A stretch of DNA of 64,000 nucleotides from Poriferisphaera corsica (lineage in GTDB: Bacteria > Planctomycetota > Phycisphaerae > Phycisphaerales > Phycisphaeraceae): contig NZ_CP036425.1 of NCBI RefSeq assembly GCF_007747445.1, forward strand, positions 2,836,175 to 2,900,174. The letters are read 5' to 3'. Made by a program: the position numbers and the translations under genes. The notes beneath the pieces are model-generated. The model worked only from the letters and a program-made list of their open reading frames with translations, did no database searches and was not told where the DNA came from. This document shows positions 1 to 64,000 of the stretch, piece by piece. How positions within the stretch are numbered: position 1 is the stretch's first letter; every line of letters starts with the position of its first letter.

Positions 1-239
1 TGGTTACCCGTCGTTTCAATGGCTGCCATTTTGTAAGGTGCAAGAACGCGCATTACCTTACTCACGCCCGGTGCCTGCTCCATTACTGCACAATCTTTTA
101 ATCGTTCATCACCGATCGCAGCAACAACCGTCAAATCGGTTCCCACGATCACTTGATCCTTCAATCCTAATTCTTTAATTAGCTTTTTCACGCCGTCAAT
201 CTCCGTTTCACTCGCCCCTGGTCTCATCACCACTATCAT
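1..239 (-). CDS. aroF: 3-deoxy-7-phosphoheptulonate (DAHP) synthase, N-terminal part, cut by window edge
   Basis: The frame opens at an ATG at 239 and runs off the left edge with 79 codons visible. The product begins MIVVMRPGASETEIDGV and continues with GDERLKD and LAPYKMA. These are the hallmarks of the ferredoxin-like regulatory N-domain found before the catalytic barrel in type I-beta DAHP synthases (the Thermotoga/Bacillus-like form). The enzyme joins phosphoenolpyruvate and erythrose 4-phosphate in the first step of aromatic amino acid synthesis. A Shine-Dalgarno AGGAG lies about 8 nt before the ATG. The gene follows an attenuator whose leader peptide is rich in aromatic residues (397-578), which fits an aromatic pathway gene. 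The catalytic domain is outside the window, so the call rests on the N-domain and this context. Confidence 0.82.
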   Translation of the reverse strand, partial: MIVVMRPGASETEIDGVKKLIKELGLKDQVIVGTDLTVVAAIGDERLKDCAVMEQAPGVSKVMRVLAPYKMAAIETTGN

Positions 240-396
240 GTCCAGACTCCTGTTTAGTTCTGCGTTCTTTTGAGCCAAACTTAGTAGTTTGACTTTGAAT
301 TTAAAATCGCCAATACCATTTATGAATTCGCATCATCACGTGCTTCCTTATTTTTCTCATCGTGACTTTGCCTCAATAACACACAATTACGACCAT

Positions 397-429
397 AAAA
401 AAACCCCGCTGCGTTAGCCGCTGCGGGGT
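397..429 (-). terminator. Intrinsic terminator of the aroF attenuator
   Basis: On the minus strand, arms CCCCGC and GCGGGG with an inner GCG/CGC pair (one A-A mismatch) close a five-base loop, followed by seven T at 403-397. It lies after the leader-peptide stop and about 160 nt before the aroF start, so it ends transcription within the leader unless it is prevented from forming. Confidence 0.88.
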
Positions 430-457
430 GATGGTGTTTTACCGTTAGTTCAGTCAC

Positions 458-544
458 TTATTGTGACCGAACGAATACCCAGCGCGGCTGTTTGCCGGTA
501 AACCAAAACCAAAAGAAATAAAATCGGTTAGTCGCTGAGTTCAT
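458..544 (-). CDS. Leader peptide, 28 aa, rich in Phe, Trp and Tyr
   Basis: A short frame runs from an ATG at 544 to a TAA at 458-460. Ten of its 28 residues are aromatic: six Phe, three Trp and one Tyr. Residues 8-15 are FYFFWFWF, a run with no plausible function other than sensing charged tRNAs. It lies immediately downstream of a strong promoter (551-578) and immediately upstream of an intrinsic terminator, and the next gene is aroF. The -10 box ends only six bases before the ATG, so the transcript probably starts at or next to the start codon and the peptide would be translated from a leaderless end. It is too short for most gene callers. Confidence 0.85.
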   Translation of the reverse strand: MNSATNRFYFFWFWFTGKQPRWVFVRSQ

Positions 545-550
545 GTCCGA

Positions 551-578
551 AGTATCGCACCTTTCCGGAGATTGTCAA
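551..578 (-). promoter_or_regulatory. Sigma-70-type promoter of the aroF leader
   Basis: On the minus strand a perfect TTGACA (578-573) is followed after 16 bp by GATACT (556-551). A TG one base before the -10 makes it an extended -10 box. The predicted start lies at about 544, on the leader ATG. Confidence 0.8.
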
Positions 579-678
579 ATCCTTTTCCCAACTCACTTCA
601 TTTTTCTCGGCCTCACGCCTCTATTTGCATGAATTTCACGCTCAAATGGGCCGGAAATCTCTTCCCTATGCCAGCCGT

Positions 679-1137
679 TTACGACTCACAACCACAAGCT
701 CGCTCTTCTTCCAAGTCCGCATCTACCGCCGCTAATCCCTTCTCAACACACTCTGGGCACAGTCCAAACAGCGTCAATTCGTGACCATCCACAACAAACC
801 CACCCGGCAATGTTGTCCCCTCCGGCAATGAAACCGGACACATGTGCAAATCGAATACACGCCCACAGACGCGGCATCGGAAGTGATGATGATGCCCTAA
901 ATGAGCCGCCTCATAGCGATTCTGACCATCTGGCAGAACCACACATTTGATCTGCCCACCTTCATGCAACGCCTTCACAATCCTGTAAACAGTTGCAATT
1001 CCCACCCCACACTGCGCATTCGCAATATCGTGTATCTCTTGTACAGTCAGTGGCCCCTCTGCCGTTTCAATGACCTGCTCAACACTCTTGCGTTGCACCG
1101 TATTACGCTTTGGATTATTCGTCTTTACTTCTGACAT
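679..1137 (-). CDS. Fur-family metal- or peroxide-responsive repressor
   Basis: This is a 152-residue member of the Fur/Zur/PerR family, which are dimeric DNA-binding repressors controlled by a bound metal. The winged helix appears in the first half (GVGIATVYRIVKAL, the recognition helix). It is followed by the metal-binding stretch HLGHHHHFRC and two CxxC zinc motifs (CRVC and CPEC). The sequence does not decide between Fur, Zur and PerR. The start is set at the ATG at 1137, preceded by GAGGAT, because the longer open frame upstream adds 44 residues unlike the family. The gene is separated from aroF by the aroF leader and its own promoter, so the two are probably not co-transcribed. No clear terminator was seen at its 3' end. 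Confidence 0.88.
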   Translation of the reverse strand: MSEVKTNNPKRNTVQRKSVEQVIETAEGPLTVQEIHDIANAQCGVGIATVYRIVKALHEGGQIKCVVLPDGQNRYEAAHLGHHHHFRCRVCGRVFDLHMCPVSLPEGTTLPGGFVVDGHELTLFGLCPECVEKGLAAVDADLEEERACGCES

Positions 1138-1944
1138 AACATCCTCATTTATTGATTGGCCATTATGCGCCAATAATTGCTTCCAGCATGCATACTCACG
1201 CCATCTCATCATTAAGTTTGACGATGCCTCAGACACATGTTCAAACCAACGCCGAGATACCAAATCCATCGCCGCACGACGAATTAATCGAACCTAACAA
1301 GCTAAGCGAAACTCGCCATATGTTTCAAACAAAAATACATATTCAATTCAACCCGTTTTCTTCAAAGATAGAATACTAGCTGGAATGCTTCTTCAACACA
1401 TGTACTAATCACATACGTCATCCCCTAATGCTAACGTACGCTTCCCCACTTTCGTGTATTTCCCTCACTACATATCACGATTGTACAAAAATATTTGAGA
1501 TCTGTGCAGTCCTATTCCTAAACATACCAAACATCTTCTTAGTCATTACAGGAGATTCCACAGATACCTCGATACATGCGACCATGTTCTCAATACCACA
1601 CTCCATATCTCGCAATGCATCCCATCCAAAGATAATACCGGCAAGACACAAGAACGTCTTTTAATTACGCGGCATCGATTAAATATCTTATTTTATAGAG
1701 GACAATGCAGATTCATCAATCATGCAATAATTTTCATGCGATACGAAACAACAACCACTACATCATCAAACAATGCGAAACTATTCGCATTTACATGATG
1801 CATCACAATTACACTGCTGACCCACTTTTCCACGATTCACAAGATCTCTCAAGACAAGATCAGAATTTAGGGTCATAAAAAACATTTTCTTGGACTGAAT
1901 CTAACCAACTATTAGGCATCTATGTAAAACCAATGCATCACACA
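1138..1944. other. Intergenic stretch, about 800 bp, no supported gene
   Basis: This AT-rich stretch lies between the Fur-family gene and the NUDIX gene. Short open frames of 75-80 codons exist on the + strand, but they show no recognisable domain, no good ribosome site and no codon bias. I see no tRNA, no intrinsic terminator and no clear repeat. It must hold the promoter of the minus-strand Fur-family gene, which I could not place confidently. Confidence 0.5.
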
Positions 1945-2373
1945 TTAACTAGCCAACGCTACTTTACCACCCAAATCTATAATAACTCGCTCAACTAATG
2001 AGATATTAGCCTCCGGAAATTGGTACCGACGCAAGTCATTCGGCTTTACCCATCGATGATCAACCACAGCAAGATTCTCTAACTCACCGCTCTCCCATCG
2101 GCAATAGAACGGATTCAATTCTACGACCCCGTAGTCATATTCATGACGCACAGCTTTTAAACAACCTGTCACTGATACACGTACTCCCAACTCTTCTGCG
2201 AATTCTCGGACCACACAATCTTCAAGCGTTTCATCTTTTTCCAGCTTCCCGCCAGGGAATTCCCAGTATCCTGCCAGCACACCACTTTCCGGACGTTTCG
2301 CTATCAAAACCCTAACATCATCGCCTTCACCATCGACCAATACACCAATTGCTACACAGATAACATCTGACAT
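1945..2373 (-). CDS. mutT: MutT-like NUDIX hydrolase (8-oxo-dGTP diphosphatase type)
   Basis: This is a 142-residue single-domain NUDIX hydrolase. The Nudix box is complete: GGKLEKDET, then REFAEELGV, matching G-x5-E-x7-RE-x2-EE-x-G. It also has the MutT-like opening (VLIAKRPESGVLAGYWEFPGG). Enzymes of this type hydrolyse oxidised dGTP and so prevent mutations, although NUDIX substrate range cannot be read from sequence with certainty. The ATG at 2373 is preceded by GGAG at about 8 nt. The gene appears to be monocistronic: the next minus-strand gene upstream is the sugar kinase beyond acpH. Confidence 0.85.
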   Translation of the reverse strand: MSDVICVAIGVLVDGEGDDVRVLIAKRPESGVLAGYWEFPGGKLEKDETLEDCVVREFAEELGVRVSVTGCLKAVRHEYDYGVVELNPFYCRWESGELENLAVVDHRWVKPNDLRRYQFPEANISLVERVIIDLGGKVALAS

Positions 2374-2573
2374 CTAACCTACTCCATTCTTCATTCCATC
2401 AGTGTGAATTACACAAATACAGCCGAATTATCGACTTAAATCAATACAGGCCTCATCCCAATCTGCCAGAATATTTTTCTTTCACAAAAAACCGCCTTTC
2501 CACCATACCTAAACGCTATAACCAATTCAAATTAATACACTTAAAATAAACATACCTAATACCTAAAGCTTCA

Positions 2574-2603
2574 TTGACAGGCAGTAAAATCAGCCGATAG
2601 GAT
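2574..2603 (+). promoter_or_regulatory. Promoter of a small structured RNA
   Basis: A perfect TTGACA (2574-2579) is followed after 18 bp by TAGGAT (2598-2603). The predicted start at about 2610 fits the beginning of the structured RNA that ends at the 2682-2717 terminator. Confidence 0.6.
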
Positions 2604-2609
2604 AGATAT

Positions 2610-2723
2610 AGCAGAGATGCGGCACGCGTTTATGCGACAAATGTCACATCTCATCGCTGATACGGATTTATGCCGTGGCGCACCTCCACCACAGGATCGG
2701 AGCCCTGTCGTGGAGGTATTTTT
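2610..2723 (+). ncRNA. Small structured RNA or terminated 5' leader ahead of acpH
   Basis: The roughly 110-nt transcript predicted from the promoter at 2574 has three stems: GAGATG (2614-2619) with CATCTC (2647-2652), ACGG (2662-2665) with CCGT (2673-2676), and the long terminator hairpin. It contains no convincing reading frame and matches no riboswitch or small RNA family I recognise. It ends 65 nt before the acpH start. It could be a free-standing small RNA, or a leader that controls read-through into acpH. The structure is seen in the sequence; its role is not known. Confidence 0.5.
2682..2723 (+). terminator. Strong intrinsic terminator
   Basis: Arms ACCTCCAC (2682-2689) and GTGGAGGT (2710-2717) pair fully. 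An inner ACAGG/CCTGT stem continues the helix after one C-C mismatch, with an eight-base loop. ATTTTT follows. The U-tract is on the + strand only. Confidence 0.85.
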
Positions 2724-2787
2724 ATGCGCATCGACATAGCATCCCCCTTCTTGCATTCGCTGCACGCGCATACGAAAATGTGGCCAC

Positions 2788-3429
2788 ATGAATTTCTTAG
2801 CCCATCTACATCTTGCCTGCGACACATCTGAATCCATGATCGGAAATCTCATGCCCGATCTCATTCGAGGCAAACTACCCACCAACCTTGACCCACAAAT
2901 CATGCATGGCGTTCACACCCACCGCTGTGTCGACGCATTCACCGACACGCACCCACTTTTCGCCCAAAGCAAAACCCCGTTCCTTGAAATTCCTAACCAC
3001 CCTCACTTCGCAGGCATCCTCATCGATATTTTTTACGATCACTTTCTCTCGATTGATTGGCAACATTACCACACACAATCCCTCCCCGCTTTCATCACCA
3101 ACGCCTACTCCGTCCTCAACGCAGGCAAGCACCTCATGCCCACCCAAATGCTGGAACGCATTACAGCCATCCATCATCACGACTACCTGTCCAAATACGC
3201 TACAATCAACGGCCTCACCCTTGTCCTTTCACGCATGTCCTCCCACTTCTCACAGCGACTCAACCGTAACGTCAAACTCCAAACCGCAATCCCCATCTTG
3301 CTCGCCAATTACTCATCCATCCGCAACGACTTCAATGCCTTCTACCCGCAGCTCATGAAATATGTCACACAGACCAATCTGCAATCAAAAAACAGAGCCG
3401 ACCGAAGCCAGCTCTGTACAAACAACTAA
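2788..3429 (+). CDS. acpH: Acyl carrier protein phosphodiesterase
   Basis: The 213-residue product matches AcpH, which removes the 4'-phosphopantetheine arm from acyl carrier protein and belongs to the HD-like metal hydrolases. The characteristic start MNFLAHLHLA is present, followed by GNLMPDLIRGKLP, the IMHGVHTHRCVDAFTDTHP metal-site stretch and ILIDIFYDHFLS. Length is close to the usual of about 200. The ATG at 2788 has only a poor ribosome site, but the conserved N-terminus fixes it. The last 40 bases overlap the terminator of the convergent sugar kinase gene. A structured, terminated RNA (2610-2723) lies directly upstream and may control expression. Confidence 0.88.
   Translation: MNFLAHLHLACDTSESMIGNLMPDLIRGKLPTNLDPQIMHGVHTHRCVDAFTDTHPLFAQSKTPFLEIPNHPHFAGILIDIFYDHFLSIDWQHYHTQSLPAFITNAYSVLNAGKHLMPTQMLERITAIHHHDYLSKYATINGLTLVLSRMSSHFSQRLNRNVKLQTAIPILLANYSSIRNDFNAFYPQLMKYVTQTNLQSKNRADRSQLCTNN
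3387..3417 (-). terminator. Terminator of the sugar kinase gene, inside the 3' end of acpH
   Basis: On the minus strand the stem ACAGAGC/GCTCTGT is followed by a T-tract (3392-3387). It overlaps the last codons of the convergent acpH. Confidence 0.8.
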
Positions 3430-3446
3430 TATGATTCTTAATATCT

Positions 3447-4544
3447 TTAGCGAATGATCCTTGCCCCGCCGCCACCGGCTACGTGCAGTAATTCCTTTTC
3501 AGTGATCATACTCGTATCACCACGAGTCGTCTGTAATAACGCTCCATGCGCAGTCCCGATATTCACCGCTTCTTGTGGATCATATCCCTTTAAGAAGCTA
3601 TACGTAAACCCACTCGCGAACCCGTCACCACCACCCACACGATCTTCGAGAAGCAAACGATCAAAGCTAGGCCCATGATAGAACTTATCATCTTCAGCCC
3701 AATACAGAATGGCCGACCAATTGTTCTCATTCGCATTCAGCACTTCACGTAATGTCGTACCAATCACTTTCAAATTCGGATAATCTTTCGCAACTCGGCG
3801 CACCATCTTCTTGTAGCTTTCGATCGGCAACTCCTTCAGGTTCTCGTCCTCAGCTCCTTCAACTTTATAGCCTAAAACTTTTTGAAAATCTTCTTCGTTA
3901 CCAATCAAGCAATCAATATATTGAACCAACGGCTTCGTCGTCTCAATCGCTTCTTCGCTGCTCCACAACTTACTGCGGAAATTCAAGTCATACGACACCA
4001 TCGTGCCCGCATCATGAGCTGCTTTTAACGCTTCCGCTGCGACACGCCTTGTTGAATCACTCAAACAAGTAAAGATGCCACCCGTATGTAACCACCGAAC
4101 ACCACGTTTCACAAACAATTCATCCCAATCAACATCACCTTCATCCATCTTACTCGTCGCGCTATGACCTCTGTCATATAGCGTCACACTCGCACGCGGC
4201 CCCTGCCCCACTTCAGTCCAGTTCAAACCCATTCTGGCATCTCGCCCGACCCCGTCATAATCCAACTCAACAACATGCTTCGTATCAAGCCCGCCACCTC
4301 TTGCATGATTCATGACAAGCTTACCGACAGGATTATCTACAACACCTCCGACCCAACCTGTCCTCAACCCTAATCGTGACAGCGCATACGCAACGTTGTA
4401 CTCACCGCCACCAACCCACAACTCCATTAGATTCGAAAACTCTATTCGACCATGTCCTTGAGGACTCAACCTCACCATACACTCACCTAAAGACACCAAA
4501 TCTAACTCGCACGATTCTGCTGTTCTAATAGTCAAACCCATCAT
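3447..4544 (-). CDS. kdgK: PfkB-family sugar kinase, 2-keto-3-deoxygluconate kinase type
   Basis: The 365-residue ribokinase/PfkB-fold kinase has the N-terminal glycine motif (WVGGGEYNVAYALSRLGL) and the C-terminal PfkB signature with the catalytic Asp (DRVGGGDGFASGFTY). The opening DLVSLGECMVRLSP and the stretch VSYDLNFRSKLW resemble 2-dehydro-3-deoxygluconokinases, which phosphorylate KDG on the way to the Entner-Doudoroff aldolase. The exact sugar cannot be proved by reading. The C-terminus ends in a glycine-rich tail (GGGGARIIR). The start at 4544 places the conserved DxxxxGE motif about 15 residues in. A dedicated terminator follows (3387-3417), so the gene is monocistronic. A TRAP transporter for an acidic solute lies 4 kb away and could supply such a sugar acid, but the link is only by proximity. 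Confidence 0.75.
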   Translation of the reverse strand: MMGLTIRTAESCELDLVSLGECMVRLSPQGHGRIEFSNLMELWVGGGEYNVAYALSRLGLRTGWVGGVVDNPVGKLVMNHARGGGLDTKHVVELDYDGVGRDARMGLNWTEVGQGPRASVTLYDRGHSATSKMDEGDVDWDELFVKRGVRWLHTGGIFTCLSDSTRRVAAEALKAAHDAGTMVSYDLNFRSKLWSSEEAIETTKPLVQYIDCLIGNEEDFQKVLGYKVEGAEDENLKELPIESYKKMVRRVAKDYPNLKVIGTTLREVLNANENNWSAILYWAEDDKFYHGPSFDRLLLEDRVGGGDGFASGFTYSFLKGYDPQEAVNIGTAHGALLQTTRGDTSMITEKELLHVAGGGGARIIR

Positions 4545-4694
4545 TAATCTCCAGAAATTCAGTGGTAATTATTGCGTTTTACTCCCACCCATATTCATCT
4601 TCTTGCTCCTGAACAGCACCGTCAATTTAAAACACCACCCCCAGCCAACTCCATGCACGCTATGGTCAAATCCCCTATACAACGCAAGCATGCA

Positions 4695-4724
4695 CAAAAA
4701 AACCTGCTTCATAATGAAGCAGGT
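4695..4724 (-). terminator. Terminator of the CusF-like lipoprotein gene
   Basis: On the minus strand the perfect stem ACCTGCTTCAT/ATGAAGCAGGT is followed by seven T. Confidence 0.88.
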
Positions 4725-4751
4725 CTCAATATCGCTCTAATAATCACTTAT

Positions 4752-5225
4752 TTAATGTTCCCCACTTTCTCCATGCATATCCATGCTCATCTCACCAAAA
4801 TTCAATTCCGTCTCAGCAGGCAACTTCTCAATCTCAGTGATGTAATACGGCTTCTCACCCCACGTCACCACAAATGTCACCTCAACCTTATCTTCCTCCT
4901 TTAAACCGCTCATCTCAACACCCTCACCCACAGGAAACGGCATCGTCATGCTATTCATCCCCACAACCCTACCCTTCTTATTCTTAAAGCTTGGTATCGC
5001 TTCATGCTGCAACAGCATCTTGCCTCCCTCCGCTGGCATACTCTTCACAATCCCTCTGACTTCATAACTTGCTGCAGGCTTTACATCTGACATGACCACT
5101 TCTGGCGTCTTCGACTGTTCCTGCTTATCGCACCCTGTGAGATTAAGCCCAACGACGATACATGCCCCTACTGCCAAGAGCCCCAAAACCTGCCTTTTCA
5201 TACCTATATAGTCTTTCATTCTCAT
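4752..5225 (-). CDS. Lipoprotein with CusF-like copper-binding domain
   Basis: The 157-residue protein starts with a short basic segment, a hydrophobic stretch and the lipobox LTGC, so it should be a lipoprotein anchored by its cysteine near residue 32. The mature part carries a CusF-type domain (PF11604-like): YEVRGIVKSMP, LQHEAIPSF, and GMNSMTMPFPVGEGV, where the Met cluster is the typical Cu(I)/Ag(I) ligand region. CusF proteins carry periplasmic copper to efflux pumps. The C-terminus adds another Met/His-rich patch (MSMDMHGESGEH) that could also bind metal. No efflux pump lies next to it. Start at 5225 is preceded by AAGGA; a second ATG at 5201 is possible. It has its own terminator (4695-4724). 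Confidence 0.75.
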   Translation of the reverse strand: MRMKDYIGMKRQVLGLLAVGACIVVGLNLTGCDKQEQSKTPEVVMSDVKPAASYEVRGIVKSMPAEGGKMLLQHEAIPSFKNKKGRVVGMNSMTMPFPVGEGVEMSGLKEEDKVEVTFVVTWGEKPYYITEIEKLPAETELNFGEMSMDMHGESGEH

Positions 5226-5602
5226 TGACTTAGATCCTTCTTCTAAAGATAGATGCTTTTACAACCACCCATACTCCCTTTTCATTCGCATCAAATCACA
5301 CATATCTGCTCACAACTAGCAAAATCGCAGCGATATTAACGATGAAAGTCACATTAGCACACTTAATACGAAACCTCGATACCTATTCCATAGAAAAGTA
5401 ACACCTAAATCACACCTCATTAATCATATTCTTGTGAGGCTTGATCTTGATTTTACTCATTCACATCCCATAACATTAACTCTTTGTTTACCGACATGTG
5501 AATACTTGCCTTCCGCATTCCTGCGTTTTTGGGGATAACTATCTGCTTTGACAGTGATTTACGTCACTTATCCACACGCATTCTCAAAACCATTCGAGCG
5601 AT
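5226..5602. other. Intergenic region upstream of the rRNA promoters
   Basis: This AT-rich, non-coding stretch separates the minus-strand lipoprotein gene from the rRNA promoters. I see no gene, repeat or terminator in it. Confidence 0.5.
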
Positions 5603-5631
5603 TTGACGGAAGGCTTGGGGGTCGGCATAAT
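5603..5631 (+). promoter_or_regulatory. rRNA promoter P1
   Basis: TTGACG (5603-5608) is followed after 17 bp by CATAAT (5626-5631). It lies about 560 bp before the 16S gene. Confidence 0.65.
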
Positions 5632-5775
5632 ACTCCCATGTCAAGCAAACGACAGCACTCAAAACTGTCGCTGCTAACTACTGACAACCCAAGACGCTGA
5701 CTCGCTAGCATGCAACGTGCTAAAATCCCAAGAGTTGGCACTCAGTGAAACGTTTTCCACAACGACCTACTGAGC

Positions 5776-5803
5776 TTGACACTGAAAAATAAATCACTAA
5801 AAT
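5776..5803 (+). promoter_or_regulatory. rRNA promoter P2
   Basis: TTGACA (5776-5781) is followed after 16 bp by TAAAAT (5798-5803). A start near 5810 puts the processing stem at 5863 within the first 55 nt of the transcript. Tandem strong promoters are usual for rRNA operons. Confidence 0.75.
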
Positions 5804-5862
5804 GCGACACCCCGCTAAAACGCGAGGCAAACAAAATCGCTCATAAGTGATTGTTATTAAAG

Positions 5863-5885
5863 ATCTTTGACAAGTGAACAGTTTA
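5863..5885 (+). repeat. 5' strand of the 16S precursor processing stem
   Basis: These 23 bases are the exact reverse complement of 7829-7851. In the transcript they would loop out the whole 16S and form a long duplex, the expected substrate of RNase III. Confidence 0.9.
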
Positions 5886-5984
5886 ACACAGACCGCAAGA
5901 ATGTGACCGATTGAGCAAGGCTCCATAGCCAAACTCGACGGTAAACAGATCCCGTAATTTAGGATTCACACTTAAATTACAAAT

Positions 5985-6040
5985 TCTCACATTCTTGTAT
6001 GGAATTTAAGTTGACAAAACTTAATTTCAGGAATGTGAGA
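5985..6040 (+). repeat. Hairpin in the 16S leader
   Basis: TCTCACATTC (5985-5994) pairs with GAATGTGAGA (6031-6040), and an inner AT-rich stem (GAATTTAAGTT with AAACTTAATTTC) extends it. Leader hairpins of this kind act in ribosome assembly or antitermination; here the role is not known. Confidence 0.6.
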
Positions 6041-6189
6041 CCCTAAAATTTTTAAAGTTTAGTCGCTTTAAAACATTAGATTAATTGACATTAATCAATG
6101 AGACCGGCTAGCAAGCTTGCTTGTTAGCTACAGGTCAAAAACTTCATTCGAAGTCAATGCAAGTCCTTGTGGCTTGTGACAACGATATA

Positions 6190-7704
<1,515 letters not shown>

Positions 7705-7828
7705 GATAATTTAGACTTGGAACCGGTGCGAACCGTTCCATGTATGTCAACACATTCTTGCCCCTAAATACAGAGTCTAGCATGCGAAACTCTGAGGGAT
7801 AGCAACACGGCAACGTGTTGTGAAGGTC

Positions 7829-7851
7829 TAAACTGTTCACTTGTCAAAGAT
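7829..7851 (+). repeat. 3' strand of the 16S precursor processing stem
   Basis: Exact reverse complement of 5863-5885; see that entry. Confidence 0.9.
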
Positions 7852-7863
7852 TTTGACTATTAA

Positions 7864-7893
7864 AAAGCTCATTCGAAAGAATGAGCTTTTTTT
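7864..7893 (+). terminator. Terminator of the 16S operon
   Basis: The perfect stem AAAGCTCATTC/GAATGAGCTTT with a GAAA tetraloop is followed by a T-tract. It closes the transcript straight after the processing stem, confirming a 16S-only operon. Confidence 0.92.
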
Positions 7894-8502
7894 GTGCGCA
7901 CTTCTTACACCAAAACTATCTGCACACTTGTTATTTCTCCTAAACCTAAGTTTGTAGTGGTAATCACATCGCTTCAAGCAAATAAGGTCATATCCTCGAC
8001 CACGATCAAAGATGGCCAAAACAACATCGTCAGCTTGAGCTTCACTTCAAACGATCTTTAATTGGAACCACTCCAAAGTTGCCTATCGTGATCCTTCTCA
8101 TGACATCTCTTGCTCGGCGTAAAGCATTACGAAACTACAAATGAATTAATCGCCCCTGCCCTACATCAGCACCTTAATCACATCTAAATACATAGCATGA
8201 GAAACGCTTAATTTTATACACATCCCACAAGCGAATTGATCAAATTAAAGCTTCTTAAAAAACAAAATCTGTGTTTACCTAACATCATTATCCCACTACT
8301 CATCCCTCTAAAGCAACAACTCGTAAATCCATAGCAATTAATGTTTCTTTTCGTATAATCAAGTTACAAACTACGGTAAATAAACGAATCAGCACATCTA
8401 ACTTATTGATAGATTTGTGCCATGCATATTCATTGCCTGGGCTAACTTTTACCTATCCAAACCGATTGATACGTTTCGTCAGCCCAATTAAAGAGGTGCT
8501 TC
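7894..8502. other. Intergenic region between the 16S operon and the TRAP operon
   Basis: About 600 bp of AT-rich sequence with no supported gene. It should contain the TRAP operon promoter; a TATAAT-like box sits near 8355 (CGTATAATC) without a convincing -35. Confidence 0.45.
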
Positions 8503-9576
8503 ATGAATAAACAGCGAATCCCTACATTTATAGTAGGAGCTTTGGTAGGCATCTTAATTGCGACGATCATGTTCTCATTTATCGTTCGAAGCAATAACTC
8601 GATTGATGAATCGCACACGAACCAATCCAACAGCAATGTCACACTTGTGAAGCAAGACAGACCTCAAAAAGCACGAACGTTGCAACTCGCTCACAACCTC
8701 GGACAACACGATCCCGTGCATATCGCAATGGAGAAATTTGCCGAGCTGGTGACCAAGCATTCCAATGGCTCACTCAAGGTTGTCATCTATCCCAACGCCA
8801 CACTCGGCACGCAAACACAATGCCTCGAAAACTTGCAGCAAGGCCAGCTCGCGATGACAAAATCATCCGCAGCACCTATTGAAAACTTTATCCCTGAATA
8901 TGCCGTCTTCAGTTTGCCCTATGTATTCAAAAATAACGAACACTATTGGCAGATCCTCAACGGCCCAATCGGCCAAGAACTCCTCACCCTTGGCAAAAAC
9001 AAGGGACTCATTGGCATCTGCTACTACGACGCCGGGGCACGCAGTTTTTACACCAAAACAAAACCCATCATGACACCCGACGACCTAGACAAAGTCAAAA
9101 TCCGAGTCATGAAAAGCAGTCCCACTGCGGTCAAACTCATCAGCACCCTCGGTGGCTCCCCTACCCCGATGAATTTTGGCGACCTCTATACCGGACTTCA
9201 ATCAAATCTCGTAGGTGGTGCTGAAAACAACCTCCCGTCCTACCTCAATAGCCGACACTACGAAGTCACAAAATACTACAGCTTCAATGAACACACACGT
9301 GTTCCTGACATGCTACTTTTCAGCACAGAAATCTGGGACACCCTCAACGAACAGCAGCAAACTTGGATCAAGCAAGCCGCTCAAGAATCAAGCGACTTCC
9401 AACGTACACTCTGGGAAAAAGCATCAAGCGAAGCTTTGGAAAAAATCAAGGCTGCCGGCGTTGAAGTCTCCTATCCCAATCCCACCCCATTCCGCGCTCG
9501 CGTCAAGCCCATGCATGACCAAGCCATGAACACCGCTGCTGGCCCTTATTTAAAACGTATTCTTGAGACACCATAA
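8503..9576 (+). CDS. dctP: TRAP transporter solute-binding protein, DctP family
   Basis: The 357-residue product has an uncleaved or cleavable N-terminal hydrophobic segment (residues 8-30) and a DctP/SiaP-type periplasmic binding fold: LQLAHNLGQHDPVHIAMEKFAELV, then YPNATLGTQTQCLENLQQGQL. The family Arg that contacts the carboxylate is in KVKIRVMKSSP, and the following GGSPTPMNFGDLYTGLQ and GAENNLPSY stretches are typical. It binds an organic acid (C4-dicarboxylate, sugar acid or sialic acid) and delivers it to the DctQM membrane complex, driven by the sodium gradient. The ATG is preceded by AAGAGGTG. The stop overlaps the dctQ start. Confidence 0.92.
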   Translation: MNKQRIPTFIVGALVGILIATIMFSFIVRSNNSIDESHTNQSNSNVTLVKQDRPQKARTLQLAHNLGQHDPVHIAMEKFAELVTKHSNGSLKVVIYPNATLGTQTQCLENLQQGQLAMTKSSAAPIENFIPEYAVFSLPYVFKNNEHYWQILNGPIGQELLTLGKNKGLIGICYYDAGARSFYTKTKPIMTPDDLDKVKIRVMKSSPTAVKLISTLGGSPTPMNFGDLYTGLQSNLVGGAENNLPSYLNSRHYEVTKYYSFNEHTRVPDMLLFSTEIWDTLNEQQQTWIKQAAQESSDFQRTLWEKASSEALEKIKAAGVEVSYPNPTPFRARVKPMHDQAMNTAAGPYLKRILETP

Positions 9577-10103
9577 TGTCTGAGCAAAACGAAACTAAAA
9601 GTAAAAGCATCTTTACGATCGCGCTCGAATGGGTCGTCATCGTCATCATGTTCACACTGACCATCGATGTCATCTGGGGTGTTTTCTCACGCTACGTCAT
9701 CGGCCGCCAAAGCCAATGGACAGATGAATTAGCCACAACACTCTTAATCTGGGTTGCCATGCTTGGCGCCGCCCTCGCTTATGCCGAACACAAGCATCTA
9801 GGTATCGACTACCTCGTTCTGAAATGCTCAAGTGCGGTCAGATCATTTTTAGAAATCTTCACACATATTCTCGTTATTGCCTTTGCTGGCACCGTCATGA
9901 TCTACGGCGGCTTCAACCTCTGCTTCGCACGCTACGACTCTGGACAGATGATGGCCGCTCTCGGCGTCTCAAAAGCATACTTCTATCTCGCCGTCCCAAT
10001 TGCCGGCCTGTTCATCGTTGGCTACGCCGCCCACAATATCTACACCATCTTCACGCAGCACAGCCCATCCATCAGTGAACATCAGATTGAGGATGTCGAT
10101 TAA
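9576..10103 (+). CDS. dctQ: TRAP transporter small permease, DctQ family
   Basis: This 175-residue protein has four predicted membrane segments and the family pattern (FSRYVIGRQSQWTDELATTLLIWVAMLG, shown here as the motif around SQWTDELA; later HKHLGIDYL). DctQ supports the large permease DctM and contacts the solute-binding protein. The start ATG overlaps the dctP stop (TAATG), and the stop overlaps the dctM start, so the three genes are translationally coupled in one operon. Confidence 0.92.
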   Translation: MSEQNETKSKSIFTIALEWVVIVIMFTLTIDVIWGVFSRYVIGRQSQWTDELATTLLIWVAMLGAALAYAEHKHLGIDYLVLKCSSAVRSFLEIFTHILVIAFAGTVMIYGGFNLCFARYDSGQMMAALGVSKAYFYLAVPIAGLFIVGYAAHNIYTIFTQHSPSISEHQIEDVD

Positions 10104-11398
10104 TGAATGAACAAAGCCTCATCCTGGTCATCAGCTTCTTTGCAATGATGCTCATGAACATCCCCATCGCATTTGCGATCGGAATCAGCACATTCCTTGC
10201 AATCTTCGCCGCCAACGACGTCAGCGCAACAAACATCATCTCTCAAAGAATGGCCGGTGGTATCGAAAGTACTTCGTTACTCGCCATCCCATTCTTCATC
10301 TTAGCTGGCAACCTCATGGGCTCAGGCGGTATGGCACGCCGACTCATCGATTTCGCCAATTCAATCGTCGGCCGCTTCAACGGCGGCCTTAGCTACGTCA
10401 ACGTCCTCACCTGCATGATGTTCGGCGCAATCAGTGGCTCCGCTGCTGCCGCAGTCTCCTCAATCGGCGGCTTCATGATCCCTGAGATGCAGCGCAAAGG
10501 ATACGACCGCGACTTCACCGTCGCCGTCACAACCACCGCAGCAACCACTGGCCTCGTCATCCCACCCAGCAATATCATGATCGTCTACGCCGTAGCCGCT
10601 CAAAACGTCTCCATCGCCGCGATCTTCATCGCGGGTGTCGTCCCCGGCATTGTGATGGGATTACTTATCATGGGTGTTTGTGCCCTCTTCAGCCTCGGTA
10701 ATCGCACGCAATCAAGCGACGCATTCAGCATCATCAACATCCTGAAATCCGGCTTAAGCGCCATCCCCAGCCTCCTTCTCATCGTCATCGTTCTCGGCGG
10801 CATCATCGGCGGCATTTTCTCCGCGACTGAAGCATCTGCCATCGCCGTCGCATACGCATGGCTACTCGGCACAGTCATGTACCGTGAAATAAGCCTTAAA
10901 GAACTCCCGCCTATCCTCCTCAAATCGGCCATCACCACAGCCATTGTTTTCCTACTCATCTCAACCAGCTCTGCGATGAGCTGGTTCCTGGCTTACGAAC
11001 AGCTCCCCCAACTCATCAGCGAAACACTCATCAACCTCACTGATAGCCCCATCATTATCTTCCTCATCATCAACATCGTTCTCCTCATCGTCGGCACGTT
11101 CATGGACATGACCCCTGCCGTCCTAATTTTCACACCCATCTTCCTCCCCATTGCAATGAACCTCGGTATGGATCCCGTTCAATTCGGCGTCATGATGATC
11201 GTCAACCTCTGCATCGGCCTCTGCACCCCACCTGTCGGTACATGTTTATTCATCGGCTGTAGTGTCGGCAAAACAAGCATCGCAAAAGTCGCAGGACCAA
11301 TGATCCCCTTCTTCATCGCGATGATCCTCGCCCTCCTACTCACAACATACTACGCACCACTCACCATGTGGCTACCTGGCTTCTTCAACCAAACATAA
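10103..11398 (+). CDS. dctM: TRAP transporter large permease, DctM family
   Basis: The 431-residue membrane protein has about 12 membrane segments. Family motifs are NIPIAFAIGIS near the start, AIPFFILAGNLMGSGG, MMFGAISGSAAAAVSSIG, and TPPVGTCLFIGCSVGK near the C-terminus. It is the transport channel of the TRAP system and uses the sodium gradient. Length is normal for the family. It is the last gene of the operon; the convergent GH172 gene ends 30 bp beyond. The transported solute cannot be read from the sequence; neighbours in the window (KDG-type kinase, GH172) suggest sugar acids or sugar breakdown only loosely. Confidence 0.93.
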   Translation: MNEQSLILVISFFAMMLMNIPIAFAIGISTFLAIFAANDVSATNIISQRMAGGIESTSLLAIPFFILAGNLMGSGGMARRLIDFANSIVGRFNGGLSYVNVLTCMMFGAISGSAAAAVSSIGGFMIPEMQRKGYDRDFTVAVTTTAATTGLVIPPSNIMIVYAVAAQNVSIAAIFIAGVVPGIVMGLLIMGVCALFSLGNRTQSSDAFSIINILKSGLSAIPSLLLIVIVLGGIIGGIFSATEASAIAVAYAWLLGTVMYREISLKELPPILLKSAITTAIVFLLISTSSAMSWFLAYEQLPQLISETLINLTDSPIIIFLIINIVLLIVGTFMDMTPAVLIFTPIFLPIAMNLGMDPVQFGVMMIVNLCIGLCTPPVGTCLFIGCSVGKTSIAKVAGPMIPFFIAMILALLLTTYYAPLTMWLPGFFNQT

Positions 11399-11427
11399 GA
11401 TTGTTTGACCAGATGGTAAATCCACAT

Positions 11428-12564
11428 TCAACGGAAATGAACCGTTTCCTGCCCCACAATCTCAAGATCATCCTTACTCGGTAACTCTGGAAACTTTACA
11501 CTGGGAAGCGTTTGATACCAATACGCAACTGATGTGACATGATCCTGCCGTTGTGCATAACGATGCCCCCAGCTATTCTTCCCTTTTCGCCAACCCAATG
11601 ATTGCACCGTTACCTTTAGATCTTCTTCAAATCGAATCGGATCCGGAACATGCCAGCGGTACAAACCAAACCGTTGATTCGCCATGTACTCGCCATCAGG
11701 TCGAATCACTTGCGGCATCCCAGCGTACGGCCCAGTAAACGCCTGATACCCCTTCTTTGTTGCCGAACAAAATTTCGCATCAAAATTATACGATCCTAAA
11801 AAATAATCCTCCAACCCTGTCCCACAGATCGTCGGATATGCTTCATCCCCATCCATATAAAATTTCACTTCCCCCTCGCCCCACCAACCATCCTCATTCA
11901 CTTGCCAAGTGATATAAGTTCCGACATACTGCCCCCAACCTTTCACACCCTTTAATATCGTGTGCACATCCCCCTTAAGCACCGGCCGTGACTGGTTGTA
12001 ATACGCATGAAAATATCCAACGTCATCACTCACATCACCTACCGCATAGGTAATTTGATAAAACAACGTCAACTGATCATCACCCATATTCTCAACTGTC
12101 ATACGACAACACTTCTTGAACGGCATCGGCCAGAAACAATTCAAACCACTCGCAGGATTCACATTCACTGTCAATGAATTAACCTGCCCATAGTCCTGCC
12201 AACCGTTCGCAAAGAAATCTCCCAGCGGGCATTCAACCGATGGATACGCCTGATCATCCCAATAAATCCGTAGTATGAGATGCTTCCAATGCCCTGTCGG
12301 CGTCATCCAGATATGCTGAATCGTTCCCGATTCATTAATCTCCGCTATCGTCGCGATCTCTCCAGATTTCACATGAATATACGGATTTACTTTCCAACCT
12401 TTCCCTAAAACATCATTAGAATCCGACGCACTGCCTTCACCAACTTCCGCTCTTGCCCCACCAGCTTTTTCACCATTCATATTCTCTGGCGTGATCGATC
12501 GTGTCTTTGATCTCGACAAATTTGCGAGATTACCCATGTGCGAAAATATCACGTCATTCATCAT
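11428..12564 (-). CDS. DUF2961 / GH172-family glycoside hydrolase
   Basis: The 378-residue protein carries the DUF2961 fold now classed as GH172, which includes difructose-dianhydride enzymes and alpha-D-arabinofuranosidases. Seen features: IQHIWMTPTGHWKHLILRI, ECPLGDFFANGW, WWGEGEVKFYMDGD, and the family hallmark CGTGLEDYFLGSYNF. The acidic residues in the WWGEGE and GTGLED stretches match the catalytic region. No signal peptide is evident, so it is probably cytoplasmic. It is convergent with the TRAP operon and has no terminator of its own that I can see. The substrate is unknown. The family is common and often multicopy in Planctomycetes and Bacteroidetes. Confidence 0.85.
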   Translation of the reverse strand: MMNDVIFSHMGNLANLSRSKTRSITPENMNGEKAGGARAEVGEGSASDSNDVLGKGWKVNPYIHVKSGEIATIAEINESGTIQHIWMTPTGHWKHLILRIYWDDQAYPSVECPLGDFFANGWQDYGQVNSLTVNVNPASGLNCFWPMPFKKCCRMTVENMGDDQLTLFYQITYAVGDVSDDVGYFHAYYNQSRPVLKGDVHTILKGVKGWGQYVGTYITWQVNEDGWWGEGEVKFYMDGDEAYPTICGTGLEDYFLGSYNFDAKFCSATKKGYQAFTGPYAGMPQVIRPDGEYMANQRFGLYRWHVPDPIRFEEDLKVTVQSLGWRKGKNSWGHRYAQRQDHVTSVAYWYQTLPSVKFPELPSKDDLEIVGQETVHFR

Positions 12565-12999
12565 GCGTTAACCCTTCATGATTTTGATCCAATAACACCA
12601 ATATGCTAATTGCGTACGTTATCCATTAATCAAATTCGCTGATTAGATTACATTGAAATATCAAGCTGAATTCAAGCCGGCTATCAATGATGACTACACA
12701 CAAAAATTCCGATTTTATGATCACAATTCTTATGCCATTGCTGCCAACATCCACGATATCGATATTTTTTTTCAAGATCATTTATAAATGATAATTGCCC
12801 ACATACCTCTTACTGAACAAAAACATAATAGTCTTTCGTCTCAGACGTCATATCATTTCCACCGACGCATAAACCATAGATGAAATCTAAACAAAATAAG
12901 AATTGATATACAAATTTTTTAAACGCGATTATATTGCACGAATACCATCGACTCACAGTATCTCATTCTAAATCATAACTTACAGATATTACACAACCT
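12565..12999. other. Intergenic region between divergent genes
   Basis: About 430 bp of AT-rich sequence between the divergent GH172 and serine hydrolase genes. It must hold both promoters, but none stands out. No gene or repeat is seen. Confidence 0.45.
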
Positions 13000-14043
13000 A
13001 TGATCAGTAAAATCACAAACACACTTCACCATTCTTGCAAGCTTGTCATTTCTTCCATCACCGCACTTCTTGCTCAAACCGTTGCCAATGCTGACCTCAA
13101 TAATATTCATCTTCCTGAGGGAACCGGTATATCTGCAGCCATTATCTCTGAAAACAATGTCAAATTTCTACAATTTGGCAATCCGAATTTCAACGAACAT
13201 TCTCGCTTTGAAATTGGCTCTGTTACCAAAACCTTCACCGCCCTGGCTGTTGCTCTGCACAATATTGATCACCCAGATTTTTTAGATACTGAATTGTCCA
13301 GCATCATAACGGAGATCAAAAATAATAAGATTGCAAGCATCACTCCCCGATTGCTTTCAACACACACCTCAGGACTCCCTCGTCTTTCAGCGAGCACCCA
13401 GCTTAAAGCAATCTTTAATACCTCCGATCCATACAAACACCAGACTGCTCAAATACTCATTCAAAATCTCAACATGCTAAAACAACGCTCAACAAAACAA
13501 ATCTATACCTACTCAAATTTCGGCTACGCAGTCCTTGGGTTAGCACTCGAAAAAGACATTAAACAACCCTACTCAACCATTATCTCTAACAAGATTCTCA
13601 AACCCCTCAAAATGAATCAATCTTTTGTTCATTACACACCGGAAAACCAAAAAACCGTCGTCACTGGCTACGATGAAAAAGCAACCCCCACTTCAGTTTG
13701 GCATTTCAAAGCGTCCGCGCCAGCTGGCGCAATCAAAAGCTCCGCTTATGATCTGTCGCTCTATATCCAAGCATATCTTTCTCCCAACGACACAACACTC
13801 AGTCTCGCTATGGCCAACACAATCAAAACACAACACAAAATCAATGAACAACTCTCAATCGGCCTAGGATGGCATATTCAAATCCATGAAGACCAAAAAA
13901 TTTATTGGCATAACGGCGGTACCGGCGGGTATCGCTCATTCATTGGCTTCAATCCCACCACACGCAAGGGCATTGTGTTACTCTCAAATTACGCAGGCAT
14001 TAAGCAACTTGACCAAACGGGCTTAGAAATTCTATCCCAATAA
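13000..14043 (+). CDS. Secreted serine hydrolase, beta-lactamase class C / DD-peptidase family
   Basis: The 347-residue protein has an N-terminal signal-like segment (residues 1-31, ending TVANA). It shows the three active-site motifs of penicillin-recognising serine hydrolases: SVTK (in EIGSVTKTFTALA), the YSN motif (TYSNFGYAVLG) and the third box HNGGTGGYRSF. Family members include DD-carboxypeptidases, esterases and class C beta-lactamases, and these cannot be told apart here. A second, much larger member lies at 21139-23409. There is no obvious ribosome site at the ATG, but the signal peptide supports the start. Confidence 0.85.
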   Translation: MISKITNTLHHSCKLVISSITALLAQTVANADLNNIHLPEGTGISAAIISENNVKFLQFGNPNFNEHSRFEIGSVTKTFTALAVALHNIDHPDFLDTELSSIITEIKNNKIASITPRLLSTHTSGLPRLSASTQLKAIFNTSDPYKHQTAQILIQNLNMLKQRSTKQIYTYSNFGYAVLGLALEKDIKQPYSTIISNKILKPLKMNQSFVHYTPENQKTVVTGYDEKATPTSVWHFKASAPAGAIKSSAYDLSLYIQAYLSPNDTTLSLAMANTIKTQHKINEQLSIGLGWHIQIHEDQKIYWHNGGTGGYRSFIGFNPTTRKGIVLLSNYAGIKQLDQTGLEILSQ

Positions 14044-14143
14044 ACACAACGCCCAACATAAAACACCATGACAGCAACAATCAAAGTGTCCTAAATAAAT
14101 TGACAGATTCCTAAGAAACTTCATTCTTCGTTATCATATTTTC

Positions 14144-14563
14144 ATGGCAACACATCAAGATCAAATCCAATTTTCCACTCGTCCCAATGGTGATATGCAC
14201 GACATCACCGAGCAAGTACAAACAATCGTATCCGCTTCAAACATCCAAACTGGCATCGCCCATATATTCAACGTAGGTTCGACCGCTGTCATTGGCACCA
14301 TTGAGTACGAGCCTGGCCTCATCAGCGATTTACCCAGTATCCTAAACAAGCTGATGCCTCCTTCTAAGCATTACGGCCACGAGCAAACATGGCATGATGG
14401 CAACGGGCATTCGCACCTTCAAGCCTCAACTCTCGGCCCATCCGAATCCATTCCTATCGCAAACAATCAACTCGTGTTAGGTACCTGGCAACAAATCTTT
14501 CATCTCGAATGCGATAACAAACCACGCGATCGAGCCGTCATTGTAACAATCCTCGGCAACTGA
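14144..14563 (+). CDS. yjbQ: YjbQ / UPF0047 family protein
   Basis: The 139-residue protein fits the YjbQ family: GIAHIFNVGSTAVIGTIEYE, a central YGHEQTWHDGNGHSHLQAS with the metal-binding His residues, GPSESIP, and LGTWQQIFHLECD near the end. Members have weak thiamine-phosphate synthase activity in vitro and their real role is uncertain. The central section holds the conserved HxH group. The gene ends just before a bidirectional terminator shared with the convergent autotransporter gene. Confidence 0.9.
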   Translation: MATHQDQIQFSTRPNGDMHDITEQVQTIVSASNIQTGIAHIFNVGSTAVIGTIEYEPGLISDLPSILNKLMPPSKHYGHEQTWHDGNGHSHLQASTLGPSESIPIANNQLVLGTWQQIFHLECDNKPRDRAVIVTILGN

Positions 14564-14630
14564 CCCACGCCAAACGCATACCCTGTTTCATATGACTGCT
14601 TCATACTAAATTCACCAAACCAATCAAATA

Positions 14631-14662
14631 AAAACCCTGCTCATTGAGTTGAGCAGGGTTTT
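14631..14662. terminator. Bidirectional terminator between yjbQ and the autotransporter gene
   Basis: The stem AAAACCCTGCTCA/TGAGCAGGGTTTT has a short loop and has T-tracts in both directions. Confidence 0.88.
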
Positions 14663-14697
14663 CTGATGTCTATCAATTTGATTGTTCTAGGATCAAC

Positions 14698-17691
14698 TTA
14701 GAAGGTAAAACGCATACCGCCACGGAAGGTGTGGATGCTGTATTCGTTTTCACCGAATTCGCCATCATAGAAAAGATACAAGCTGTCGCCTGATTCACGG
14801 TTGTAAGCAGTAATACCGAAACCGCCAATAAATGCATTCTCAGTGAGTTCACGCGTATTGAACTCGAATGAACCACCAGTCGCACCTGCAAAGCGAGCGG
14901 TCATTGATTCTGATGTGTCATAGAACTGGTGCTGATATGCTGCGTGCACTTCCGGCATGAAAGTGACACGGTCCCAGTCAATGTTAACACCCGCGTGCAT
15001 GCCTATACGACCGAGCAATGACTTAAGATCCAATTCATTCAGATCAAGATTCAACGCACCAGCGCCTTCTTCGGTGTACTCTTCGACGTTCAAGTTCGCG
15101 AACTCGACCTGAGCATACGGACCAAATGTCCATTCGCGAACAGTAAAGTCATGTCCGATTGTTGCTGCTGCGGTGAACTGGTAACCCGTAGGATCTGATT
15201 TCGCGACGCGGTCAAGCGAGGAGCCAAACTGGATCACACGGTTGTTGTCGTAAACATTGTATCCAAGACCAGCACTACCAGAAACGTATGAACCACCACT
15301 CTGATACGCACCATAAATACCACCGTTCATGGAGTTCACCGTTGATGAGCCACCACCACGAAGGACCTTAGCCTCCGAGTATGAGTAGCCACCATATGCA
15401 CCGACGATCAATTCGTCGCTCAAACGGTAGTCCATACCAACGGTCGCACCGTAAGTTTCCCAGTCGTATCCAACCTGATCCTTGTTGTTGCCAACATCAC
15501 CAAACGTACCGTAACCAGTCACGAAGAAACCGACACGGTTCATCAGATCAGGATCAAATGTGTCTTGTGCAATCACTGCCTGATCTTCAAAGTATGAAGA
15601 TGTCTGCAGAGCCAGATCGTATGCTTCTTCTGGCGTTGCCTTCTCCATGATTGCAGAGAAGTAGTTCTGTGTATGGCTTGACCACAGGTTCTTGTTGTAA
15701 CGAAGATCGTTCAAGCGAGAATTCACGTTGTTATTCTGAGCCTTCACGCCATGGAAGCCCATCGTTACCATCTTGTCCGCAGATTCTTCTGGGCTGATAG
15801 TCAACAGTGCTGGACGGAATTCGCCGGTTGCTTGATTATTGAACGCATCAATCACAACCTTCATGTCACCTGTGAGCGTTGGATCAACACGGATCTCTTG
15901 GAGTACCTTCGCAACAGCCATCTCATTATCAGTCTTAGCAATCTGATCGTATGGCTTGACTGACATCTCAACAAAGTAATCAGTACTAGTACCTGCCGTT
16001 TCTTCAACAAACTGGAAGTTAAATTCGTCTGGCAGATCGTCAACATGAACCTTAGCAGGATCAAAATTGACATTAATGGTATTCGTATTGATCGTGTCAA
16101 GAACCTTATACTTCTGACCATTACGAATAAGATTTACATCACTATATTGAACGACAACTTCTGTATCGTTATCAATCTGAACATCGCCTGTTGCTTCAAT
16201 GGCACCAGTGTACGCGTTGCCATTCACATCTGCTGATACCAGAACATGCATCAGGCTGTGATTTGTCAATGTCAGCTTGCCCGTCACTTTCATATCAGCA
16301 ACAGAACTAATGCTTGAACCAGCAATAAACAAGCGACCGCCATTCAATGTCAACGCACCATCAACAACACCGCCAGTGCGGATCGTTGAAAGCATATGTA
16401 ACTCATCGCGATTCGAATCTTTAAAGCTAGCACCAAAGTAAGCCTGGTTTTCCGCATAAGTCGTGACATTCACATCACCAGTGACCTTTGCGAAGCCAGC
16501 CATACCTAATTCACCAGCATTCACGGTCACATCACCAATGAAATTACCTTTGCCTGGCGTCGAACCAAACAGCACCAAGCTGCCGCCGTTCTTCATGATC
16601 CGATTGGTGCCTTCATCATTAACCGTCACAAAGGTGGTCGTATCAATGACCATACCATTGTTGGTGTTAGAAAAATCACCATTCAAGATCAGACCCGAAC
16701 GATACTTCGCGTCAAGACCGACAAACTCACCAAGAAGATTGGTTGTTGCATTGTTCTGCAGGTCAATCGTTCTTTGAACGCCACCAAAATCCGTGTCACC
16801 AGTAACCGCTAGCACGTTACCACCGGTTACGAAGAAGTCACTGTTGACATCCAAATCGTTGGTAATGCCCTGAAGAGCCAGGAACGGGTTGTACTGTACA
16901 GAATTAAATTCTTCAATATTTGAGTACGCCCGCAGCCCGCCGCCCTCAATCGTCAGCGTGCTTCTCGTTGGTGTACCAGAGCTGATCGCATCCGAGCGAC
17001 CAATTGCAAGAATACCATCATGCAACTCAACACCACCCGCAAACAAGCTCGTACCTTCCATGTAGAGGGTACCTGAGCCATACTTTACAATCTGACTCGT
17101 CGGATTTGATGACTGATACAGACCCGAGATACGCACATCACCGCTAGCCGTCCCAGCGATATCTCCAACCACAACATCACCATCGAAACGTAAACCGCCA
17201 GACAGTTGAATCTCACTCGTACTACGCCCAACCGTTGGATTGTAGTTGAGAATATTCAACCCACCTGCTGTCGCAACGATAGATGTACGAATCTGATGGA
17301 CTGCACTAGCAGAATAACTTTCAATTTTTCCACCCGCCTGGAACAACCACGATTCACCCGGAAGTATGTTGAAACCTTGGCTGGAAGTAAACTGAACCGA
17401 GCCAACATTTTCAATCTGCTTAACTTCGGTAACTCGGTACTGATTATTGAGGTCTGTTGCAAAGGTGATCGTACCACCTGCAATATCACCGGCTGGTGCT
17501 GCGACCGTATTCCAGTTGCCTGCTTCGTCCCAGTTGACTAGATCATTACCGTCGTCATCTTTTGCCCCACCATACCAGGTGTAGTCTGCAGCAAATGATG
17601 GACCAGCAATAAACGCTGTTAATAACAATGCGGTTGAAGGCCGTGCGATTGCGCGCAATGGCGTACGTAAATAATTGATTTGTTTTTTCAT
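14698..17691 (-). CDS. Autotransporter (type Va), large passenger with C-terminal beta-barrel
   Basis: The protein of about 997 residues has a signal peptide (MKKQINYLRTPLRAIARPS, ending FAAD). A repetitive passenger of about 700 residues follows, with beta-helix-like glycine-rich repeats such as GSGTLYMEGTSLFAGGVELH and GNFIGDVTVNAGEL. The last roughly 280 residues form an autotransporter beta-barrel with alternating strands (YGATVGMDYRLSDELIVGAY) and the required C-terminal Phe (GGMRFTF), the signal for BAM insertion. The passenger should therefore be exposed at or released from the cell surface. The start is placed at the ATG at 17691, with AGGG nine bases upstream; the ATG at 17697 is also possible, and the longer open frame upstream is not signal-like. 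The gene is monocistronic. The passenger's function is unknown. Confidence 0.87.
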   Translation of the reverse strand: MKKQINYLRTPLRAIARPSTALLLTAFIAGPSFAADYTWYGGAKDDDGNDLVNWDEAGNWNTVAAPAGDIAGGTITFATDLNNQYRVTEVKQIENVGSVQFTSSQGFNILPGESWLFQAGGKIESYSASAVHQIRTSIVATAGGLNILNYNPTVGRSTSEIQLSGGLRFDGDVVVGDIAGTASGDVRISGLYQSSNPTSQIVKYGSGTLYMEGTSLFAGGVELHDGILAIGRSDAISSGTPTRSTLTIEGGGLRAYSNIEEFNSVQYNPFLALQGITNDLDVNSDFFVTGGNVLAVTGDTDFGGVQRTIDLQNNATTNLLGEFVGLDAKYRSGLILNGDFSNTNNGMVIDTTTFVTVNDEGTNRIMKNGGSLVLFGSTPGKGNFIGDVTVNAGELGMAGFAKVTGDVNVTTYAENQAYFGASFKDSNRDELHMLSTIRTGGVVDGALTLNGGRLFIAGSSISSVADMKVTGKLTLTNHSLMHVLVSADVNGNAYTGAIEATGDVQIDNDTEVVVQYSDVNLIRNGQKYKVLDTINTNTINVNFDPAKVHVDDLPDEFNFQFVEETAGTSTDYFVEMSVKPYDQIAKTDNEMAVAKVLQEIRVDPTLTGDMKVVIDAFNNQATGEFRPALLTISPEESADKMVTMGFHGVKAQNNNVNSRLNDLRYNKNLWSSHTQNYFSAIMEKATPEEAYDLALQTSSYFEDQAVIAQDTFDPDLMNRVGFFVTGYGTFGDVGNNKDQVGYDWETYGATVGMDYRLSDELIVGAYGGYSYSEAKVLRGGGSSTVNSMNGGIYGAYQSGGSYVSGSAGLGYNVYDNNRVIQFGSSLDRVAKSDPTGYQFTAAATIGHDFTVREWTFGPYAQVEFANLNVEEYTEEGAGALNLDLNELDLKSLLGRIGMHAGVNIDWDRVTFMPEVHAAYQHQFYDTSESMTARFAGATGGSFEFNTRELTENAFIGGFGITAYNRESGDSLYLFYDGEFGENEYSIHTFRGGMRFTF

Positions 17692-18134
17692 AGACATCAA
17701 CCCTGATCCAGAAATTTCAGATGCTGTGACAGGGATCAGAACTCTGGCACAGACCCGGAACTGTAACGTCCCTAGCAGCAACGTACTGCGAGTCCCTAGA
17801 ACAATCACTCATAATGTACTTAAATAGCTGAAACAGACAAGTAAGACTTGAATCTTTTTATACCGTTTCATGCCCATTCAATCATCTTTAAACCATTAAT
17901 ACACAAAAGCTTAGAGATAGATTTCGTTCACTGAAAGTTTAATTAGATATCTTGACATGGGAACATTTTTCACCCCTGAGCAACTACGATAGTTTTGAAT
18001 GTCATATTTGCGGTTTTTTAGATTCAATCAAACGATCCTGTATCTTGAGTTTTACACAACGGAAGCCCTGCAAACCCTACTGGTGTTTATAAATCTGGCG
18101 CACAAAATCATCCAAAAATGAGTCTAATTCCTAA
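17692..18134. other. Intergenic region upstream of the autotransporter
   Basis: About 440 bp with no supported gene. On the minus strand TTGTCT and CATTAT (about 17816-17811) with an 18-bp spacer may be the autotransporter promoter. That call is weak. Confidence 0.4.
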
Positions 18135-18163
18135 TCGAAAAAAAGATAGTCAAGTACTATAAT
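18135..18163 (+). promoter_or_regulatory. Promoter of the 18.2-kb structured RNA
   Basis: TCGAAA (18135-18140) is followed after 17 bp by a perfect TATAAT (18158-18163). The start predicted at about 18170 coincides with the first base pairs of the RNA's closing stem. Confidence 0.65.
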
Positions 18164-18169
18164 TACTCT

Positions 18170-18418
18170 AATGCATGGCAAAAAATGCCGCAGCGAATGT
18201 TGATAGCAAATACTCCCCGCGAGCTTTGCATCCGACCAGAACAGCACCCTTTCGTGCACTCAGCAGCATTCAGAGCGTTTTTCAGGTCAATGGAACGTGT
18301 TCCAATGCTGCCTGAAAAGCGGATCGCAAAATCGACATCACGTGGGACCAACCGCGAGCTGCAGCAAGCCATGCATTTTCATAGCCATCCCCCCTGACAC
18401 GCTTTTAGGCGTGTTTTT
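18170..18418 (+). ncRNA. Structured non-coding RNA of about 205-250 nt, family unassigned (6S-like architecture)
   Basis: The 5' end TGCATGGC (18172-18179) pairs exactly with GCCATGCA (18368-18375), and GCAGC (18190-18194) with GCTGC (18358-18362), closing the molecule. Inside, ATGTTGAT (18197-18204) pairs with ATCGACAT (18331-18338), TTTGCATCCG (18225-18234) with CGGATCGCAAA (18320-18330), and TTTTCAGG (18279-18286) with CCTGAAAA (18311-18318) around an apical TGGAA/TTCCA hairpin. A promoter lies at 18135 and a terminator at 18397. No reading frame is credible, and the motifs of RNase P, tmRNA, SRP RNA and common riboswitches are absent. Size and the closed-rod shape with large internal loops resemble 6S RNA, but I cannot assign it. 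Confidence 0.65.
18397..18418 (+). terminator. Terminator of the 18.2-kb structured RNA
   Basis: Stem ACACGC (18397-18402) with GCGTGT (18409-18414), a six-base loop, then TTTTT. The U-tract exists only on the + strand, so it serves the RNA gene and not the convergent rhodanese gene. Confidence 0.82.
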
Positions 18419-18429
18419 CAATGCCCTAT

Positions 18430-18825
18430 CTAAATCTCTATCTCCAAATCAGCCTCTCCATAGGCGCTCATCCCACCCTCAAGTGAATACACCCGTTCAA
18501 AACCCTGCTCACGTAACATTTTCCCCGCCAATATCGAGCGATGCCCTCCCCCGCAATACAGCACCACGGGCCGCCACAGATCCGCCTCACTTGCATTCCC
18601 GCCAAAGCATTCTTTTTCCAAACGCATCTCAATCACGCCCCGTGGCAAATTCACTGCACCCTTCACATGACCCCGCACAAACTCATCTGGCTCACGCACA
18701 TCCACAATCAACATCCCATCCTCCTCATTCATCAGCTCTCCAAACTCTTCAACATCAATCTCCTCAACACTCCCCTCCGCACGAACCTCATTCGCCAGAT
18801 CCAGCAATGTTTTCTTTAAAGCCAT
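18430..18825 (-). CDS. Single-domain rhodanese-like protein
   Basis: A rhodanese domain fills most of the 131 residues. It has the typical GMLIVDVREPDEFVRGHVKGAVNLP stretch (abbreviated here: DVREPDEF and GHVKGAVNLP) and the active-site loop CGGGHRS, in which the Cys would carry the persulfide. The end GFERVYSLEGGMSAY is also typical. Such proteins transfer sulfur or act in sulfide and thiol metabolism. The start is the third of three successive ATG codons (18825), because AAGGAG directly abuts the first of them. An N-terminal extension of about 25 residues is predicted helical. Confidence 0.88.
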   Translation of the reverse strand: MALKKTLLDLANEVRAEGSVEEIDVEEFGELMNEEDGMLIVDVREPDEFVRGHVKGAVNLPRGVIEMRLEKECFGGNASEADLWRPVVLYCGGGHRSILAGKMLREQGFERVYSLEGGMSAYGEADLEIEI

Positions 18826-18908
18826 CATCATCTCCTTGTTTCCCCTCAGCATTTTATTGATCCCTCACACACGAATCATCTTGCCGTATTCACAAAAATT
18901 CAACCCAC

Positions 18909-18940
18909 GAAAAACCCCGTTACTCTAAAAAGCAACGGGG
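18909..18940 (-). terminator. Terminator of the HPF gene
   Basis: On the minus strand the stem CCCCGTT/AACGGGG with a 12-base loop is followed by TTTTT. Confidence 0.8.
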
Positions 18941-18972
18941 CCAATGTTTTGTTGATTTAAAATTCTACACAA

Positions 18973-19320
18973 TCATATCATCGCATACGGATGATTCGTG
19001 ACCGCATGCCGATGTTTATCACGCTGTCGATTGATTTTACGCCGCACCGTTCGCTTTAATCGCGTTGCAGCCATATCCACCGCCGCATAAAGATCATGTT
19101 CGTCCTGTTCAAGATAAACCGTCCCTGCCTTGCCCAACTCGACCTGTACCTTCAGCGACATCTCATGATTATCCTCATGAGAATGATCTCGTGACAACCG
19201 CACAATCACCCCTTGTATGCGATCCTTAAACCCATCTAATGCTGTCGCTATACGTGTCTCGATGTGATCAACCAGGCTCGGTGTCAGACCGACGTTCATA
19301 CCGTGTACTTTAAATTGCAT
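18973..19320 (-). CDS. hpf: Ribosome hibernation promoting factor, short HPF/RaiA type
   Basis: The 115-residue protein matches the HPF/YfiA N-domain: MQFKVHGMNVGLTPSLVDHIETRI, RDHSHEDNHEMSLKVQVEL, then DLYAAVDMAATRLKRTVRRKI with its basic tail. It binds the decoding centre of idle 30S subunits during stress or stationary phase. It lacks the C-terminal dimerisation domain of long HPF, so it is the short form. The start is the ATG at 19320 with GGAG upstream; the longer open frame adds residues unlike the family. The tail KHRHAVTNHPYAMI is unusual but short. Confidence 0.9.
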   Translation of the reverse strand: MQFKVHGMNVGLTPSLVDHIETRIATALDGFKDRIQGVIVRLSRDHSHEDNHEMSLKVQVELGKAGTVYLEQDEHDLYAAVDMAATRLKRTVRRKINRQRDKHRHAVTNHPYAMI

Positions 19321-19700
19321 GAAAGGTCTCCAAAAAAACGTAAGTAATCTAACAGGTTCATAGACATGCCCTCCCCGATAAACGCTATCCCCATGCCCAT
19401 CCAAGCAATCAACTCCTATCTGCTCAGACAAAGAATCGAATGAAACTTATCTCAGTTATCAATGAGCTTCCAGCACTTTCCTTCCGCCCTCAGCCTCACC
19501 ATAGCAATGCGATATAACACACGTAGGATGATTAAATTCATCCGCCATGTTTGCCATCATTTGTCGCTTTATGTGGTAACACCAAGACGCTCCAGACAAT
19601 GCTTTCAACACATCCCAGTATCCGTTGTTAAAATGGGAAGAGCAAGAAAAAAGTGCTTCTAAACAAGGCTTTTCATCACTTTTTTGCTAACATAAATCAC

Positions 19701-20150
19701 ATGACCGATAATCACGCCATCCACATCGAAATAATCCCACATACCATACCCTGGCCCCCACAAGCCAACGAATTATTCGGACGTGACGCGATTCGATTCA
19801 TCCCCACAATACCCACCACGCACGATCAATCGACGAACTTATCCACTGAACCACCTCTCCCTCATCTCATCGGCTTCTTCGAGAACAACACCCTGATCGC
19901 CGGCCTTCTCTATCTCCAATTCAATGATCACGCTGCTATCCATCATCTCATCATTCCACCGCAACACCGCGGCAAAGGTATCGCCGGCTCACTCCTCCGT
20001 CGCGCCATCTCATTCGCCGAATCACACAACGCAACCTACCTCCTCACCACCGCGGGTTTCGGCTGCCACGACCACATCAACCTTTACACCCGACTCGGCT
20101 TCCAATCAACTTCCGACCACGCCCCATACATCATGATTAAAACCCTGTAA
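19701..20150 (+). CDS. GNAT-family N-acetyltransferase
   Basis: About 149 residues. The acetyl-CoA binding motif A is clear (HLIIPPQHRGKGIAGSLLRRA, shown here as QHRGKGIAGSLL), followed by the motif B region DHINLYTRLGF and a typical C-terminus. The substrate cannot be told. The ATG at 19701 is preferred to one at 19653 because the first 16 residues of the longer form are not conserved in such proteins, but neither has a good ribosome site. Monocistronic, ending before a bidirectional terminator. Confidence 0.78.
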   Translation: MTDNHAIHIEIIPHTIPWPPQANELFGRDAIRFIPTIPTTHDQSTNLSTEPPLPHLIGFFENNTLIAGLLYLQFNDHAAIHHLIIPPQHRGKGIAGSLLRRAISFAESHNATYLLTTAGFGCHDHINLYTRLGFQSTSDHAPYIMIKTL

Positions 20151-20242
20151 ACTTATCGCCCAACAATGACTCCCCTCAACTCGCTCTCACTCCAACCACC
20201 CATGTCTATCTAACCATTAGTTACCATAAACACGTCAAAAAA

Positions 20243-20267
20243 CCCGACTTTTCAGCCGGGCATTTTT
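20243..20267. terminator. Terminator between the GNAT gene and nuoI
   Basis: Stem CCCGACT/AGCCGGG (one mismatch) with a TTTC loop. It has T-rich tracts on both sides, so it can serve both convergent genes. Confidence 0.75.
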
Positions 20268-20302
20268 ATTTATTACATCAATCCCACCACCTCGCGAATA
20301 AT

Positions 20303-20340
20303 GGGGGATTTTTTTTTTTTTGGGGGGGGGGAATTGGGGG
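20303..20340. other. Homopolymer cluster
   Basis: Five G, then thirteen T (20309-20321), ten G (20322-20331) and, after AATT, five more G. It lies a few bases beyond the 3' end of nuoI. Such runs are prone to sequencing error, so the exact lengths may be wrong. Confidence 0.8.
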
Positions 20341-20345
20341 AGGAT

Positions 20346-20897
20346 TTACATGGGCTTTTGATCGATCGTAGCATCATAAATCGACAGCAGCTTTTCTTTA
20401 TCAAAAATCATCTCCTGCCGCGTCATCCCCACAATGTCATACACCGGCGTCAGCTCAATCGCATCCACCGGACATGCCTCTTCGCACATCCCACAATAAA
20501 TACAGCGAAGCTCATCAATATCAAACTTCACCGGATACTTCTCGCGATCATCCCATGGCGACTCCGCCCCTTCAATATGAATACAGTTAGCCGGACACGC
20601 CGTTGCACACATAAAACACGCAACGCATCGCACCCTGCCCTCCTCATCACGATTCAATCGGTGCACCCCTCGAAAATTCCCCGCATACAACCCGCCATCC
20701 TCAATCAGCAAGTCCTCCCGGCGAACCTCAGGATAAGGCATCACACGATTCGTCTTTCGCTTATGACCACCCACTGCCCCCGCCAAATGGCGGAACGTCG
20801 TACCAAGACCCTTAAATACCTCAGGCAGGTAAAAGTTCTGGGCCGCCGTCATCGGCTTCAAATCCACGTTCACCGTTTCTTCATCACGAATGGGCAT
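20346..20897 (-). CDS. nuoI: NADH-quinone oxidoreductase subunit I (two 4Fe-4S clusters)
   Basis: The 183-residue protein has two ferredoxin-type motifs, CVACFMCATACPANC and CIYCGMCEEACPVDA, each with the CxxCxxCxxxCP pattern. It also has the family stretch YPEVRREDLLIEDGGLYAGNFRGVHRL (here noted as GNFRGVHRL). In complex I this subunit carries clusters N6a and N6b between the NADH module and the quinone site. The usual nuo neighbours are absent on both sides, so the gene stands alone. The 3' end lies next to a homopolymer cluster. A related ferredoxin of another complex is possible but less likely. Confidence 0.87.
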   Translation of the reverse strand: MPIRDEETVNVDLKPMTAAQNFYLPEVFKGLGTTFRHLAGAVGGHKRKTNRVMPYPEVRREDLLIEDGGLYAGNFRGVHRLNRDEEGRVRCVACFMCATACPANCIHIEGAESPWDDREKYPVKFDIDELRCIYCGMCEEACPVDAIELTPVYDIVGMTRQEMIFDKEKLLSIYDATIDQKPM

Positions 20898-21057
20898 CGT
20901 ATATCAATCCTTCGCACATCCAGCCTCGCAGCCGCCTGTGCCTGTATTTCTAAAGTCAGTCTCTACCATTATTTTTGAACGAAACACCCACCCCGTCAAA
21001 TCCTCTCCTCTGCCCACATTCCCAATCCCAAATTTCACCGCCCCCACAAACAAATAC

Positions 21058-21086
21058 AGGGCCTCAGATCACCTGAGGCCCTTTTT
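21058..21086 (+). terminator. Strong hairpin terminator
   Basis: Stem AGGGCCTCAG (21058-21067) with CTGAGGCCCT (21073-21082), loop ATCAC, then TTTTT on the + strand. The minus strand after the hairpin is only weakly T-rich. No + strand gene is seen upstream, so it may mainly stop the minus-strand serine hydrolase transcript or an unseen antisense RNA. Confidence 0.75.
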
Positions 21087-21138
21087 ATGAATCGAATCAT
21101 TCTCCCATCCCCCCCATCCTCCCCATCCTCCAAACCAC

Positions 21139-23409
21139 CTAACGCTTCATATATGCCCCAATCGTCTGAAACATCACCTGATAGTGCCTCTGATATTCCG
21201 CCCCCTGCGCCGGCCTCGCCATCGTCACCACCAACCCATTCTCCAGATCCACCCGGATAATTGACGCCGTCGCCGATCCATGCCCAAACACCTGCTCACT
21301 CAGCACCAACTCTGGCTCCCCACTCTCCCCTTCCTCAAACACGTCCCTGAACCATTCCGTGCCCAATCCATACCGAACCTCAGGCGTCAGTGTCCCCTCA
21401 TACAAATCCCCCACACGCACCGGCAACATCTCGTCACGCGTCCGCTTACTAAAAAAGTACAGATCCCCATACGCTCCACCATTCAGCAGCATCTGCCCCA
21501 CCTTCGCTAATTCCTTTGCGTTCGTCAGCGTCCCGCCCGACGTATCAAACGATTGCGACTTCTCACACCCCAAAGAAGCCCACAGTCTTTCCTGCATCAA
21601 TCGCTCAAAACTTTCACCACTCACCAACTCACACACCCGACCTACCAAATTCAGACTCAGCCCGTTGTATTCATACTTTACACCGGGATATATCGAATCC
21701 AGCCGATTCTTCACCGCATCATCAAACCAGACATTGGGCATCCCCCCATAATTAATATGCCCTTCCGTACCCGCCAAATGCATCATGCACTGACGCACCG
21801 TCATCACCTTATCCCCCTCAACCGGGAACCCCTCAATATACTTCCCAAGCGGCTCGTCCAGCGACACCAACCCCTGCTCCCTGAACATCGACAACAACGT
21901 ACTGAACATCAACTTCGAAATCGAAGCCGCTTCAAACGTTGAATCCTCATCCACCGCATCATCGCCCGCCGCGTAATGCGCCCCTTGATACGCCACCACA
22001 CCATGCCTCACCACCATCACATTGAACGGCACGCCGCTCTCATCCGCCCAATTCTGACACACCTCAGCCATCGCCCCCTTAAACCCATCCTCAAACCCAG
22101 CCTCCGCAAGCGTCCCTTCTCTCACAACCGTCGCCCCCTGCCCTTCAACCACTTTCGGATACGCAAGTACCTTAGCCTCACGCCCCTCCTCCTTCATACG
22201 CAAACGCAACATCTGATCCTTCGTCATAATCCAAGGCGTTTCCCATCCCTTCACTTCACCCAATTTCCCCTCCCGCTCTTTCTGCGACAACACCAACAAC
22301 CCGTTCAATATCGCCACACCCTCATCATTCGAAATCATCTGCCACAACATCCCCTGTTGCATCTTTCGCATGACGCGTTCATCAAACTTTTTAAACACCG
22401 CATCACCAATCCCAAGCGCATTTAAATGCTGAAAATCCAAGCCCCCCAGGTATCGCGTCCAAACGATATCCATATCGTACATCGCAGCAAACGCTACAAT
22501 TTTCCTCAATTCAAACCCCTCCTCACCTGTAACTTTAATCGAAGCAAAATAGATCTTCCCACTTTCTGCTCGTTCCACCTCATTCAAATCACTGTCATAC
22601 CACTTCATCTCAATCTTGTAATCGCCCAACACCAGCTTCGCCAGCTCAGGATTATCAAACTCAGGCGTAAATAAATTCGGCCCATCAATCACATAACTCT
22701 TTCCCCAACTCCGTTGATATCGGATCGGCTCGTACAACAACCGCTCCACCAACTCACCTCGTTTCTTCGCTGCCAACATCATCTCTTTCTTCCCCTCCGG
22801 GATCAGCAACATTCCAAATCCCCACCCATACATATCGTTTTCAATCTTCACCAACACACGATTCACACCCGCCTTGAACCGCATCACAAACTGATCTTCA
22901 CCTACATTGATTCCACGACCATGCCGCCGAAAATCATGTACCTTTTCACCATTCAACCAAACCTTCGCGCGATCATCCGACCCAAAATATACCTCGACCG
23001 CCTCATCACCATCCGCCTCAACTTCCGTGTACGCATAACCAACCCGCCGCCCTGAATCATTGATCACACCGTTTAACGACAAGCTCTCGCCATTACGCAG
23101 CTTCACGACTTTTGTCGATGCTGTCCATTCCTTTCCCGCCTTGTCAACATGCTTCACCACCACACCATCACGAATCACCGCCTCGCCTTCTCCACCAATC
23201 GGCAACAGATAATCCTCATCCAGCCCGCCACTATTATTCCCCCCAACCTGCTTCTCCTTCGCTATCTCAGGGTTTGGAAATGTCCCCAAAATCACCCACT
23301 CAAACCGCGTATCACCATCAACCTCACTCACATTCACACCACCCCATACCTGCATCACATTCATAGCCATCATCACCCATACAAAAATCGATAAACGTAC
23401 AGCATTCAT
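21139..23409 (-). CDS. Large secreted serine hydrolase (beta-lactamase family) with N-terminal carbohydrate-binding-like domain
   Basis: The 756-residue protein begins with a signal peptide (ending QVWGG). The first 230 residues contain a beta-rich section with VYFGSDDRAKVWLNGEKV, the pattern of a jelly-roll accessory domain. The C-terminal 320 residues carry the serine hydrolase motifs: SISK (FEAASISKLMFS), YEYNGLSLNLVG in place of YxN, and FGHGSATASIIRVD as the third box. It is probably an extracytoplasmic esterase or peptidase. It is about twice the length of the single-domain relative at 13000-14043. The coding strand is strongly G-rich, like its neighbours. The substrate is unknown. Confidence 0.83.
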   Translation of the reverse strand: MNAVRLSIFVWVMMAMNVMQVWGGVNVSEVDGDTRFEWVILGTFPNPEIAKEKQVGGNNSGGLDEDYLLPIGGEGEAVIRDGVVVKHVDKAGKEWTASTKVVKLRNGESLSLNGVINDSGRRVGYAYTEVEADGDEAVEVYFGSDDRAKVWLNGEKVHDFRRHGRGINVGEDQFVMRFKAGVNRVLVKIENDMYGWGFGMLLIPEGKKEMMLAAKKRGELVERLLYEPIRYQRSWGKSYVIDGPNLFTPEFDNPELAKLVLGDYKIEMKWYDSDLNEVERAESGKIYFASIKVTGEEGFELRKIVAFAAMYDMDIVWTRYLGGLDFQHLNALGIGDAVFKKFDERVMRKMQQGMLWQMISNDEGVAILNGLLVLSQKEREGKLGEVKGWETPWIMTKDQMLRLRMKEEGREAKVLAYPKVVEGQGATVVREGTLAEAGFEDGFKGAMAEVCQNWADESGVPFNVMVVRHGVVAYQGAHYAAGDDAVDEDSTFEAASISKLMFSTLLSMFREQGLVSLDEPLGKYIEGFPVEGDKVMTVRQCMMHLAGTEGHINYGGMPNVWFDDAVKNRLDSIYPGVKYEYNGLSLNLVGRVCELVSGESFERLMQERLWASLGCEKSQSFDTSGGTLTNAKELAKVGQMLLNGGAYGDLYFFSKRTRDEMLPVRVGDLYEGTLTPEVRYGLGTEWFRDVFEEGESGEPELVLSEQVFGHGSATASIIRVDLENGLVVTMARPAQGAEYQRHYQVMFQTIGAYMKR

Positions 23410-23693
23410 CCTGTCGCTCCTTCACAACACCTGTCTATTCATTAATTAGAACCAAACTCGTCTTCAAACATCACCGACAACATTCACAGCACCGCAACGG
23501 TAGCAACGACGCCTCACAATCGATCATCTTGAAAACGCTACTACCCCAGCAGCGGCAGCAAATATAACAATCACCAACTACCTAATCAATACCTAACATC
23601 GGATAATCTGATATTTATTCAACCGATTCAACAATCAAGACCACTTAATGCATGCCTGGCACATCATTCACTACATTCTCACCACAACCCGCC

Positions 23694-25310
23694 CTATTCA
23701 CTCCGCCAGAAACTCGGCGTAAACAACACCAATATCGCATACACCTCAAGCCGACCCAGTGCCATCAACAGCGCCATCACCATTTTCGAGCTGCTGCTAA
23801 AAAATCCATAGTTCTCAATCGCGCCCACCTGCTCTAAGCCCGGCCCAATATTGTTCAACGTCGCCGCACTCGCCGTTGCCGCCGACACATAACTCAAACT
23901 CCCCGCTGGCTCCAACACCATCAACACAATCGAACCCAACCACCACAGCACGATAATCCCCAAAATATAAACCAGCACCGCCTGCTTCAGCTCCGTCGAG
24001 ATCGTACTCCCCGCAATCCGGATCGGGCGTACAACACTCGGCCTGAAAATTCGCTCAATCTCCGCAAACATAATCCTGAACCCGATCAGTACACGGATCA
24101 CCTTAATCCCGCCACCCGTCGAACCCGCCGACGCGCCCACAAACATCAGCATCAACAACACCATCTTCGGAACAAACGGCCACACATTGAAATTCGCCGT
24201 CCCAAATCCCGTTGTCGTCTGAATCGACACCACTTGGAACAACCCAAACCGCACCGCCTCAGGAGCCGTCCCCTCCACCGTTGAACCATCCGTCACCTGA
24301 ATCGTGCTGCCCACCAGATACGCCGACACAACCATCGTCGCCCCAACAATGATCGCTAAATACGTCCGCAGCTCCGGGTCCTTCCAAATCAGCTTGAACC
24401 GCCGCCTCGCCAGATGGTAATACAACCCAAAGTTCACCCCAGCCAGGATCATGAAAATGACCGTGATGAAATCAATCATCCACGTATTCAACACCCCAAT
24501 ATGCTCCGCGTTGTAATACCCAATACTCGCATTGTGCGTCGAGAACCCGCCCGTTGCCAGCGTTGCAAACGTATGACACACCGCCTCAAACCACGTCAAC
24601 CCAAACGCCTTATACAGCACCACCTGAATGATCGTGAAAAACAAATAAATCAGCCACAAAATCCTCGCCGTCTCACGAATCCGCGGGCGAACACCCTGCT
24701 GTTGCGGCCCCGGCGCCTCAACAAAAAACAATCGCTTCCCACCCACACCCAAGTTCGGCAGCACCGCCACAAACAAAACCACAATCCCAAGCCCGCCCAG
24801 CCAGTGCGTCATCGCCCGCCACAACAACAGACCTTGTGGCACACCGCTGATATCACTCAACACCGTCGAACCCGTTGTCGTCAATCCACTCATCGCCTCA
24901 AAATAACAAGACGCGAACGATGCAAACTCATGACCCGACCGCGTGGCCGCATCAACCAAATGCTCATCATTAAAATGCCACCACAAAAAGTATGGCAACC
25001 CCGACAACGCCGCACCAACAATCCACGTCAGCGCCACCAACAACAACGCCTCACGCCTCCCCAGCGTTTCATCAAACGCCGGCAACATCCCATCCCCACC
25101 CTTCTTCGCATATCGGCCCCAACCCCACATAATCAACCCCACAAACGAACCCACACCAATCGTCCCCAACAATCCATAGATCGCGTACAACTCCTCTGTC
25201 TTGTCAGCCGCATACAACTGCCATGCCGCCCAAGCTGTAATCAGCAACATGCAGAAGCACATCACTAACATCACTAAACCAAGTTGTTGAAAAACGATCC
25301 TAAGCTTCAT
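23694..25310 (-). CDS. trkH: Trk potassium uptake system, membrane subunit TrkH
   Basis: The 538-residue membrane protein has the four pore segments of TrkH/KtrB proteins. The selectivity-filter glycines are visible in GLTTTGSTVLSD, FATLATGGFSTHN, TTTGFGTANFN and the last repeat NNIGPG. The characteristic GASAGSTGGGIKVIR follows the third pore. It imports K+ with the cytoplasmic gating subunit TrkA, encoded directly upstream on the same strand. The 390 bp between the genes hold an array of four 84-bp repeats. The ATG at 25310 is preceded by GGGAG. Confidence 0.93.
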   Translation of the reverse strand: MKLRIVFQQLGLVMLVMCFCMLLITAWAAWQLYAADKTEELYAIYGLLGTIGVGSFVGLIMWGWGRYAKKGGDGMLPAFDETLGRREALLLVALTWIVGAALSGLPYFLWWHFNDEHLVDAATRSGHEFASFASCYFEAMSGLTTTGSTVLSDISGVPQGLLLWRAMTHWLGGLGIVVLFVAVLPNLGVGGKRLFFVEAPGPQQQGVRPRIRETARILWLIYLFFTIIQVVLYKAFGLTWFEAVCHTFATLATGGFSTHNASIGYYNAEHIGVLNTWMIDFITVIFMILAGVNFGLYYHLARRRFKLIWKDPELRTYLAIIVGATMVVSAYLVGSTIQVTDGSTVEGTAPEAVRFGLFQVVSIQTTTGFGTANFNVWPFVPKMVLLMLMFVGASAGSTGGGIKVIRVLIGFRIMFAEIERIFRPSVVRPIRIAGSTISTELKQAVLVYILGIIVLWWLGSIVLMVLEPAGSLSYVSAATASAATLNNIGPGLEQVGAIENYGFFSSSSKMVMALLMALGRLEVYAILVLFTPSFWRSE

Positions 25311-25322
25311 ATCACTCCCGTA

Positions 25323-25664
25323 CCCCCCCTGTTCGTATCACATCATTTCCAACTCCGCCCCTGACTTGCAGCGCTATCTTAATAGCCTCCCCGAATCACT
25401 GCTATCTCCCCCCTGTTCGTATCACAACTTCTCCAACTCCGCCCCTGACTTGCAGCGTTATCTTAATAGCCTCCCCAAATCACTGCTATCTCCCCCCTGT
25501 TCGTGTCACATCATTTCCAACTCCCCCCTGATTTGCAGCGCTATCTTAATAGCCTCCCCGAATCACTGCTATCTCCCCCCTGTTCGTATCACAACTTCTC
25601 CAACTCCGCCCCTGACTTGCAGCGCTATCTTAATAGCCTCCCCGAATTGCCGCTATCGCCATCA
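25323..25664. repeat. Four tandem 84-bp repeats between trkA and trkH
   Basis: Four near-identical units start at about 25329, 25413, 25497 and 25580 with spacing 84, 84 and 83 bp. Units share CTGTTCGTATCACA, CAACTCCGCCCCTGACTTGC and AATAGCCTCCCCGAATCACT. Units 1 and 3 carry CATCATTTCC where units 2 and 4 carry CAACTTCTCC, so the array looks like a doubled pair. Each unit has a small inverted repeat, GCTATCTTAATAGC. They lie inside the predicted trkA-trkH transcript. An open frame crosses part of the array on the opposite strand but is disrupted by the 83-bp unit. Confidence 0.93.
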
Positions 25665-25699
25665 CCCAATAACACGTTTAATCTGAAATTCAGCCCATA

Positions 25700-27088
25700 C
25701 TAACTTAAGAACGTTCCCATCCACTTCGTCCCCGGGATCGGCAACCCCTTAGCGCCAAATAGACGACGCAATTCCGATTTACTGGACGCCGGCCCCACCG
25801 CAATCACCGTATCACCCTCCATAATCACCGAATCAGCACCCGGCACAAACACTTCCTTGTCACGCTGCAACGCAGCCAACAAGCAATGCCCCGGGAATTT
25901 GATTTCCGACAGCGGCTTCCCAATCACCTTGCTCGCATCCCCCGGCACCTTAATCTCATAAATCTCCGCAATCCCCTCCGACAGCGACCCCAATCGCTTC
26001 ACCGGCCCCGGCTCTATGAGTCGTTGTATCTCCGTGACCGCTGTTGATCTCGGGCTGAACGCTTTATCAATCCCAATATGTCTAAGCAAGTGTAAGTACG
26101 TCGGCCGCTGCAAAACCGCAATCGCCTGCGCCACACCCATCGACTTCGCCCGCGCCGCAGCAAGAATGTTCGTCTCCTCATCATCCGTCATCGCAACAAA
26201 CGCATCCGCCAAATCCACGCGCTCATCTTTCAGCGCATCCGTATTCACCGCATCCGCATTCAGCACCGTCACCCAATCCAATTTTTCACTCAGTTCTTCC
26301 GCTCGCGCCCGGTCAGTTTCAAACAAACGAATCGAGAATCCGCGGTGTTTCAATACGCGGCATAACCAAACCGACTGCCCTGTACCACCCATGATGATGA
26401 TCCGTCGCCGCTTGTCCGTTGTGGTCTGAAACACCTTTCGGATCTTCTCAAACGAGTTCGTGTCCCCGATAATCGTCAGAATATCATGCGCCTCGATCAC
26501 CGTGTCCGCATCAGGAATTGACGGGTATCCAAAATGCTCAACAGCCGCAACTCTTGCAGCGCCCGGTAGTTGTATATCTCGCAACTTCAAGCCCGCCGCC
26601 TTCGAATCCTCCGACACCGGCAACTGCTGCATCTCCACTTTCCCCTTGGCGAACTGCTCAACAGCCAACGCGCCAGGGTTTCTGAGCGTCGATGCGATCG
26701 CATGGGCTGTCGCGTATTCAGGGCAGACCATATGGTCGACGCCAAGGTGCTTGGCGTAGGCGAAACTGTTCTGTTCAAAGAAAGCGGAATGATGGACGCG
26801 TGCGATGCAAGTCGTTGCGCCAACGCCCTTTGCAATCGAAGCAGCGAGAAGGTTTATTTCATCAGAAGAGGTTGCCGCGATAAAGAGATCGGCCTTGGCG
26901 GTCCCCGCTTCAAGGAGGATATCGGCCTGCGTGGCATTGCCGAGCAGAGAACGCACGTCCATGACGTCGTCCAGCTCAGCGAGCTTTTCCGGGGACTGGT
27001 CAATAACTGTGATGTTGTTACGGGCTTTGGCGAGAACTTCAGCAGAGTGCCTGCCGACTTCGCCGGCGCCACAAATCACGATATTCAT
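25700..27088 (-). CDS. trkA: Trk system potassium transporter regulatory subunit TrkA
   Basis: The 462-residue protein has two RCK units, the full-length TrkA form. The first Rossmann motif is MNIVICGAGEVGRHSAEVL with ENNITVID-like acidic end (ITVIDQSPEKL). The second is RIIIMGGTGQSVWLCRVLKHRGF. Each is followed by a C-terminal RCK_C domain (LKLRDIQLPGAARV and VIGKPLSEIKFPGHC). The protein binds NAD(H) and ATP/ADP and gates TrkH, encoded downstream. Base composition changes inside the gene: near codon 133 (about 26.69 kb) the + strand switches from C-rich to G-rich, yet the protein is intact. Confidence 0.95.
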   Translation of the reverse strand: MNIVICGAGEVGRHSAEVLAKARNNITVIDQSPEKLAELDDVMDVRSLLGNATQADILLEAGTAKADLFIAATSSDEINLLAASIAKGVGATTCIARVHHSAFFEQNSFAYAKHLGVDHMVCPEYATAHAIASTLRNPGALAVEQFAKGKVEMQQLPVSEDSKAAGLKLRDIQLPGAARVAAVEHFGYPSIPDADTVIEAHDILTIIGDTNSFEKIRKVFQTTTDKRRRIIIMGGTGQSVWLCRVLKHRGFSIRLFETDRARAEELSEKLDWVTVLNADAVNTDALKDERVDLADAFVAMTDDEETNILAAARAKSMGVAQAIAVLQRPTYLHLLRHIGIDKAFSPRSTAVTEIQRLIEPGPVKRLGSLSEGIAEIYEIKVPGDASKVIGKPLSEIKFPGHCLLAALQRDKEVFVPGADSVIMEGDTVIAVGPASSKSELRRLFGAKGLPIPGTKWMGTFLS

Positions 27089-27556
27089 AAAGACCCTCTA
27101 AATGCTGCCTGCATAACCTGTTGCAACAGCGGGTATTGAAAAAGCCACGGCCAATTATGAGCGTTAGCGGTGAGGCTGAGGGGATGAGCAGGCGTTGGAG
27201 GCTAACTGAATGCCAATTTTTGATGTCGGCAAGCGCCAGCGTGGCCGGTCAAAACAGGCATAAGTTTATCCGGCTTTGCGGCCCGATGCGAGAGGCATCC
27301 CAAACACAAGACGTACCCGATTCATCCTGTGTGATTCTGACTCTTTAGATAGCTATGAATCTCGTTCACAGGGTCGTGGTTGTGGAAAGTTTTAATGTGT
27401 GATTGCTGAGCGAAACGCGCGCACCCAAGCAAATCGGATGCTCTGCCTGTTCGCTAATACGATGTTGGTTTTACGACCCAAATATGCGCACGAAATAGAC
27501 GCGCGACTGCGAGTGAAACTCAATCTTCCGAGCGCGGCGCGTTTGTGCGCAAATCG

Positions 27557-27572
27557 CAGCGCGCACAAAATG
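27557..27572 (+). repeat. Left arm of a 16-bp inverted repeat
   Basis: CAGCGCGCACAAAATG, the exact reverse complement of 27768-27783. Confidence 0.85.
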
Positions 27573-27767
27573 TTCAGCACTTGAACATGTGTTCTTATAA
27601 CCTATTACCGGTACTCGATTAGCAACGATTTAAGGCTGGATTCTCAGATTTAAGAAAAAGGTCAAAAATGGTGGATTTTGGTCAAAAACGTGACAGTTTT
27701 GGTAAGAATTCAGCAGAAAAAGGCGCGTTTTCGCCAGTAAAATTCTTTTGACTGTTCGAAGTCTGAC

Positions 27768-27783
27768 CATTTTGTGCGCGCTG
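27768..27783 (+). repeat. Right arm of a 16-bp inverted repeat
   Basis: CATTTTGTGCGCGCTG, the exact reverse complement of 27557-27572. The arms bracket about 195 bp of AT-rich sequence. Confidence 0.85.
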
Positions 27784-27878
27784 TGTTTCGTGAAGTTGGC
27801 TTGAATTGGTGGTGAGAGTCGATCAGACAGTAGGGTCATCAGATACTGAATGGCTGCATTATTCTGAAAGGACATACG

Positions 27879-28187
27879 ATGTTTTATCGCGTAAAAGCAA
27901 AATTGAAAACTGAGAAGGCTGCGGAGTTTTTGGATCGATTACGTGACGGGACGATTAGTGAACAGAAGCTGGATGGACAGGAGATTGTTGATTCGATGCA
28001 TCGGGCGGTGATGAATGATGATGAGGTGATGTGGAGCGAGAAGTGCTTCTGCCCTACCCCGTTGAAGCATGAACGAGAGACGGTATTGGATTTTTACTTT
28101 GATGATCTAACAACGGAAACCCTTCAAGGGTATGAAGACTATGAAGGTGATTCGTTTATGGAATACCTCGTATCTGTTGCGAAATAA
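27879..28187 (+). CDS. Small conserved protein of unknown function, paralogue 1
   Basis: The 102-residue cytoplasmic protein starts MFYRVKAKLK and has the conserved stretch CFCPTPLKHERETVLDFYFDDLTTE. It shares about half its residues with the 105-residue product at 29302-29616, so the two are clear paralogues about 1.1 kb apart on the same strand. I do not recognise a characterised family. The ATG is preceded by AAAGGAC. No signal peptide or membrane segment. The conserved CxCPTP and HER residues might suggest a binding site, but no function is claimed. Confidence 0.75.
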   Translation: MFYRVKAKLKTEKAAEFLDRLRDGTISEQKLDGQEIVDSMHRAVMNDDEVMWSEKCFCPTPLKHERETVLDFYFDDLTTETLQGYEDYEGDSFMEYLVSVAK

Positions 28188-28217
28188 AAAACAGCAGCTG
28201 TTCTAATTAGCCGCTGC
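28186..28217 (-). terminator. Possible terminator of the SMR gene
   Basis: On the minus strand a short stem GCAGC/GCTGC around CTAATTAG is followed by TGTTTTTT. The stem is weak. Confidence 0.4.
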
Positions 28218-28260
28218 ACACTTTGGCTTATTTAGTTCACTTATAGCTTAGTTTTCACCC

Positions 28261-28590
28261 TTAATGCACACTTGCATTCGAAAACACCATCAAAAGCATG
28301 ACCCCAACAATCATCAGTCCCATTCCCGTCATTCCCACCACATCAATTTTCTGCTTGTATACAATCGCGCTCACCCCAGTCACAAGCACAATACCCAAGG
28401 CGCTCCAAATCGCATACGCAATTCCCACTTTCATATCTCTTAAGGTTAACGACAGCAAATAAAACGCAGCTCCATATCCGCAAATGACTATCAAACTTGC
28501 CCATAGTTTCGTAAATCCATTGCTCGCATTAAGTGCGGTTGTTGCTACGACTTCACATATGATTGCACTCAATAAATACACATACATCAT
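28261..28590 (-). CDS. Small multidrug resistance (SMR/EmrE) efflux protein
   Basis: The 109-residue protein has four membrane segments and the SMR hallmarks: the essential membrane-embedded Glu in IICEVVATTALNAS, AFYLLSLTLRDMKVGIAYAIWSALG with the conserved Tyr and Trp, and a fourth hydrophobic helix. SMR proteins work as antiparallel dimers and export cations such as quaternary ammonium compounds or guanidinium in exchange for protons. No guanidine riboswitch was noticed upstream. The start is the ATG at 28590 with AGGG eight bases before; a GTG precedes it. It lies between the two paralogous small genes. Confidence 0.9.
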   Translation of the reverse strand: MMYVYLLSAIICEVVATTALNASNGFTKLWASLIVICGYGAAFYLLSLTLRDMKVGIAYAIWSALGIVLVTGVSAIVYKQKIDVVGMTGMGLMIVGVMLLMVFSNASVH

Positions 28591-29301
28591 CACATTTTCC
28601 CTTTGTTCTTTAGTTTGATGTGATACCTAAAATAATTCATTGAGAACTTTGTTCTCAAATATTCTTTATTTTCAGAAAAATAAACTTGATAAGCACTGAG
28701 TCATGCAATGACTCACAATATCCCTGTTTTTACAGGTTTTTCTTGGTTTTACTTATAAATGTTTATTCCACTCAAGATTTTTTAACACCATTTGTATATA
28801 GATGTTATTTCAATAAATCTTTCGAGTGTTCTTCAATACGCTCGTTGCGAGGGTCTAAAAATAATAGAATCGAACAAAGTAAATTAATTAAAGAACATGT
28901 CAAAGTTTTTATGCTACAAAAACTATCTTTGGCTATGTTAATAGATAAACACTTTGGCTATGTTAATAGATAAACAAAATATTTACATGCGGTAGAAATA
29001 TATATCACATTGTTTCCAGATTCTAATTGTTGTTTGACTATTCCTAAAAAACCAAGCAAAGCTAGTGCAATCAGAATGATTATTTTCAATTGTTGTTTCA
29101 TATTGATCAATACACTATAGCCACCATCAACATTCATCCTTACCAATAGACATTTCTCCTAAAATACAAACACATTACTTGGTAACAAACTTTCGATTTG
29201 ATTTGCAGTTTACGTTGACTAAATTTAATCAAATATTTGGATCTACAGACTCTTAGACTGCAATCCCAACGACGAAGTTGGCTTACAAGAAAGGATATAT
29301 C
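28591..29301. other. AT-rich intergenic region between SMR gene and paralogue 2
   Basis: About 700 bp, clearly more AT-rich than the rest of the window. Open frames of 62 and 95 codons exist but have no domain or ribosome site. The region contains a perfect 25-bp tandem duplication (28927-28976). It may be decayed or acquired DNA. Confidence 0.55.
28927..28976. repeat. Perfect 25-bp tandem duplication
   Basis: The 25-bp unit beginning CTTTGGCTATGTTAATAGAT occurs twice in direct contact (28927-28951 and 28952-28976). Confidence 0.93.
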
Positions 29302-29616
29302 ATGTTTTATCGCGTCAAAGCAAAACTAAAAAAAGACAAGGCAAAGGAATTGCTTGAAAGAATTCAGGATGGATCAATCAGCAAAAACGGGCCGGATGGA
29401 GAAGAGATGATTAATGGATTTGAACGCGCTGGTGTTGATGATTCAGGAACAGTTGAGTGGAGTATGGTGTGCTATTGCCCAACGCCATTGGCACATGAAC
29501 GTGCGACGGTGTTAGATCACTATTTTGATGAACTGACGACTGAGGTGATTAAAGATTATGAGTTACATGATGGACGCCGGTTTATTGAATATCTTGAAGA
29601 AGCGGCGAGATCATAA
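29302..29616 (+). CDS. Small conserved protein of unknown function, paralogue 2
   Basis: The 104-residue product starts MFYRVKAKLKKDKAKELLERI and repeats the conserved CYCPTPLAHERATVLDHYFDELTTE pattern (quoted in part: CYCPTPLAHERATVLDHYF) of the gene at 27879-28187. The start is the ATG at 29302, after AAAGGATATATC, because it aligns with the N-terminus of the paralogue; an upstream in-frame start at 29278 is less likely. The protein is small, acidic at its C-terminus and has no membrane segment. Function unknown. The duplication suggests either a recent tandem event interrupted by the SMR gene or two functional variants. Confidence 0.75.
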   Translation: MFYRVKAKLKKDKAKELLERIQDGSISKNGPDGEEMINGFERAGVDDSGTVEWSMVCYCPTPLAHERATVLDHYFDELTTEVIKDYELHDGRRFIEYLEEAARS

Positions 29617-29732
29617 AACGGGCTTGTCGATAAGTTCGTGTGTGGCGCGTCATCGCAACTACGAGACAATCGATTTTAGTTGGGTAAAAAACGATCCTCC
29701 ATGATCGCTGCGGTCCAGGATATTCAACTAGC

Positions 29733-30311
29733 TTAGATTTGTATACCGTTCTGAAAAATATTGATTGTTGAAGGAACGGCATTGACGACGGTTTGCGCGG
29801 CCATACATGCTTTTTCTGAAACTTTGATCATTTCGTTAATTGTTTCTGGAGATTCATCTGAATCGATGATGACATTGGTTTCGAGTCCATTCGGGTAGCC
29901 TTCCATTTGTCCGCCGGTGTCTGAGGTCATGCCGGGAATGCGTGACTGAAATTTCATTTTTTGTTCTAGCTTAATATTGAAGATTTTCAGCTGTTTATAA
30001 TCGGCATAACCTTTTAAGTGGGTCAGGAAGCAGAAGGCGATACCTGCGGCGAGGTATGCAAGCGGCGCGGGGGCGAGGTTTGATCCGCCAATAGAGAGGC
30101 CTTCATCGCAAAGCAACTCGAAAGCGCCGAAGGTTGGTATGTTGGGCTGGACGTAGCAGCGTTTAAGCAGTCCCTGTTCGGGGACCATTTCGGCAATAAC
30201 ATTTACTTCAAGATCGAGTCCTTCTTTTGATTTTTTTGCAGGTTTGATCGGGTATGTCTCGGGATCGGGCATGTACTCGATTGGTGTTACGATTGTTTTC
30301 TGGGTTGACAT
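29733..30311 (-). CDS. OsmC-family protein
   Basis: The 192-residue product has the OsmC/Ohr fold pattern, with the central helix segment SNLAPAPLAYLAAGIAFCFLTHLKGYA containing one reactive-type Cys (AGIAFCF), and a second Cys near the C-terminus (VSEKACMAAQTV). Such proteins reduce organic hydroperoxides or act in thiol-dependent detoxification. The first Cys is in the place of the first active-site Cys in OsmC. The ATG at 30311 is preceded by AAGGAG. The gene is divergent from a TetR gene, and two operator palindromes lie between them, so it is very likely the target of that regulator. Confidence 0.8.
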   Translation of the reverse strand: MSTQKTIVTPIEYMPDPETYPIKPAKKSKEGLDLEVNVIAEMVPEQGLLKRCYVQPNIPTFGAFELLCDEGLSIGGSNLAPAPLAYLAAGIAFCFLTHLKGYADYKQLKIFNIKLEQKMKFQSRIPGMTSDTGGQMEGYPNGLETNVIIDSDESPETINEMIKVSEKACMAAQTVVNAVPSTINIFQNGIQI

Positions 30312-30338
30312 GATGTGCTCCTTGTGCAAAATAATATT

Positions 30339-30354
30339 GGTACGACTCCGTACC
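30339..30354. promoter_or_regulatory. TetR operator 1
   Basis: A 16-bp palindrome GGTAC-N6-GTACC, repeated at 30362. Lies in the divergent osmC-tetR promoter region. Confidence 0.75.
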
Positions 30355-30361
30355 CTTTAAT

Positions 30362-30377
30362 GGTACGGCGCTGTACC
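30362..30377. promoter_or_regulatory. TetR operator 2, in the osmC promoter
   Basis: A second GGTAC-N6-GTACC palindrome, 23 bp centre to centre from the first. On the minus strand TTGACA (30384-30379) lies just upstream, so this site falls in the spacer of the predicted osmC promoter and a bound repressor would block it. Confidence 0.75.
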
Positions 30378-30405
30378 ATTTTGTCAATTACAAAAAGGAA
30401 AAAAA

Positions 30406-31035
30406 ATGCCAGACAACATGAGTAAGCATGCAAAACGCCAATCAGCGCGCAAAACTGAGATTGTGAAGGCGGCGACTGAGATATTTTTTCGCGAGGGGTA
30501 CGGGCGAGCCAGTATGGATCAGGTGCATTCGGTTGTGGGGGGATCGAAGCGCACGCTCTACAAACACTTTTCGAGTAAGGATGAGTTATTTATAGCGATT
30601 ATCGAGCGTGTTTCTGATCGTGTGTTACAGGTAATGGTGCCAGAAGAGATTGAGGGGGAATTGGAGAATGTGTTGCTTACGATCGGTGAAAGTTATTTGA
30701 AAGTTATATTGTCAAAAGACGGACTATCGCTGTTTCGTGCGATGATATCTGAGGCGACTCATTTTCCAACACTGGCGAAACAGTTTTATGAGCATGGCCC
30801 CGGAAAAGTTTCATCCGAACTAGCTAAATTTTTCAGAACTAAGCAGAAGCAGGGCGAGATGAATGGGGGGGATGCGAGGGCGGCTGCGGAACAATTTCTA
30901 GGCATGCTACGTGGTGATGTGCATTTAACCGCTCTGCTATATGGGCAAAAACCACGTGGCGCGAGTATCGTCAATCATGTGGAATGTGTCGTCACATCGT
31001 TCTTAAAAAGTTATGGTGGAAATGATAAAAAATAA
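30406..31035 (+). CDS. TetR/AcrR-family transcriptional regulator
   Basis: The 209-residue protein has an N-terminal TetR helix-turn-helix (IVKAATEIFFREGYGRASMDQ, then SKRTLYKHFSSKDELFIAII) and an AefR-like C-domain (SLFRAMISEATHFPTLAKQFY), the type often found with oxidative or efflux targets. It is divergent from the OsmC-family gene and separated from it by two identical-pattern palindromes. It is therefore most likely an autoregulated repressor of that gene, released by an unknown small molecule. The start is supported by AAAAGGAAAAAA just before the ATG. Confidence 0.9.
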   Translation: MPDNMSKHAKRQSARKTEIVKAATEIFFREGYGRASMDQVHSVVGGSKRTLYKHFSSKDELFIAIIERVSDRVLQVMVPEEIEGELENVLLTIGESYLKVILSKDGLSLFRAMISEATHFPTLAKQFYEHGPGKVSSELAKFFRTKQKQGEMNGGDARAAAEQFLGMLRGDVHLTALLYGQKPRGASIVNHVECVVTSFLKSYGGNDKK

Positions 31036-31126
31036 ACGTTTTGCTTGAACGGTCCGACACGCGAGGCTGCTATTGATTAACGGCCATTGCTGTTCTAGAT
31101 AATGTTGTGTCGCGGACTATGGGTGT

Positions 31127-31804
31127 CTATTTTTTAACAATTTTGGCGAGGTCTTTGTCGGCGCCCATGATGACGAGGATGTCTTCTTCACGCAGCCCGG
31201 AGGTTGGATCAGGGATCATGACTGATGGCGGAGTGAGTTCGGATTGCTCGGGCTTACGACGTTTTATGGCAACGACGTGGACGTTGTACTCGGCGCGTAG
31301 GTTGAGTTCGATGAGGTTATGGCCTCGCCAAGCTTCGGGGGTTTGGATTTCAACAATGGAGTGCTGCGCGTCGAGTTCGAGGTGATTGCGGAATTGTGGT
31401 GTGATCAAGCGATTGGCCCAACGGTCGGCGGATTCGTCTTCGGGGTTGACGACTTCGTCTGCGCCGATCTTGGCGAGGATCTTGGCGGAGGTGGGGGTGA
31501 CGGCGCGGGAGATAACGCGGGGAACGCCGAGCTGTTTGAGAACAACGGTGGTGAGGGCGATGGCTTCGAAGTTGTTGCCGATGCCGACGATGGCGATGTC
31601 GACTTTGTCGACGCCTTGGGAGAGAAGCGCTTGTTCGTCGGTTGCATCGAGTGCGATGGCGAGGGTAACGCGATCACGCATGTCTTCGATGAGTGCTGGA
31701 TCGCGGTCGATGCCGATGACCTCGTGGCCTGATGCTGCGAGGTTTGCGGCGAGTCGTGAGCCAAAGCGGCCGAGTCCGATGACGGCGAATCTGTGCATGA
31801 TCAA
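31127..31804 (-). CDS. ktrA: Ktr potassium uptake system regulatory subunit KtrA
   Basis: The 225-residue protein has a single RCK unit: the Rossmann motif FAVIGLGRFGSRLAANLAASGHEVIGID, then TNTAKILAKIGADEV-like middle (SAKILAKIGADEVVNPE), and an RCK_C domain with the end LREEDILVIMG. It is half the size of TrkA, the normal KtrA form. It assembles as an octameric ring that gates KtrB, which is encoded upstream on the same strand with a 366-bp gap. Together with trkAH at 23.7-27.1 kb, the window carries two complete K+ uptake systems. Confidence 0.92.
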   Translation of the reverse strand: MIMHRFAVIGLGRFGSRLAANLAASGHEVIGIDRDPALIEDMRDRVTLAIALDATDEQALLSQGVDKVDIAIVGIGNNFEAIALTTVVLKQLGVPRVISRAVTPTSAKILAKIGADEVVNPEDESADRWANRLITPQFRNHLELDAQHSIVEIQTPEAWRGHNLIELNLRAEYNVHVVAIKRRKPEQSELTPPSVMIPDPTSGLREEDILVIMGADKDLAKIVKK

Positions 31805-32170
31805 AAACTTTCTAATCGGTGGTTAGCAGGGTGCGGGGATATGAGGCAATGAGTGGGTGTATTGTAACAGGTGCAAGAGTGCTAGTGCTAGAGACTCGTA
31901 TTAGGCGCAAGCGAGGGATTTTAATGCTTGCAGGCATATGCGTGGTTGAGGGAGTTACGGAAGTGTCTTGGCGCGCCGCGAAATGTCGCGGCGGCTATTG
32001 GAAATCAGTGATTGCAGGCAATTATGATTGAGTTGGGGACACCCTCGCACCGGCGGTACGGGGCTTGTGAAATGAATTGAGCGTTGAGTGGGCGTTGCGG
32101 GGTGAGAGTTTCCGGCGAGCGTGGCTCGCTGGCTATTGGCGTTTGTTTTTCATGTGCATAAGGGGGGGGA
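31805..32170. other. Intergenic region between ktrB and ktrA
   Basis: About 366 bp with no gene. It contains one copy of a 28-bp dispersed repeat (31878-31905), whose other copy lies directly upstream of ktrB. Confidence 0.5.
31878..31905 (-). repeat. 28-bp repeat upstream of ktrA
   Basis: Begins AGTGCTAGTGCT on the + strand and matches 34077-34104 at 24 of 28 positions. Confidence 0.7.
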
Positions 32171-34069
32171 TTAGCCGAGGGCGATGTCTTCGTGGGGGTA
32201 TGAGATCTGGGTTTGATGTCGGCGAGAGAGGATGAGTGAGGAGAGGAGCGCGAGAGGGCCGACTCGGCCGAGGAACATGACGAGTATGATGACGATTTTA
32301 CCAAAGGGTGTGAGTTGTTCGGTGATGCCGAGGGAGAGGCCGGTGGTTGTGGCGGCGGAGACGACTTCGAAGAGTGTTTGGATGAAGGTGAAGGGTTCGG
32401 TGAGGGTGAGTAGGTAGGTGGCGGTGATGATAAGTCCGATGTAGCAGAAAAAGATGGTGCCTGCTTTTTGGATGGCGGCTTGAGGAATGGTGCGTTTGAA
32501 GATTTCGGCTTCGGGGCGTTGGCGCATGTTGGCGATGATGGAAAGAAGGAGGAGTGCGAAGATGGTGGTTTTGATGCCACCGGCGGTTGAGCCGGGGGAG
32601 CCGCCGACGATCATGAGTGCGAGGAGGGTAAGGTGAGAAGAGGGTTGAAGTTCGGGGGTGTTGGCGGAGTAGAAGCCGGCGGTACGGGAGGAGGTGGACA
32701 TGAAGGCGGCGTCGGCGATAGTTTGCCCTATGCGCGAGATAGAAAGAGGATCGGAGGTGGATAGCGGTGTTACATAGAAGAATGGTGTGAGTTCTGAGAT
32801 AGCAATGACGAGCGTGCCGAGGATGAGAAGGGATGCGGTGGTGGTGAGGACAACTTTGGAGTGAAGAGAGAGTCGGCGGGGTGAGAGGTCGACGGGGGGA
32901 AGATCGGTGAAACGCGTGGGGTTATTTTTCTTGTCGGAAATGCGATAGCGGAACATGGCGTAGAGGTTGCCGAGGACGGGGAAGCCGAGTCCGCCGAGGA
33001 CGATGAGTGGGATGATGACGAGGTAAATGCCAGCGCTAGTGCGGTAGTTGTGGAAGGAATCCCCGGTGATATCGAAGCCTGCGTTGCAGAAGGCGGAGAT
33101 GGCGTGGAAGAAGGACATGCCAAGACGCTCTGTAAAGAGGAGAGGGCGCGTCGGATCGGATTGCCACATGGGGAGAAGGAGGAGCGCGCCGATGGTTTCG
33201 ATGATGAGTGTGGTGAGGACGATAAAGCGGATGAAGGAGGTGATTTTGTGAAGAGGCTGATCGGAGAGCATTTGCGAGAGTGAGACGTTTTGCTTGAGAG
33301 AGAGGGAGCGGCCGAGCATGAGCGCGAACATGGAGGCGAAGATGATGATTCCGAGTCCGCCGAGCTGGATGAAGATGGCGATGATGGTCTGGCCAAAGGG
33401 TGTGAAGTCGTGTGCGGTGTTTTTGACAGCGAGGCCTGTGACACAAACTGCTGAGGTGATGGTGAAGAGTGAATCTAACCAAGAGATAGATTGATTAATC
33501 GGTGTGGCGAGCGGGAGTTTGAGGAGAGGCGTGCCGATGGCGATGAGGAAGAAGAATGAGAGAGGCAGGAGGAGGCCGGGCCGGTGAAGGCGGCGCGAGA
33601 GGGCTGTATTAAGATGCCAGAGTTCGGTGGCGGCAACGATGACAACGGAGATCTCGAAGATGGGCCAACCGAGTCGGTTGCCTGCGAGGTGGAGGATGAT
33701 GCCGGTGAGGGTGATGGCAAGAATAAGGATATCGATGAAGGTCATGCGGCGATCGGTGGCATGAGAACGTGAGCGTGCGATACGAATCACGTCGTACCAG
33801 TAGGCGGTGATGAGAATGGTTTGAAGGATGCGTGTGAGGATGATGTAGAGTTGCTCGTCGGATTCGTTGAAGATGTGAGAGACGGCATTGAGTGCTTCGA
33901 AACCCCATTCGGGGAGTGGCGGGGTGTAGAAGCCATGAACGAGAACAGATGCGGTGAGGATAAGAATGAGGGAGATGAGGCGGAGGAACAGACGCTGCAC
34001 GGAGATGGGTTTGAAGGGTACAAACTGGTGCAGATGAGCGGTTTCGAGTTTGGGGTCGAGTTGGGGCAT
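32171..34069 (-). CDS. ktrB: Ktr/Trk-type potassium transporter membrane subunit KtrB, with extended N-terminus
   Basis: The 632-residue membrane protein carries the four pore repeats of KtrB/TrkH: TITSAVCVTGLAV, FHAISAFCNAGFDI, MSTSSRTAGFYS and VSAATTTGLSLG. The GGSPGSTAGGIKTTIFALL stretch marks the third repeat. KtrB proteins are usually about 450 residues; here about 170 extra N-terminal residues supply several additional membrane segments (residues 20-170). It forms a Na+-dependent K+ channel-transporter with KtrA. The coding strand is C-rich, the reverse of trkH, in keeping with the skew switch. The start at 34069 follows one copy of the 28-bp repeat. Confidence 0.9.
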   Translation of the reverse strand: MPQLDPKLETAHLHQFVPFKPISVQRLFLRLISLILILTASVLVHGFYTPPLPEWGFEALNAVSHIFNESDEQLYIILTRILQTILITAYWYDVIRIARSRSHATDRRMTFIDILILAITLTGIILHLAGNRLGWPIFEISVVIVAATELWHLNTALSRRLHRPGLLLPLSFFFLIAIGTPLLKLPLATPINQSISWLDSLFTITSAVCVTGLAVKNTAHDFTPFGQTIIAIFIQLGGLGIIIFASMFALMLGRSLSLKQNVSLSQMLSDQPLHKITSFIRFIVLTTLIIETIGALLLLPMWQSDPTRPLLFTERLGMSFFHAISAFCNAGFDITGDSFHNYRTSAGIYLVIIPLIVLGGLGFPVLGNLYAMFRYRISDKKNNPTRFTDLPPVDLSPRRLSLHSKVVLTTTASLLILGTLVIAISELTPFFYVTPLSTSDPLSISRIGQTIADAAFMSTSSRTAGFYSANTPELQPSSHLTLLALMIVGGSPGSTAGGIKTTIFALLLLSIIANMRQRPEAEIFKRTIPQAAIQKAGTIFFCYIGLIITATYLLTLTEPFTFIQTLFEVVSAATTTGLSLGITEQLTPFGKIVIILVMFLGRVGPLALLSSLILSRRHQTQISYPHEDIALG

Positions 34070-34076
34070 GTTAAGA

Positions 34077-34104
34077 AGTGCTAGTGCTTGGGACTAGTGT
34101 TAGG
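34077..34104 (-). repeat. 28-bp repeat upstream of ktrB
   Basis: Second copy of the repeat at 31878-31905 (24 of 28 identical), ending 8 bp before the ktrB start. Confidence 0.7.
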
Positions 34105-34154
34105 TAGGAGTGGCGGGGAGGAGGAGTGAGGTGTGATGAGGTGTGATGAGGTTT

Positions 34155-34188
34155 GAAAACGCCTGCAGGATGTTTGGTACTGCAGGCG
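34155..34188 (-). terminator. Terminator of the TPR lipoprotein gene
   Basis: On the minus strand the stem CGCCTGCAG/CTGCAGGCG with an 11-base loop is followed by TTTT. It sits between the lipoprotein gene and ktrB. Confidence 0.8.
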
Positions 34189-34211
34189 CTGATTAGACTG
34201 TTTGGTTGGGT

Positions 34212-34904
34212 TTAGCGGAGGATGGCAGGTTTTGGGGGTTCGAGTTTGATGGTTGGGCCGGGGACGATGCCGTAGGAACGGAGCTTGTCGGCGAGGCCGA
34301 AGTGTTTGGGGTTGATGTAGTAGGCGTAGCGGAGTGATGTGATTGTGTTTTCGACATCGTTGAGTGACTCGTAAAAATCAGCGATGGCGAGGTATGGGGT
34401 TGGGTCTTCGGCAGGTGCGAAGTGTGCTGCTTTTTTGTAGGCGATGATGGCTTCATCGACGGCGCCGGACTTGGTGAGGTATTTGGCTTGGCGGATGTAG
34501 TCGCGAGGCTTGCCGTAGTAGTCGGCTTGGCGAGCAAGGAAAGCGGTGAGGTTTTCGATGCGGTCTTGCTGAAAGAGAGACTCGGCAATGCCGTCGAGGA
34601 TTTTGGGTGCGAGTTCTTTGTCTTCACGTTTGATGGTGTAGGCTTTTTCGAAAGCGAATTGAGCTTGTTCGGGTTTGCCGAGTTTGAGGTTGATTTTGCC
34701 GAGCTCGTATTGGGCGAGCGCGTCGTTGGGTTCGTTTTCTGCAGCAGCGGCATAGAGGTCGCGTGCTTGCTCGAGTTCGCCGTGGTATGCGGCAAGGCGG
34801 GCTTCGTTTCGCATCTCGTAGTTGTTTGGGGGAAGTGAGCAGCCGAGGATTGAGAGGGTGAGGAGGAGGACGAAGATGGGGGACAATTTATGGATCGCGG
34901 TCAT
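34212..34904 (-). CDS. TPR-repeat lipoprotein
   Basis: The 230-residue protein has a signal peptide with lipobox (LTLSILGCS, Cys near residue 22). Tetratricopeptide repeats follow: ARLAAYHGELEQARDLYAAAAENEPNDALAQYELG, here noted as two units at about residues 33-100, and another at 140-185 (AIIAYKKAAHFAP). TPR lipoproteins are scaffolds at the membrane, for example in outer-membrane or pilus assembly (PilF-like). The specific partner is unknown. The ATG is followed by a short basic N-region. It is co-directional with ktrB and ktrA but separated from them by a terminator. Confidence 0.83.
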   Translation of the reverse strand: MTAIHKLSPIFVLLLTLSILGCSLPPNNYEMRNEARLAAYHGELEQARDLYAAAAENEPNDALAQYELGKINLKLGKPEQAQFAFEKAYTIKREDKELAPKILDGIAESLFQQDRIENLTAFLARQADYYGKPRDYIRQAKYLTKSGAVDEAIIAYKKAAHFAPAEDPTPYLAIADFYESLNDVENTITSLRYAYYINPKHFGLADKLRSYGIVPGPTIKLEPPKPAILR

Positions 34905-35065
34905 GGGTTATTCCTTCCGTGGTGGGAGAACTGATACCATGATAAGAAATTCTGAGAAAGTGGGTAGAGTTTGGACGAAAGGATGGGAGTTTCCACGATA
35001 TGATTGGGGTGTAATGAGGGATGGAGGGTGGCGAAATGGCGTGGGGAGCAGTGAAGAAGGAAACG

Positions 35066-35461
35066 ATGATGGAAATGTTGCCGAGCGTTTTGTTGAGGCA
35101 TGAGGGGTACGGAGAGGGGCATTTTGATTGGCTGCTGGGCGAGCCGGGGGTTGTTTATGATGGTGATGAGGAGAAAAGGCTGTGGACGTGGCGGATTGAT
35201 GTGGGCAGCGATGCGTGGGAAATGGGGAAAGAATATGCCATGGTGAGGAATTTTGATCACCGAGCGCGATATCTGTCTTATGAGGGGGAAATTAGTGGTG
35301 GGCGAGGTGAAGTGCGACAAGTGGATAAGGGCGTACATGAGGTGGAGGAGTGGGGAGAGGGCCGAATTGTGACGCGGATCGATTTTGAGAAATTTGAGGG
35401 GATTGCTGAAATACGATGCATTAAAGGGGAGATCTGGGGCGTTGTATTTAAAGAGGGGTGA
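35066..35461 (+). CDS. Stand-alone LigD 3'-phosphoesterase-like protein
   Basis: About 131 residues. The pattern RHEGYGEGHFDWLL, then LWTWRID, then FDHRARYLSYEGEISGGRG and VRQVDKGVHEV follows the layout of the LigD phosphoesterase domain (PF13298-like): HxxxxxHxDW for metal binding, a later His, and the YEGxIxGGxG turn. In LigD this domain trims 3' ends in non-homologous end joining; small stand-alone versions are known in several bacteria. No ligase, polymerase or Ku gene is near. The start at 35066 is preceded by AAGGA; ATG 35036, also with a ribosome site, is possible. Moderate confidence in the family. Confidence 0.6.
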   Translation: MMEMLPSVLLRHEGYGEGHFDWLLGEPGVVYDGDEEKRLWTWRIDVGSDAWEMGKEYAMVRNFDHRARYLSYEGEISGGRGEVRQVDKGVHEVEEWGEGRIVTRIDFEKFEGIAEIRCIKGEIWGVVFKEG

Positions 35462-35738
35462 TGGCGATGAAAAATCTCAAATCGAGAAGGAGTCATCTGG
35501 AAGGATTGAGATAATTTTATCTTGTATCTGTTAGGTATAGTGATTAAAGTGTAAGTAAATCAGTGGTCTTTATTTGCGTTCAGCTGATCATGTAATTTCA
35601 GAGCATATCATCGAAACTATTACGTTTATTGTTGAGAATGAAAAATTTTATATTGCTCACGTGAATCAAATCTGAAACTTTTAATCTGTATTTTTTAGCC
35701 AAGCACATTTTTCGTTCAGTTCTGTCCAGAGGAGCAAC

Positions 35739-36173
35739 ATGATGTCGGATCAAGATCAATTGGATATCCATGCATCGGATGATGATTTATTAGCAGGGGC
35801 AATCCCTATTCCAGCAGAAGCATTGGGTGGTGATGATTTAACACCGATCGATGTTGAAGACACGCCTGCAGAGGAGGCGGCACCGGTGATCAGTGGGAAT
35901 GTTGTGGGGTCGAATAAGATCCGCACGTTCCAGTCGGATCAGGTGCATAAGGAGAATTGGTCGCGGCAAACGAATGCGGATGGGACGGGTGCAACGCACT
36001 GCAAGACGTTCTTTGCGAAGCTAAGACAAGATGCGATTCATCACCTGGATGAGCAGATCAATGTTTGGCTGGATGAACATCCAGATTATGAAGTGAAATT
36101 TTCGACATCGTGTGTCGGCAAGCTGGTCGGGAAGACGAATGAAGACGCGGTATTTATGACGGTTTGGGTATAA
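35739..36173 (+). CDS. Conserved-looking hypothetical protein, 144 aa
   Basis: I do not recognise a family. The first 50 residues are acidic and low in structure (DIHASDDDLLAGAIPIPAEALGG; DTPAEEAAPVI). The rest looks like a compact domain with alternating charged and hydrophobic stretches (THCKTFFAKLRQDAIHHLDEQINVW; KFSTSCVGKLVG). No signal peptide or membrane segment. A good ribosome site (GAGGAG) precedes the two successive ATG codons, and a strong terminator follows, so it is a real monocistronic gene. The start may be the second ATG (35742). The WLDEHPDYEVKFSTS stretch resembles small bacterial proteins of unknown role. Confidence 0.7.
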   Translation: MMSDQDQLDIHASDDDLLAGAIPIPAEALGGDDLTPIDVEDTPAEEAAPVISGNVVGSNKIRTFQSDQVHKENWSRQTNADGTGATHCKTFFAKLRQDAIHHLDEQINVWLDEHPDYEVKFSTSCVGKLVGKTNEDAVFMTVWV

Positions 36174-36210
36174 CAAGAAGCATACTGCAGGCAACTGCAT
36201 GCATAGAAGA

Positions 36211-36237
36211 AAAGCAGCTCTCTGGAGCTGCTTTTTT
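36211..36237 (+). terminator. Terminator of the hypothetical gene
   Basis: Stem AAAGCAGCTC/GAGCTGCTTT with a TCTG loop, then further T. Confidence 0.88.
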
Positions 36238-36382
36238 AGTTGTTCTAAAGCGTTCTGTGAAACATCTGCCAAGTGGACCTGTCGGTCGCTACGATAAAGA
36301 TCGCTTCCGAAGTGACCATGCTTTTATTTATGGCATTGATGGCCCGACATGTACTCATGCAACTTGATTTATTTGATGTGGG

Positions 36383-37522
36383 TCAAGATAAAACGGTATG
36401 GTTTTGATGGGTGACGATACCGCCCCAGTCATTGCAATAGAGACGGGTTAGGCCGAGCCAACCTGCGGTTTCGGCGTTGCGTGCAGCGGGCTGATCCCAA
36501 AGGTCAATTTTAAAACGATCGACGATATTCATAAGAACCGAGCCTCGAAGTTTTCGGAGCAGCGTGTCGGTGAAGTTGGGGTATCGCGTGAGTTCGCTGA
36601 CAAGAATGAGACGATTCGGGCGAATGAAGTTGACCGCGTTTGAAAGAGACATGGCAAGGTGATCGATGACGGTCTCAAGTGCGGGGTTGTCGTTTTCAAA
36701 AATGGCGGCTTGCTCAAGAAGTGTTGCAACGGATTGTGAGGGGTTGAGTTGATGGAGGTAAGTGGTTGATACGATGCGTTCGAGGCAGCCTTTGTGGCCA
36801 CAGTAACATTGTTCGGTGTCAACGGGGAGGCGTGTGTGTCCGAGTTCGTTGGCGGAAAGGACGCAGCCGCGATTTGGTTTACCGTCAACAAGCATGGCGG
36901 AGCCGATGGCGCCATCGTTGATTGAGACGAGGAGGAGATCCTGGTCGAGTTCGGCTTGATGTGTGAGCACCCAACGTGCAGCGAGGGCGTGCATGTCGTT
37001 GTCGAAAAGAACGGGGAGATTGCCAGCGGCTTGTGTGATGGGGGTGAGTGAAATGGTGCCCCTGCCCTGTACGGCGGAGGAGAAGAGGATGGTTTGCGCT
37101 TCGGGGTCGATGAGGCCGGTGACATTGACGGAGACGAAGAGGGTTGTGGCATCAATGACGGATGTGAGAAGCTGGCAGGCGGTAGGGATGACTTGATCGG
37201 AGGATTGGACTTTTTGGACGGTGAGTTTGCCGATGAGCTGGCCTTTGAGATTTAGCCGACAGACTGAGACTTGGCCACGACGGAGTGCGACACAGGCAAT
37301 ATGGCGTTGATGGGTGTCGATTTCCAGAGGGATGCGTGGGCGTCCTGCACGGACGGGCTGGGGAGTGCCTTCTGAGATAATGCCTTGATCGATGAGGTCG
37401 GAGACGATTTGCCCGACACCGTTTGGGGTGAGACCGGTGCGTTTATGCAATTCCCAGCGGCTGAGACCGCCTTCGCGCCAGAGGTGCTGGAGTATTTGCT
37501 GCTGTCTGGCGTTGATACGCAT
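36383..37522 (-). CDS. ROK-family transcriptional repressor, NagC-like
   Basis: The 379-residue protein starts with a winged-helix DNA-binding domain (QQILQHLWREGGLSRWELHKRTGLTPNGVGQIV). It continues with a ROK sugar-kinase-like domain with the zinc motif CYCGHKGCLE. The ROK glycine-rich site LLVSINDGAIGSAMLVDG and the ELGH motif before the zinc site are present. NagC/Mlc-type regulators bind amino-sugar phosphates or a PTS component. The gene is divergent from the nagB-fusion operon, and palindromic AT-rich sites of NagC type lie between them, so it most likely controls that operon and itself. No clear ribosome site was found before its ATG. Confidence 0.88.
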   Translation of the reverse strand: MRINARQQQILQHLWREGGLSRWELHKRTGLTPNGVGQIVSDLIDQGIISEGTPQPVRAGRPRIPLEIDTHQRHIACVALRRGQVSVCRLNLKGQLIGKLTVQKVQSSDQVIPTACQLLTSVIDATTLFVSVNVTGLIDPEAQTILFSSAVQGRGTISLTPITQAAGNLPVLFDNDMHALAARWVLTHQAELDQDLLLVSINDGAIGSAMLVDGKPNRGCVLSANELGHTRLPVDTEQCYCGHKGCLERIVSTTYLHQLNPSQSVATLLEQAAIFENDNPALETVIDHLAMSLSNAVNFIRPNRLILVSELTRYPNFTDTLLRKLRGSVLMNIVDRFKIDLWDQPAARNAETAGWLGLTRLYCNDWGGIVTHQNHTVLS

Positions 37523-37570
37523 GATTTATGGCTCACTGGTCAAGGATTTGGCCGATTCTTTACCGACCTT

Positions 37571-37603
37571 AATTATTATTTATATCGTTCATAATAAATA
37601 ATT
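37571..37603. promoter_or_regulatory. Possible ROK-regulator operator 1
   Basis: An AT-rich inverted repeat with TTATTTAT and ATAATAAA half-sites about an ATCGTTC centre, similar to NagC sites. Near the start of the divergent regulator gene. Confidence 0.5.
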
Positions 37604-37651
37604 CAATGGTATTCGGCGTCATAATTAATGGTTTTTTAACGGAATACCCGG

Positions 37652-37682
37652 TTGACATTTATTATTGCTTTTGATAATAATT
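37652..37682 (+). promoter_or_regulatory. nagB-operon promoter overlapping ROK operator 2
   Basis: TTGACA (37652-37657) is followed after 17 bp by TAATAA (37675-37680). Over the spacer and -10 box lies the palindrome TTATTAT-N8-ATAATAA (37659-37680), so a bound repressor would block the promoter. Consensus by eye; the assignment of -10 is uncertain. Confidence 0.6.
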
Positions 37683-37730
37683 ATCATTCTGTAGTTTTCA
37701 ATCTGTATTGAATTGCATAAGGGTAGACAG

Positions 37731-39707
37731 ATGATGAATAGTTTCCGATTTGATCCGAGGATGTCGCGAGAAAAGATTGCGACGGTGGTGAGGGACAATT
37801 CGGCAGCCGTCAGCTGCGAGGTTGCTGCAGAGATTGCGGCTCTGATACGTGAGAAGGCAGCAGCGGGTGAAAAAGCGGTGTTGGGACTGGCAACGGGGTC
37901 AACTCCGAAGGGTGTTTATCGGGAGCTGATCAGGATGCACCGAGAGGAGGGGCTATCGTTTAAGAATGTGGTGACATTCAATCTGGATGAATATTATCCG
38001 ATGCCGGTGGATCATCTGCAGAGTTATGTGCGGTACATGAATGAGCAGTTGTTTGATCATGTGGATATCGATCGCGAGTCGGTTCACGTACCGGACGGGA
38101 CACTGGAGGCGCGAGAGGTCGCGGGGTTTTGCGCAGCATATGAGAGAAAGATTGCTGGGTATGGTGGATTGGATTTGCAGATACTCGGGATTGGGCGAAC
38201 GGGTCATATTGGGTTTAATGAGCCGGGATCGGGTGAGGAGAGTTTGACGCGCATGATTTGGCTGGATGAGATTACACGACAGGACGCGTCGGGTGATTTT
38301 TTCAGATTAGAAAATGTGCCACACCGAGCAATCACGATGGGGGTAGGAACGATCATGAACGCGAAGCGAGTGATCATGATGGCATATGGTGTTGCGAAAG
38401 CATCGGTTATTAAGAGGGCGATTGAGGGCAAGGTGACGAGTGAAGTGGCGGCATCGTTCTTGCAGGGACATGAGAATGCAGTGGTTTATGTTGATCGTGC
38501 AGCGGCGGGGCATTTAACGCGGTTTGATCGGCCTTGGCTGGTGGATCCGACGTATACGTGGGACAAAAACAGGATTATCAAGGCGACGATTTGGTTAGCA
38601 CAACGACTCGGCAAGCCGTTATTGAAATTAACGGATTTGGATTACAACAAGAATCATTTGCAGAGTTTGATTGCAGAGCATGGGCCAGCGTTCAATATTA
38701 ATTTGAAGGTATTCAGGCACATGCAGGGGACGATTACGGGCTGGCCGGGCGGGAAGCCTGACGAGTTAAAACAGCCGGGCGATAGAAAGTGGCCGAATGA
38801 TGAGGTGTTTCCAAAGCGAGTAATCGTGTTTAGCCCTCACCCAGATGACGATGTAATCTCGATGGGCGGAACGCTGATTCGTTTAAACGATCAGGGTCAT
38901 GATGTACATGTAGCGTATCAGACATCAGGTAATATTGCGGTGTTTGATGATGATGCACTTAAGTTTGCGGATTTTGCGCATGACTTCAATCAACTCTTTG
39001 GAATTGACAACGAAAAAGCGCGAAGTATTGAAGCGCATGTGGAGCAGTATTTGAGAAACAAGGGGATTGGAGAAAGTGACTCTAATGAAATCAGGCAAAT
39101 TAAAGGGTTAATTAGGCGATCAGAAGCAAGAGCAGGATGCCGATATTGTGGTGTACCCTCTGAACGAGTTCATTTTTTAGATATGCCTTTCTATGAAACA
39201 GGGAAGGTTGACAAGAAACCTTTAGGTGAGGATGACATTGAAACTGTTGTTAGTTTTTTGAGGAAAATTAAACCTCATCAAATATATGCGGCAGGTGATT
39301 TAGCTGACCCGCATGGAACGCATCGCGTGTGTTTGGATGCGATATTTGAAGCAGTGGAGTGTGTGAAGGATGATGCGTGGTATCAAGCGTGCCAATTTTT
39401 GATGTATCGAGGCGCATGGCATGAGTGGGAGCCAGAGAGTATTGATATGTGCATACCTTTGTCACCGCTAGATGTCGAGCGTAAAAGGCAGGCTATTTTC
39501 AAGCATGAATCGCAAAAAGACTCGGCAGTCTATCCGGGAAATGATTCACGTGAATTTTGGCAACGAGCAGAAGAACGCAATGCGGAAACGGCTGAACTTT
39601 ATAATGAATTAGGGCTGCCAGAATATTCTGCGATGGAAGCATTTGCGTTGTATACGGGTGATAAAAATTACCCAACACGTATTAGCAAGTCACAATATAC
39701 TTGTTGA
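37731..39707 (+). CDS. nagB: Glucosamine-6-phosphate deaminase fused to LmbE/PIG-L-type deacetylase
   Basis: The product is about 658 residues. Residues 1-270 are NagB: LGLATGSTPKGVYREL, the catalytic FNLDEYYP, GRTGHIGFNEPGS, and MGVGTIMNAKRVIMMA. This enzyme turns glucosamine 6-phosphate into fructose 6-phosphate and ammonia. Residues 360-640 are a LmbE/PIG-L deacetylase: the metal motif VFSPHPDDDVISMGG, and AAGDLADPHGTHRVC as the second metal site. The combination with this length is known in Bacteroidetes. The deacetylase could supply glucosamine substrates. The start is the ATG at 37731 with AGGG; an upstream TTG in frame is less likely. First gene of the operon. Confidence 0.9.
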   Translation: MMNSFRFDPRMSREKIATVVRDNSAAVSCEVAAEIAALIREKAAAGEKAVLGLATGSTPKGVYRELIRMHREEGLSFKNVVTFNLDEYYPMPVDHLQSYVRYMNEQLFDHVDIDRESVHVPDGTLEAREVAGFCAAYERKIAGYGGLDLQILGIGRTGHIGFNEPGSGEESLTRMIWLDEITRQDASGDFFRLENVPHRAITMGVGTIMNAKRVIMMAYGVAKASVIKRAIEGKVTSEVAASFLQGHENAVVYVDRAAAGHLTRFDRPWLVDPTYTWDKNRIIKATIWLAQRLGKPLLKLTDLDYNKNHLQSLIAEHGPAFNINLKVFRHMQGTITGWPGGKPDELKQPGDRKWPNDEVFPKRVIVFSPHPDDDVISMGGTLIRLNDQGHDVHVAYQTSGNIAVFDDDALKFADFAHDFNQLFGIDNEKARSIEAHVEQYLRNKGIGESDSNEIRQIKGLIRRSEARAGCRYCGVPSERVHFLDMPFYETGKVDKKPLGEDDIETVVSFLRKIKPHQIYAAGDLADPHGTHRVCLDAIFEAVECVKDDAWYQACQFLMYRGAWHEWEPESIDMCIPLSPLDVERKRQAIFKHESQKDSAVYPGNDSREFWQRAEERNAETAELYNELGLPEYSAMEAFALYTGDKNYPTRISKSQYTC

Positions 39708-39742
39708 TGATTTATTAATTATTTTACCTCGATGGTGTGGAT

Positions 39743-40561
39743 ATGAAAAAAACGACTAAGGCTGTCATCATGGCTCGGGGACTGGGTACACGTATGCGCA
39801 AAGCTGCGGAAGGCGGTGGTATTTCGGATAAACAGGCATCTGTTGCCGCGAAAGGGATTAAAGCGTTAATACCGATCAAACGACCTTTTCTGGATTACGT
39901 CATACATAATTTAGCGGAAGTTGGATTTACGGATGTGTGCTTGATCATTGGTGAGGAGCATCATTCTATTCGTGATTATTATGATCATGAAGCGGGGTTA
40001 AGCCGAATACGCGTCTCGTATGCAATACAGAAGGATCCGAAGGGGACGGCTGATGCTGTAGCTGCAGCAGAATCTTTTGCTGGGAATGATTCTTTTATTG
40101 TCATGAACTCGGACAACTACTATCCATGTGCCGCGTTTGAGAAACTGCATCATGGGAATGATGCAGGGCTGGTTGGATTTGATAAGCAGGTCATGATCGA
40201 TGAGAGTAATGTCGCTGCGGATCGGCTGATGGGGTATGCCATTGTAGAACATAGCGAGAAGGGGGAGATGATTACGATTCATGAGAAGCCGTGTGAGGCG
40301 GTAATGGCTAAATTCGGGAAGCATGCATTGTTGTCAATGAATTGCTGGCGGTTTACGAAGTCCATTTTTGAAGCTTGCCGTAATATTGAATTGTCGAAAC
40401 GTGGCGAGTACGAGCTAACGGACGCGGTAAATTATGACATCGATGAACTTGGCGCACAGTATACGGTCATGGCATGCAAGGAACCTGTATTGGATCTATC
40501 ATGCCAAGACGACATTGCGTCAGTGGCCGCACGGATTGGAGACATGGAGGTTAAGCTTTGA
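39743..40561 (+). CDS. Sugar-phosphate nucleotidyltransferase
   Basis: The 272-residue protein has the nucleotidyltransferase fold: VIMARGLGTRMRKAAEGG with the GxGTRxRxxxxG signature, KALIPIKRPFLDYVIHNL, the metal Asp in VMNSDNYYP, and GEYELTDAVNYDIDEL near the end. It should join an NTP and a sugar 1-phosphate to give a nucleotide sugar. The acceptor sugar is not readable, but the neighbours (amino-sugar deaminase and a C1-type sugar kinase) suggest an N-acetylhexosamine 1-phosphate. The ATG at 39743 is used. It overlaps the next gene by four bases. Confidence 0.87.
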   Translation: MKKTTKAVIMARGLGTRMRKAAEGGGISDKQASVAAKGIKALIPIKRPFLDYVIHNLAEVGFTDVCLIIGEEHHSIRDYYDHEAGLSRIRVSYAIQKDPKGTADAVAAAESFAGNDSFIVMNSDNYYPCAAFEKLHHGNDAGLVGFDKQVMIDESNVAADRLMGYAIVEHSEKGEMITIHEKPCEAVMAKFGKHALLSMNCWRFTKSIFEACRNIELSKRGEYELTDAVNYDIDELGAQYTVMACKEPVLDLSCQDDIASVAARIGDMEVKL

Positions 40562-41925
40562 GTGACATGCCCTGCTCTTCTAAATTTGGTGCGACTTGCG
40601 CAGAAAATTTAATTGCAAGTGGAATGAGTGAGTGCGAAGCACACAACAAGGAAAGATTATTTGATCAATGCAGCGCGTGGTTAGTCGATAAGATGGGCAG
40701 GCCGATAGAAGAAGCTATGGGGTTTTGGCTTCCGGGACGGTTAGAATTTTTAGGAAAACATACAGATTACTGCGGTGGAAGAAGTATGCTAGGGGCAATT
40801 GAACGGGGAATATGTATGGTGGCCGCAGCGAGGAAAGATCATTGCGTTAGGGTTGCAAGGATTGACCGAGGGGAGGAACGAACATTTGAGATAAAAGGTG
40901 AGATCGAACCCCGACAAGGTGATTGGATGAATTATCTGATGACGGCGGTCAAACGGGTTCATCAAAACTTTGGCAGTTTACACGGGTTTGATCTTATCAT
41001 TGGTTCAGATCTGCCGATGGCGGCGGGGATGAGTAGTTCGAGTGCGGTGATTGTTGGCATGTGGCTAGTCATGGATGCGGCCAATGGATTAAAAAAACGA
41101 TCGATCTATCGTGAACAGATTAGTGACGAGCTATCGCTTGCTGAGTACTTGGGGTGTATAGAAAATGGTACTGATTTTCGAGAATTAGAGGGGAATCGCG
41201 GGGTGGGGACATTGGGTGGATCTCAAGATCACACAGCGATATTGCTTAGTGATGCAGGAAAATTAAAAACTTTTGGTTTCTCGCCAATTCGTTTTGAGCA
41301 AATGATTGAGATTGATAAAAAATATGCTTTTATCATTGGTGTGAGTGGTGTGGACGCGCATAAAACTGGGGCCGCGATGGCTGATTACAACAAAGCAGCG
41401 ATGCTCGCAAAAGAGCTCGTCGAGATGTGGAATAATCAAACCGGTAGCCATGCTAAAACGCTCACAGAAATCGTGAGATCAGACAGCTTTGATATGACTA
41501 TAAACAATCTATTCATCGAATACAGTGGTGAGTTAGATTGTAAAGAGTTAAAAAATCGTTTGGCTCATTTTATTCGTGAAAATGATCAGATTATTCCGGC
41601 TGTTATGAAAGAATTAAAGTCTAATCACTACGATGTAGTTGGTGACTTAATTGATCAGTCACAGAATTCTGCAGAGAAATTACTTGGCAATCAAGTGATG
41701 CATACCATTGAGTTAGCCAAAAGTGCACGAAATTTGGGGGCAGTCGCGGCGTCAGCCTTTGGTGCTGGCTTCGGTGGAAGTGTGTGGGCATTAGTGGAAA
41801 AACGTGATCGTGATCGACTAATGAAGGCGTGGAAAAAGGCATACAAAGATTTTGACATGGCTACTAGCGAAAGAGCGTGCTTCTTCGAAACGTTGCTTGG
41901 GCCAGGAGCAATGCGTGCTATCTAG
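40558..41925 (+). CDS. Galactokinase-like GHMP-family sugar kinase
   Basis: The 455-residue protein carries the galactokinase signature in altered form: GRLEFLGKHTDYCGGRSM (usual GRVNLIGEHTDYNGG). It has the GHMP ATP loop LPMAAGMSSSSAVIV and the C-terminal SAFGAGFGGSVWALV. It is a C1 sugar kinase like galactokinase or N-acetylgalactosamine kinase. The start is TTG at 40558: GGAGG lies seven bases before it, while the later ATG has worse spacing. It overlaps the stop of the nucleotidyltransferase gene, so the two are translationally coupled and act together: the kinase makes the sugar 1-phosphate, the transferase the nucleotide sugar. The Glu to Lys change in the GEHTDY motif is unusual. Confidence 0.85.
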   Translation: MSDMPCSSKFGATCAENLIASGMSECEAHNKERLFDQCSAWLVDKMGRPIEEAMGFWLPGRLEFLGKHTDYCGGRSMLGAIERGICMVAAARKDHCVRVARIDRGEERTFEIKGEIEPRQGDWMNYLMTAVKRVHQNFGSLHGFDLIIGSDLPMAAGMSSSSAVIVGMWLVMDAANGLKKRSIYREQISDELSLAEYLGCIENGTDFRELEGNRGVGTLGGSQDHTAILLSDAGKLKTFGFSPIRFEQMIEIDKKYAFIIGVSGVDAHKTGAAMADYNKAAMLAKELVEMWNNQTGSHAKTLTEIVRSDSFDMTINNLFIEYSGELDCKELKNRLAHFIRENDQIIPAVMKELKSNHYDVVGDLIDQSQNSAEKLLGNQVMHTIELAKSARNLGAVAASAFGAGFGGSVWALVEKRDRDRLMKAWKKAYKDFDMATSERACFFETLLGPGAMRAI

Positions 41926-42085
41926 CAGTTATTATGGGATTGGAAAGGGACATATCTTAGGTTAAATGTGCATGGGTCGAAGTATTTGCTGTAATCATTA
42001 CTCTGTATTGGCATAATAAACGGGGCAGAGGTGCTAGTATTACGTGTCAGAATTTTATGGATGACCGTGATATTGGAGTTGATGC

Positions 42086-43336
42086 ATGACTGTGAAAATA
42101 ACGATTCAGGATGTGCTTGATGCAAAGGAACGGATTAGAGGTACCGTGCTGGAGACACCTTGCCAAAGATCGTCTCAACTTGCTGAGTACACGGGGTTCG
42201 ATACATGGTGCAAATTGGAATTTTTACAACGCACAGGCAGCTTTAAAGAGCGAGGTGCGAGTAATGCATTAGCCTTGCTGTCTGACGAGCAAAAGCGGCG
42301 TGGTGTGATAGCCGCATCGGCGGGGAATCATGCATTAGCATTAGCCTACCATGGACAACGATTAGGTGTGGATGTGAAAGTGGTGATGCCAACGTTTGCG
42401 CCGATGATTAAAATATCGACGTGCAGAAGTTTTGATGCAGAGGTCATATTACATGGCACTTCATTTGGTGAAGCTGTTCAGCAAGCCCATGAGATAGGTG
42501 AAGCGGAGGGACGCCAGTATGTGCATGGGTTTGACGATCCGCCAATAATTGCTGGACAAGGAACAATGGGGCTTGAGATACTTGAGCAAGTGCCTGATGT
42601 TGATGCCGTTGTGATACCAATTGGCGGAGCGGGGTTAATTGCAGGCACCGCACTTGCGATAAAAAGCCAGCGTCCTGAGGTGAAGGTGATCGGTGTGGAG
42701 CCGATAAATGCATGCTGCTACATGGACGCACTCAATGCGGGCAAGCCTGTGAAAATTGCGGCTAAGCCGACTCTAGCTGACGGGTTGGCAGTGCACACGG
42801 TTGGCGACAATGCGTTTGAATTGGCACGTGATTTGATTGATAAGGTTGTCACAGTCACGGAATCGGAAATCGCTTTGGCTATCTTACGCTTAGTAGAGCG
42901 CGAAAAGAGTGTGGTAGAAGGTTCGGGCGCGGCATCGTTGGCAGCATGTATTGCGGGGAAGTTGCCTGAGCTAGAAGGAAAGAAGGTTGTGTTGGCGTTA
43001 TGTGGGGGGAATATTGATCCATCGATTTTGAGCCGCATTATTGAGGTGGGTTTGGCTGCAGATGGACGTATTATCCGGTTTACTGCACGGATCAGTGATC
43101 GGCCTGGCGGATTAGCTGAGTTTGCAAAAGTCATTGCGAAAGCTGGGGCAAGCATTAAAGATATTACGCATGATAGAACGTTTGCTGGGCCAGACGTGTC
43201 TGCGGTGCATGTGCAGTGTAAAATTGAGACATCAAGCCATGAACATATTGAACGCGTCTATCAATCGCTTAGGGAACACAAAATACCATTTAGACCGGTT
43301 GAAATCGAGGCGGAAACGTTGAGTGCATACCATTAA
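42086..43336 (+). CDS. ilvA: Threonine ammonia-lyase with C-terminal ACT domain
   Basis: The 416-residue PLP enzyme has the PLP-lysine in GSFKERGASNAL, the phosphate-binding loop IPIGGAGLIAGTALA, and GSGAASLAACIAGK near residue 290. Residues 335-405 form an ACT domain (FTARISDRPGGLAEFAKVIAK). It deaminates threonine to 2-oxobutanoate. The ACT domain indicates feedback by an amino acid, but it may be the single-ACT TdcB/IlvA form rather than the two-ACT biosynthetic form. It is a separate gene after the amino-sugar operon, with a 160-bp gap. The gene ends at a bidirectional terminator. Confidence 0.9.
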   Translation: MTVKITIQDVLDAKERIRGTVLETPCQRSSQLAEYTGFDTWCKLEFLQRTGSFKERGASNALALLSDEQKRRGVIAASAGNHALALAYHGQRLGVDVKVVMPTFAPMIKISTCRSFDAEVILHGTSFGEAVQQAHEIGEAEGRQYVHGFDDPPIIAGQGTMGLEILEQVPDVDAVVIPIGGAGLIAGTALAIKSQRPEVKVIGVEPINACCYMDALNAGKPVKIAAKPTLADGLAVHTVGDNAFELARDLIDKVVTVTESEIALAILRLVEREKSVVEGSGAASLAACIAGKLPELEGKKVVLALCGGNIDPSILSRIIEVGLAADGRIIRFTARISDRPGGLAEFAKVIAKAGASIKDITHDRTFAGPDVSAVHVQCKIETSSHEHIERVYQSLREHKIPFRPVEIEAETLSAYH

Positions 43337-43340
43337 CATG

Positions 43341-43370
43341 AAAAAGGACGCTGTTTCCAGCGTCCTTTTT
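43341..43370. terminator. Bidirectional terminator between ilvA and the ABC-secretin gene
   Basis: Stem AAAAAGGACGCT/AGCGTCCTTTTT with loop GTTTCC; T-tracts on both strands. Confidence 0.92.
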
Positions 43371-43386
43371 CATGTTGGGGTTGAAT

Positions 43387-46300
43387 TTAATCTTCAATAT
43401 TCGGAGCTAGGTCGATCACAGGGAGTGATTGATTAATCGATGGGAGCGGAACATCAAGATAACGTGAGACGTTGGGAACCTGCAGAGCTGCGCGAAGCGC
43501 TCGGAGGTCTCTCATAAGTTCCTTCTTAAGAGCTGGATAGTATTGCTCAGTAAAGAAGAAGTATTTGGCGGCTTCCTCGTCAATGAGATAAACTTTGTCT
43601 GTTTTGATGCCAGGCATGAGGAGTTGGCGGCCGATAGCGAATTTGGAAAGCGTAAGCATGTCGTGGCCGCCGTTAAGACGGACAACTTGTTTGAGCAGAA
43701 TTGCCCGCTTAAGGCGTGCAAGATCTTTCTGATTTTGGATGAGTATCGTGTATTGCTGCTTACCCTCTTCGTTGACCTGATTCATTTTCCAAAGCAATTC
43801 ATCCCATGTGTGGCGATCAGGGCAATCGAGAATGCGGATATCGGGAACAGGTTGATTCAGAATATCGTCAACTGCACCGTCAGGCTGAAGTGTGTATGTG
43901 ATGGCAATGACACGCTCCTTGAGTGCATCAAAGATTAGATCAGTATCTTTCTTAGGCTTATCATCTGAATCAGCGTATACTTCGTCGGCGAAATCTTTGG
44001 CATAAGTCCAAAGGAAAGACACATCGAACTCAGCGATTGCATCTTCATCGGGTTCGAAGAAGATAATACGTTCCTCGTTGATTTTTTCATCAAGCTTGAG
44101 ACGTTTGATGACTTCATACATTTGACGGTAAACGAGGATAGGCTCGCCGGGGAAACGCTCACCGACAAAACGATCGAATGGATAGCTGGCGGCAAGACGA
44201 AAATCTCGTTCGACAGCCATATTCGCCAGGCGCTTATACTCTTGCAACTTTTCGTTCTTCAGCAGGAAACCGAGATCGAAAACATCTTCGGCTCGGATTC
44301 GATAAGCATCGCGGAACAGTTGATGATCGAAGCTATCGAAAGCGTCTTCGTCCTTAGGCAGATTGCGGCCAACCACGCGGTTGTTCGGCAGGATGTACGG
44401 AGTGATCACGATGATGACTTCACGGCGTTTCTTTTGCTTGTCGGTGCTGCGAAAGAGATTACCAATCAATGGTATGTCGCCGAGGAATGGAACTTTGTCG
44501 ATTTGACTGTTTTGATCACGGCTGACAAGACCACCGATAATGAAGGGGGTATTATTCGCAATACGCGTATGTGTTTGTACACGGCGAACAGAGATGCGTG
44601 GAGCTTGAGCGAGAACGTTTTGATCACGATCACGGATGACCAGTTCTTCACCAACGACTTCGTTCGAGACGATTCCATCGATTTGCATGCTAACTTCTTC
44701 AGCATTTGAAGCAACGCGAGGTCGCACATTTAAAAGAATACCAACGGGTATATATTTAAAATTCAATACAACCTCAGAAGTGCTGCTACCCTTATAACTG
44801 GTCGCTACGGGTAGTTCTTCGCCAACGCGAATCGATGCTTGTCGTGTGTCGAGTGTTAAAACACTGGGGCGTGAAAGAATTTCGGCGTTACCATCGCGAA
44901 CAAGCGCTTGAAGTTGAGCTCTCCATTTGCCATTGAGACCTTCAACGGAAATATCAAGCATTTTCGATTCATCATTTGCTGCTTGGAAATTGGGCAGCCG
45001 TCCAAAAATAACTTCTTGTATACGTTCAAGCTCACCGCCAAATGCGTCACCATCTACTGTCCACTGAACTCCTAGTTTTTGAAGTCCTGTTTCAGAAATT
45101 TCTAAAACCATGGCTTCAATATAAATCTGTTGTGCGGGCAAGTCGATGGTGTTTCGAATACGATCTAGAACATCAGAAAATTGCTCTGGTTTTGCGGGAT
45201 TGTATAGTACGAGCAAATCCATCGTACGAGCAGCATTCGTGTAGTTCTTAAGTTCTGAGGCTGTCGTTGGGGCTTGTGTCATACCAAACGAAGCGGGGCC
45301 GGATTTGGTGCCGCCAACAAGATCTACAAAGTCGGGGGTTGGCGTCAATACAATGGCGGGCAATTTTTTTACATCAACACTCCCGCTTGGTGTAATTTTC
45401 CTGTATTTGGTTGCATTCCCAAGACTTTCAATTTTGAAATCAATGCATTGAAAGCCAAAACCCTTTAGCAGCGCGACAGCACGATCCGCATCAATATAGC
45501 TGAGTGTAATCAGTTCACTTGCAAGATCTCGAACTTTTAGATTCTTGGTATTGTCATCAAGTTTTTGCTTTGCATCTCGAATGCTTTTTACGAAGTCGTC
45601 ACGCTCTTTCTTCGCAATATCTGGGATTGAGCCTAGTGTCTGTGCATATATGTAAACGTGAGGCGCTTGGCTACGATAGGTTTTGTAGCCGACATGTAAA
45701 AGATGCACGCCGTCTTTTTCTTCACGAGCGAGTACGATTTCATCATTAAGACCTGATGGCGCGGCAGGAAGTGTTTGGGAGAGCCAATCACTGGCTACGA
45801 CATAGCCTTTTTGTGATTTAGCGTTGCTGGTCGCGATGTCGATGAGTTCATCAAGTTCGAGCTTGTTAACGCCGGACATGGGAAAGAAATCGCCGATACC
45901 CTTGTAAATCTTTTTACTTTTTGATTGTGAACTAACCACAGCTTTAGGTTTATGATCGATTTTAACTGATTTGGGTGTGGCATTTGCTACACGTTTCTTG
46001 TCGATCACCGGCTTACTTACAGGCCTTGCGGGAACAGGTTTGGCTGCGGATGGAGCTGTTTTTTTTTCAGCTGGTTTCGCGACCGGCGCGGGTTTAAGAT
46101 CAGCTTTTTTCTGTTCAACGGCCTTTACAGCGGGCACAGGTTTGGAAGCAGGCTTTGCTTCTTGTGCGTAGATTGTGTTGGCATTAAAGCTCATCACACC
46201 AATCAGGATAGTGGCGATTGCCCAGTTCATCATCGTATTCATACTCTTTCCTATCCGGCCGGCCACTCCGTCGCCGTAACGTTCGTTTACTTGCTGCTTG

Positions 46301-48039
46301 TTGTAGATATTAACTGCTTTATCTGCGAGTTCTGCGACCATGTCAGCATGAGAGAGTAACTCACGGTTAGAGGTGATCATGATGACGGTTCTGCCCTTCA
46401 TGGCTTTAAGAACAGCAGGGATAATCGCTGCTTCGCTATCGGAATCAACGGAAGAAGTTGCTTCATCCAAGATAAGAATACGTGGATTTTTTAGCATTGC
46501 GCGGGCGAGCGCGATGCGTTGCATCTCGCCGCGTGAGAGGCTAATACCATCGTTACCACCGATATCTGTGCCGTACCCATGAGGAAGTGCTGAGATGATT
46601 TCATGCGCACCTGTTTTCTTGGCAACATCGATGATTTCATCAATGGTTGCTTCCGGGTTGGCATAATGGAGATTCTCGAGGATCGTGCTTTCAAAGAGAA
46701 GGCAATCCTGGAAGGCAATCCCGACGCTCTCACGAAGATGTTGCAAATCGTAGTCCTTGATATCGACGCCATCGATCGTAAGCATGCCTTTGGTGGTATC
46801 AACAAATCGGAGCAGGAGTTTCGCAAGAGTACTTTTACCTGAACCTGAGGGGCCCGTGAAAGCACAAACGGTGCCCGACTCGATTTCCAGATGAAAACTA
46901 TTAATGAGAGGTTCGCGATCATCGAAAGAAACCGCGACATCACGGAAAGCGATGTCGCCGCGAATTGGCTTTTTGATCGGGCTGACTACATCGGTTTCAG
47001 ATTCTTGAGAATCAAGTACTTCAAAGACGCGATCAATGCTGGCGGAGACACGTGTGAGCTTCGCAAACCCGCTCATAAGTTCCATGACATTGGGGTAGAG
47101 TTTCAGAACATACCCAAAGTACATCACAAAAACACCTGTGGTCATGACGTTGCCGTAGACTTGGTAAGCACCGAAGCCGATGAGCGAAATTGTGCCAAGC
47201 CCGATGAGCAAATCACCGACCACCTTTTGACGGACATGAAACTTTTTGCTGCGGATCTGGCTTTTGCGGGTGCGATCAATTGCTTTTGCGAAGGCGAGAT
47301 TCTCTCGGCTTTCGCCAGTAAAACCTTTAACGACTTCAGCAGCAAACAGTTTTTCAATCAGGCTGCTTTGCGCATCCGCAAGATGCTCTTGAGCTTCACT
47401 GCTTGCAGCTTTGATGGGGCGTTTAAACCATGTTGCGGCGAGAACATGAAGTGGAAGTACTGCGGTGGCGACAATGGCGAGTTTCCAGTTGATCGCATAA
47501 AGCACTGCGATCAGTGCTAAGAAAAGCAATAGCGACTGGAGCAGTGTTGGTAGATCGTCTTGTATGAATGATTGAATCATGAAGCTGTCGTTCATGACGC
47601 GGCTGGAGACTTTGCCGGGGCTATGCTTACGGTAGTAGCGGAGATTTTTTCGTTGCAGTTGCTCAAACAACTGCTTACGGAGCGAGAATGCGACATGCTC
47701 ACCAACATTCACGGCTGCAAACTTGCTGTAAAAATACAGTATGTTGCGCAAGCCGAAGTAGACGATGTACCCCCCGATAACGAACCAAAGAAACACAATC
47801 TTTCGGCCATTCAAAACTTCATCGATCAAAAACTTGCCCAGCATTTCGGGGACAAGCGAAACCCCAGTCAGGATCATCAACAGCATCAACATAAAAGTGA
47901 TCTGCTTGGTATTGGGGCGCAGCAAAGCACCAAGGCCTTTCAGTGAGCCCGCGAGGTCATCACTGGAAATTGCTCTCTTGGTTAATTTTTTCTTAGTCTT
48001 TAATTGTTCATCCGATTCGGATTTCATGCTCTGGCCCAT
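43387..48039 (-). CDS. ABC exporter fused in frame to a type II-like secretin, 1550 aa
   Basis: One frame without stop codons encodes two complete proteins. Residues 1-599 are an MsbA-type half exporter: six membrane segments (45-320), Walker A GPSGSGKST (396-404), Q-loop Q444, signature LSRGE (501-505), Walker B ILILDE (521-526). From 600 there is an ATG with signal-peptide character (MNTMMNWAIATILIGVM, ending near YAQE), a Pro/Ala/Lys-rich linker to about 690, N-type domains, a secretin core (about 970-1217: EILSRPSVLTLDTRQASI, VPFLGDIPLIGNLFRS, VIIVITPYIL) and a 330-residue extension. The ABC half would sit in the inner membrane, the secretin in the outer. A ribosome site lies before codon 600, so the secretin may also start alone. 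The switch His of the ATPase is replaced by Ser557. Confidence 0.75.
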   Translation of the reverse strand: MGQSMKSESDEQLKTKKKLTKRAISSDDLAGSLKGLGALLRPNTKQITFMLMLLMILTGVSLVPEMLGKFLIDEVLNGRKIVFLWFVIGGYIVYFGLRNILYFYSKFAAVNVGEHVAFSLRKQLFEQLQRKNLRYYRKHSPGKVSSRVMNDSFMIQSFIQDDLPTLLQSLLLFLALIAVLYAINWKLAIVATAVLPLHVLAATWFKRPIKAASSEAQEHLADAQSSLIEKLFAAEVVKGFTGESRENLAFAKAIDRTRKSQIRSKKFHVRQKVVGDLLIGLGTISLIGFGAYQVYGNVMTTGVFVMYFGYVLKLYPNVMELMSGFAKLTRVSASIDRVFEVLDSQESETDVVSPIKKPIRGDIAFRDVAVSFDDREPLINSFHLEIESGTVCAFTGPSGSGKSTLAKLLLRFVDTTKGMLTIDGVDIKDYDLQHLRESVGIAFQDCLLFESTILENLHYANPEATIDEIIDVAKKTGAHEIISALPHGYGTDIGGNDGISLSRGEMQRIALARAMLKNPRILILDEATSSVDSDSEAAIIPAVLKAMKGRTVIMITSNRELLSHADMVAELADKAVNIYNKQQVNERYGDGVAGRIGKSMNTMMNWAIATILIGVMSFNANTIYAQEAKPASKPVPAVKAVEQKKADLKPAPVAKPAEKKTAPSAAKPVPARPVSKPVIDKKRVANATPKSVKIDHKPKAVVSSQSKSKKIYKGIGDFFPMSGVNKLELDELIDIATSNAKSQKGYVVASDWLSQTLPAAPSGLNDEIVLAREEKDGVHLLHVGYKTYRSQAPHVYIYAQTLGSIPDIAKKERDDFVKSIRDAKQKLDDNTKNLKVRDLASELITLSYIDADRAVALLKGFGFQCIDFKIESLGNATKYRKITPSGSVDVKKLPAIVLTPTPDFVDLVGGTKSGPASFGMTQAPTTASELKNYTNAARTMDLLVLYNPAKPEQFSDVLDRIRNTIDLPAQQIYIEAMVLEISETGLQKLGVQWTVDGDAFGGELERIQEVIFGRLPNFQAANDESKMLDISVEGLNGKWRAQLQALVRDGNAEILSRPSVLTLDTRQASIRVGEELPVATSYKGSSTSEVVLNFKYIPVGILLNVRPRVASNAEEVSMQIDGIVSNEVVGEELVIRDRDQNVLAQAPRISVRRVQTHTRIANNTPFIIGGLVSRDQNSQIDKVPFLGDIPLIGNLFRSTDKQKKRREVIIVITPYILPNNRVVGRNLPKDEDAFDSFDHQLFRDAYRIRAEDVFDLGFLLKNEKLQEYKRLANMAVERDFRLAASYPFDRFVGERFPGEPILVYRQMYEVIKRLKLDEKINEERIIFFEPDEDAIAEFDVSFLWTYAKDFADEVYADSDDKPKKDTDLIFDALKERVIAITYTLQPDGAVDDILNQPVPDIRILDCPDRHTWDELLWKMNQVNEEGKQQYTILIQNQKDLARLKRAILLKQVVRLNGGHDMLTLSKFAIGRQLLMPGIKTDKVYLIDEEAAKYFFFTEQYYPALKKELMRDLRALRAALQVPNVSRYLDVPLPSINQSLPVIDLAPNIED
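46240..46252 (-). promoter_or_regulatory. Internal ribosome-binding site and possible secretin start
   Basis: Within the 1550-codon frame, AGGA (46252-46249) lies six bases before an ATG at 46242 that opens a signal peptide. It would give a separate 951-residue secretin. Confidence 0.65.
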
Positions 48040-48425
48040 TCGAGCGTCCTGCTCAATAATGTTGACTTCATGTCTGGTCAGAAGCGATACGCCACTTCAT
48101 GCAAACTGCAAATATACAGATACGCACGGAGCATACACCACAAAGGAGTCGAAACTCACCCAATCATCCCACGATGCGGCCAATGCATATATGGGCACAT
48201 TTTCCACGAATCTGCCCCAATCAGCAAGCTTCTTCTTACACAACGATCATTTGACATCACGATTGGTGAACTCGCGTCAATAACCCCTCAGATATGAGAA
48301 TTATCGGCTAAACCCTTGTCGATCACCTCCATTTTAGCACGTACACTAAAACCAGTGACGGGAAAATGCAGGCTACGCCAACTTCAGGTCGATTCATTAC
48401 TAGCCGACACACCGGAGATCACTCC
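48040..48425. other. Intergenic region between divergent genes, at a GC-skew switch
   Basis: About 385 bp with the promoters of both the ABC-secretin gene and the polysaccharide locus, none of them clear. The + strand changes from G-rich to C-rich at about this point (48.0-48.1 kb). Confidence 0.45.
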
Positions 48426-50711
48426 ATGCCCAAGCAGCAGACAAGCTCAACCGATGCCAATATCAACAAGCAGCAATCCTCCACATTACCGGAGGGGCTG
48501 CCTGCAGGTATCGCTCGCCTGCCAGATATCGATTTGAGACAGCTCTATCAATTAACTGATGATACGGGCATCTTTCAACACGCGGTTTATGCGGCTCCAG
48601 ACCCCAATCACGGCTATTGCATTGATGATAATGCCAGAGCACTGATCGCAGCAGTGCTTCATGCGAGGCTTCGTGGCTACGACGAGCGAATTGTTCCATT
48701 GCAGCGATATCTAACTTTTTTAGCCTACGCATACAACGAAGACACGCATGCATTTCGTAATTTCATGGGATATGATCGCCATTGGCTAGAGGACATTGGC
48801 TCGACTGATTCGCAAGGCCGCACAATCTGGGCGCTCGGCCTGACGGTGCATCATGCACCCAATGATATCATTCGTGAATTGGCGGAGCAGCTTCTATTTA
48901 AAAGCTACCAAGCTGCATCACATTTCAAATTCATACGCTCACAGACCTTTTCCCTGATCGGGCTACAGGAATACCTAAGCTACAATCCTGATCACAAAGA
49001 GATCCGTGAACTTAGAGATGTGATCGCAAATCGTTTGTTCGATCGCTACAAAGAGAACGCAACACAAGATTGGCCATGGTGGGAAAATACCGTGACCTAT
49101 GACAACGCCAAACTCCCGCATGCACTTTTAATTTGCGGCAAAGACATGCGTCGAGATGATATGGTCGAAGCAGCACTAACTTCACTTGAATGGCTATATG
49201 AAGTACAGCTGGCTGACGATGGGCATTTATCGATTATTGGGAATGATGGCTGGCTTCAAAAAGGTCACACAAAAGCAATGTTTGATCAGCAGCCTCTAGA
49301 AGCTTATGCCATGATACATGGCTGCCTCACAGCCGCTGCCATGACAAAAGACAGTAAATGGGCAAAATATGCCTGGAATTGTTTTTCATGGTTCACTGGT
49401 AGAAATGATACTGGCATACCACTCTATCACCCGGATACTGGAGGTTGCCAAGATGGGCTTGAAGCAAGCGGGCCGAATAAAAACCAAGGCGCTGAATCCT
49501 CATTAGCGTACCTTCTATCTGTATTGGAGCTACATCTATATTATGAGTTACTTGCAGCTCGGATCACTTCAACACAGCCTGAAACTTTCGGTATTGGCTT
49601 GATTGGTGATGGCAATACTGCGGCCTTTACAATGCAGAACTTTGTCAAACATGAGCACCTTAGACCAATTTCAGCATGGTCCACTGCTCCAGAAAAAGTC
49701 AAACATATCACAAGCCCCCTGAGCATGACTGCCTGCAATGATTTGAAAGACTTGCTTGACGACCCTCGTATACAGATCATTTACATCGCCAGTCAACCCA
49801 ACATGCGTTCTTCACATGCAATCGCAGCTCTCAATGCAGGGAAGCATGTACTACTTGAAAAACCAATCGCAACAGATCTGGGTAGCGCTCACCAAATCAT
49901 TCAAACAGCTCATCAACGAGATCTTGTCTTGGGCGTGAATCTAATGATGCGATTCGGCCCCCTAACACATCCTGTCAAACAGTTGATTAGACGATCAATT
50001 CTCGGTATGCCTTTGCGTGGCTATTACATCAACCGCGCGGGTGATGCTGGATTACCTGACAACCACTGGTTTTGGGACAATGAAATTTCTGGCGGCATCT
50101 TTATTGAACATGGTGTACATGCTTTCGATTTAATGCGTTATTGGCTTGGTGAGTCACAAGTACTCTCAGCTTCTCGTTTTCGACGCCACTTCAACGATGA
50201 TCCGAATGAACAATCACTGATAGATCAAGCAACATGCGATCTGAGATATGGATACCAAACAACGGTAAATTTCTATCATGGCTTCAATCAACCTGTGCCT
50301 TTAGATATGCAAGATTCTCGCATCATCTTTGAGAGAGGACAGATTATTTTACGGGGTTGGATACCATCCCAAATCGAAATCCGCGGCATTCTGACCAATT
50401 CCGAAATCGATCAATTGCAAGCACTTTTCCCTAAAGCCACAATCAAAACAATTCGCACCTTCGATGAGCCACTCGATATCATGCATCATCACGGCAGGAG
50501 TACACGAATTGATTGTGAAATACATCTAAAATGGTCTAGCGATCACGACAAGCAAACACTCTATAGCAACGCAACACAACACTTGATGCAAGATTTTATC
50601 AAACGCATTGAACACCGTCGGCATCGACTTCGTGCTGACGCCAATGATGCATTGGCTGCTCTGATGATTGCACTCGATGCTGACCGTATTGCAAAGGGTG
50701 TAACGCCATGA
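48426..50711 (+). CDS. Helical-barrel (glycan-processing-like) domain fused to Gfo/Idh/MocA oxidoreductase
   Basis: The 761-residue protein has two parts. The first roughly 360 residues are an alpha-helical domain with GYCIDDNARALIAAVLHA, MGYDRHWLEDIGS, RTIWALG, WPWWENTVTYDNAKLPHAL and NKNQGAESSLAYLLS. This pattern is seen in an (alpha/alpha)6-type domain attached to glycosyltransferases and in mannan-related operons. The rest is a Gfo/Idh/MocA dehydrogenase: FGIGLIGDGNTAAF (dinucleotide fold), GKHVLLEKPIA, and the substrate-domain stretch SGGIFIEHGVHAFDLMRYWLG. It should oxidise or epimerise a sugar, perhaps nucleotide-linked. The start is the ATG at 48426 with GGAG. The stop overlaps the next, paralogous gene. 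Confidence 0.75.
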   Translation: MPKQQTSSTDANINKQQSSTLPEGLPAGIARLPDIDLRQLYQLTDDTGIFQHAVYAAPDPNHGYCIDDNARALIAAVLHARLRGYDERIVPLQRYLTFLAYAYNEDTHAFRNFMGYDRHWLEDIGSTDSQGRTIWALGLTVHHAPNDIIRELAEQLLFKSYQAASHFKFIRSQTFSLIGLQEYLSYNPDHKEIRELRDVIANRLFDRYKENATQDWPWWENTVTYDNAKLPHALLICGKDMRRDDMVEAALTSLEWLYEVQLADDGHLSIIGNDGWLQKGHTKAMFDQQPLEAYAMIHGCLTAAAMTKDSKWAKYAWNCFSWFTGRNDTGIPLYHPDTGGCQDGLEASGPNKNQGAESSLAYLLSVLELHLYYELLAARITSTQPETFGIGLIGDGNTAAFTMQNFVKHEHLRPISAWSTAPEKVKHITSPLSMTACNDLKDLLDDPRIQIIYIASQPNMRSSHAIAALNAGKHVLLEKPIATDLGSAHQIIQTAHQRDLVLGVNLMMRFGPLTHPVKQLIRRSILGMPLRGYYINRAGDAGLPDNHWFWDNEISGGIFIEHGVHAFDLMRYWLGESQVLSASRFRRHFNDDPNEQSLIDQATCDLRYGYQTTVNFYHGFNQPVPLDMQDSRIIFERGQIILRGWIPSQIEIRGILTNSEIDQLQALFPKATIKTIRTFDEPLDIMHHHGRSTRIDCEIHLKWSSDHDKQTLYSNATQHLMQDFIKRIEHRRHRLRADANDALAALMIALDADRIAKGVTP

Positions 50712-51871
50712 CGTCAGATGATATGACTAATCCCCCCATCCGTTATGCGCTTATTGGTTGCGGCGGTTTTGGTAGATTCTGTCTCGATCAATACAAGCAA
50801 ATGTCGAATCTTAAAATTGTTGGCGTATTTGATCTTGATCAAACACTCTGTACAAAAACTGCGATCGAACATCAAATCACCGCCTACACAGATATAGACC
50901 AACTTCTCAAGTCTGATGAAATTGATCTCGTACATATTGCAACGCCACCTTTTGCTCATACCAATATCGCAATTCAAGCTTTGAATAATGGCAAACATGT
51001 GCTGTGCGAGAAACCATTGACCCTGACACTCGACGAAGCTCAATGCATGATTGAGCTTGCCCGTTCACAAAAACGTGTTCTCGCCGCGAATCTCATCATG
51101 CGATACGACCCTCTATCACAAAAGGTCAAACAGCTCATTGATTCGAATATCCTTGGCCAGCCTTTACATGGTTTTTTTGAAAATTACGCAGCTGACGAAC
51201 CACTCCCCCCAACTCATTGGTTTTGGAAACCTGAACTCTCTGGCGGCATTTTTATTGAGCATGGCGTGCATTTTTTCGATCTCTATCGCTACTGGCTAGG
51301 TGATTTCAAAATATCTAGCGCCCAGCACACCGCACGACCCAATCAACTAACCGATGATGGCCGCCCTATCATGGATCAAGTCAATTGCACCGCTATTGTT
51401 CGCGACTATATTCCTGTCAATTTTTATCACGGATTCACACAACCCCATCGTTTAGATCGACAAGAGATGCGTATCGTTTTTGAACGTGGTTCTATCCGTC
51501 TTTTCGAATGGGTCCCAACATCATACGAACTCGATTGCATTCTCAGTAAACATGACTTCGAGCAAGTACAAACCATTTTGCAGCCTCAGTCTTTCGAGAT
51601 CACTGAGAACTACAGTCAAACTGATCGTGAATTTCATTCGTATAATCGTGACTACCTAATCGATGGCCGATATCGCATCACCGGTGACGTCCAGATGCCC
51701 AAGACAGATCTTTACGGCCACATGGTCCGCGCACTTCTTGACGATCAAATCACTTTCATCCATAACCCCAACCATCAACGCCTGCTGACCGAAGACAATG
51801 GATTCACATCTCTTCAAGCCGCCGTACATGCAACTGAACTTGCCTCGCAATTGGGTTCACCATTCAAATAA
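50708..51871 (+). CDS. Gfo/Idh/MocA-family sugar oxidoreductase
   Basis: The 387-residue protein has the N-terminal dinucleotide fold (YALIGCGGFGRFCLDQY), the family EKP motif (GKHVLCEKPLTLTL) and the C-terminal substrate domain. It is a clear paralogue of the C-terminal half of the preceding gene: both share LG-PL-G, HWFW, SGGIFIEHGVH-FDL-RYWLG and NFYHGF. Its ATG overlaps the previous stop (ATGA), so the two are co-translated and may form a heteromer. Substrate unknown; probably sugar modification for the nearby polysaccharide locus. Confidence 0.87.
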   Translation: MTSDDMTNPPIRYALIGCGGFGRFCLDQYKQMSNLKIVGVFDLDQTLCTKTAIEHQITAYTDIDQLLKSDEIDLVHIATPPFAHTNIAIQALNNGKHVLCEKPLTLTLDEAQCMIELARSQKRVLAANLIMRYDPLSQKVKQLIDSNILGQPLHGFFENYAADEPLPPTHWFWKPELSGGIFIEHGVHFFDLYRYWLGDFKISSAQHTARPNQLTDDGRPIMDQVNCTAIVRDYIPVNFYHGFTQPHRLDRQEMRIVFERGSIRLFEWVPTSYELDCILSKHDFEQVQTILQPQSFEITENYSQTDREFHSYNRDYLIDGRYRITGDVQMPKTDLYGHMVRALLDDQITFIHNPNHQRLLTEDNGFTSLQAAVHATELASQLGSPFK

Positions 51872-51927
51872 AGTTCGCAAACAAGAGTGCCCGCGAACAT
51901 AATCGTTATCAACATCATGCAAAATTT

Positions 51928-52578
51928 TTATTCTCGGGGTGTTGCAACACCTTCCATCAACTCCTGAGCATCAATGACCGCTTGCGCTAATTCCGCCATT
52001 GGACGCCTGGTATCTCGAGATTGTTTTTGCAATCGCCGCATCGCTTCAGATTCGCTCAGCCCAAGATTTTGCATGATCAAGCCTTTCGCTCGCTCAATAA
52101 GCTTGCGATCTGCCAATCGTTTTTCTAACAATGCACATTCAAGCTCAGCTTTGCGTTTCTCAAGATACCGCTGCCAAGCCACCGTCATCGATACTCGAAG
52201 CGTATCTGCACTCACCGGCTTCAACAGGTATCCGATCACACCCAAATCACCCGCTGCTTCAACATACTCACGATCACTGTATGCACTCACGATCATGACC
52301 GGTATACCCATCTCTTCATATAGCACCTTCGCCGCCTCAAGCCCTGTCATCTCCGGCATGCGCAGATCCAATAGAGCAATGTCCGGTCGTTTTTCGCGCG
52401 CAAGATCAATAACCTTGCGACCGTTCGATGCCATGCCCAGAACTTCGTAACCTAGCCCAGTGAGTTCCTCGCACAGACTCCTCGCCAGAAGATGTTCATC
52501 CTCTGCAATGATGACTGTGCGCACCTCTGGTAACGCAGCTCCGCGACTTGTAGCCTTGTCAGACTCAAAATTCGCCAT
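51928..52578 (-). CDS. Response regulator with ANTAR RNA-binding output domain
   Basis: The 216-residue protein has a receiver domain (TVIIAEDEHLLARSLCEEL, phosphorylatable Asp in IALLDLRMPEM, the SAYSD switch Thr/Ser and the KPVS lysine). An ANTAR domain follows (LIERAKGLIMQNLGLSESEAMRRLQKQSRDTRRPM, noted here as ERAKGLIMQNLGLSESEA). ANTAR domains bind paired RNA hairpins and prevent transcription termination. The start is the ATG at 52578; an in-frame upstream TTG is unlikely. It is convergent with the Gfo/Idh/MocA gene and divergent from the exporter genes. No cognate histidine kinase is next to it. Confidence 0.92.
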   Translation of the reverse strand: MANFESDKATSRGAALPEVRTVIIAEDEHLLARSLCEELTGLGYEVLGMASNGRKVIDLAREKRPDIALLDLRMPEMTGLEAAKVLYEEMGIPVMIVSAYSDREYVEAAGDLGVIGYLLKPVSADTLRVSMTVAWQRYLEKRKAELECALLEKRLADRKLIERAKGLIMQNLGLSESEAMRRLQKQSRDTRRPMAELAQAVIDAQELMEGVATPRE

Positions 52579-53042
52579 TTTCTTTTCCCAGATTTTCAAA
52601 AATTCTATCCGTTGCCCTCCATCAACCGTACGCGTCCAAACCCGACGAATGTCGTTCCATCCAAAATAATGATATGCAAACGGTTAAATACGAAGGCAAT
52701 TAAATGTTACCCGATTTAGTAGTTCCGGCATACCTTGTTTCGATCATTTACTTTTCCCCCATTTTTATACACACTTATAAACCCTTCTCATGCCTGATCT
52801 TCCCAGTACTACAAACATTCACACTCAAACTAACAAAATCAATTTAGTTAACTTTTACATTCATACACTCAAATGGAAGTACGTCCAATAATTCTCATTT
52901 CACGTAAAAACCCCTCGTCCGATCATAACTTCGATTAAGTCCCCACAACTAACCGTCGATAACCCCTGTGACTTCTGTAACGGTTGCGCGACCTATGCCG
53001 CGCATCTCTGAACCGATAACACAGCAGCCACAGGGAAAAGCA
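52579..53042. other. Intergenic region upstream of the polysaccharide exporter
   Basis: About 460 bp between the divergent ANTAR and wzm-type genes. The last 75 bp are open in the wzm frame and could be coding if translation starts at 52968 (GTG) or 52995 (ATG). No clear ANTAR target (two short hairpins followed by a terminator) was found in this stretch. Confidence 0.4.
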
Positions 53043-53897
53043 GTGTCACAAATTAGTACCGCAGACAACCTATTTAAGCCGCCGCAAACGATTGTCATTC
53101 AGCCACGCAAGCGTCTATCCGTTCGGGATTTCACAGAGATGTGGCAATATCGAGATCTTTGCTGGACGCTGTCGATTCGTGACATACAGATCCGTTACAA
53201 ACAAACGCTTCTCGGAGCTGTTTGGGCGTTACTCCAACCGCTCGCCACCTCAGGTGTTGCCACCGTTGTGTTTGGCCATTTCCTTGGCCTCGCCTCCGGA
53301 TCACTCGCCGATTACTTCCTGCAAGTTTTCCCCGCAATGATCATCTGGAGCCTCTTCTCAGCCATCATCACAGCTACAAGTAATAGCCTTGTCAGCAATG
53401 CTGAAATGCTTCGCAAAGTCTATTTCCCACGTCTGATTATCCCACTCAGTTCCGCTGGCGCTCCCCTCCTTGATTTCCTCGTTGCATCATCCGTTGCAAT
53501 CGCATTCCTCACATTCACTACTCAAAGTATCTCCATCCATTTTCTCCTCATTCCCTTGATTGTTCTCTCGACACTGATTGCGGCATTCGGAATCGGCCTC
53601 TCGTTGGCAGCTCTTACTGTCGTTTACCGCGATTTTCGACTGGTTGTCCCTTTTATGGTTCAACTACTCTTCTTTGTGACACCCGTACTCTACGCCCTCC
53701 CCGTCACAGACAAATGGCTCCCCTACGCAAGCCTCAATCCGATGTTCGGCCCGATCACAACGCTCCGCGCCATACTCGAAGGCAATCCTTATTCCTTCAC
53801 ACCATGGGCTATTTCTCTCAGTATTTCCGCAACCACGCTTTCCTTCGGCATCTTTGTCTTCACACGCATCGAAAGAAAATTCGCTGACATTGTTTAA
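53043..53897 (+). CDS. wzm: ABC-2 type polysaccharide exporter, permease (Wzm-like)
   Basis: The product is 284 residues with about six membrane segments. The cytoplasmic entry helix is typical: LSVRDFTEMWQYRDLCWTLSIRDIQIRYKQTLLG (noted here as WQYRDLCWTLSIRDI and RYKQTLLGAVWALLQP). Later VNAEMLRKVYFPRLI-type text is present (SNAEMLRKVYFPRLIIPL), and the C-terminal half contains LNPMFGPITTLRAIL. The protein moves lipid-linked O-antigen or exopolysaccharide across the inner membrane, with the ATPase encoded next. The start is chosen as the GTG at 53043 with AGGG seven bases before; GTG 52968 or ATG 52995 would extend it by up to 25 residues. Confidence 0.88.
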   Translation: MSQISTADNLFKPPQTIVIQPRKRLSVRDFTEMWQYRDLCWTLSIRDIQIRYKQTLLGAVWALLQPLATSGVATVVFGHFLGLASGSLADYFLQVFPAMIIWSLFSAIITATSNSLVSNAEMLRKVYFPRLIIPLSSAGAPLLDFLVASSVAIAFLTFTTQSISIHFLLIPLIVLSTLIAAFGIGLSLAALTVVYRDFRLVVPFMVQLLFFVTPVLYALPVTDKWLPYASLNPMFGPITTLRAILEGNPYSFTPWAISLSISATTLSFGIFVFTRIERKFADIV

Positions 53898-53930
53898 TCA
53901 AACAACTCACCGTTGTTTCAAGGACTACAA

Positions 53931-55211
53931 ATGAGTGACCCGGTCATCCAAGTAAATAATCTCAGCAAGCTCTACAACCGTGGGCAGCAATCAACGATTC
54001 ACAAAAACTTCGTTGACACTTTCTCAAACCTCATCAATTTTCGTAACAGACAGAAAAACACGACCAACAAAAAAGAAAATCAATTCTGGGCTCTCGATAA
54101 CATCAATTTCTCCCTGGCTTCAGGCGAATGCCTCGGCATCATCGGCCACAACGGTGCAGGAAAATCAACACTACTGAAAATCCTCTCTCGCATCACCGCC
54201 CCAACGCAAGGTCGCATCGAAATCGCAGGGCGTGTCGCATCACTTCTCGAAGTAGGCACCGGGTTTCATCCCGAACTGACCGGCCGTGAAAACATCTTTC
54301 TGAACGGCACCGTCCTCGGTATGACCCGCTCAGAAGTCAAACGAAAACTCGATGAAATCATCGAATTTTCTGGTGTTGCAGAAGCACTCGATACGCCAGT
54401 TAAACGTTACTCTTCAGGAATGCGTGTACGTCTCGCTTTCGCTGTCGCAGCCCACCTCGATCCCGAAATTCTTATCGTCGATGAAGTCCTCGCCGTTGGC
54501 GACATGGACTTCCAAAAGAAATGTCTCGGTAAAATGCAGCAAGCATACAAAGAAGATCGCACCGTGCTCTTCGTCTCTCACAATCTCTCAGCAGTCCAAT
54601 CTCTATGCACCCGCTGTATCTGGCTCGACAATGGCCAAATTCGCGCGATGGGTGATACCGCAGATGTCATTGAACAATATCTCGCCACCGCTTCCGACCG
54701 ATCAAGTTGCGATACAAAGAACAATAAACGCTATTACGACAAACATGGCATCGATGCACGCATAACCCGAATTGAACCCAGTATGCAGCACAATGCTGGC
54801 TTCTACTACAAACAACCACTTTCATTCAAGATCCACATCGACGCGAAATCTCATCATTTTAATCAGCGTTTCCGTGCTTCCATTCACGATCTCTCAGGCG
54901 GCACCATAATCACAAACTTCTCTACCCCCAATATCTCCCTCACTCCCGAACGTGATAATGTCTTCACTCTCACCATCCATGAAGAAAACCTGGTCCCAGG
55001 TTCGTACAAACTTTCCCTCTCAATTGGGCAAGGTATGCAAGATCAAGCCCGCGCCGACCTCGACACAATCGTCGACGGCCCAACATTTGCCATACACCCG
55101 CTCTCTCAAAATGGTCAAACCCTACACAACTGGTCACGCAATCTAGGCCCCCTCACTCACAACAATGTTTCAGTCATCAACGCATATGTCCATGAAAACA
55201 AGGCCGCCTAG
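53931..55211 (+). CDS. wzt: ABC-2 type polysaccharide exporter, ATPase with C-terminal glycan-binding domain (Wzt-like)
   Basis: The 426-residue protein has an ATPase domain (residues 1-260) with Walker A GHNGAGKST, signature YSSGMRVRLAFAVA, Walker B ILIVDEVLAVGD and the switch His in VSHNLSAVQ. The last 160 residues form a beta-rich domain (PLSFKIHIDAK, FRASIHDLSGGTIITNF, VPGSYKLSLSIGQG) like the Wzt C-terminal domain that recognises the modified end of the glycan. That suggests a chain-end modification by other genes of the locus. The ATG at 53931 is preceded by AAGGACTACAA. It is 33 bp behind wzm. Confidence 0.92.
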   Translation: MSDPVIQVNNLSKLYNRGQQSTIHKNFVDTFSNLINFRNRQKNTTNKKENQFWALDNINFSLASGECLGIIGHNGAGKSTLLKILSRITAPTQGRIEIAGRVASLLEVGTGFHPELTGRENIFLNGTVLGMTRSEVKRKLDEIIEFSGVAEALDTPVKRYSSGMRVRLAFAVAAHLDPEILIVDEVLAVGDMDFQKKCLGKMQQAYKEDRTVLFVSHNLSAVQSLCTRCIWLDNGQIRAMGDTADVIEQYLATASDRSSCDTKNNKRYYDKHGIDARITRIEPSMQHNAGFYYKQPLSFKIHIDAKSHHFNQRFRASIHDLSGGTIITNFSTPNISLTPERDNVFTLTIHEENLVPGSYKLSLSIGQGMQDQARADLDTIVDGPTFAIHPLSQNGQTLHNWSRNLGPLTHNNVSVINAYVHENKAA

Positions 55212-55223
55212 TAAGGATCACAA

Positions 55224-56159
55224 ATGCATATGCCATCACATAACCACACACCACTCGTCACCGTCGTTATCCCGACATGGAATGATGACCAATATATTAG
55301 TGAAGCAATCCAAAGTATACTCAAACAAACATTCACCGACTTCGAACTCATCATCGCTAACGATGGTTCAACAGACAATACACCTGTCATCGCAGAAAAA
55401 TTTGCCAAGCAAGACGACCGCATCATCATCCTCAACAAGCCTCATTCCAATGGCTCTATCATTCGCAATCATGCACTCGAAATAACACGCGGCCAATTTA
55501 CCGCTGTTATGGATGCCGACGACTATTCGGATCACACTCGGCTTGAAAAACAAGTGAATTTTCTTCTCGAAAACCCAGATCATGTCGCCGTCGGCTCATG
55601 GTTCGTCCGTGTTGATCCTGAAGGTAATACTCTTGGCATGAAAATGCTTCCCGAAACACACGAAGAAATCGACAGCTTACATATTGAAGGCAACGCCGGT
55701 GCGATCGCACACAGCTCTCTGATGTATCGTACTGATGCCTTCCGAGATATCGGCGGTTATAGCGAACGCCCATGCGCAACCGACTACGATCTCGCTTTAA
55801 AACTAGCTGAAAAAGGCAGAATCGCAAACCTCCCAGAGGTTCTCTACTACTGGCGTCAACACCTGAAATCAACATCATCGAACAAAAGCATAGAGCAAGC
55901 TCGTTGTGCTTTTCAAGCATGGATCGATGCCCGCAATCGCCGCGATCTTCCCATCGATCATAATACTGCGGAACGATTAGGTGACGAAATCAAAACGATG
56001 AAGCCCGCCACCAAAGCCCAAATTCTTTCCCTCTGGTCGCGTTATGCACTTCACTATGGTGAGCTTCCCGTTGCACGCAAACATGCCATGCACGCTCTTG
56101 CCCGCAACCCATTTTGCCTGCAAAACTGGCGCATTTTCAAATGGTCACTCACGGGTTAA
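55224..56159 (+). CDS. Family 2 glycosyltransferase
   Basis: The 311-residue GT-A fold enzyme has VTVVIPTWNDDQYISEAIQSIL, the nucleotide-site Asp in FELIIANDGSTDNT, the metal motif AVMDADDYS and a later acceptor-region ATDYDLALKL. The C-terminus ends with a helical tail (ARKHAMHALARNPFCLQNW) that is repeated in the next gene product, so these two arose by tandem duplication. It probably adds a sugar to the exported glycan. Strong ribosome site AAGGATCACAA. The gene is 12 bp behind wzt, in one operon. Confidence 0.9.
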   Translation: MHMPSHNHTPLVTVVIPTWNDDQYISEAIQSILKQTFTDFELIIANDGSTDNTPVIAEKFAKQDDRIIILNKPHSNGSIIRNHALEITRGQFTAVMDADDYSDHTRLEKQVNFLLENPDHVAVGSWFVRVDPEGNTLGMKMLPETHEEIDSLHIEGNAGAIAHSSLMYRTDAFRDIGGYSERPCATDYDLALKLAEKGRIANLPEVLYYWRQHLKSTSSNKSIEQARCAFQAWIDARNRRDLPIDHNTAERLGDEIKTMKPATKAQILSLWSRYALHYGELPVARKHAMHALARNPFCLQNWRIFKWSLTG

Positions 56160-56172
56160 TCGGATTAAACAA

Positions 56173-57114
56173 ATGACGCAATACCTAACAAACAACACGA
56201 CAACTCACAGTCCTTTAATCTCCGTATTGATGCCCGTTTACAATGCGCAGGACTATCTTACTGAAGCCATCGAATCAATTCTCAATCAAACAAGCTCTGA
56301 TTTTGAGCTTATTTGTATCAACGATGGATCGACCGATGATTCTCTCTCCATCCTCAATGGCTACCAAAAATGTGATCCACGTATCATTGTTCTATCCCAG
56401 GAAAATCAAGGTGTTGTCGGCTCAAGAAACAATGCTCTAACTCATGCTAAGGGAGAGTTTATCGCACTTATGGACGCTGATGATCTCTGTGATCCGACAC
56501 GCTTCGAAAAGCAGATTGGTTTCCTCAAAGCCAATCCCGATCACGTTGCAGTCGGATCCTACCTCATCCGTTCTGACCCCTATGGTTCACCCGCTGGCAT
56601 GCAAAAACCGCCACTAAACCACGAAACGATCGAATCGGCACTCATCCAGGGCGACGGCTCCGCTATTACACAAGCCACAATGATGATCCGCACCCATGCT
56701 CTTAAAGCAATCAACGGCTGGTCACCAGAATACAACTTTGTAGAAGACCTAGATATGCAAATCCGCCTGAGTGAATTGGGCAAACTTGCAAATCTTCCAG
56801 AGGCGCTTTTTACTTATCGCCGCCACATGAACTCATTCTGCTTTCGCAACTATAAATCCATGACGACACAAATCGCAGACATCCTTAACCAAGCTTACAA
56901 GCGTAGAAATCTTGATAAGCAAGTAACACTGTATCAAGTTCGTCCAGACCTAAATCAGAAGCATAATCCTGCAGATATTTATCGCAACTGGGCATATCAC
57001 GCTATCGAGAACCGCAATCGTCTCATTGCCTGCAAACATGCTTTGAATGCCCTACGCCGCGACCCGTTTAACACTAAATCCTGGAAAGTAGCCTACTGCT
57101 CACTAAGCGCTTAA
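56173..57114 (+). CDS. Family 2 glycosyltransferase, paralogue of the preceding gene
   Basis: The 313-residue GT-A enzyme has ISVLMPVYNAQDYLTEAIESIL, the Asp in FELICINDGSTDDS, the metal motif ALMDADDLC, and the acceptor loop YNFVEDLDMQIRL. The C-terminal tail (ACKHALNALRRDPFNTKSW) matches the preceding gene. The start is the ATG at 56173, 13 bp after the previous stop; the open frame extends upstream into that gene but there is no reason to use it. No clear ribosome site, so translation may be coupled. Confidence 0.87.
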   Translation: MTQYLTNNTTTHSPLISVLMPVYNAQDYLTEAIESILNQTSSDFELICINDGSTDDSLSILNGYQKCDPRIIVLSQENQGVVGSRNNALTHAKGEFIALMDADDLCDPTRFEKQIGFLKANPDHVAVGSYLIRSDPYGSPAGMQKPPLNHETIESALIQGDGSAITQATMMIRTHALKAINGWSPEYNFVEDLDMQIRLSELGKLANLPEALFTYRRHMNSFCFRNYKSMTTQIADILNQAYKRRNLDKQVTLYQVRPDLNQKHNPADIYRNWAYHAIENRNRLIACKHALNALRRDPFNTKSWKVAYCSLSA

Positions 57115-57129
57115 TAGGTTAAGAAGAAT

Positions 57130-57897
57130 ATGTCGTTCCACACGATCAAACAAAAATACTGGACCATGCTTAACAAAATTGAGCAGCGTCGGCATCCCTA
57201 CGAGACGGTTTTATCTCCCCACGATTGGCAATCCGCTATCGATAGCCTTCTCCCACACAACACGCCAATCACACTTGTAGACGGCGGTGCCCACGACGGC
57301 ATCTTTGCCAAGCAATACGCACAGAATTTCTCCAACATACACATTCATGCCTTCGAGCCCAATACGGAACTTGCTGGCAAACTCAGCGGCAATCTCTCAG
57401 GTATTCCGCACACCATCAATCATACTGCACTCGGCAACACCGTTGGCTCAACCACATTCAATATTGGCGATTCACCCATGACATCATCCGTCCTAAACTC
57501 CAATCAGAACGGTCGACAGTTTTATCACGATGTCATCAATCCCAAAGAATCTCGCACCATCCCCATCACCACACTCGATCACTACGCAAAAAAACACAAT
57601 ATCCAGCACATCCACATTCTCAAGCTTGACCTTCAAGGCTACGAGCTTCACGCACTCCAAGGCGCGGAAAAACTCCTCAAAAACAAGCAGATTTCATGCA
57701 TTTTCACAGAAATCAACTTCATGCCCTTCTATGATGGCTCCGCTCTTTTCTCTGACCTCGATCAATATCTTCGTCCACTTGGATATCAATTACATAATCT
57801 CTACAACCTCGCAACACGCAATCACAACAATCAACTTAGCGGCGGCGACGCACTTTTTATCACCGAACAATTACAACAACAAACTATCGCAGCATAA
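57130..57897 (+). CDS. FkbM-family SAM-dependent methyltransferase
   Basis: The 255-residue protein has a SAM-binding Rossmann fold: ITLVDGGAHDGIFAKQYAQ, then HIHAFEPNTELAGKL, and the FkbM-type stretch TIPITTLDHYAKKHNIQHIHILKLDLQGYELHALQGA (noted here as HILKLDLQGYELHAL). FkbM proteins O-methylate sugars or polyketides. In this locus it may methylate the chain end recognised by the Wzt C-domain, which is an inference from position. An AAGAAG ribosome site precedes the ATG. Confidence 0.88.
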   Translation: MSFHTIKQKYWTMLNKIEQRRHPYETVLSPHDWQSAIDSLLPHNTPITLVDGGAHDGIFAKQYAQNFSNIHIHAFEPNTELAGKLSGNLSGIPHTINHTALGNTVGSTTFNIGDSPMTSSVLNSNQNGRQFYHDVINPKESRTIPITTLDHYAKKHNIQHIHILKLDLQGYELHALQGAEKLLKNKQISCIFTEINFMPFYDGSALFSDLDQYLRPLGYQLHNLYNLATRNHNNQLSGGDALFITEQLQQQTIAA

Positions 57898-57907
57898 TTG
57901 GCTTTAC

Positions 57908-58786
57908 ATGATGAACACTAAAAAATATCCAATCACAGCCATCATCATCTACCGCAACGAGAAGCATTTGCTCACCAACTGCCTCGAAGCACTCCATTGG
58001 TGCGATGAAATCATCACTATCGACATGCAATCGACCGATGGCTCCAATGTCGTTGCGAACAAATATGCAAACCGCCAATTCGAGGTAGACCCCTACCCTA
58101 TCGCCGAACCTACGCGCGTCGAAGCTGCTAAACACGCAAAAAACGATTGGATTTTCTTTGTTGATCCCGACGAGATTATCCCTCCAGATCTTTCAGAAGA
58201 TATCATCGATGCAATCGAAACCAGCCCACAAGTTGGTGTTATTCAAATTCCGATCCGCTTCTACTTCAAGCGCAGAATGCTTACCGGCACTGTCTGGGGC
58301 ACATCAACTCACGTCTCCAAAATCGCCAACCGCAAGCGTGCAAACATACTCCCGCTCTGTAACCGCCTCATGGAACCACGCGAAAACTACGAAAATTATC
58401 GCATCCCTCATCGTCCACTCAACCACATGATCCACCTTTGGTCCGATTCATATCGCGATCTTTGCCACAAACACTTCGTACGATACCCACATCTTGAAGC
58501 GAAGGCCAAAGTCACTCGAGGCGAATCTTTCTCATTGTCACGCGGATTTATAGAGCCATTCAACGAACTTAAAATATGCCTTCGTGATTTCGACGGCTGG
58601 CGTCTTGGCCCACGTGGATTCGCACTATCCATTATTTATTTCATCTACACCATTGCGTCAATTTGGCTCATGCTCAGATATCAGGGTAAAGTCACCCCCA
58701 ACGACACCCAATCGCATCACTCCTCACCACAGCTTCGCGAAGTTAACCCCGCAACCAAATCTTCCCACGCAAGGAGCGCAGCATGA
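57908..58786 (+). CDS. Family 2 glycosyltransferase, WaaE/KdtX-like
   Basis: The 292-residue product opens YPITAIIIYRNEKHLLTNCLEALHWCDEIITIDMQSTDGS, here noted as IIIYRNEKHLLTNCLEAL and IDMQSTDGS. That is the pattern of the WaaE/KdtX-type branch of family 2. The metal motif is FFVDPDEIIPPDL. It has a hydrophobic C-terminal segment (FALSIIYFIYTIASIWLML), a membrane anchor. The open frame extends upstream over the FkbM gene in another frame; the ATG at 57908 is used (a second ATG follows at once). The stop overlaps the next start by four bases. Confidence 0.87.
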   Translation: MMNTKKYPITAIIIYRNEKHLLTNCLEALHWCDEIITIDMQSTDGSNVVANKYANRQFEVDPYPIAEPTRVEAAKHAKNDWIFFVDPDEIIPPDLSEDIIDAIETSPQVGVIQIPIRFYFKRRMLTGTVWGTSTHVSKIANRKRANILPLCNRLMEPRENYENYRIPHRPLNHMIHLWSDSYRDLCHKHFVRYPHLEAKAKVTRGESFSLSRGFIEPFNELKICLRDFDGWRLGPRGFALSIIYFIYTIASIWLMLRYQGKVTPNDTQSHHSSPQLREVNPATKSSHARSAA

Positions 58787-59661
58787 GCACCCACAGCCTC
58801 CCGCGCATCACGGTCATCACCCCATCATTTAATCAAGCTATTTTCCTTGAACGTACCATCCGTTCTGTATTGGATCAGAACTACCCTAATCTTCAATACG
58901 GCATCGTCGACGGCGGCTCAACGGATGGGTCTGCAGCCATCATCGAGAAATATCAAGATCAACTCGACTTCGCAATCATTGAATCCGACAACGGCCAAGT
59001 CGACGCGATCAACAAAGGCTTACGTCGCGCTAACGGCGACATTCTCTGTTACCTCAACTCTGACGATACATTCCTTCCCGGTTCACTCTTCTCAATCGCC
59101 AACTATTTCATAGAAAACTCAACCTGCAATTGGCTCATTGGTAATTGCGTTGAAATCGACGCTGACGATAAGCCGCTTCGCCGTCTCAACACAACCCCCG
59201 TCAACACACTCGCCCATGCGTTGATTAGATCCCAGCGTCTTGAAATCCCTCAACCCGCTATCTTTTGGCGTAAATCACTCACCGATCAACTCGGACTCTT
59301 TGACGAATCATACAACTTCGCATTCGACTACGATCTCTGGTGCCGTTTCCTCGCCGCAGGCCAAACACTTCACAAAATCAATGTCGACCTCGCCACTTAT
59401 CGCCTCCACGATCAATCTAAAACCTGTTCACTCCAGATTGGCTTCATCGAAAATCATCTCCGTATCGAAAAGCATCACGCACATCTCTTGCAACTCAAGG
59501 ATCGTGTAAAGCTCTCTCGCTTTTTAGGTTACCGCCATCGCCAGTATGCACTTCTCCAAACGACAGGCCGCCCATGGAAGCATATCCTCACACATCCATG
59601 GTGGCTCGCCTCGCAGCAAATTTGGAGCCGTCTTCTCTCACCATTGCCACAAACCACTTAG
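58783..59661 (+). CDS. Family 2 glycosyltransferase
   Basis: The 292-residue GT-A enzyme opens ITVITPSFNQAIFLERTIRSVL, with YGIVDGGSTDGS, the metal-region LCYLNSDDTFLPGSLF, and the acceptor loop FAFDYDLWCRFLAAG. It is close to the gene at 59968 (same opening and the WLAS stretch near the C-terminus). It has AAGGAG before its ATG, which overlaps the previous stop. Probably part of the same glycan assembly line. Confidence 0.9.
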   Translation: MSTHSLPRITVITPSFNQAIFLERTIRSVLDQNYPNLQYGIVDGGSTDGSAAIIEKYQDQLDFAIIESDNGQVDAINKGLRRANGDILCYLNSDDTFLPGSLFSIANYFIENSTCNWLIGNCVEIDADDKPLRRLNTTPVNTLAHALIRSQRLEIPQPAIFWRKSLTDQLGLFDESYNFAFDYDLWCRFLAAGQTLHKINVDLATYRLHDQSKTCSLQIGFIENHLRIEKHHAHLLQLKDRVKLSRFLGYRHRQYALLQTTGRPWKHILTHPWWLASQQIWSRLLSPLPQTT

Positions 59662-59967
59662 TAACGTCCCAATAACCAACCCACCCTTACGTACGTCCAG
59701 ATAAATTCTCCTCTGCCCTATCGATCACTCACGATAACAATACTGCTATCCACCTTATTATTGTGACCCTGAAAAAACTTGACGTTTGTAACGATTATTT
59801 CGATTGCAACGTTAACTCTCCCACATCCTGCGCCGATATAACCTGTGAAGACGCAAACGATATGGCCTGTTTCTACCAACACCATATCACAACAAAAGAG
59901 GCTCAGTTCATTCCATCAATTCTGCTTATCAATCACATCGCGTAGTTTCATGTGAGGGAAACGAACC
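59662..59967. other. Intergenic region within the glycosyltransferase cluster
   Basis: About 306 bp. A 60-codon open frame (59763-59945) has Cys-rich content but no ribosome site or known domain, and I do not call it. The gap may hold a promoter for the last glycosyltransferase gene. Confidence 0.4.
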
Positions 59968-60891
59968 ATGAATAATCACAACGACAATCAACCACGCATC
60001 ACCATTATCACACCATCCTTCAATCAAGCTCAATACCTCGAACGCTCCATCTGCTCGGTTATCGATCAAGGCTATGAAAACCTCGAATACTTCGTCATAG
60101 ACGGTGGATCGACTGACGGATCGCAAACCATCATCGATTTTTATAAAGATGACATCACCTGGTCAGCCTCGTACCAGAACCTCAACGCCGCACAAGCCAT
60201 CAATAAAGCCTACGAAAAAGCCACAGGCGACATCATCGCCATCCTCTCCTCAGACGACATCTACCTCCCGGGTACTCTTCAAGACATCGCACACAAATTC
60301 ACCAAGAACCCCGACATCGCATGGCTTACAGGCAACATCCGCCGTATCGACAATCACGACAATAATCTCGGCAAATTCACTGCCACCATGCCCGATGACT
60401 TCGCCGCATTCCTAATCCAAGATACAAGCTATACCAGCGGAGCCGCCACTTTCTTCCGCACCTCACTCCTGAAGAAACGCCAACAACTCCTCGATTCCTC
60501 ACTCAACTATGCACACGAATTCGATCTCGCCTGCTACTGTATTGATCAAGGTCACCTCCCCTATATCTTCAAGAAAACCCTCACCGCTAAACGCGAACAC
60601 CCACTCAGCAAATCTTCAACCTACACGCTCAAACGTGGCGAAGAATTCGTCACTGTCTGCGAACGATATATCGACGACCTCCCCATCTCCGATCGCTATA
60701 ACGTTTGGCATAATTGCCAGCAACGACGAAAAATTTTCGACCTTGCCAACCTCGAATCTCAAACCTCACAGACACGCTCATTCCTCTGGAAGCAGCTCCT
60801 ACAACGACCATCTTGGCTCGCTAGCGACAACTACCGCCAATCACTCCTCAACGATATCACTCAATCCGCTCCACTACGAAATGCAGCATAA
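59968..60891 (+). CDS. Family 2 glycosyltransferase
   Basis: The 307-residue GT-A enzyme opens ITIITPSFNQAQYLERSICSVI, with YFVIDGGSTDGSQTI, the metal motif AILSSDDIYLPGTL and a cysteine-containing acceptor loop HEFDLACYCIDQ. It is a paralogue of the gene at 58783. A GAGGG-type ribosome site precedes the ATG. It is the last gene of the locus and ends shortly before a bidirectional terminator. Confidence 0.9.
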   Translation: MNNHNDNQPRITIITPSFNQAQYLERSICSVIDQGYENLEYFVIDGGSTDGSQTIIDFYKDDITWSASYQNLNAAQAINKAYEKATGDIIAILSSDDIYLPGTLQDIAHKFTKNPDIAWLTGNIRRIDNHDNNLGKFTATMPDDFAAFLIQDTSYTSGAATFFRTSLLKKRQQLLDSSLNYAHEFDLACYCIDQGHLPYIFKKTLTAKREHPLSKSSTYTLKRGEEFVTVCERYIDDLPISDRYNVWHNCQQRRKIFDLANLESQTSQTRSFLWKQLLQRPSWLASDNYRQSLLNDITQSAPLRNAA

Positions 60892-60960
60892 GCCTCTCTC
60901 TCCTACCAACGTTTATGCAAAACACACAACGTCTCCAAACACAAAACACAATCCTCACAG

Positions 60961-60988
60961 AAAAAGCTGCCATTTTTGGCAGCTTTTT
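60961..60988. terminator. Bidirectional terminator between the glycan locus and rpoD
   Basis: Stem AAAAAGCTGCCA/TGGCAGCTTTTT with a TTTT loop; T-tracts in both directions. Confidence 0.92.
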
Positions 60989-61015
60989 CATTATCTTTAA
61001 TCGTCTAATACTTGA

Positions 61016-62833
61016 TTAGTTCAAGATTTCTTCACTCGTCCCGTCAAGGAAACCAGCCAGTTTTCTTGCTCGAACCGGGTGCTGTAATTTCCGGATGGCT
61101 TTCGCTTCAACCTGACGCACACGTTCACGCGTCACCTTGAAGATACGGCCAACCTCTTCCAACGTATACGTATAACCGTCACCAATACCATACCGCAGCT
61201 TAATAATCTCACGCTCACGATACGTCAACGTCTTCAAAACCTGTTCAATTCGGTTCCGCAGCATCTCGCTCGTCGCGCTATCCGTCGGGCTTGTTGCCGA
61301 TTCATCCTCAATGAAATCACCGAAGTACGAATCTTCACTCTCACCAACAGGCCGGTCCAAACTGATCGGGTGACGTGAAATTTTCATCACACGACGCGCC
61401 TCGCTCACAGGCATCTTTGCTGCTTCCGCAATCTCTTCGATCGTCGGCTCGCGCCCAAGATCCTGCAGCAAGTTCTTCGCAATATTACGCAGCTTGCTCA
61501 TCGTTTCAATCATGTGCACCGGAATACGAATCGTTCTTGCATGATCCGCAATCGCACGCGTAATCGCCTGACGAATCCACCACGTTGCGTACGTCGAGAA
61601 CTTGTAGCCACGCTTATATTCATACTTATCAACCGCACGCATCAACCCCGTATTGCCTTCCTGAATAATATCCAAGAAGCTCAAACCGCGATTACGATAC
61701 TTCTTCGCGATCGACACAACCAACCTTAAGTTACCACCTGACAAATCACGTTTCGCCGACTCATATTCATCGAATACAGTCGTAACATCCTTCACACGTG
61801 ACGCCAATTCATCCGAGTCTTCCAGAACTAATGATCGCAAGCCAACCAATTCCTCACGCATCACCATCACATCTTCTGGATCATAGCGATCTGGGAATTT
61901 CTCAGCATTATCCGTTCGCTTCTCAAGATCTTTCATCTTATTTGAGATCGAACGCAGCTTTTTAAGCAGCGGCTGAACCTTCGACGTACGCAATGACAAT
62001 TCTTCAATCAACGTCACGATCTTACGTCTTCTCACACGGATACGGTTGATCATCTTAACCGCTTCCGCCTTCTTCACGCCGCCCTCTTCCATCTTGTCCC
62101 AATCATTGCGATTCATATCCAGTAACCGCTTGATTGTTTTCAGATTCACCGGGATACGTGCAGCGATCTTGCTCTTCGCATCTTCCTCAGCCGTCGAGAT
62201 CTTCATCGTACGGTCAAAAGGCAGTTCGCCTTCATCAACCATCTCCAGAATCTCAATCACTTGGCTAATCGCATAATCATTCTCAAGCACTTTTCGCCTG
62301 AAAATCATCCGAGTCGTTTCAATCTTCTTCGCCAAACGAATCTCTTCGTCGCGAGTCAGCAAACTGATCTCACCCATCTGCGTCAAATACATACGCACCG
62401 GGTCATCAATCCGCCTGTGACCTGATTCATTCAAAGCCACAGCCAACTCATGTCGCATCTGCTCTTGCGTCAGCAGATCCGTACCACCACTACTCTCTTC
62501 CTCTGTTTCCTCATCGGAAACTTCTTCTTCATCATCCACCGCCGCTTGTTCATCGTCGACCGGGATCTCTTCCACAGCCGCCTTCTTATTATCAGGAGCC
62601 GCATCGGCCTCCTCGATTACGTCCACTTTCTTCTTTGGCTTGAACTTCTCAGGAACCTGCAGGTTGTTGTATAAACCAACACCATCAAGCTCCATCACTG
62701 ATAGTAAGCCTTCAACTTTCACCGGATCAACATACTCGTCCGGCAACAAGGCGTTCATCTGATCAAACGTGATAAAACCACGCTCGCGACCAAAACCTAA
62801 CAATTCTTCTACCGCAGGATGCAACACGTCCAT
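61016..62833 (-). CDS. rpoD: RNA polymerase primary sigma factor RpoD (sigma-70)
   Basis: The product is about 605 residues. It has region 1.1 at the N-terminus ([19 protein letters not shown]), an acidic stretch (residues 75-125), region 1.2 ([21 protein letters not shown]), the sigma-70 non-essential region, regions 2.1-2.4 ([26 protein letters not shown] and the -10 reading [15 protein letters not shown]), region 3, and region 4.2 ([17 protein letters not shown]). It directs RNA polymerase to housekeeping promoters such as those seen in this window. The start is the ATG at 62833; the longer frame adds 22 residues unlike the family. dnaG lies directly upstream on the same strand. Confidence 0.96.
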
Positions 62834-63062
62834 CAAGCTGCTACCTACCTCTCTTTTATAGTTCACTCGCGCCCAGCTTTCGCCAGACAGCCATTTCACT
62901 CGATGCTAACCGTCCGATGCTTCAGCCCAATCTATCCATCCGTTAGATCTCTAACAGACATCAGAACCAGACCTAGACCACACACACTCGTCCTGAATGT
63001 GCGCCCGCAACGCCGCGGGCCTTGTCTTTCTCATCACTAATACCCATCGGGTATCAGCCTCA

Positions 63063-64000
63063 CTAATCACGTCTCACTCTTGCAATTCGCACTGGAGATG
63101 GGTTCATCCGACGGTTCTCGACAAGTGCATTCATTAACCGCAACTTGTCCTCTTCTGTTTGTGAACCCGCTCGTCCCTCAGCCTGCAAATGCCGACGTTG
63201 TTCTTCATATTCCTTCTCACGACGACGCGATACAATCTTCTTCACTGCCTCGTGAAACATCTCCCTCACCTCATCACCATCACCAATCCCATACCGATCC
63301 AGCTCCATCTCAATCTCGGTCACAAGACGAACCAGATCCTCTCGCCCACCACTCGCAAGATCAGCGATCAGACTCGTAACACTCAGTTCCTGTCCTTCGC
63401 TTAATCTGTCGTATATTTCCTGATACAGCATCCGATGCTGTTGTTCTTCCATCTCAGCAGGCAGAATCGCTTCATCAAACACCACTTCGTAAATACCCGC
63501 CTGCTCATCACCCATCTGAACCGACTCATGGAACAATCCATGCTCTCGAATCAGGCATCCCATGACCTGACGCTCGGCTTCCCTTACTGATTTAAGTTTA
63601 TGCCCCATTTCCCTTCCGGCAACTTGATTACCAACTCTTTTTTCAGTGTATTCCCCTACCCCACTACCCTCTCCCGCATAAGCAGACTCTCCACCATTCA
63701 ACCCACCCATTTCCTCACCCCGAGGCCGCCGATACTGCTCTACCCTCGCCGCCTTCGCACTAATCAACTGTCCCACCGCCTCTTCACTCATCCCCAATAA
63801 TCCAGCCATCTGACGTATCACAAGCGCCCGACGTATCGCACCCGTCTTACCCAACCCCATCTGCACCATCCGATCAATAAACCCTTCCGCAATCCGCTCT
63901 CGGCCCGTCACCGTGTCATTCCCCGCCATCTGTTCTTTCAACCGACTAAACAAGAAACTCAGCGCATCTTCCGCACCCGTTACAAACCCATCCCATTTCT
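63063..64000 (-). CDS. dnaG: DNA primase DnaG, C-terminal part, cut by window edge
   Basis: The frame is open to the right edge, with 312 codons visible ending at 63063. The visible product starts KWDGFVTGAEDALSFLFSRL and has the DnaG C-terminal layout: a segment after the TOPRIM core (RERIAEGFIDRMVQMGLGKTGAIRRALVIRQ, noted here as GAIRRALVIRQMAGLLGMSE), a variable linker, and a helical domain of the DnaB-binding type (VMGCLIREHGLFHES, then DLASGGREDLVRLVTEIEMEL). Its place upstream of rpoD on the same strand is the conserved macromolecular-synthesis order and supports the call. The catalytic part is outside the window. The rpoD start is 230 bp downstream. Confidence 0.85.
   Translation of the reverse strand, partial: KWDGFVTGAEDALSFLFSRLKEQMAGNDTVTGRERIAEGFIDRMVQMGLGKTGAIRRALVIRQMAGLLGMSEEAVGQLISAKAARVEQYRRPRGEEMGGLNGGESAYAGEGSGVGEYTEKRVGNQVAGREMGHKLKSVREAERQVMGCLIREHGLFHESVQMGDEQAGIYEVVFDEAILPAEMEEQQHRMLYQEIYDRLSEGQELSVTSLIADLASGGREDLVRLVTEIEMELDRYGIGDGDEVREMFHEAVKKIVSRRREKEYEEQRRHLQAEGRAGSQTEEDKLRLMNALVENRRMNPSPVRIARVRRD

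Follow-up and report, generated by a model that had tools for sequence, protein, structure and literature searches.

The aroF gene of Poriferisphaera corsica KS4, a sponge-associated planctomycete of the class Phycisphaerae, is very probably governed by a ribosome-mediated transcription attenuator, in which aroF transcription would be set by the availability of charged tRNA-Phe, together with that of tRNA-Tyr and tRNA-Trp. The class of mechanism is a known one; its occurrence in Planctomycetota is what appears to be new. Sequence comparison suggests that an aromatic-sensing feedback switch of this kind appears to be widespread in the phylum.

The window (the whole stretch of DNA analysed, 64 kb) carries the parts of the device on its minus strand (Table 1). 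The original prediction had named a TTGACA-16-GATACT promoter, a 28-codon leader with 10 Phe, Trp or Tyr residues, a terminator with seven T, an antiterminator that takes up the terminator's 5' arm, and a DAHP synthase as the next gene, in a probable planctomycete. All of these were recovered, and the RNA folding that it proposed as a check finds the leader RNA more stable than shuffles (z = -3.47).

Table 1. Layout of the predicted attenuator at the P. corsica aroF locus (coordinates in the 64-kb window)
Feature	Position	Strand	Remarks
-35 box TTGACA	573..578	(-)	TTGAC-type -35 box present in most family orthologues
Promoter spacer	16 nt between TTGACA and GATACT	(-)	TG precedes the -10 box
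-10 box GATACT	551..556	(-)	end 6 nt upstream of leader ATG
Leader ORF MNSATNRFYFFWFWFTGKQPRWVFVRSQ	458..544	(-)	28 codons, 10 Phe/Trp/Tyr
Segment 1, CUCAGCG	533..539	(-)	pairs with 484-478 of segment 2; minimum-energy fold
Segment 2, antiterminator 5' arm	477..489	(-)	within leader ORF
10-bp hairpin over leader stop codon	448..472	(-)	between segments 2 and 3
Segment 3	416..429	(-)	common to antiterminator and terminator
Intrinsic terminator	397..429	(-)	hairpin 429-404, then T7 at 403-397
aroF, DAHP synthase, 5' part	1..240	(-)	gene runs past window edge

Residues 8-15 of the leader are all aromatic. The window contains 903 ORFs of 8-45 aa that start with ATG, and only the aroF leader has such an 8/8 run (the runner-up reaches 5). 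When the 500 nt ahead of aroF were dinucleotide-shuffled 2000 times, the best run was 6/8, seen once. The antiterminator duplex (-20.9 kcal/mol) joins 489-477 to 429-416 through 12 bp, interrupted by a single bulge and a single mismatch. Promoter and terminator are each weak by their own statistics: positions 1-2000 hold 4 promoter-like sites for a shuffle mean of 4.4, no excess, and a simple terminator scan does not list the hairpin, probably because an A-A mismatch breaks its stem. Both are backed by conservation among relatives. Given the short distance from GATACT to the leader ATG, transcription likely starts on the A of that codon or on a neighbouring nucleotide, so that the P. corsica leader would be read from a leaderless mRNA. 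The aroF ATG itself, at 240, is preceded by AGGAG. The letters of segment 1 are identical in the congener L007; by eye, an equivalent was noticed in no other relative.

The aroF product is a PF00793 DAHP synthase with an N-terminal ferredoxin-like domain (PF18152), encoded by one of the three PF00793 genes in the genome (one contig, 4,291,168 bases). DAHP synthases with this domain are feedback-regulated in Thermotoga. The two remaining PF00793 genes, L001 and L003 (the latter taken to be the related KDO-8-P synthase), are without a comparable leader. Because an opposite-strand ORF, presumably a UbiA-like gene, meets aroF tail to tail, aroF is probably transcribed alone.

The arrangement suggests the following model. 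The small ORF, beginning at the very 5' end of the RNA or beside it, would be translated as soon as RNA polymerase makes the leader. With plentiful aromatic aminoacyl-tRNA, the ribosome would reach the stop codon and cover or disturb segment 2; segments 3 and 4 would then form the terminator, and transcription would end near 397. With scarce aromatic aminoacyl-tRNA, the ribosome would stall within the aromatic codons, its front edge just short of segment 2; segment 2 would pair with segment 3 before segment 4 exists, and aroF would be transcribed.

Comparison of orthologues had been set as the test of this reading. Among 51 genomes searched from the host's GTDB family, 48 gave a match, and 44 hold close orthologues by table count. 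Forty-three aroF loci were fetched (an aroF fragment, G018, was left out), 41 of them with enough upstream sequence. Across all the samples, L022, L048 and L171 were excluded because their upstream sequence is too short. The aromatic leader is kept at 35/41 orthologues with a cut-off of 4/8 aromatics (shuffles 105/820), and windows of eight residues with at least five aromatics occur at 33/41 versus 11/820 shuffles. For seven leaders, an internal ATG was chosen manually as the start. The usual peptide reads ...GYFWFT-R-P-x-A-x-x-G, and aromatics make up about 30% of residues. The mixed content noted at the outset proved general: Phe occurs in all 35 family leaders, Trp in 31 and Tyr in 31, and this content matches the product pathway of aroF. 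The leader is absent in 5/41 orthologues, and the sixth exception, L043, has by eye a weaker GTG-started ORF and a terminator. At three loci without the aromatic leader (L026, L029 and L035), a tRNA gene (Leu, Leu and Thr, respectively) adjoins aroF at the place expected for the leader; the tRNA-Thr gene of L035 is on the strand opposite to aroF.

In 30/35 family leaders versus 135/3500 shuffles, a promoter-like site is placed such that 6-10 nt separate the end of its -10 box from the leader ATG (29/35 by top score only: in L039 the top-scoring promoter is far upstream and a short-distance one is also present). A Shine-Dalgarno-like motif was found in 1/35. Together, these two counts indicate that the transcript probably starts at or next to the leader ATG, which would make the mRNA of the family leaders a leaderless one.

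This 5' end recalls trpL of Sinorhizobium meliloti, whose transcript, according to the excerpted text of PMC7298713, likewise starts at the leader ATG, although that leader is for Trp only, precedes trpE(G) and belongs to an alphaproteobacterium. The planctomycete layout matches that of the RNA rnTrpL. The terminated planctomycete transcript, of about 150 nt and probably a leaderless mRNA, might similarly act in trans, like rnTrpL/peTrpL, in addition to attenuating. We regard this added role as unlikely; all the conserved parts seen are explained by regulation in cis.

Both alternative pairings are preserved among relatives with compensatory changes. In an alignment of the 35 family leaders (34 distinct rows), 87.5% of the 329 antiterminator cells and 93.5% of the 340 terminator cells are paired, and both partners have changed in 8/10 and 6/10 pairs, respectively; for each helix, 0/500 shuffles did as well. 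Further pair types of the antiterminator, another measure of covariation, were matched by 4/500 shuffles. When the partner is slid by 1-3 columns, pairing falls to 27-47% of cells. Family arms pair better with their own partner than when swapped between species (mean -20.4 vs -17.4 kcal/mol; 0/20,000 permutations equal), and 32/35 outdo 95% or more of their own shuffles. Outside the family, 43 leaders favour their own terminator over those of others (-19.0 vs -14.0 kcal/mol; 0/20,000 permutations equal); against shuffles of their own arms, 27 beat 95% and 16 do not. The cross-species permutations may gain from differing G+C, and the within-sequence shuffles are the stricter control. The set of 43 was drawn from both phylum samples described below, after removal of L172 and L137, in which no terminator was found, and of one duplicate with an identical peptide; L071 was omitted from A2. 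The conserved leader, the two pairings and their compensatory changes support the trp/phe-leader logic that had been proposed for P. corsica.

The spacing of the parts is narrow. The last aromatic codon is separated from segment 2 by 13 nt in 25/35 family leaders, and 7 nt lie between the end of segment 2 and the stop codon in 29/35. These distances would suit a stalled ribosome that leaves segment 2 free and a finishing one that covers it. Segment 2 lies inside the ORF with narrow spacing on either side, towards the aromatic run and towards the stop codon, which argues against a terminator under some other signal (a protein, a riboswitch or a T-box) with the small ORF a mere passenger. Sub-threshold Rfam likenesses to the PyrR (E 1.5) and 23S-methyl (E 0.65) leaders would point that way, but no Rfam family other than 16S rRNA reaches its gathering threshold in the window, and we consider a passenger ORF scarcely credible.

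Attenuation by the translating ribosome also accords with predicted static folding, in which the ribosome was modelled as a mask with an assumed footprint of 30 nt. When the mask sits on the last aromatic codon, the antiterminator of the nascent RNA exceeds 0.5 in 31/35 family leaders; when it sits at the stop codon, this is so in 1/35. The single case is the P. corsica leader itself (0.65). That leader is five codons above the commonest length, so a ribosome at its stop codon would leave segment 2 uncovered. Blocking may fall instead to segment 1 and the stop-codon hairpin, and as modelled the case for attenuation is weaker for P. corsica's own leader than for its relatives.

In full-length RNA with a stalled ribosome, the terminator exceeds 0.5 in 26/35. 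The antiterminator would therefore have to form first, the choice being made during transcription; classic attenuators are likewise decided while the RNA is being made. In nascent RNA with no ribosome at all, the antiterminator is predicted in 29/35, and in the P. corsica leader it reaches 0.88 despite the 7-bp pairing of segments 1 and 2. The device should accordingly stay open in the absence of leader translation.

Codon choice bears on what is sensed. Phe codons are TTT in 111/160 cases in the leaders versus 24/181 in the aroF genes, and the last Phe before the antiterminator arm (one per leader) is TTT in 34/35, earlier Phe codons in 77/119. The bias favours sensing at the codon level, with RNA sequence constraint as an alternative cause. 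A different sensor would be the peptide itself. TnaC arrests its own ribosome when a small molecule is bound, and an aromatic-rich leader peptide might do the same on binding a free aromatic amino acid or some other small molecule, leaving tRNA supply secondary. The family peptide is indeed conserved beyond bulk aromatics (GYFWFT-R-P in many leaders), but some of this follows from the RNA arm that the same codons encode, and outside the family the peptide varies freely while the aromatic content and, mostly, the arm pairing stay. The near-uniformity of TTT over TTC at the last Phe also points to codons, subject to the same RNA constraint, and an arrest triggered by surplus aromatic amino acids would boost their synthesis at the wrong time. 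Peptide sensing is thus very unlikely, and supply of charged tRNA remains the preferred signal.

How far does the device extend? A covariance model of the leader, run on 248 genomes of the class, matches 32/248 at E <= 0.001. These matches were set aside as a count of leaders, since many weak ones are plain terminators on inspection; a second match in the P. corsica genome, L079, was dropped as a plain terminator. Clear members occur in two other families of the class: the leaders that do lie ahead of DAHP synthase genes outside the host's family are L058, L059, L060 and L063 (f3), and L061, L065 and L071 (f10).

Two samples were taken across the phylum; they have some organisms in common and are not independent. 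The first comprises the best 80 named loci among the matches listed, 77 of them with enough upstream sequence (L144, whose gene start is missing, was left out). Within these best 80 listed, a leader with at least 5/8 aromatics precedes the gene at 38/77: 7/11 inside the family (3/220 shuffles) and 31/66 outside it (14/1320 shuffles), no leader reaching the threshold at the other 35/66. Among these same 80, the outside-family records with a leader include Bythopirellula, Pirellulales, Rhodopirellula, Planctomicrobium, Thermogutta and Brocadiaceae. The second sample, of 39 genomes outside the family with enough sequence, has a leader in 15, distributed over five groups (f42, 7/7; f54, 4/5; f70, 2/3; f73, 1/1; f75, 1/1), with zero in the other groups of that sample. 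A few of the phylum leaders, for example L104, L129, L180 and L204, may be chance. Outside the family, a -10 box lies 6-10 nt before the start in 15/46 aroF leaders and no promoter was found in 10/46; the claim of a leaderless start is accordingly confined to the family. A search of plasmids gave no DNA match.

The distribution follows descent in part. A tree was built from 95 DAHP synthases, of which 94 were labelled and 53 have a leader (21 of the 43 family loci included; L043 and six other loci set by hand to 'leader'). On it, the leader label changes 16 times versus 30.6 when shuffled (0/500), which indicates inheritance in blocks with losses or repeated gains. That the device occurs in Phycisphaerae, Pirellulales and Brocadiaceae alike points to an early origin within the phylum or, again, to repeated gain.

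Similar leaders precede other biosynthetic genes. A Leu-rich leader with a terminator-like hairpin lies ahead of leuA in 8/8 family genomes (L234-L241; two with an interrupted T run); that of P. corsica, L237, near 2933000 of G000:C1, reads MNNERSIRLSSIQLDLGLSLGLLILRS. Across the phylum, a Leu-rich leader is present at 9/30 leuA loci versus 11/600 shuffles. A second PF00682 gene, probably a citramalate synthase, is preceded by an Ile-rich leader and a terminator at 4/7 loci (L245, L246, L248 and L250 of L245-L251); the P. corsica example, L246, near 1983900 of G000:C1, is MTTANNSIIAIAIIITYPM. In these 12 leuA and citramalate-type leaders, the arms, chosen by hand, give a terminator pairing better than 94% or more of shuffles, and the arm region takes in the leader stop codon. 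A Trp/Tyr-rich ORF, AYWQVYWRRWQS, stands before trpE in the genus Poriferisphaera (L209, L210), without a clear terminator; no Trp-rich ORF was found before trpE in six other family genomes. Neither hisG nor pheA has a rich leader in the 8/8 genomes examined for each. The Rfam leader families (Trp, Phe, Leu, Thr and others) match the window only below threshold (E 0.12 to 8.3), and L237, L246 and L209 score nothing above the gathering scores of Rfam families.

A broader proposal can be framed from these observations, and we advance it tentatively, at somewhat less than even confidence: a large share of amino acid control in the Planctomycetota would rest on a set of attenuators (aroF, leuA, citramalate synthase, perhaps trpE), leaderless in Phycisphaerae, with the aroF device on by default and acting as a three-amino-acid OR gate. 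The leaderless start and the default-on state were computed for aroF leaders only. In the OR gate, shortage of Phe, Tyr or Trp alone would stall the ribosome before segment 2 and open the entry to the pathway.

Comparison with Escherichia coli marks out what is particular to the planctomycete device. The E. coli trp leader has a 1:2 anti-antiterminator, and it is not open when the leader is untranslated; E. coli aroF is under TyrR. Among the planctomycete aroF leaders, by contrast, only those of the genus Poriferisphaera were noticed to have a 1:2 pairing, and the untranslated RNA is predicted to be antiterminated in 29/35. The E. coli leaders serve one amino acid each, whereas the planctomycete ones mix Phe, Trp and Tyr. 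The general plan is shared: trpL, pheL (pheA) and pheST likewise rely on a product-rich ORF and attenuation by charged tRNA, as set out in the excerpted text of PMC11802643.

The closest described system is aroR-aroF of Corynebacterium glutamicum, in which a leader peptide with Phe-Tyr-Phe precedes a DAHP synthase gene (excerpts of PMC11802643 and PMC4046766), much as an aromatic leader peptide does here. When Phe is limiting there, ribosome stalling is reported to raise transcription of aroF (Neshat et al. 2014, cited in the excerpt of PMC11802643), and the supply of Tyr is reportedly without effect (excerpts of PMC11802643 and PMC4046766). C. glutamicum is an actinobacterium, however, and its Phe-Tyr-Phe differs from the planctomycete leaders, which are about 30% aromatic with Trp in 31/35; the resemblance is one of layout. 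The C. glutamicum ilvBNC leader peptide is reportedly made without a ribosome-binding site, as is probable here (a reference title in PMC4046766), but concerns branched-chain amino acids in another phylum.

The original prediction knew of no leader of this kind in planctomycetes; among the matches listed in open-licence full texts, no report of RNA-level amino acid control in Planctomycetota was found. The sole match listed that joins leader genes with Planctomycetes, PMC4833913, has passages on distances between leader and structural genes, and aroF, aromatic and phenylalanine are absent from its main text. In the main text of PMC2965389, a broad survey of attenuators, Planctomycetes are not mentioned, nor is aroF.

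Beyond the first reading of the locus, the comparisons add probable leaderless translation, a reach that seems to span the phylum, and candidate devices at leuA and citramalate-synthase-like genes. Ribosome-mediated attenuation of aromatic synthesis would be extended to another phylum, and likely functions are offered for small ORFs that annotation may miss. Planctomycete cells were once argued to separate transcription from translation; the model implies that the two are coupled there. P. corsica KS4 is a cultured type strain (DSM 103958; excerpt of PMC7783415), so the predicted attenuation is open to testing.

Two features of the neighbourhood deserve mention. A 16S rRNA gene at 6190-7698 looks unlinked, since no 23S rRNA match at gathering threshold occurs in the 64-kb window; a single 16S gene is reported for KS4 in the excerpt of PMC7783415. 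A gene for a Fur-family regulator (679-1269, minus strand) immediately precedes the attenuator in the same orientation.
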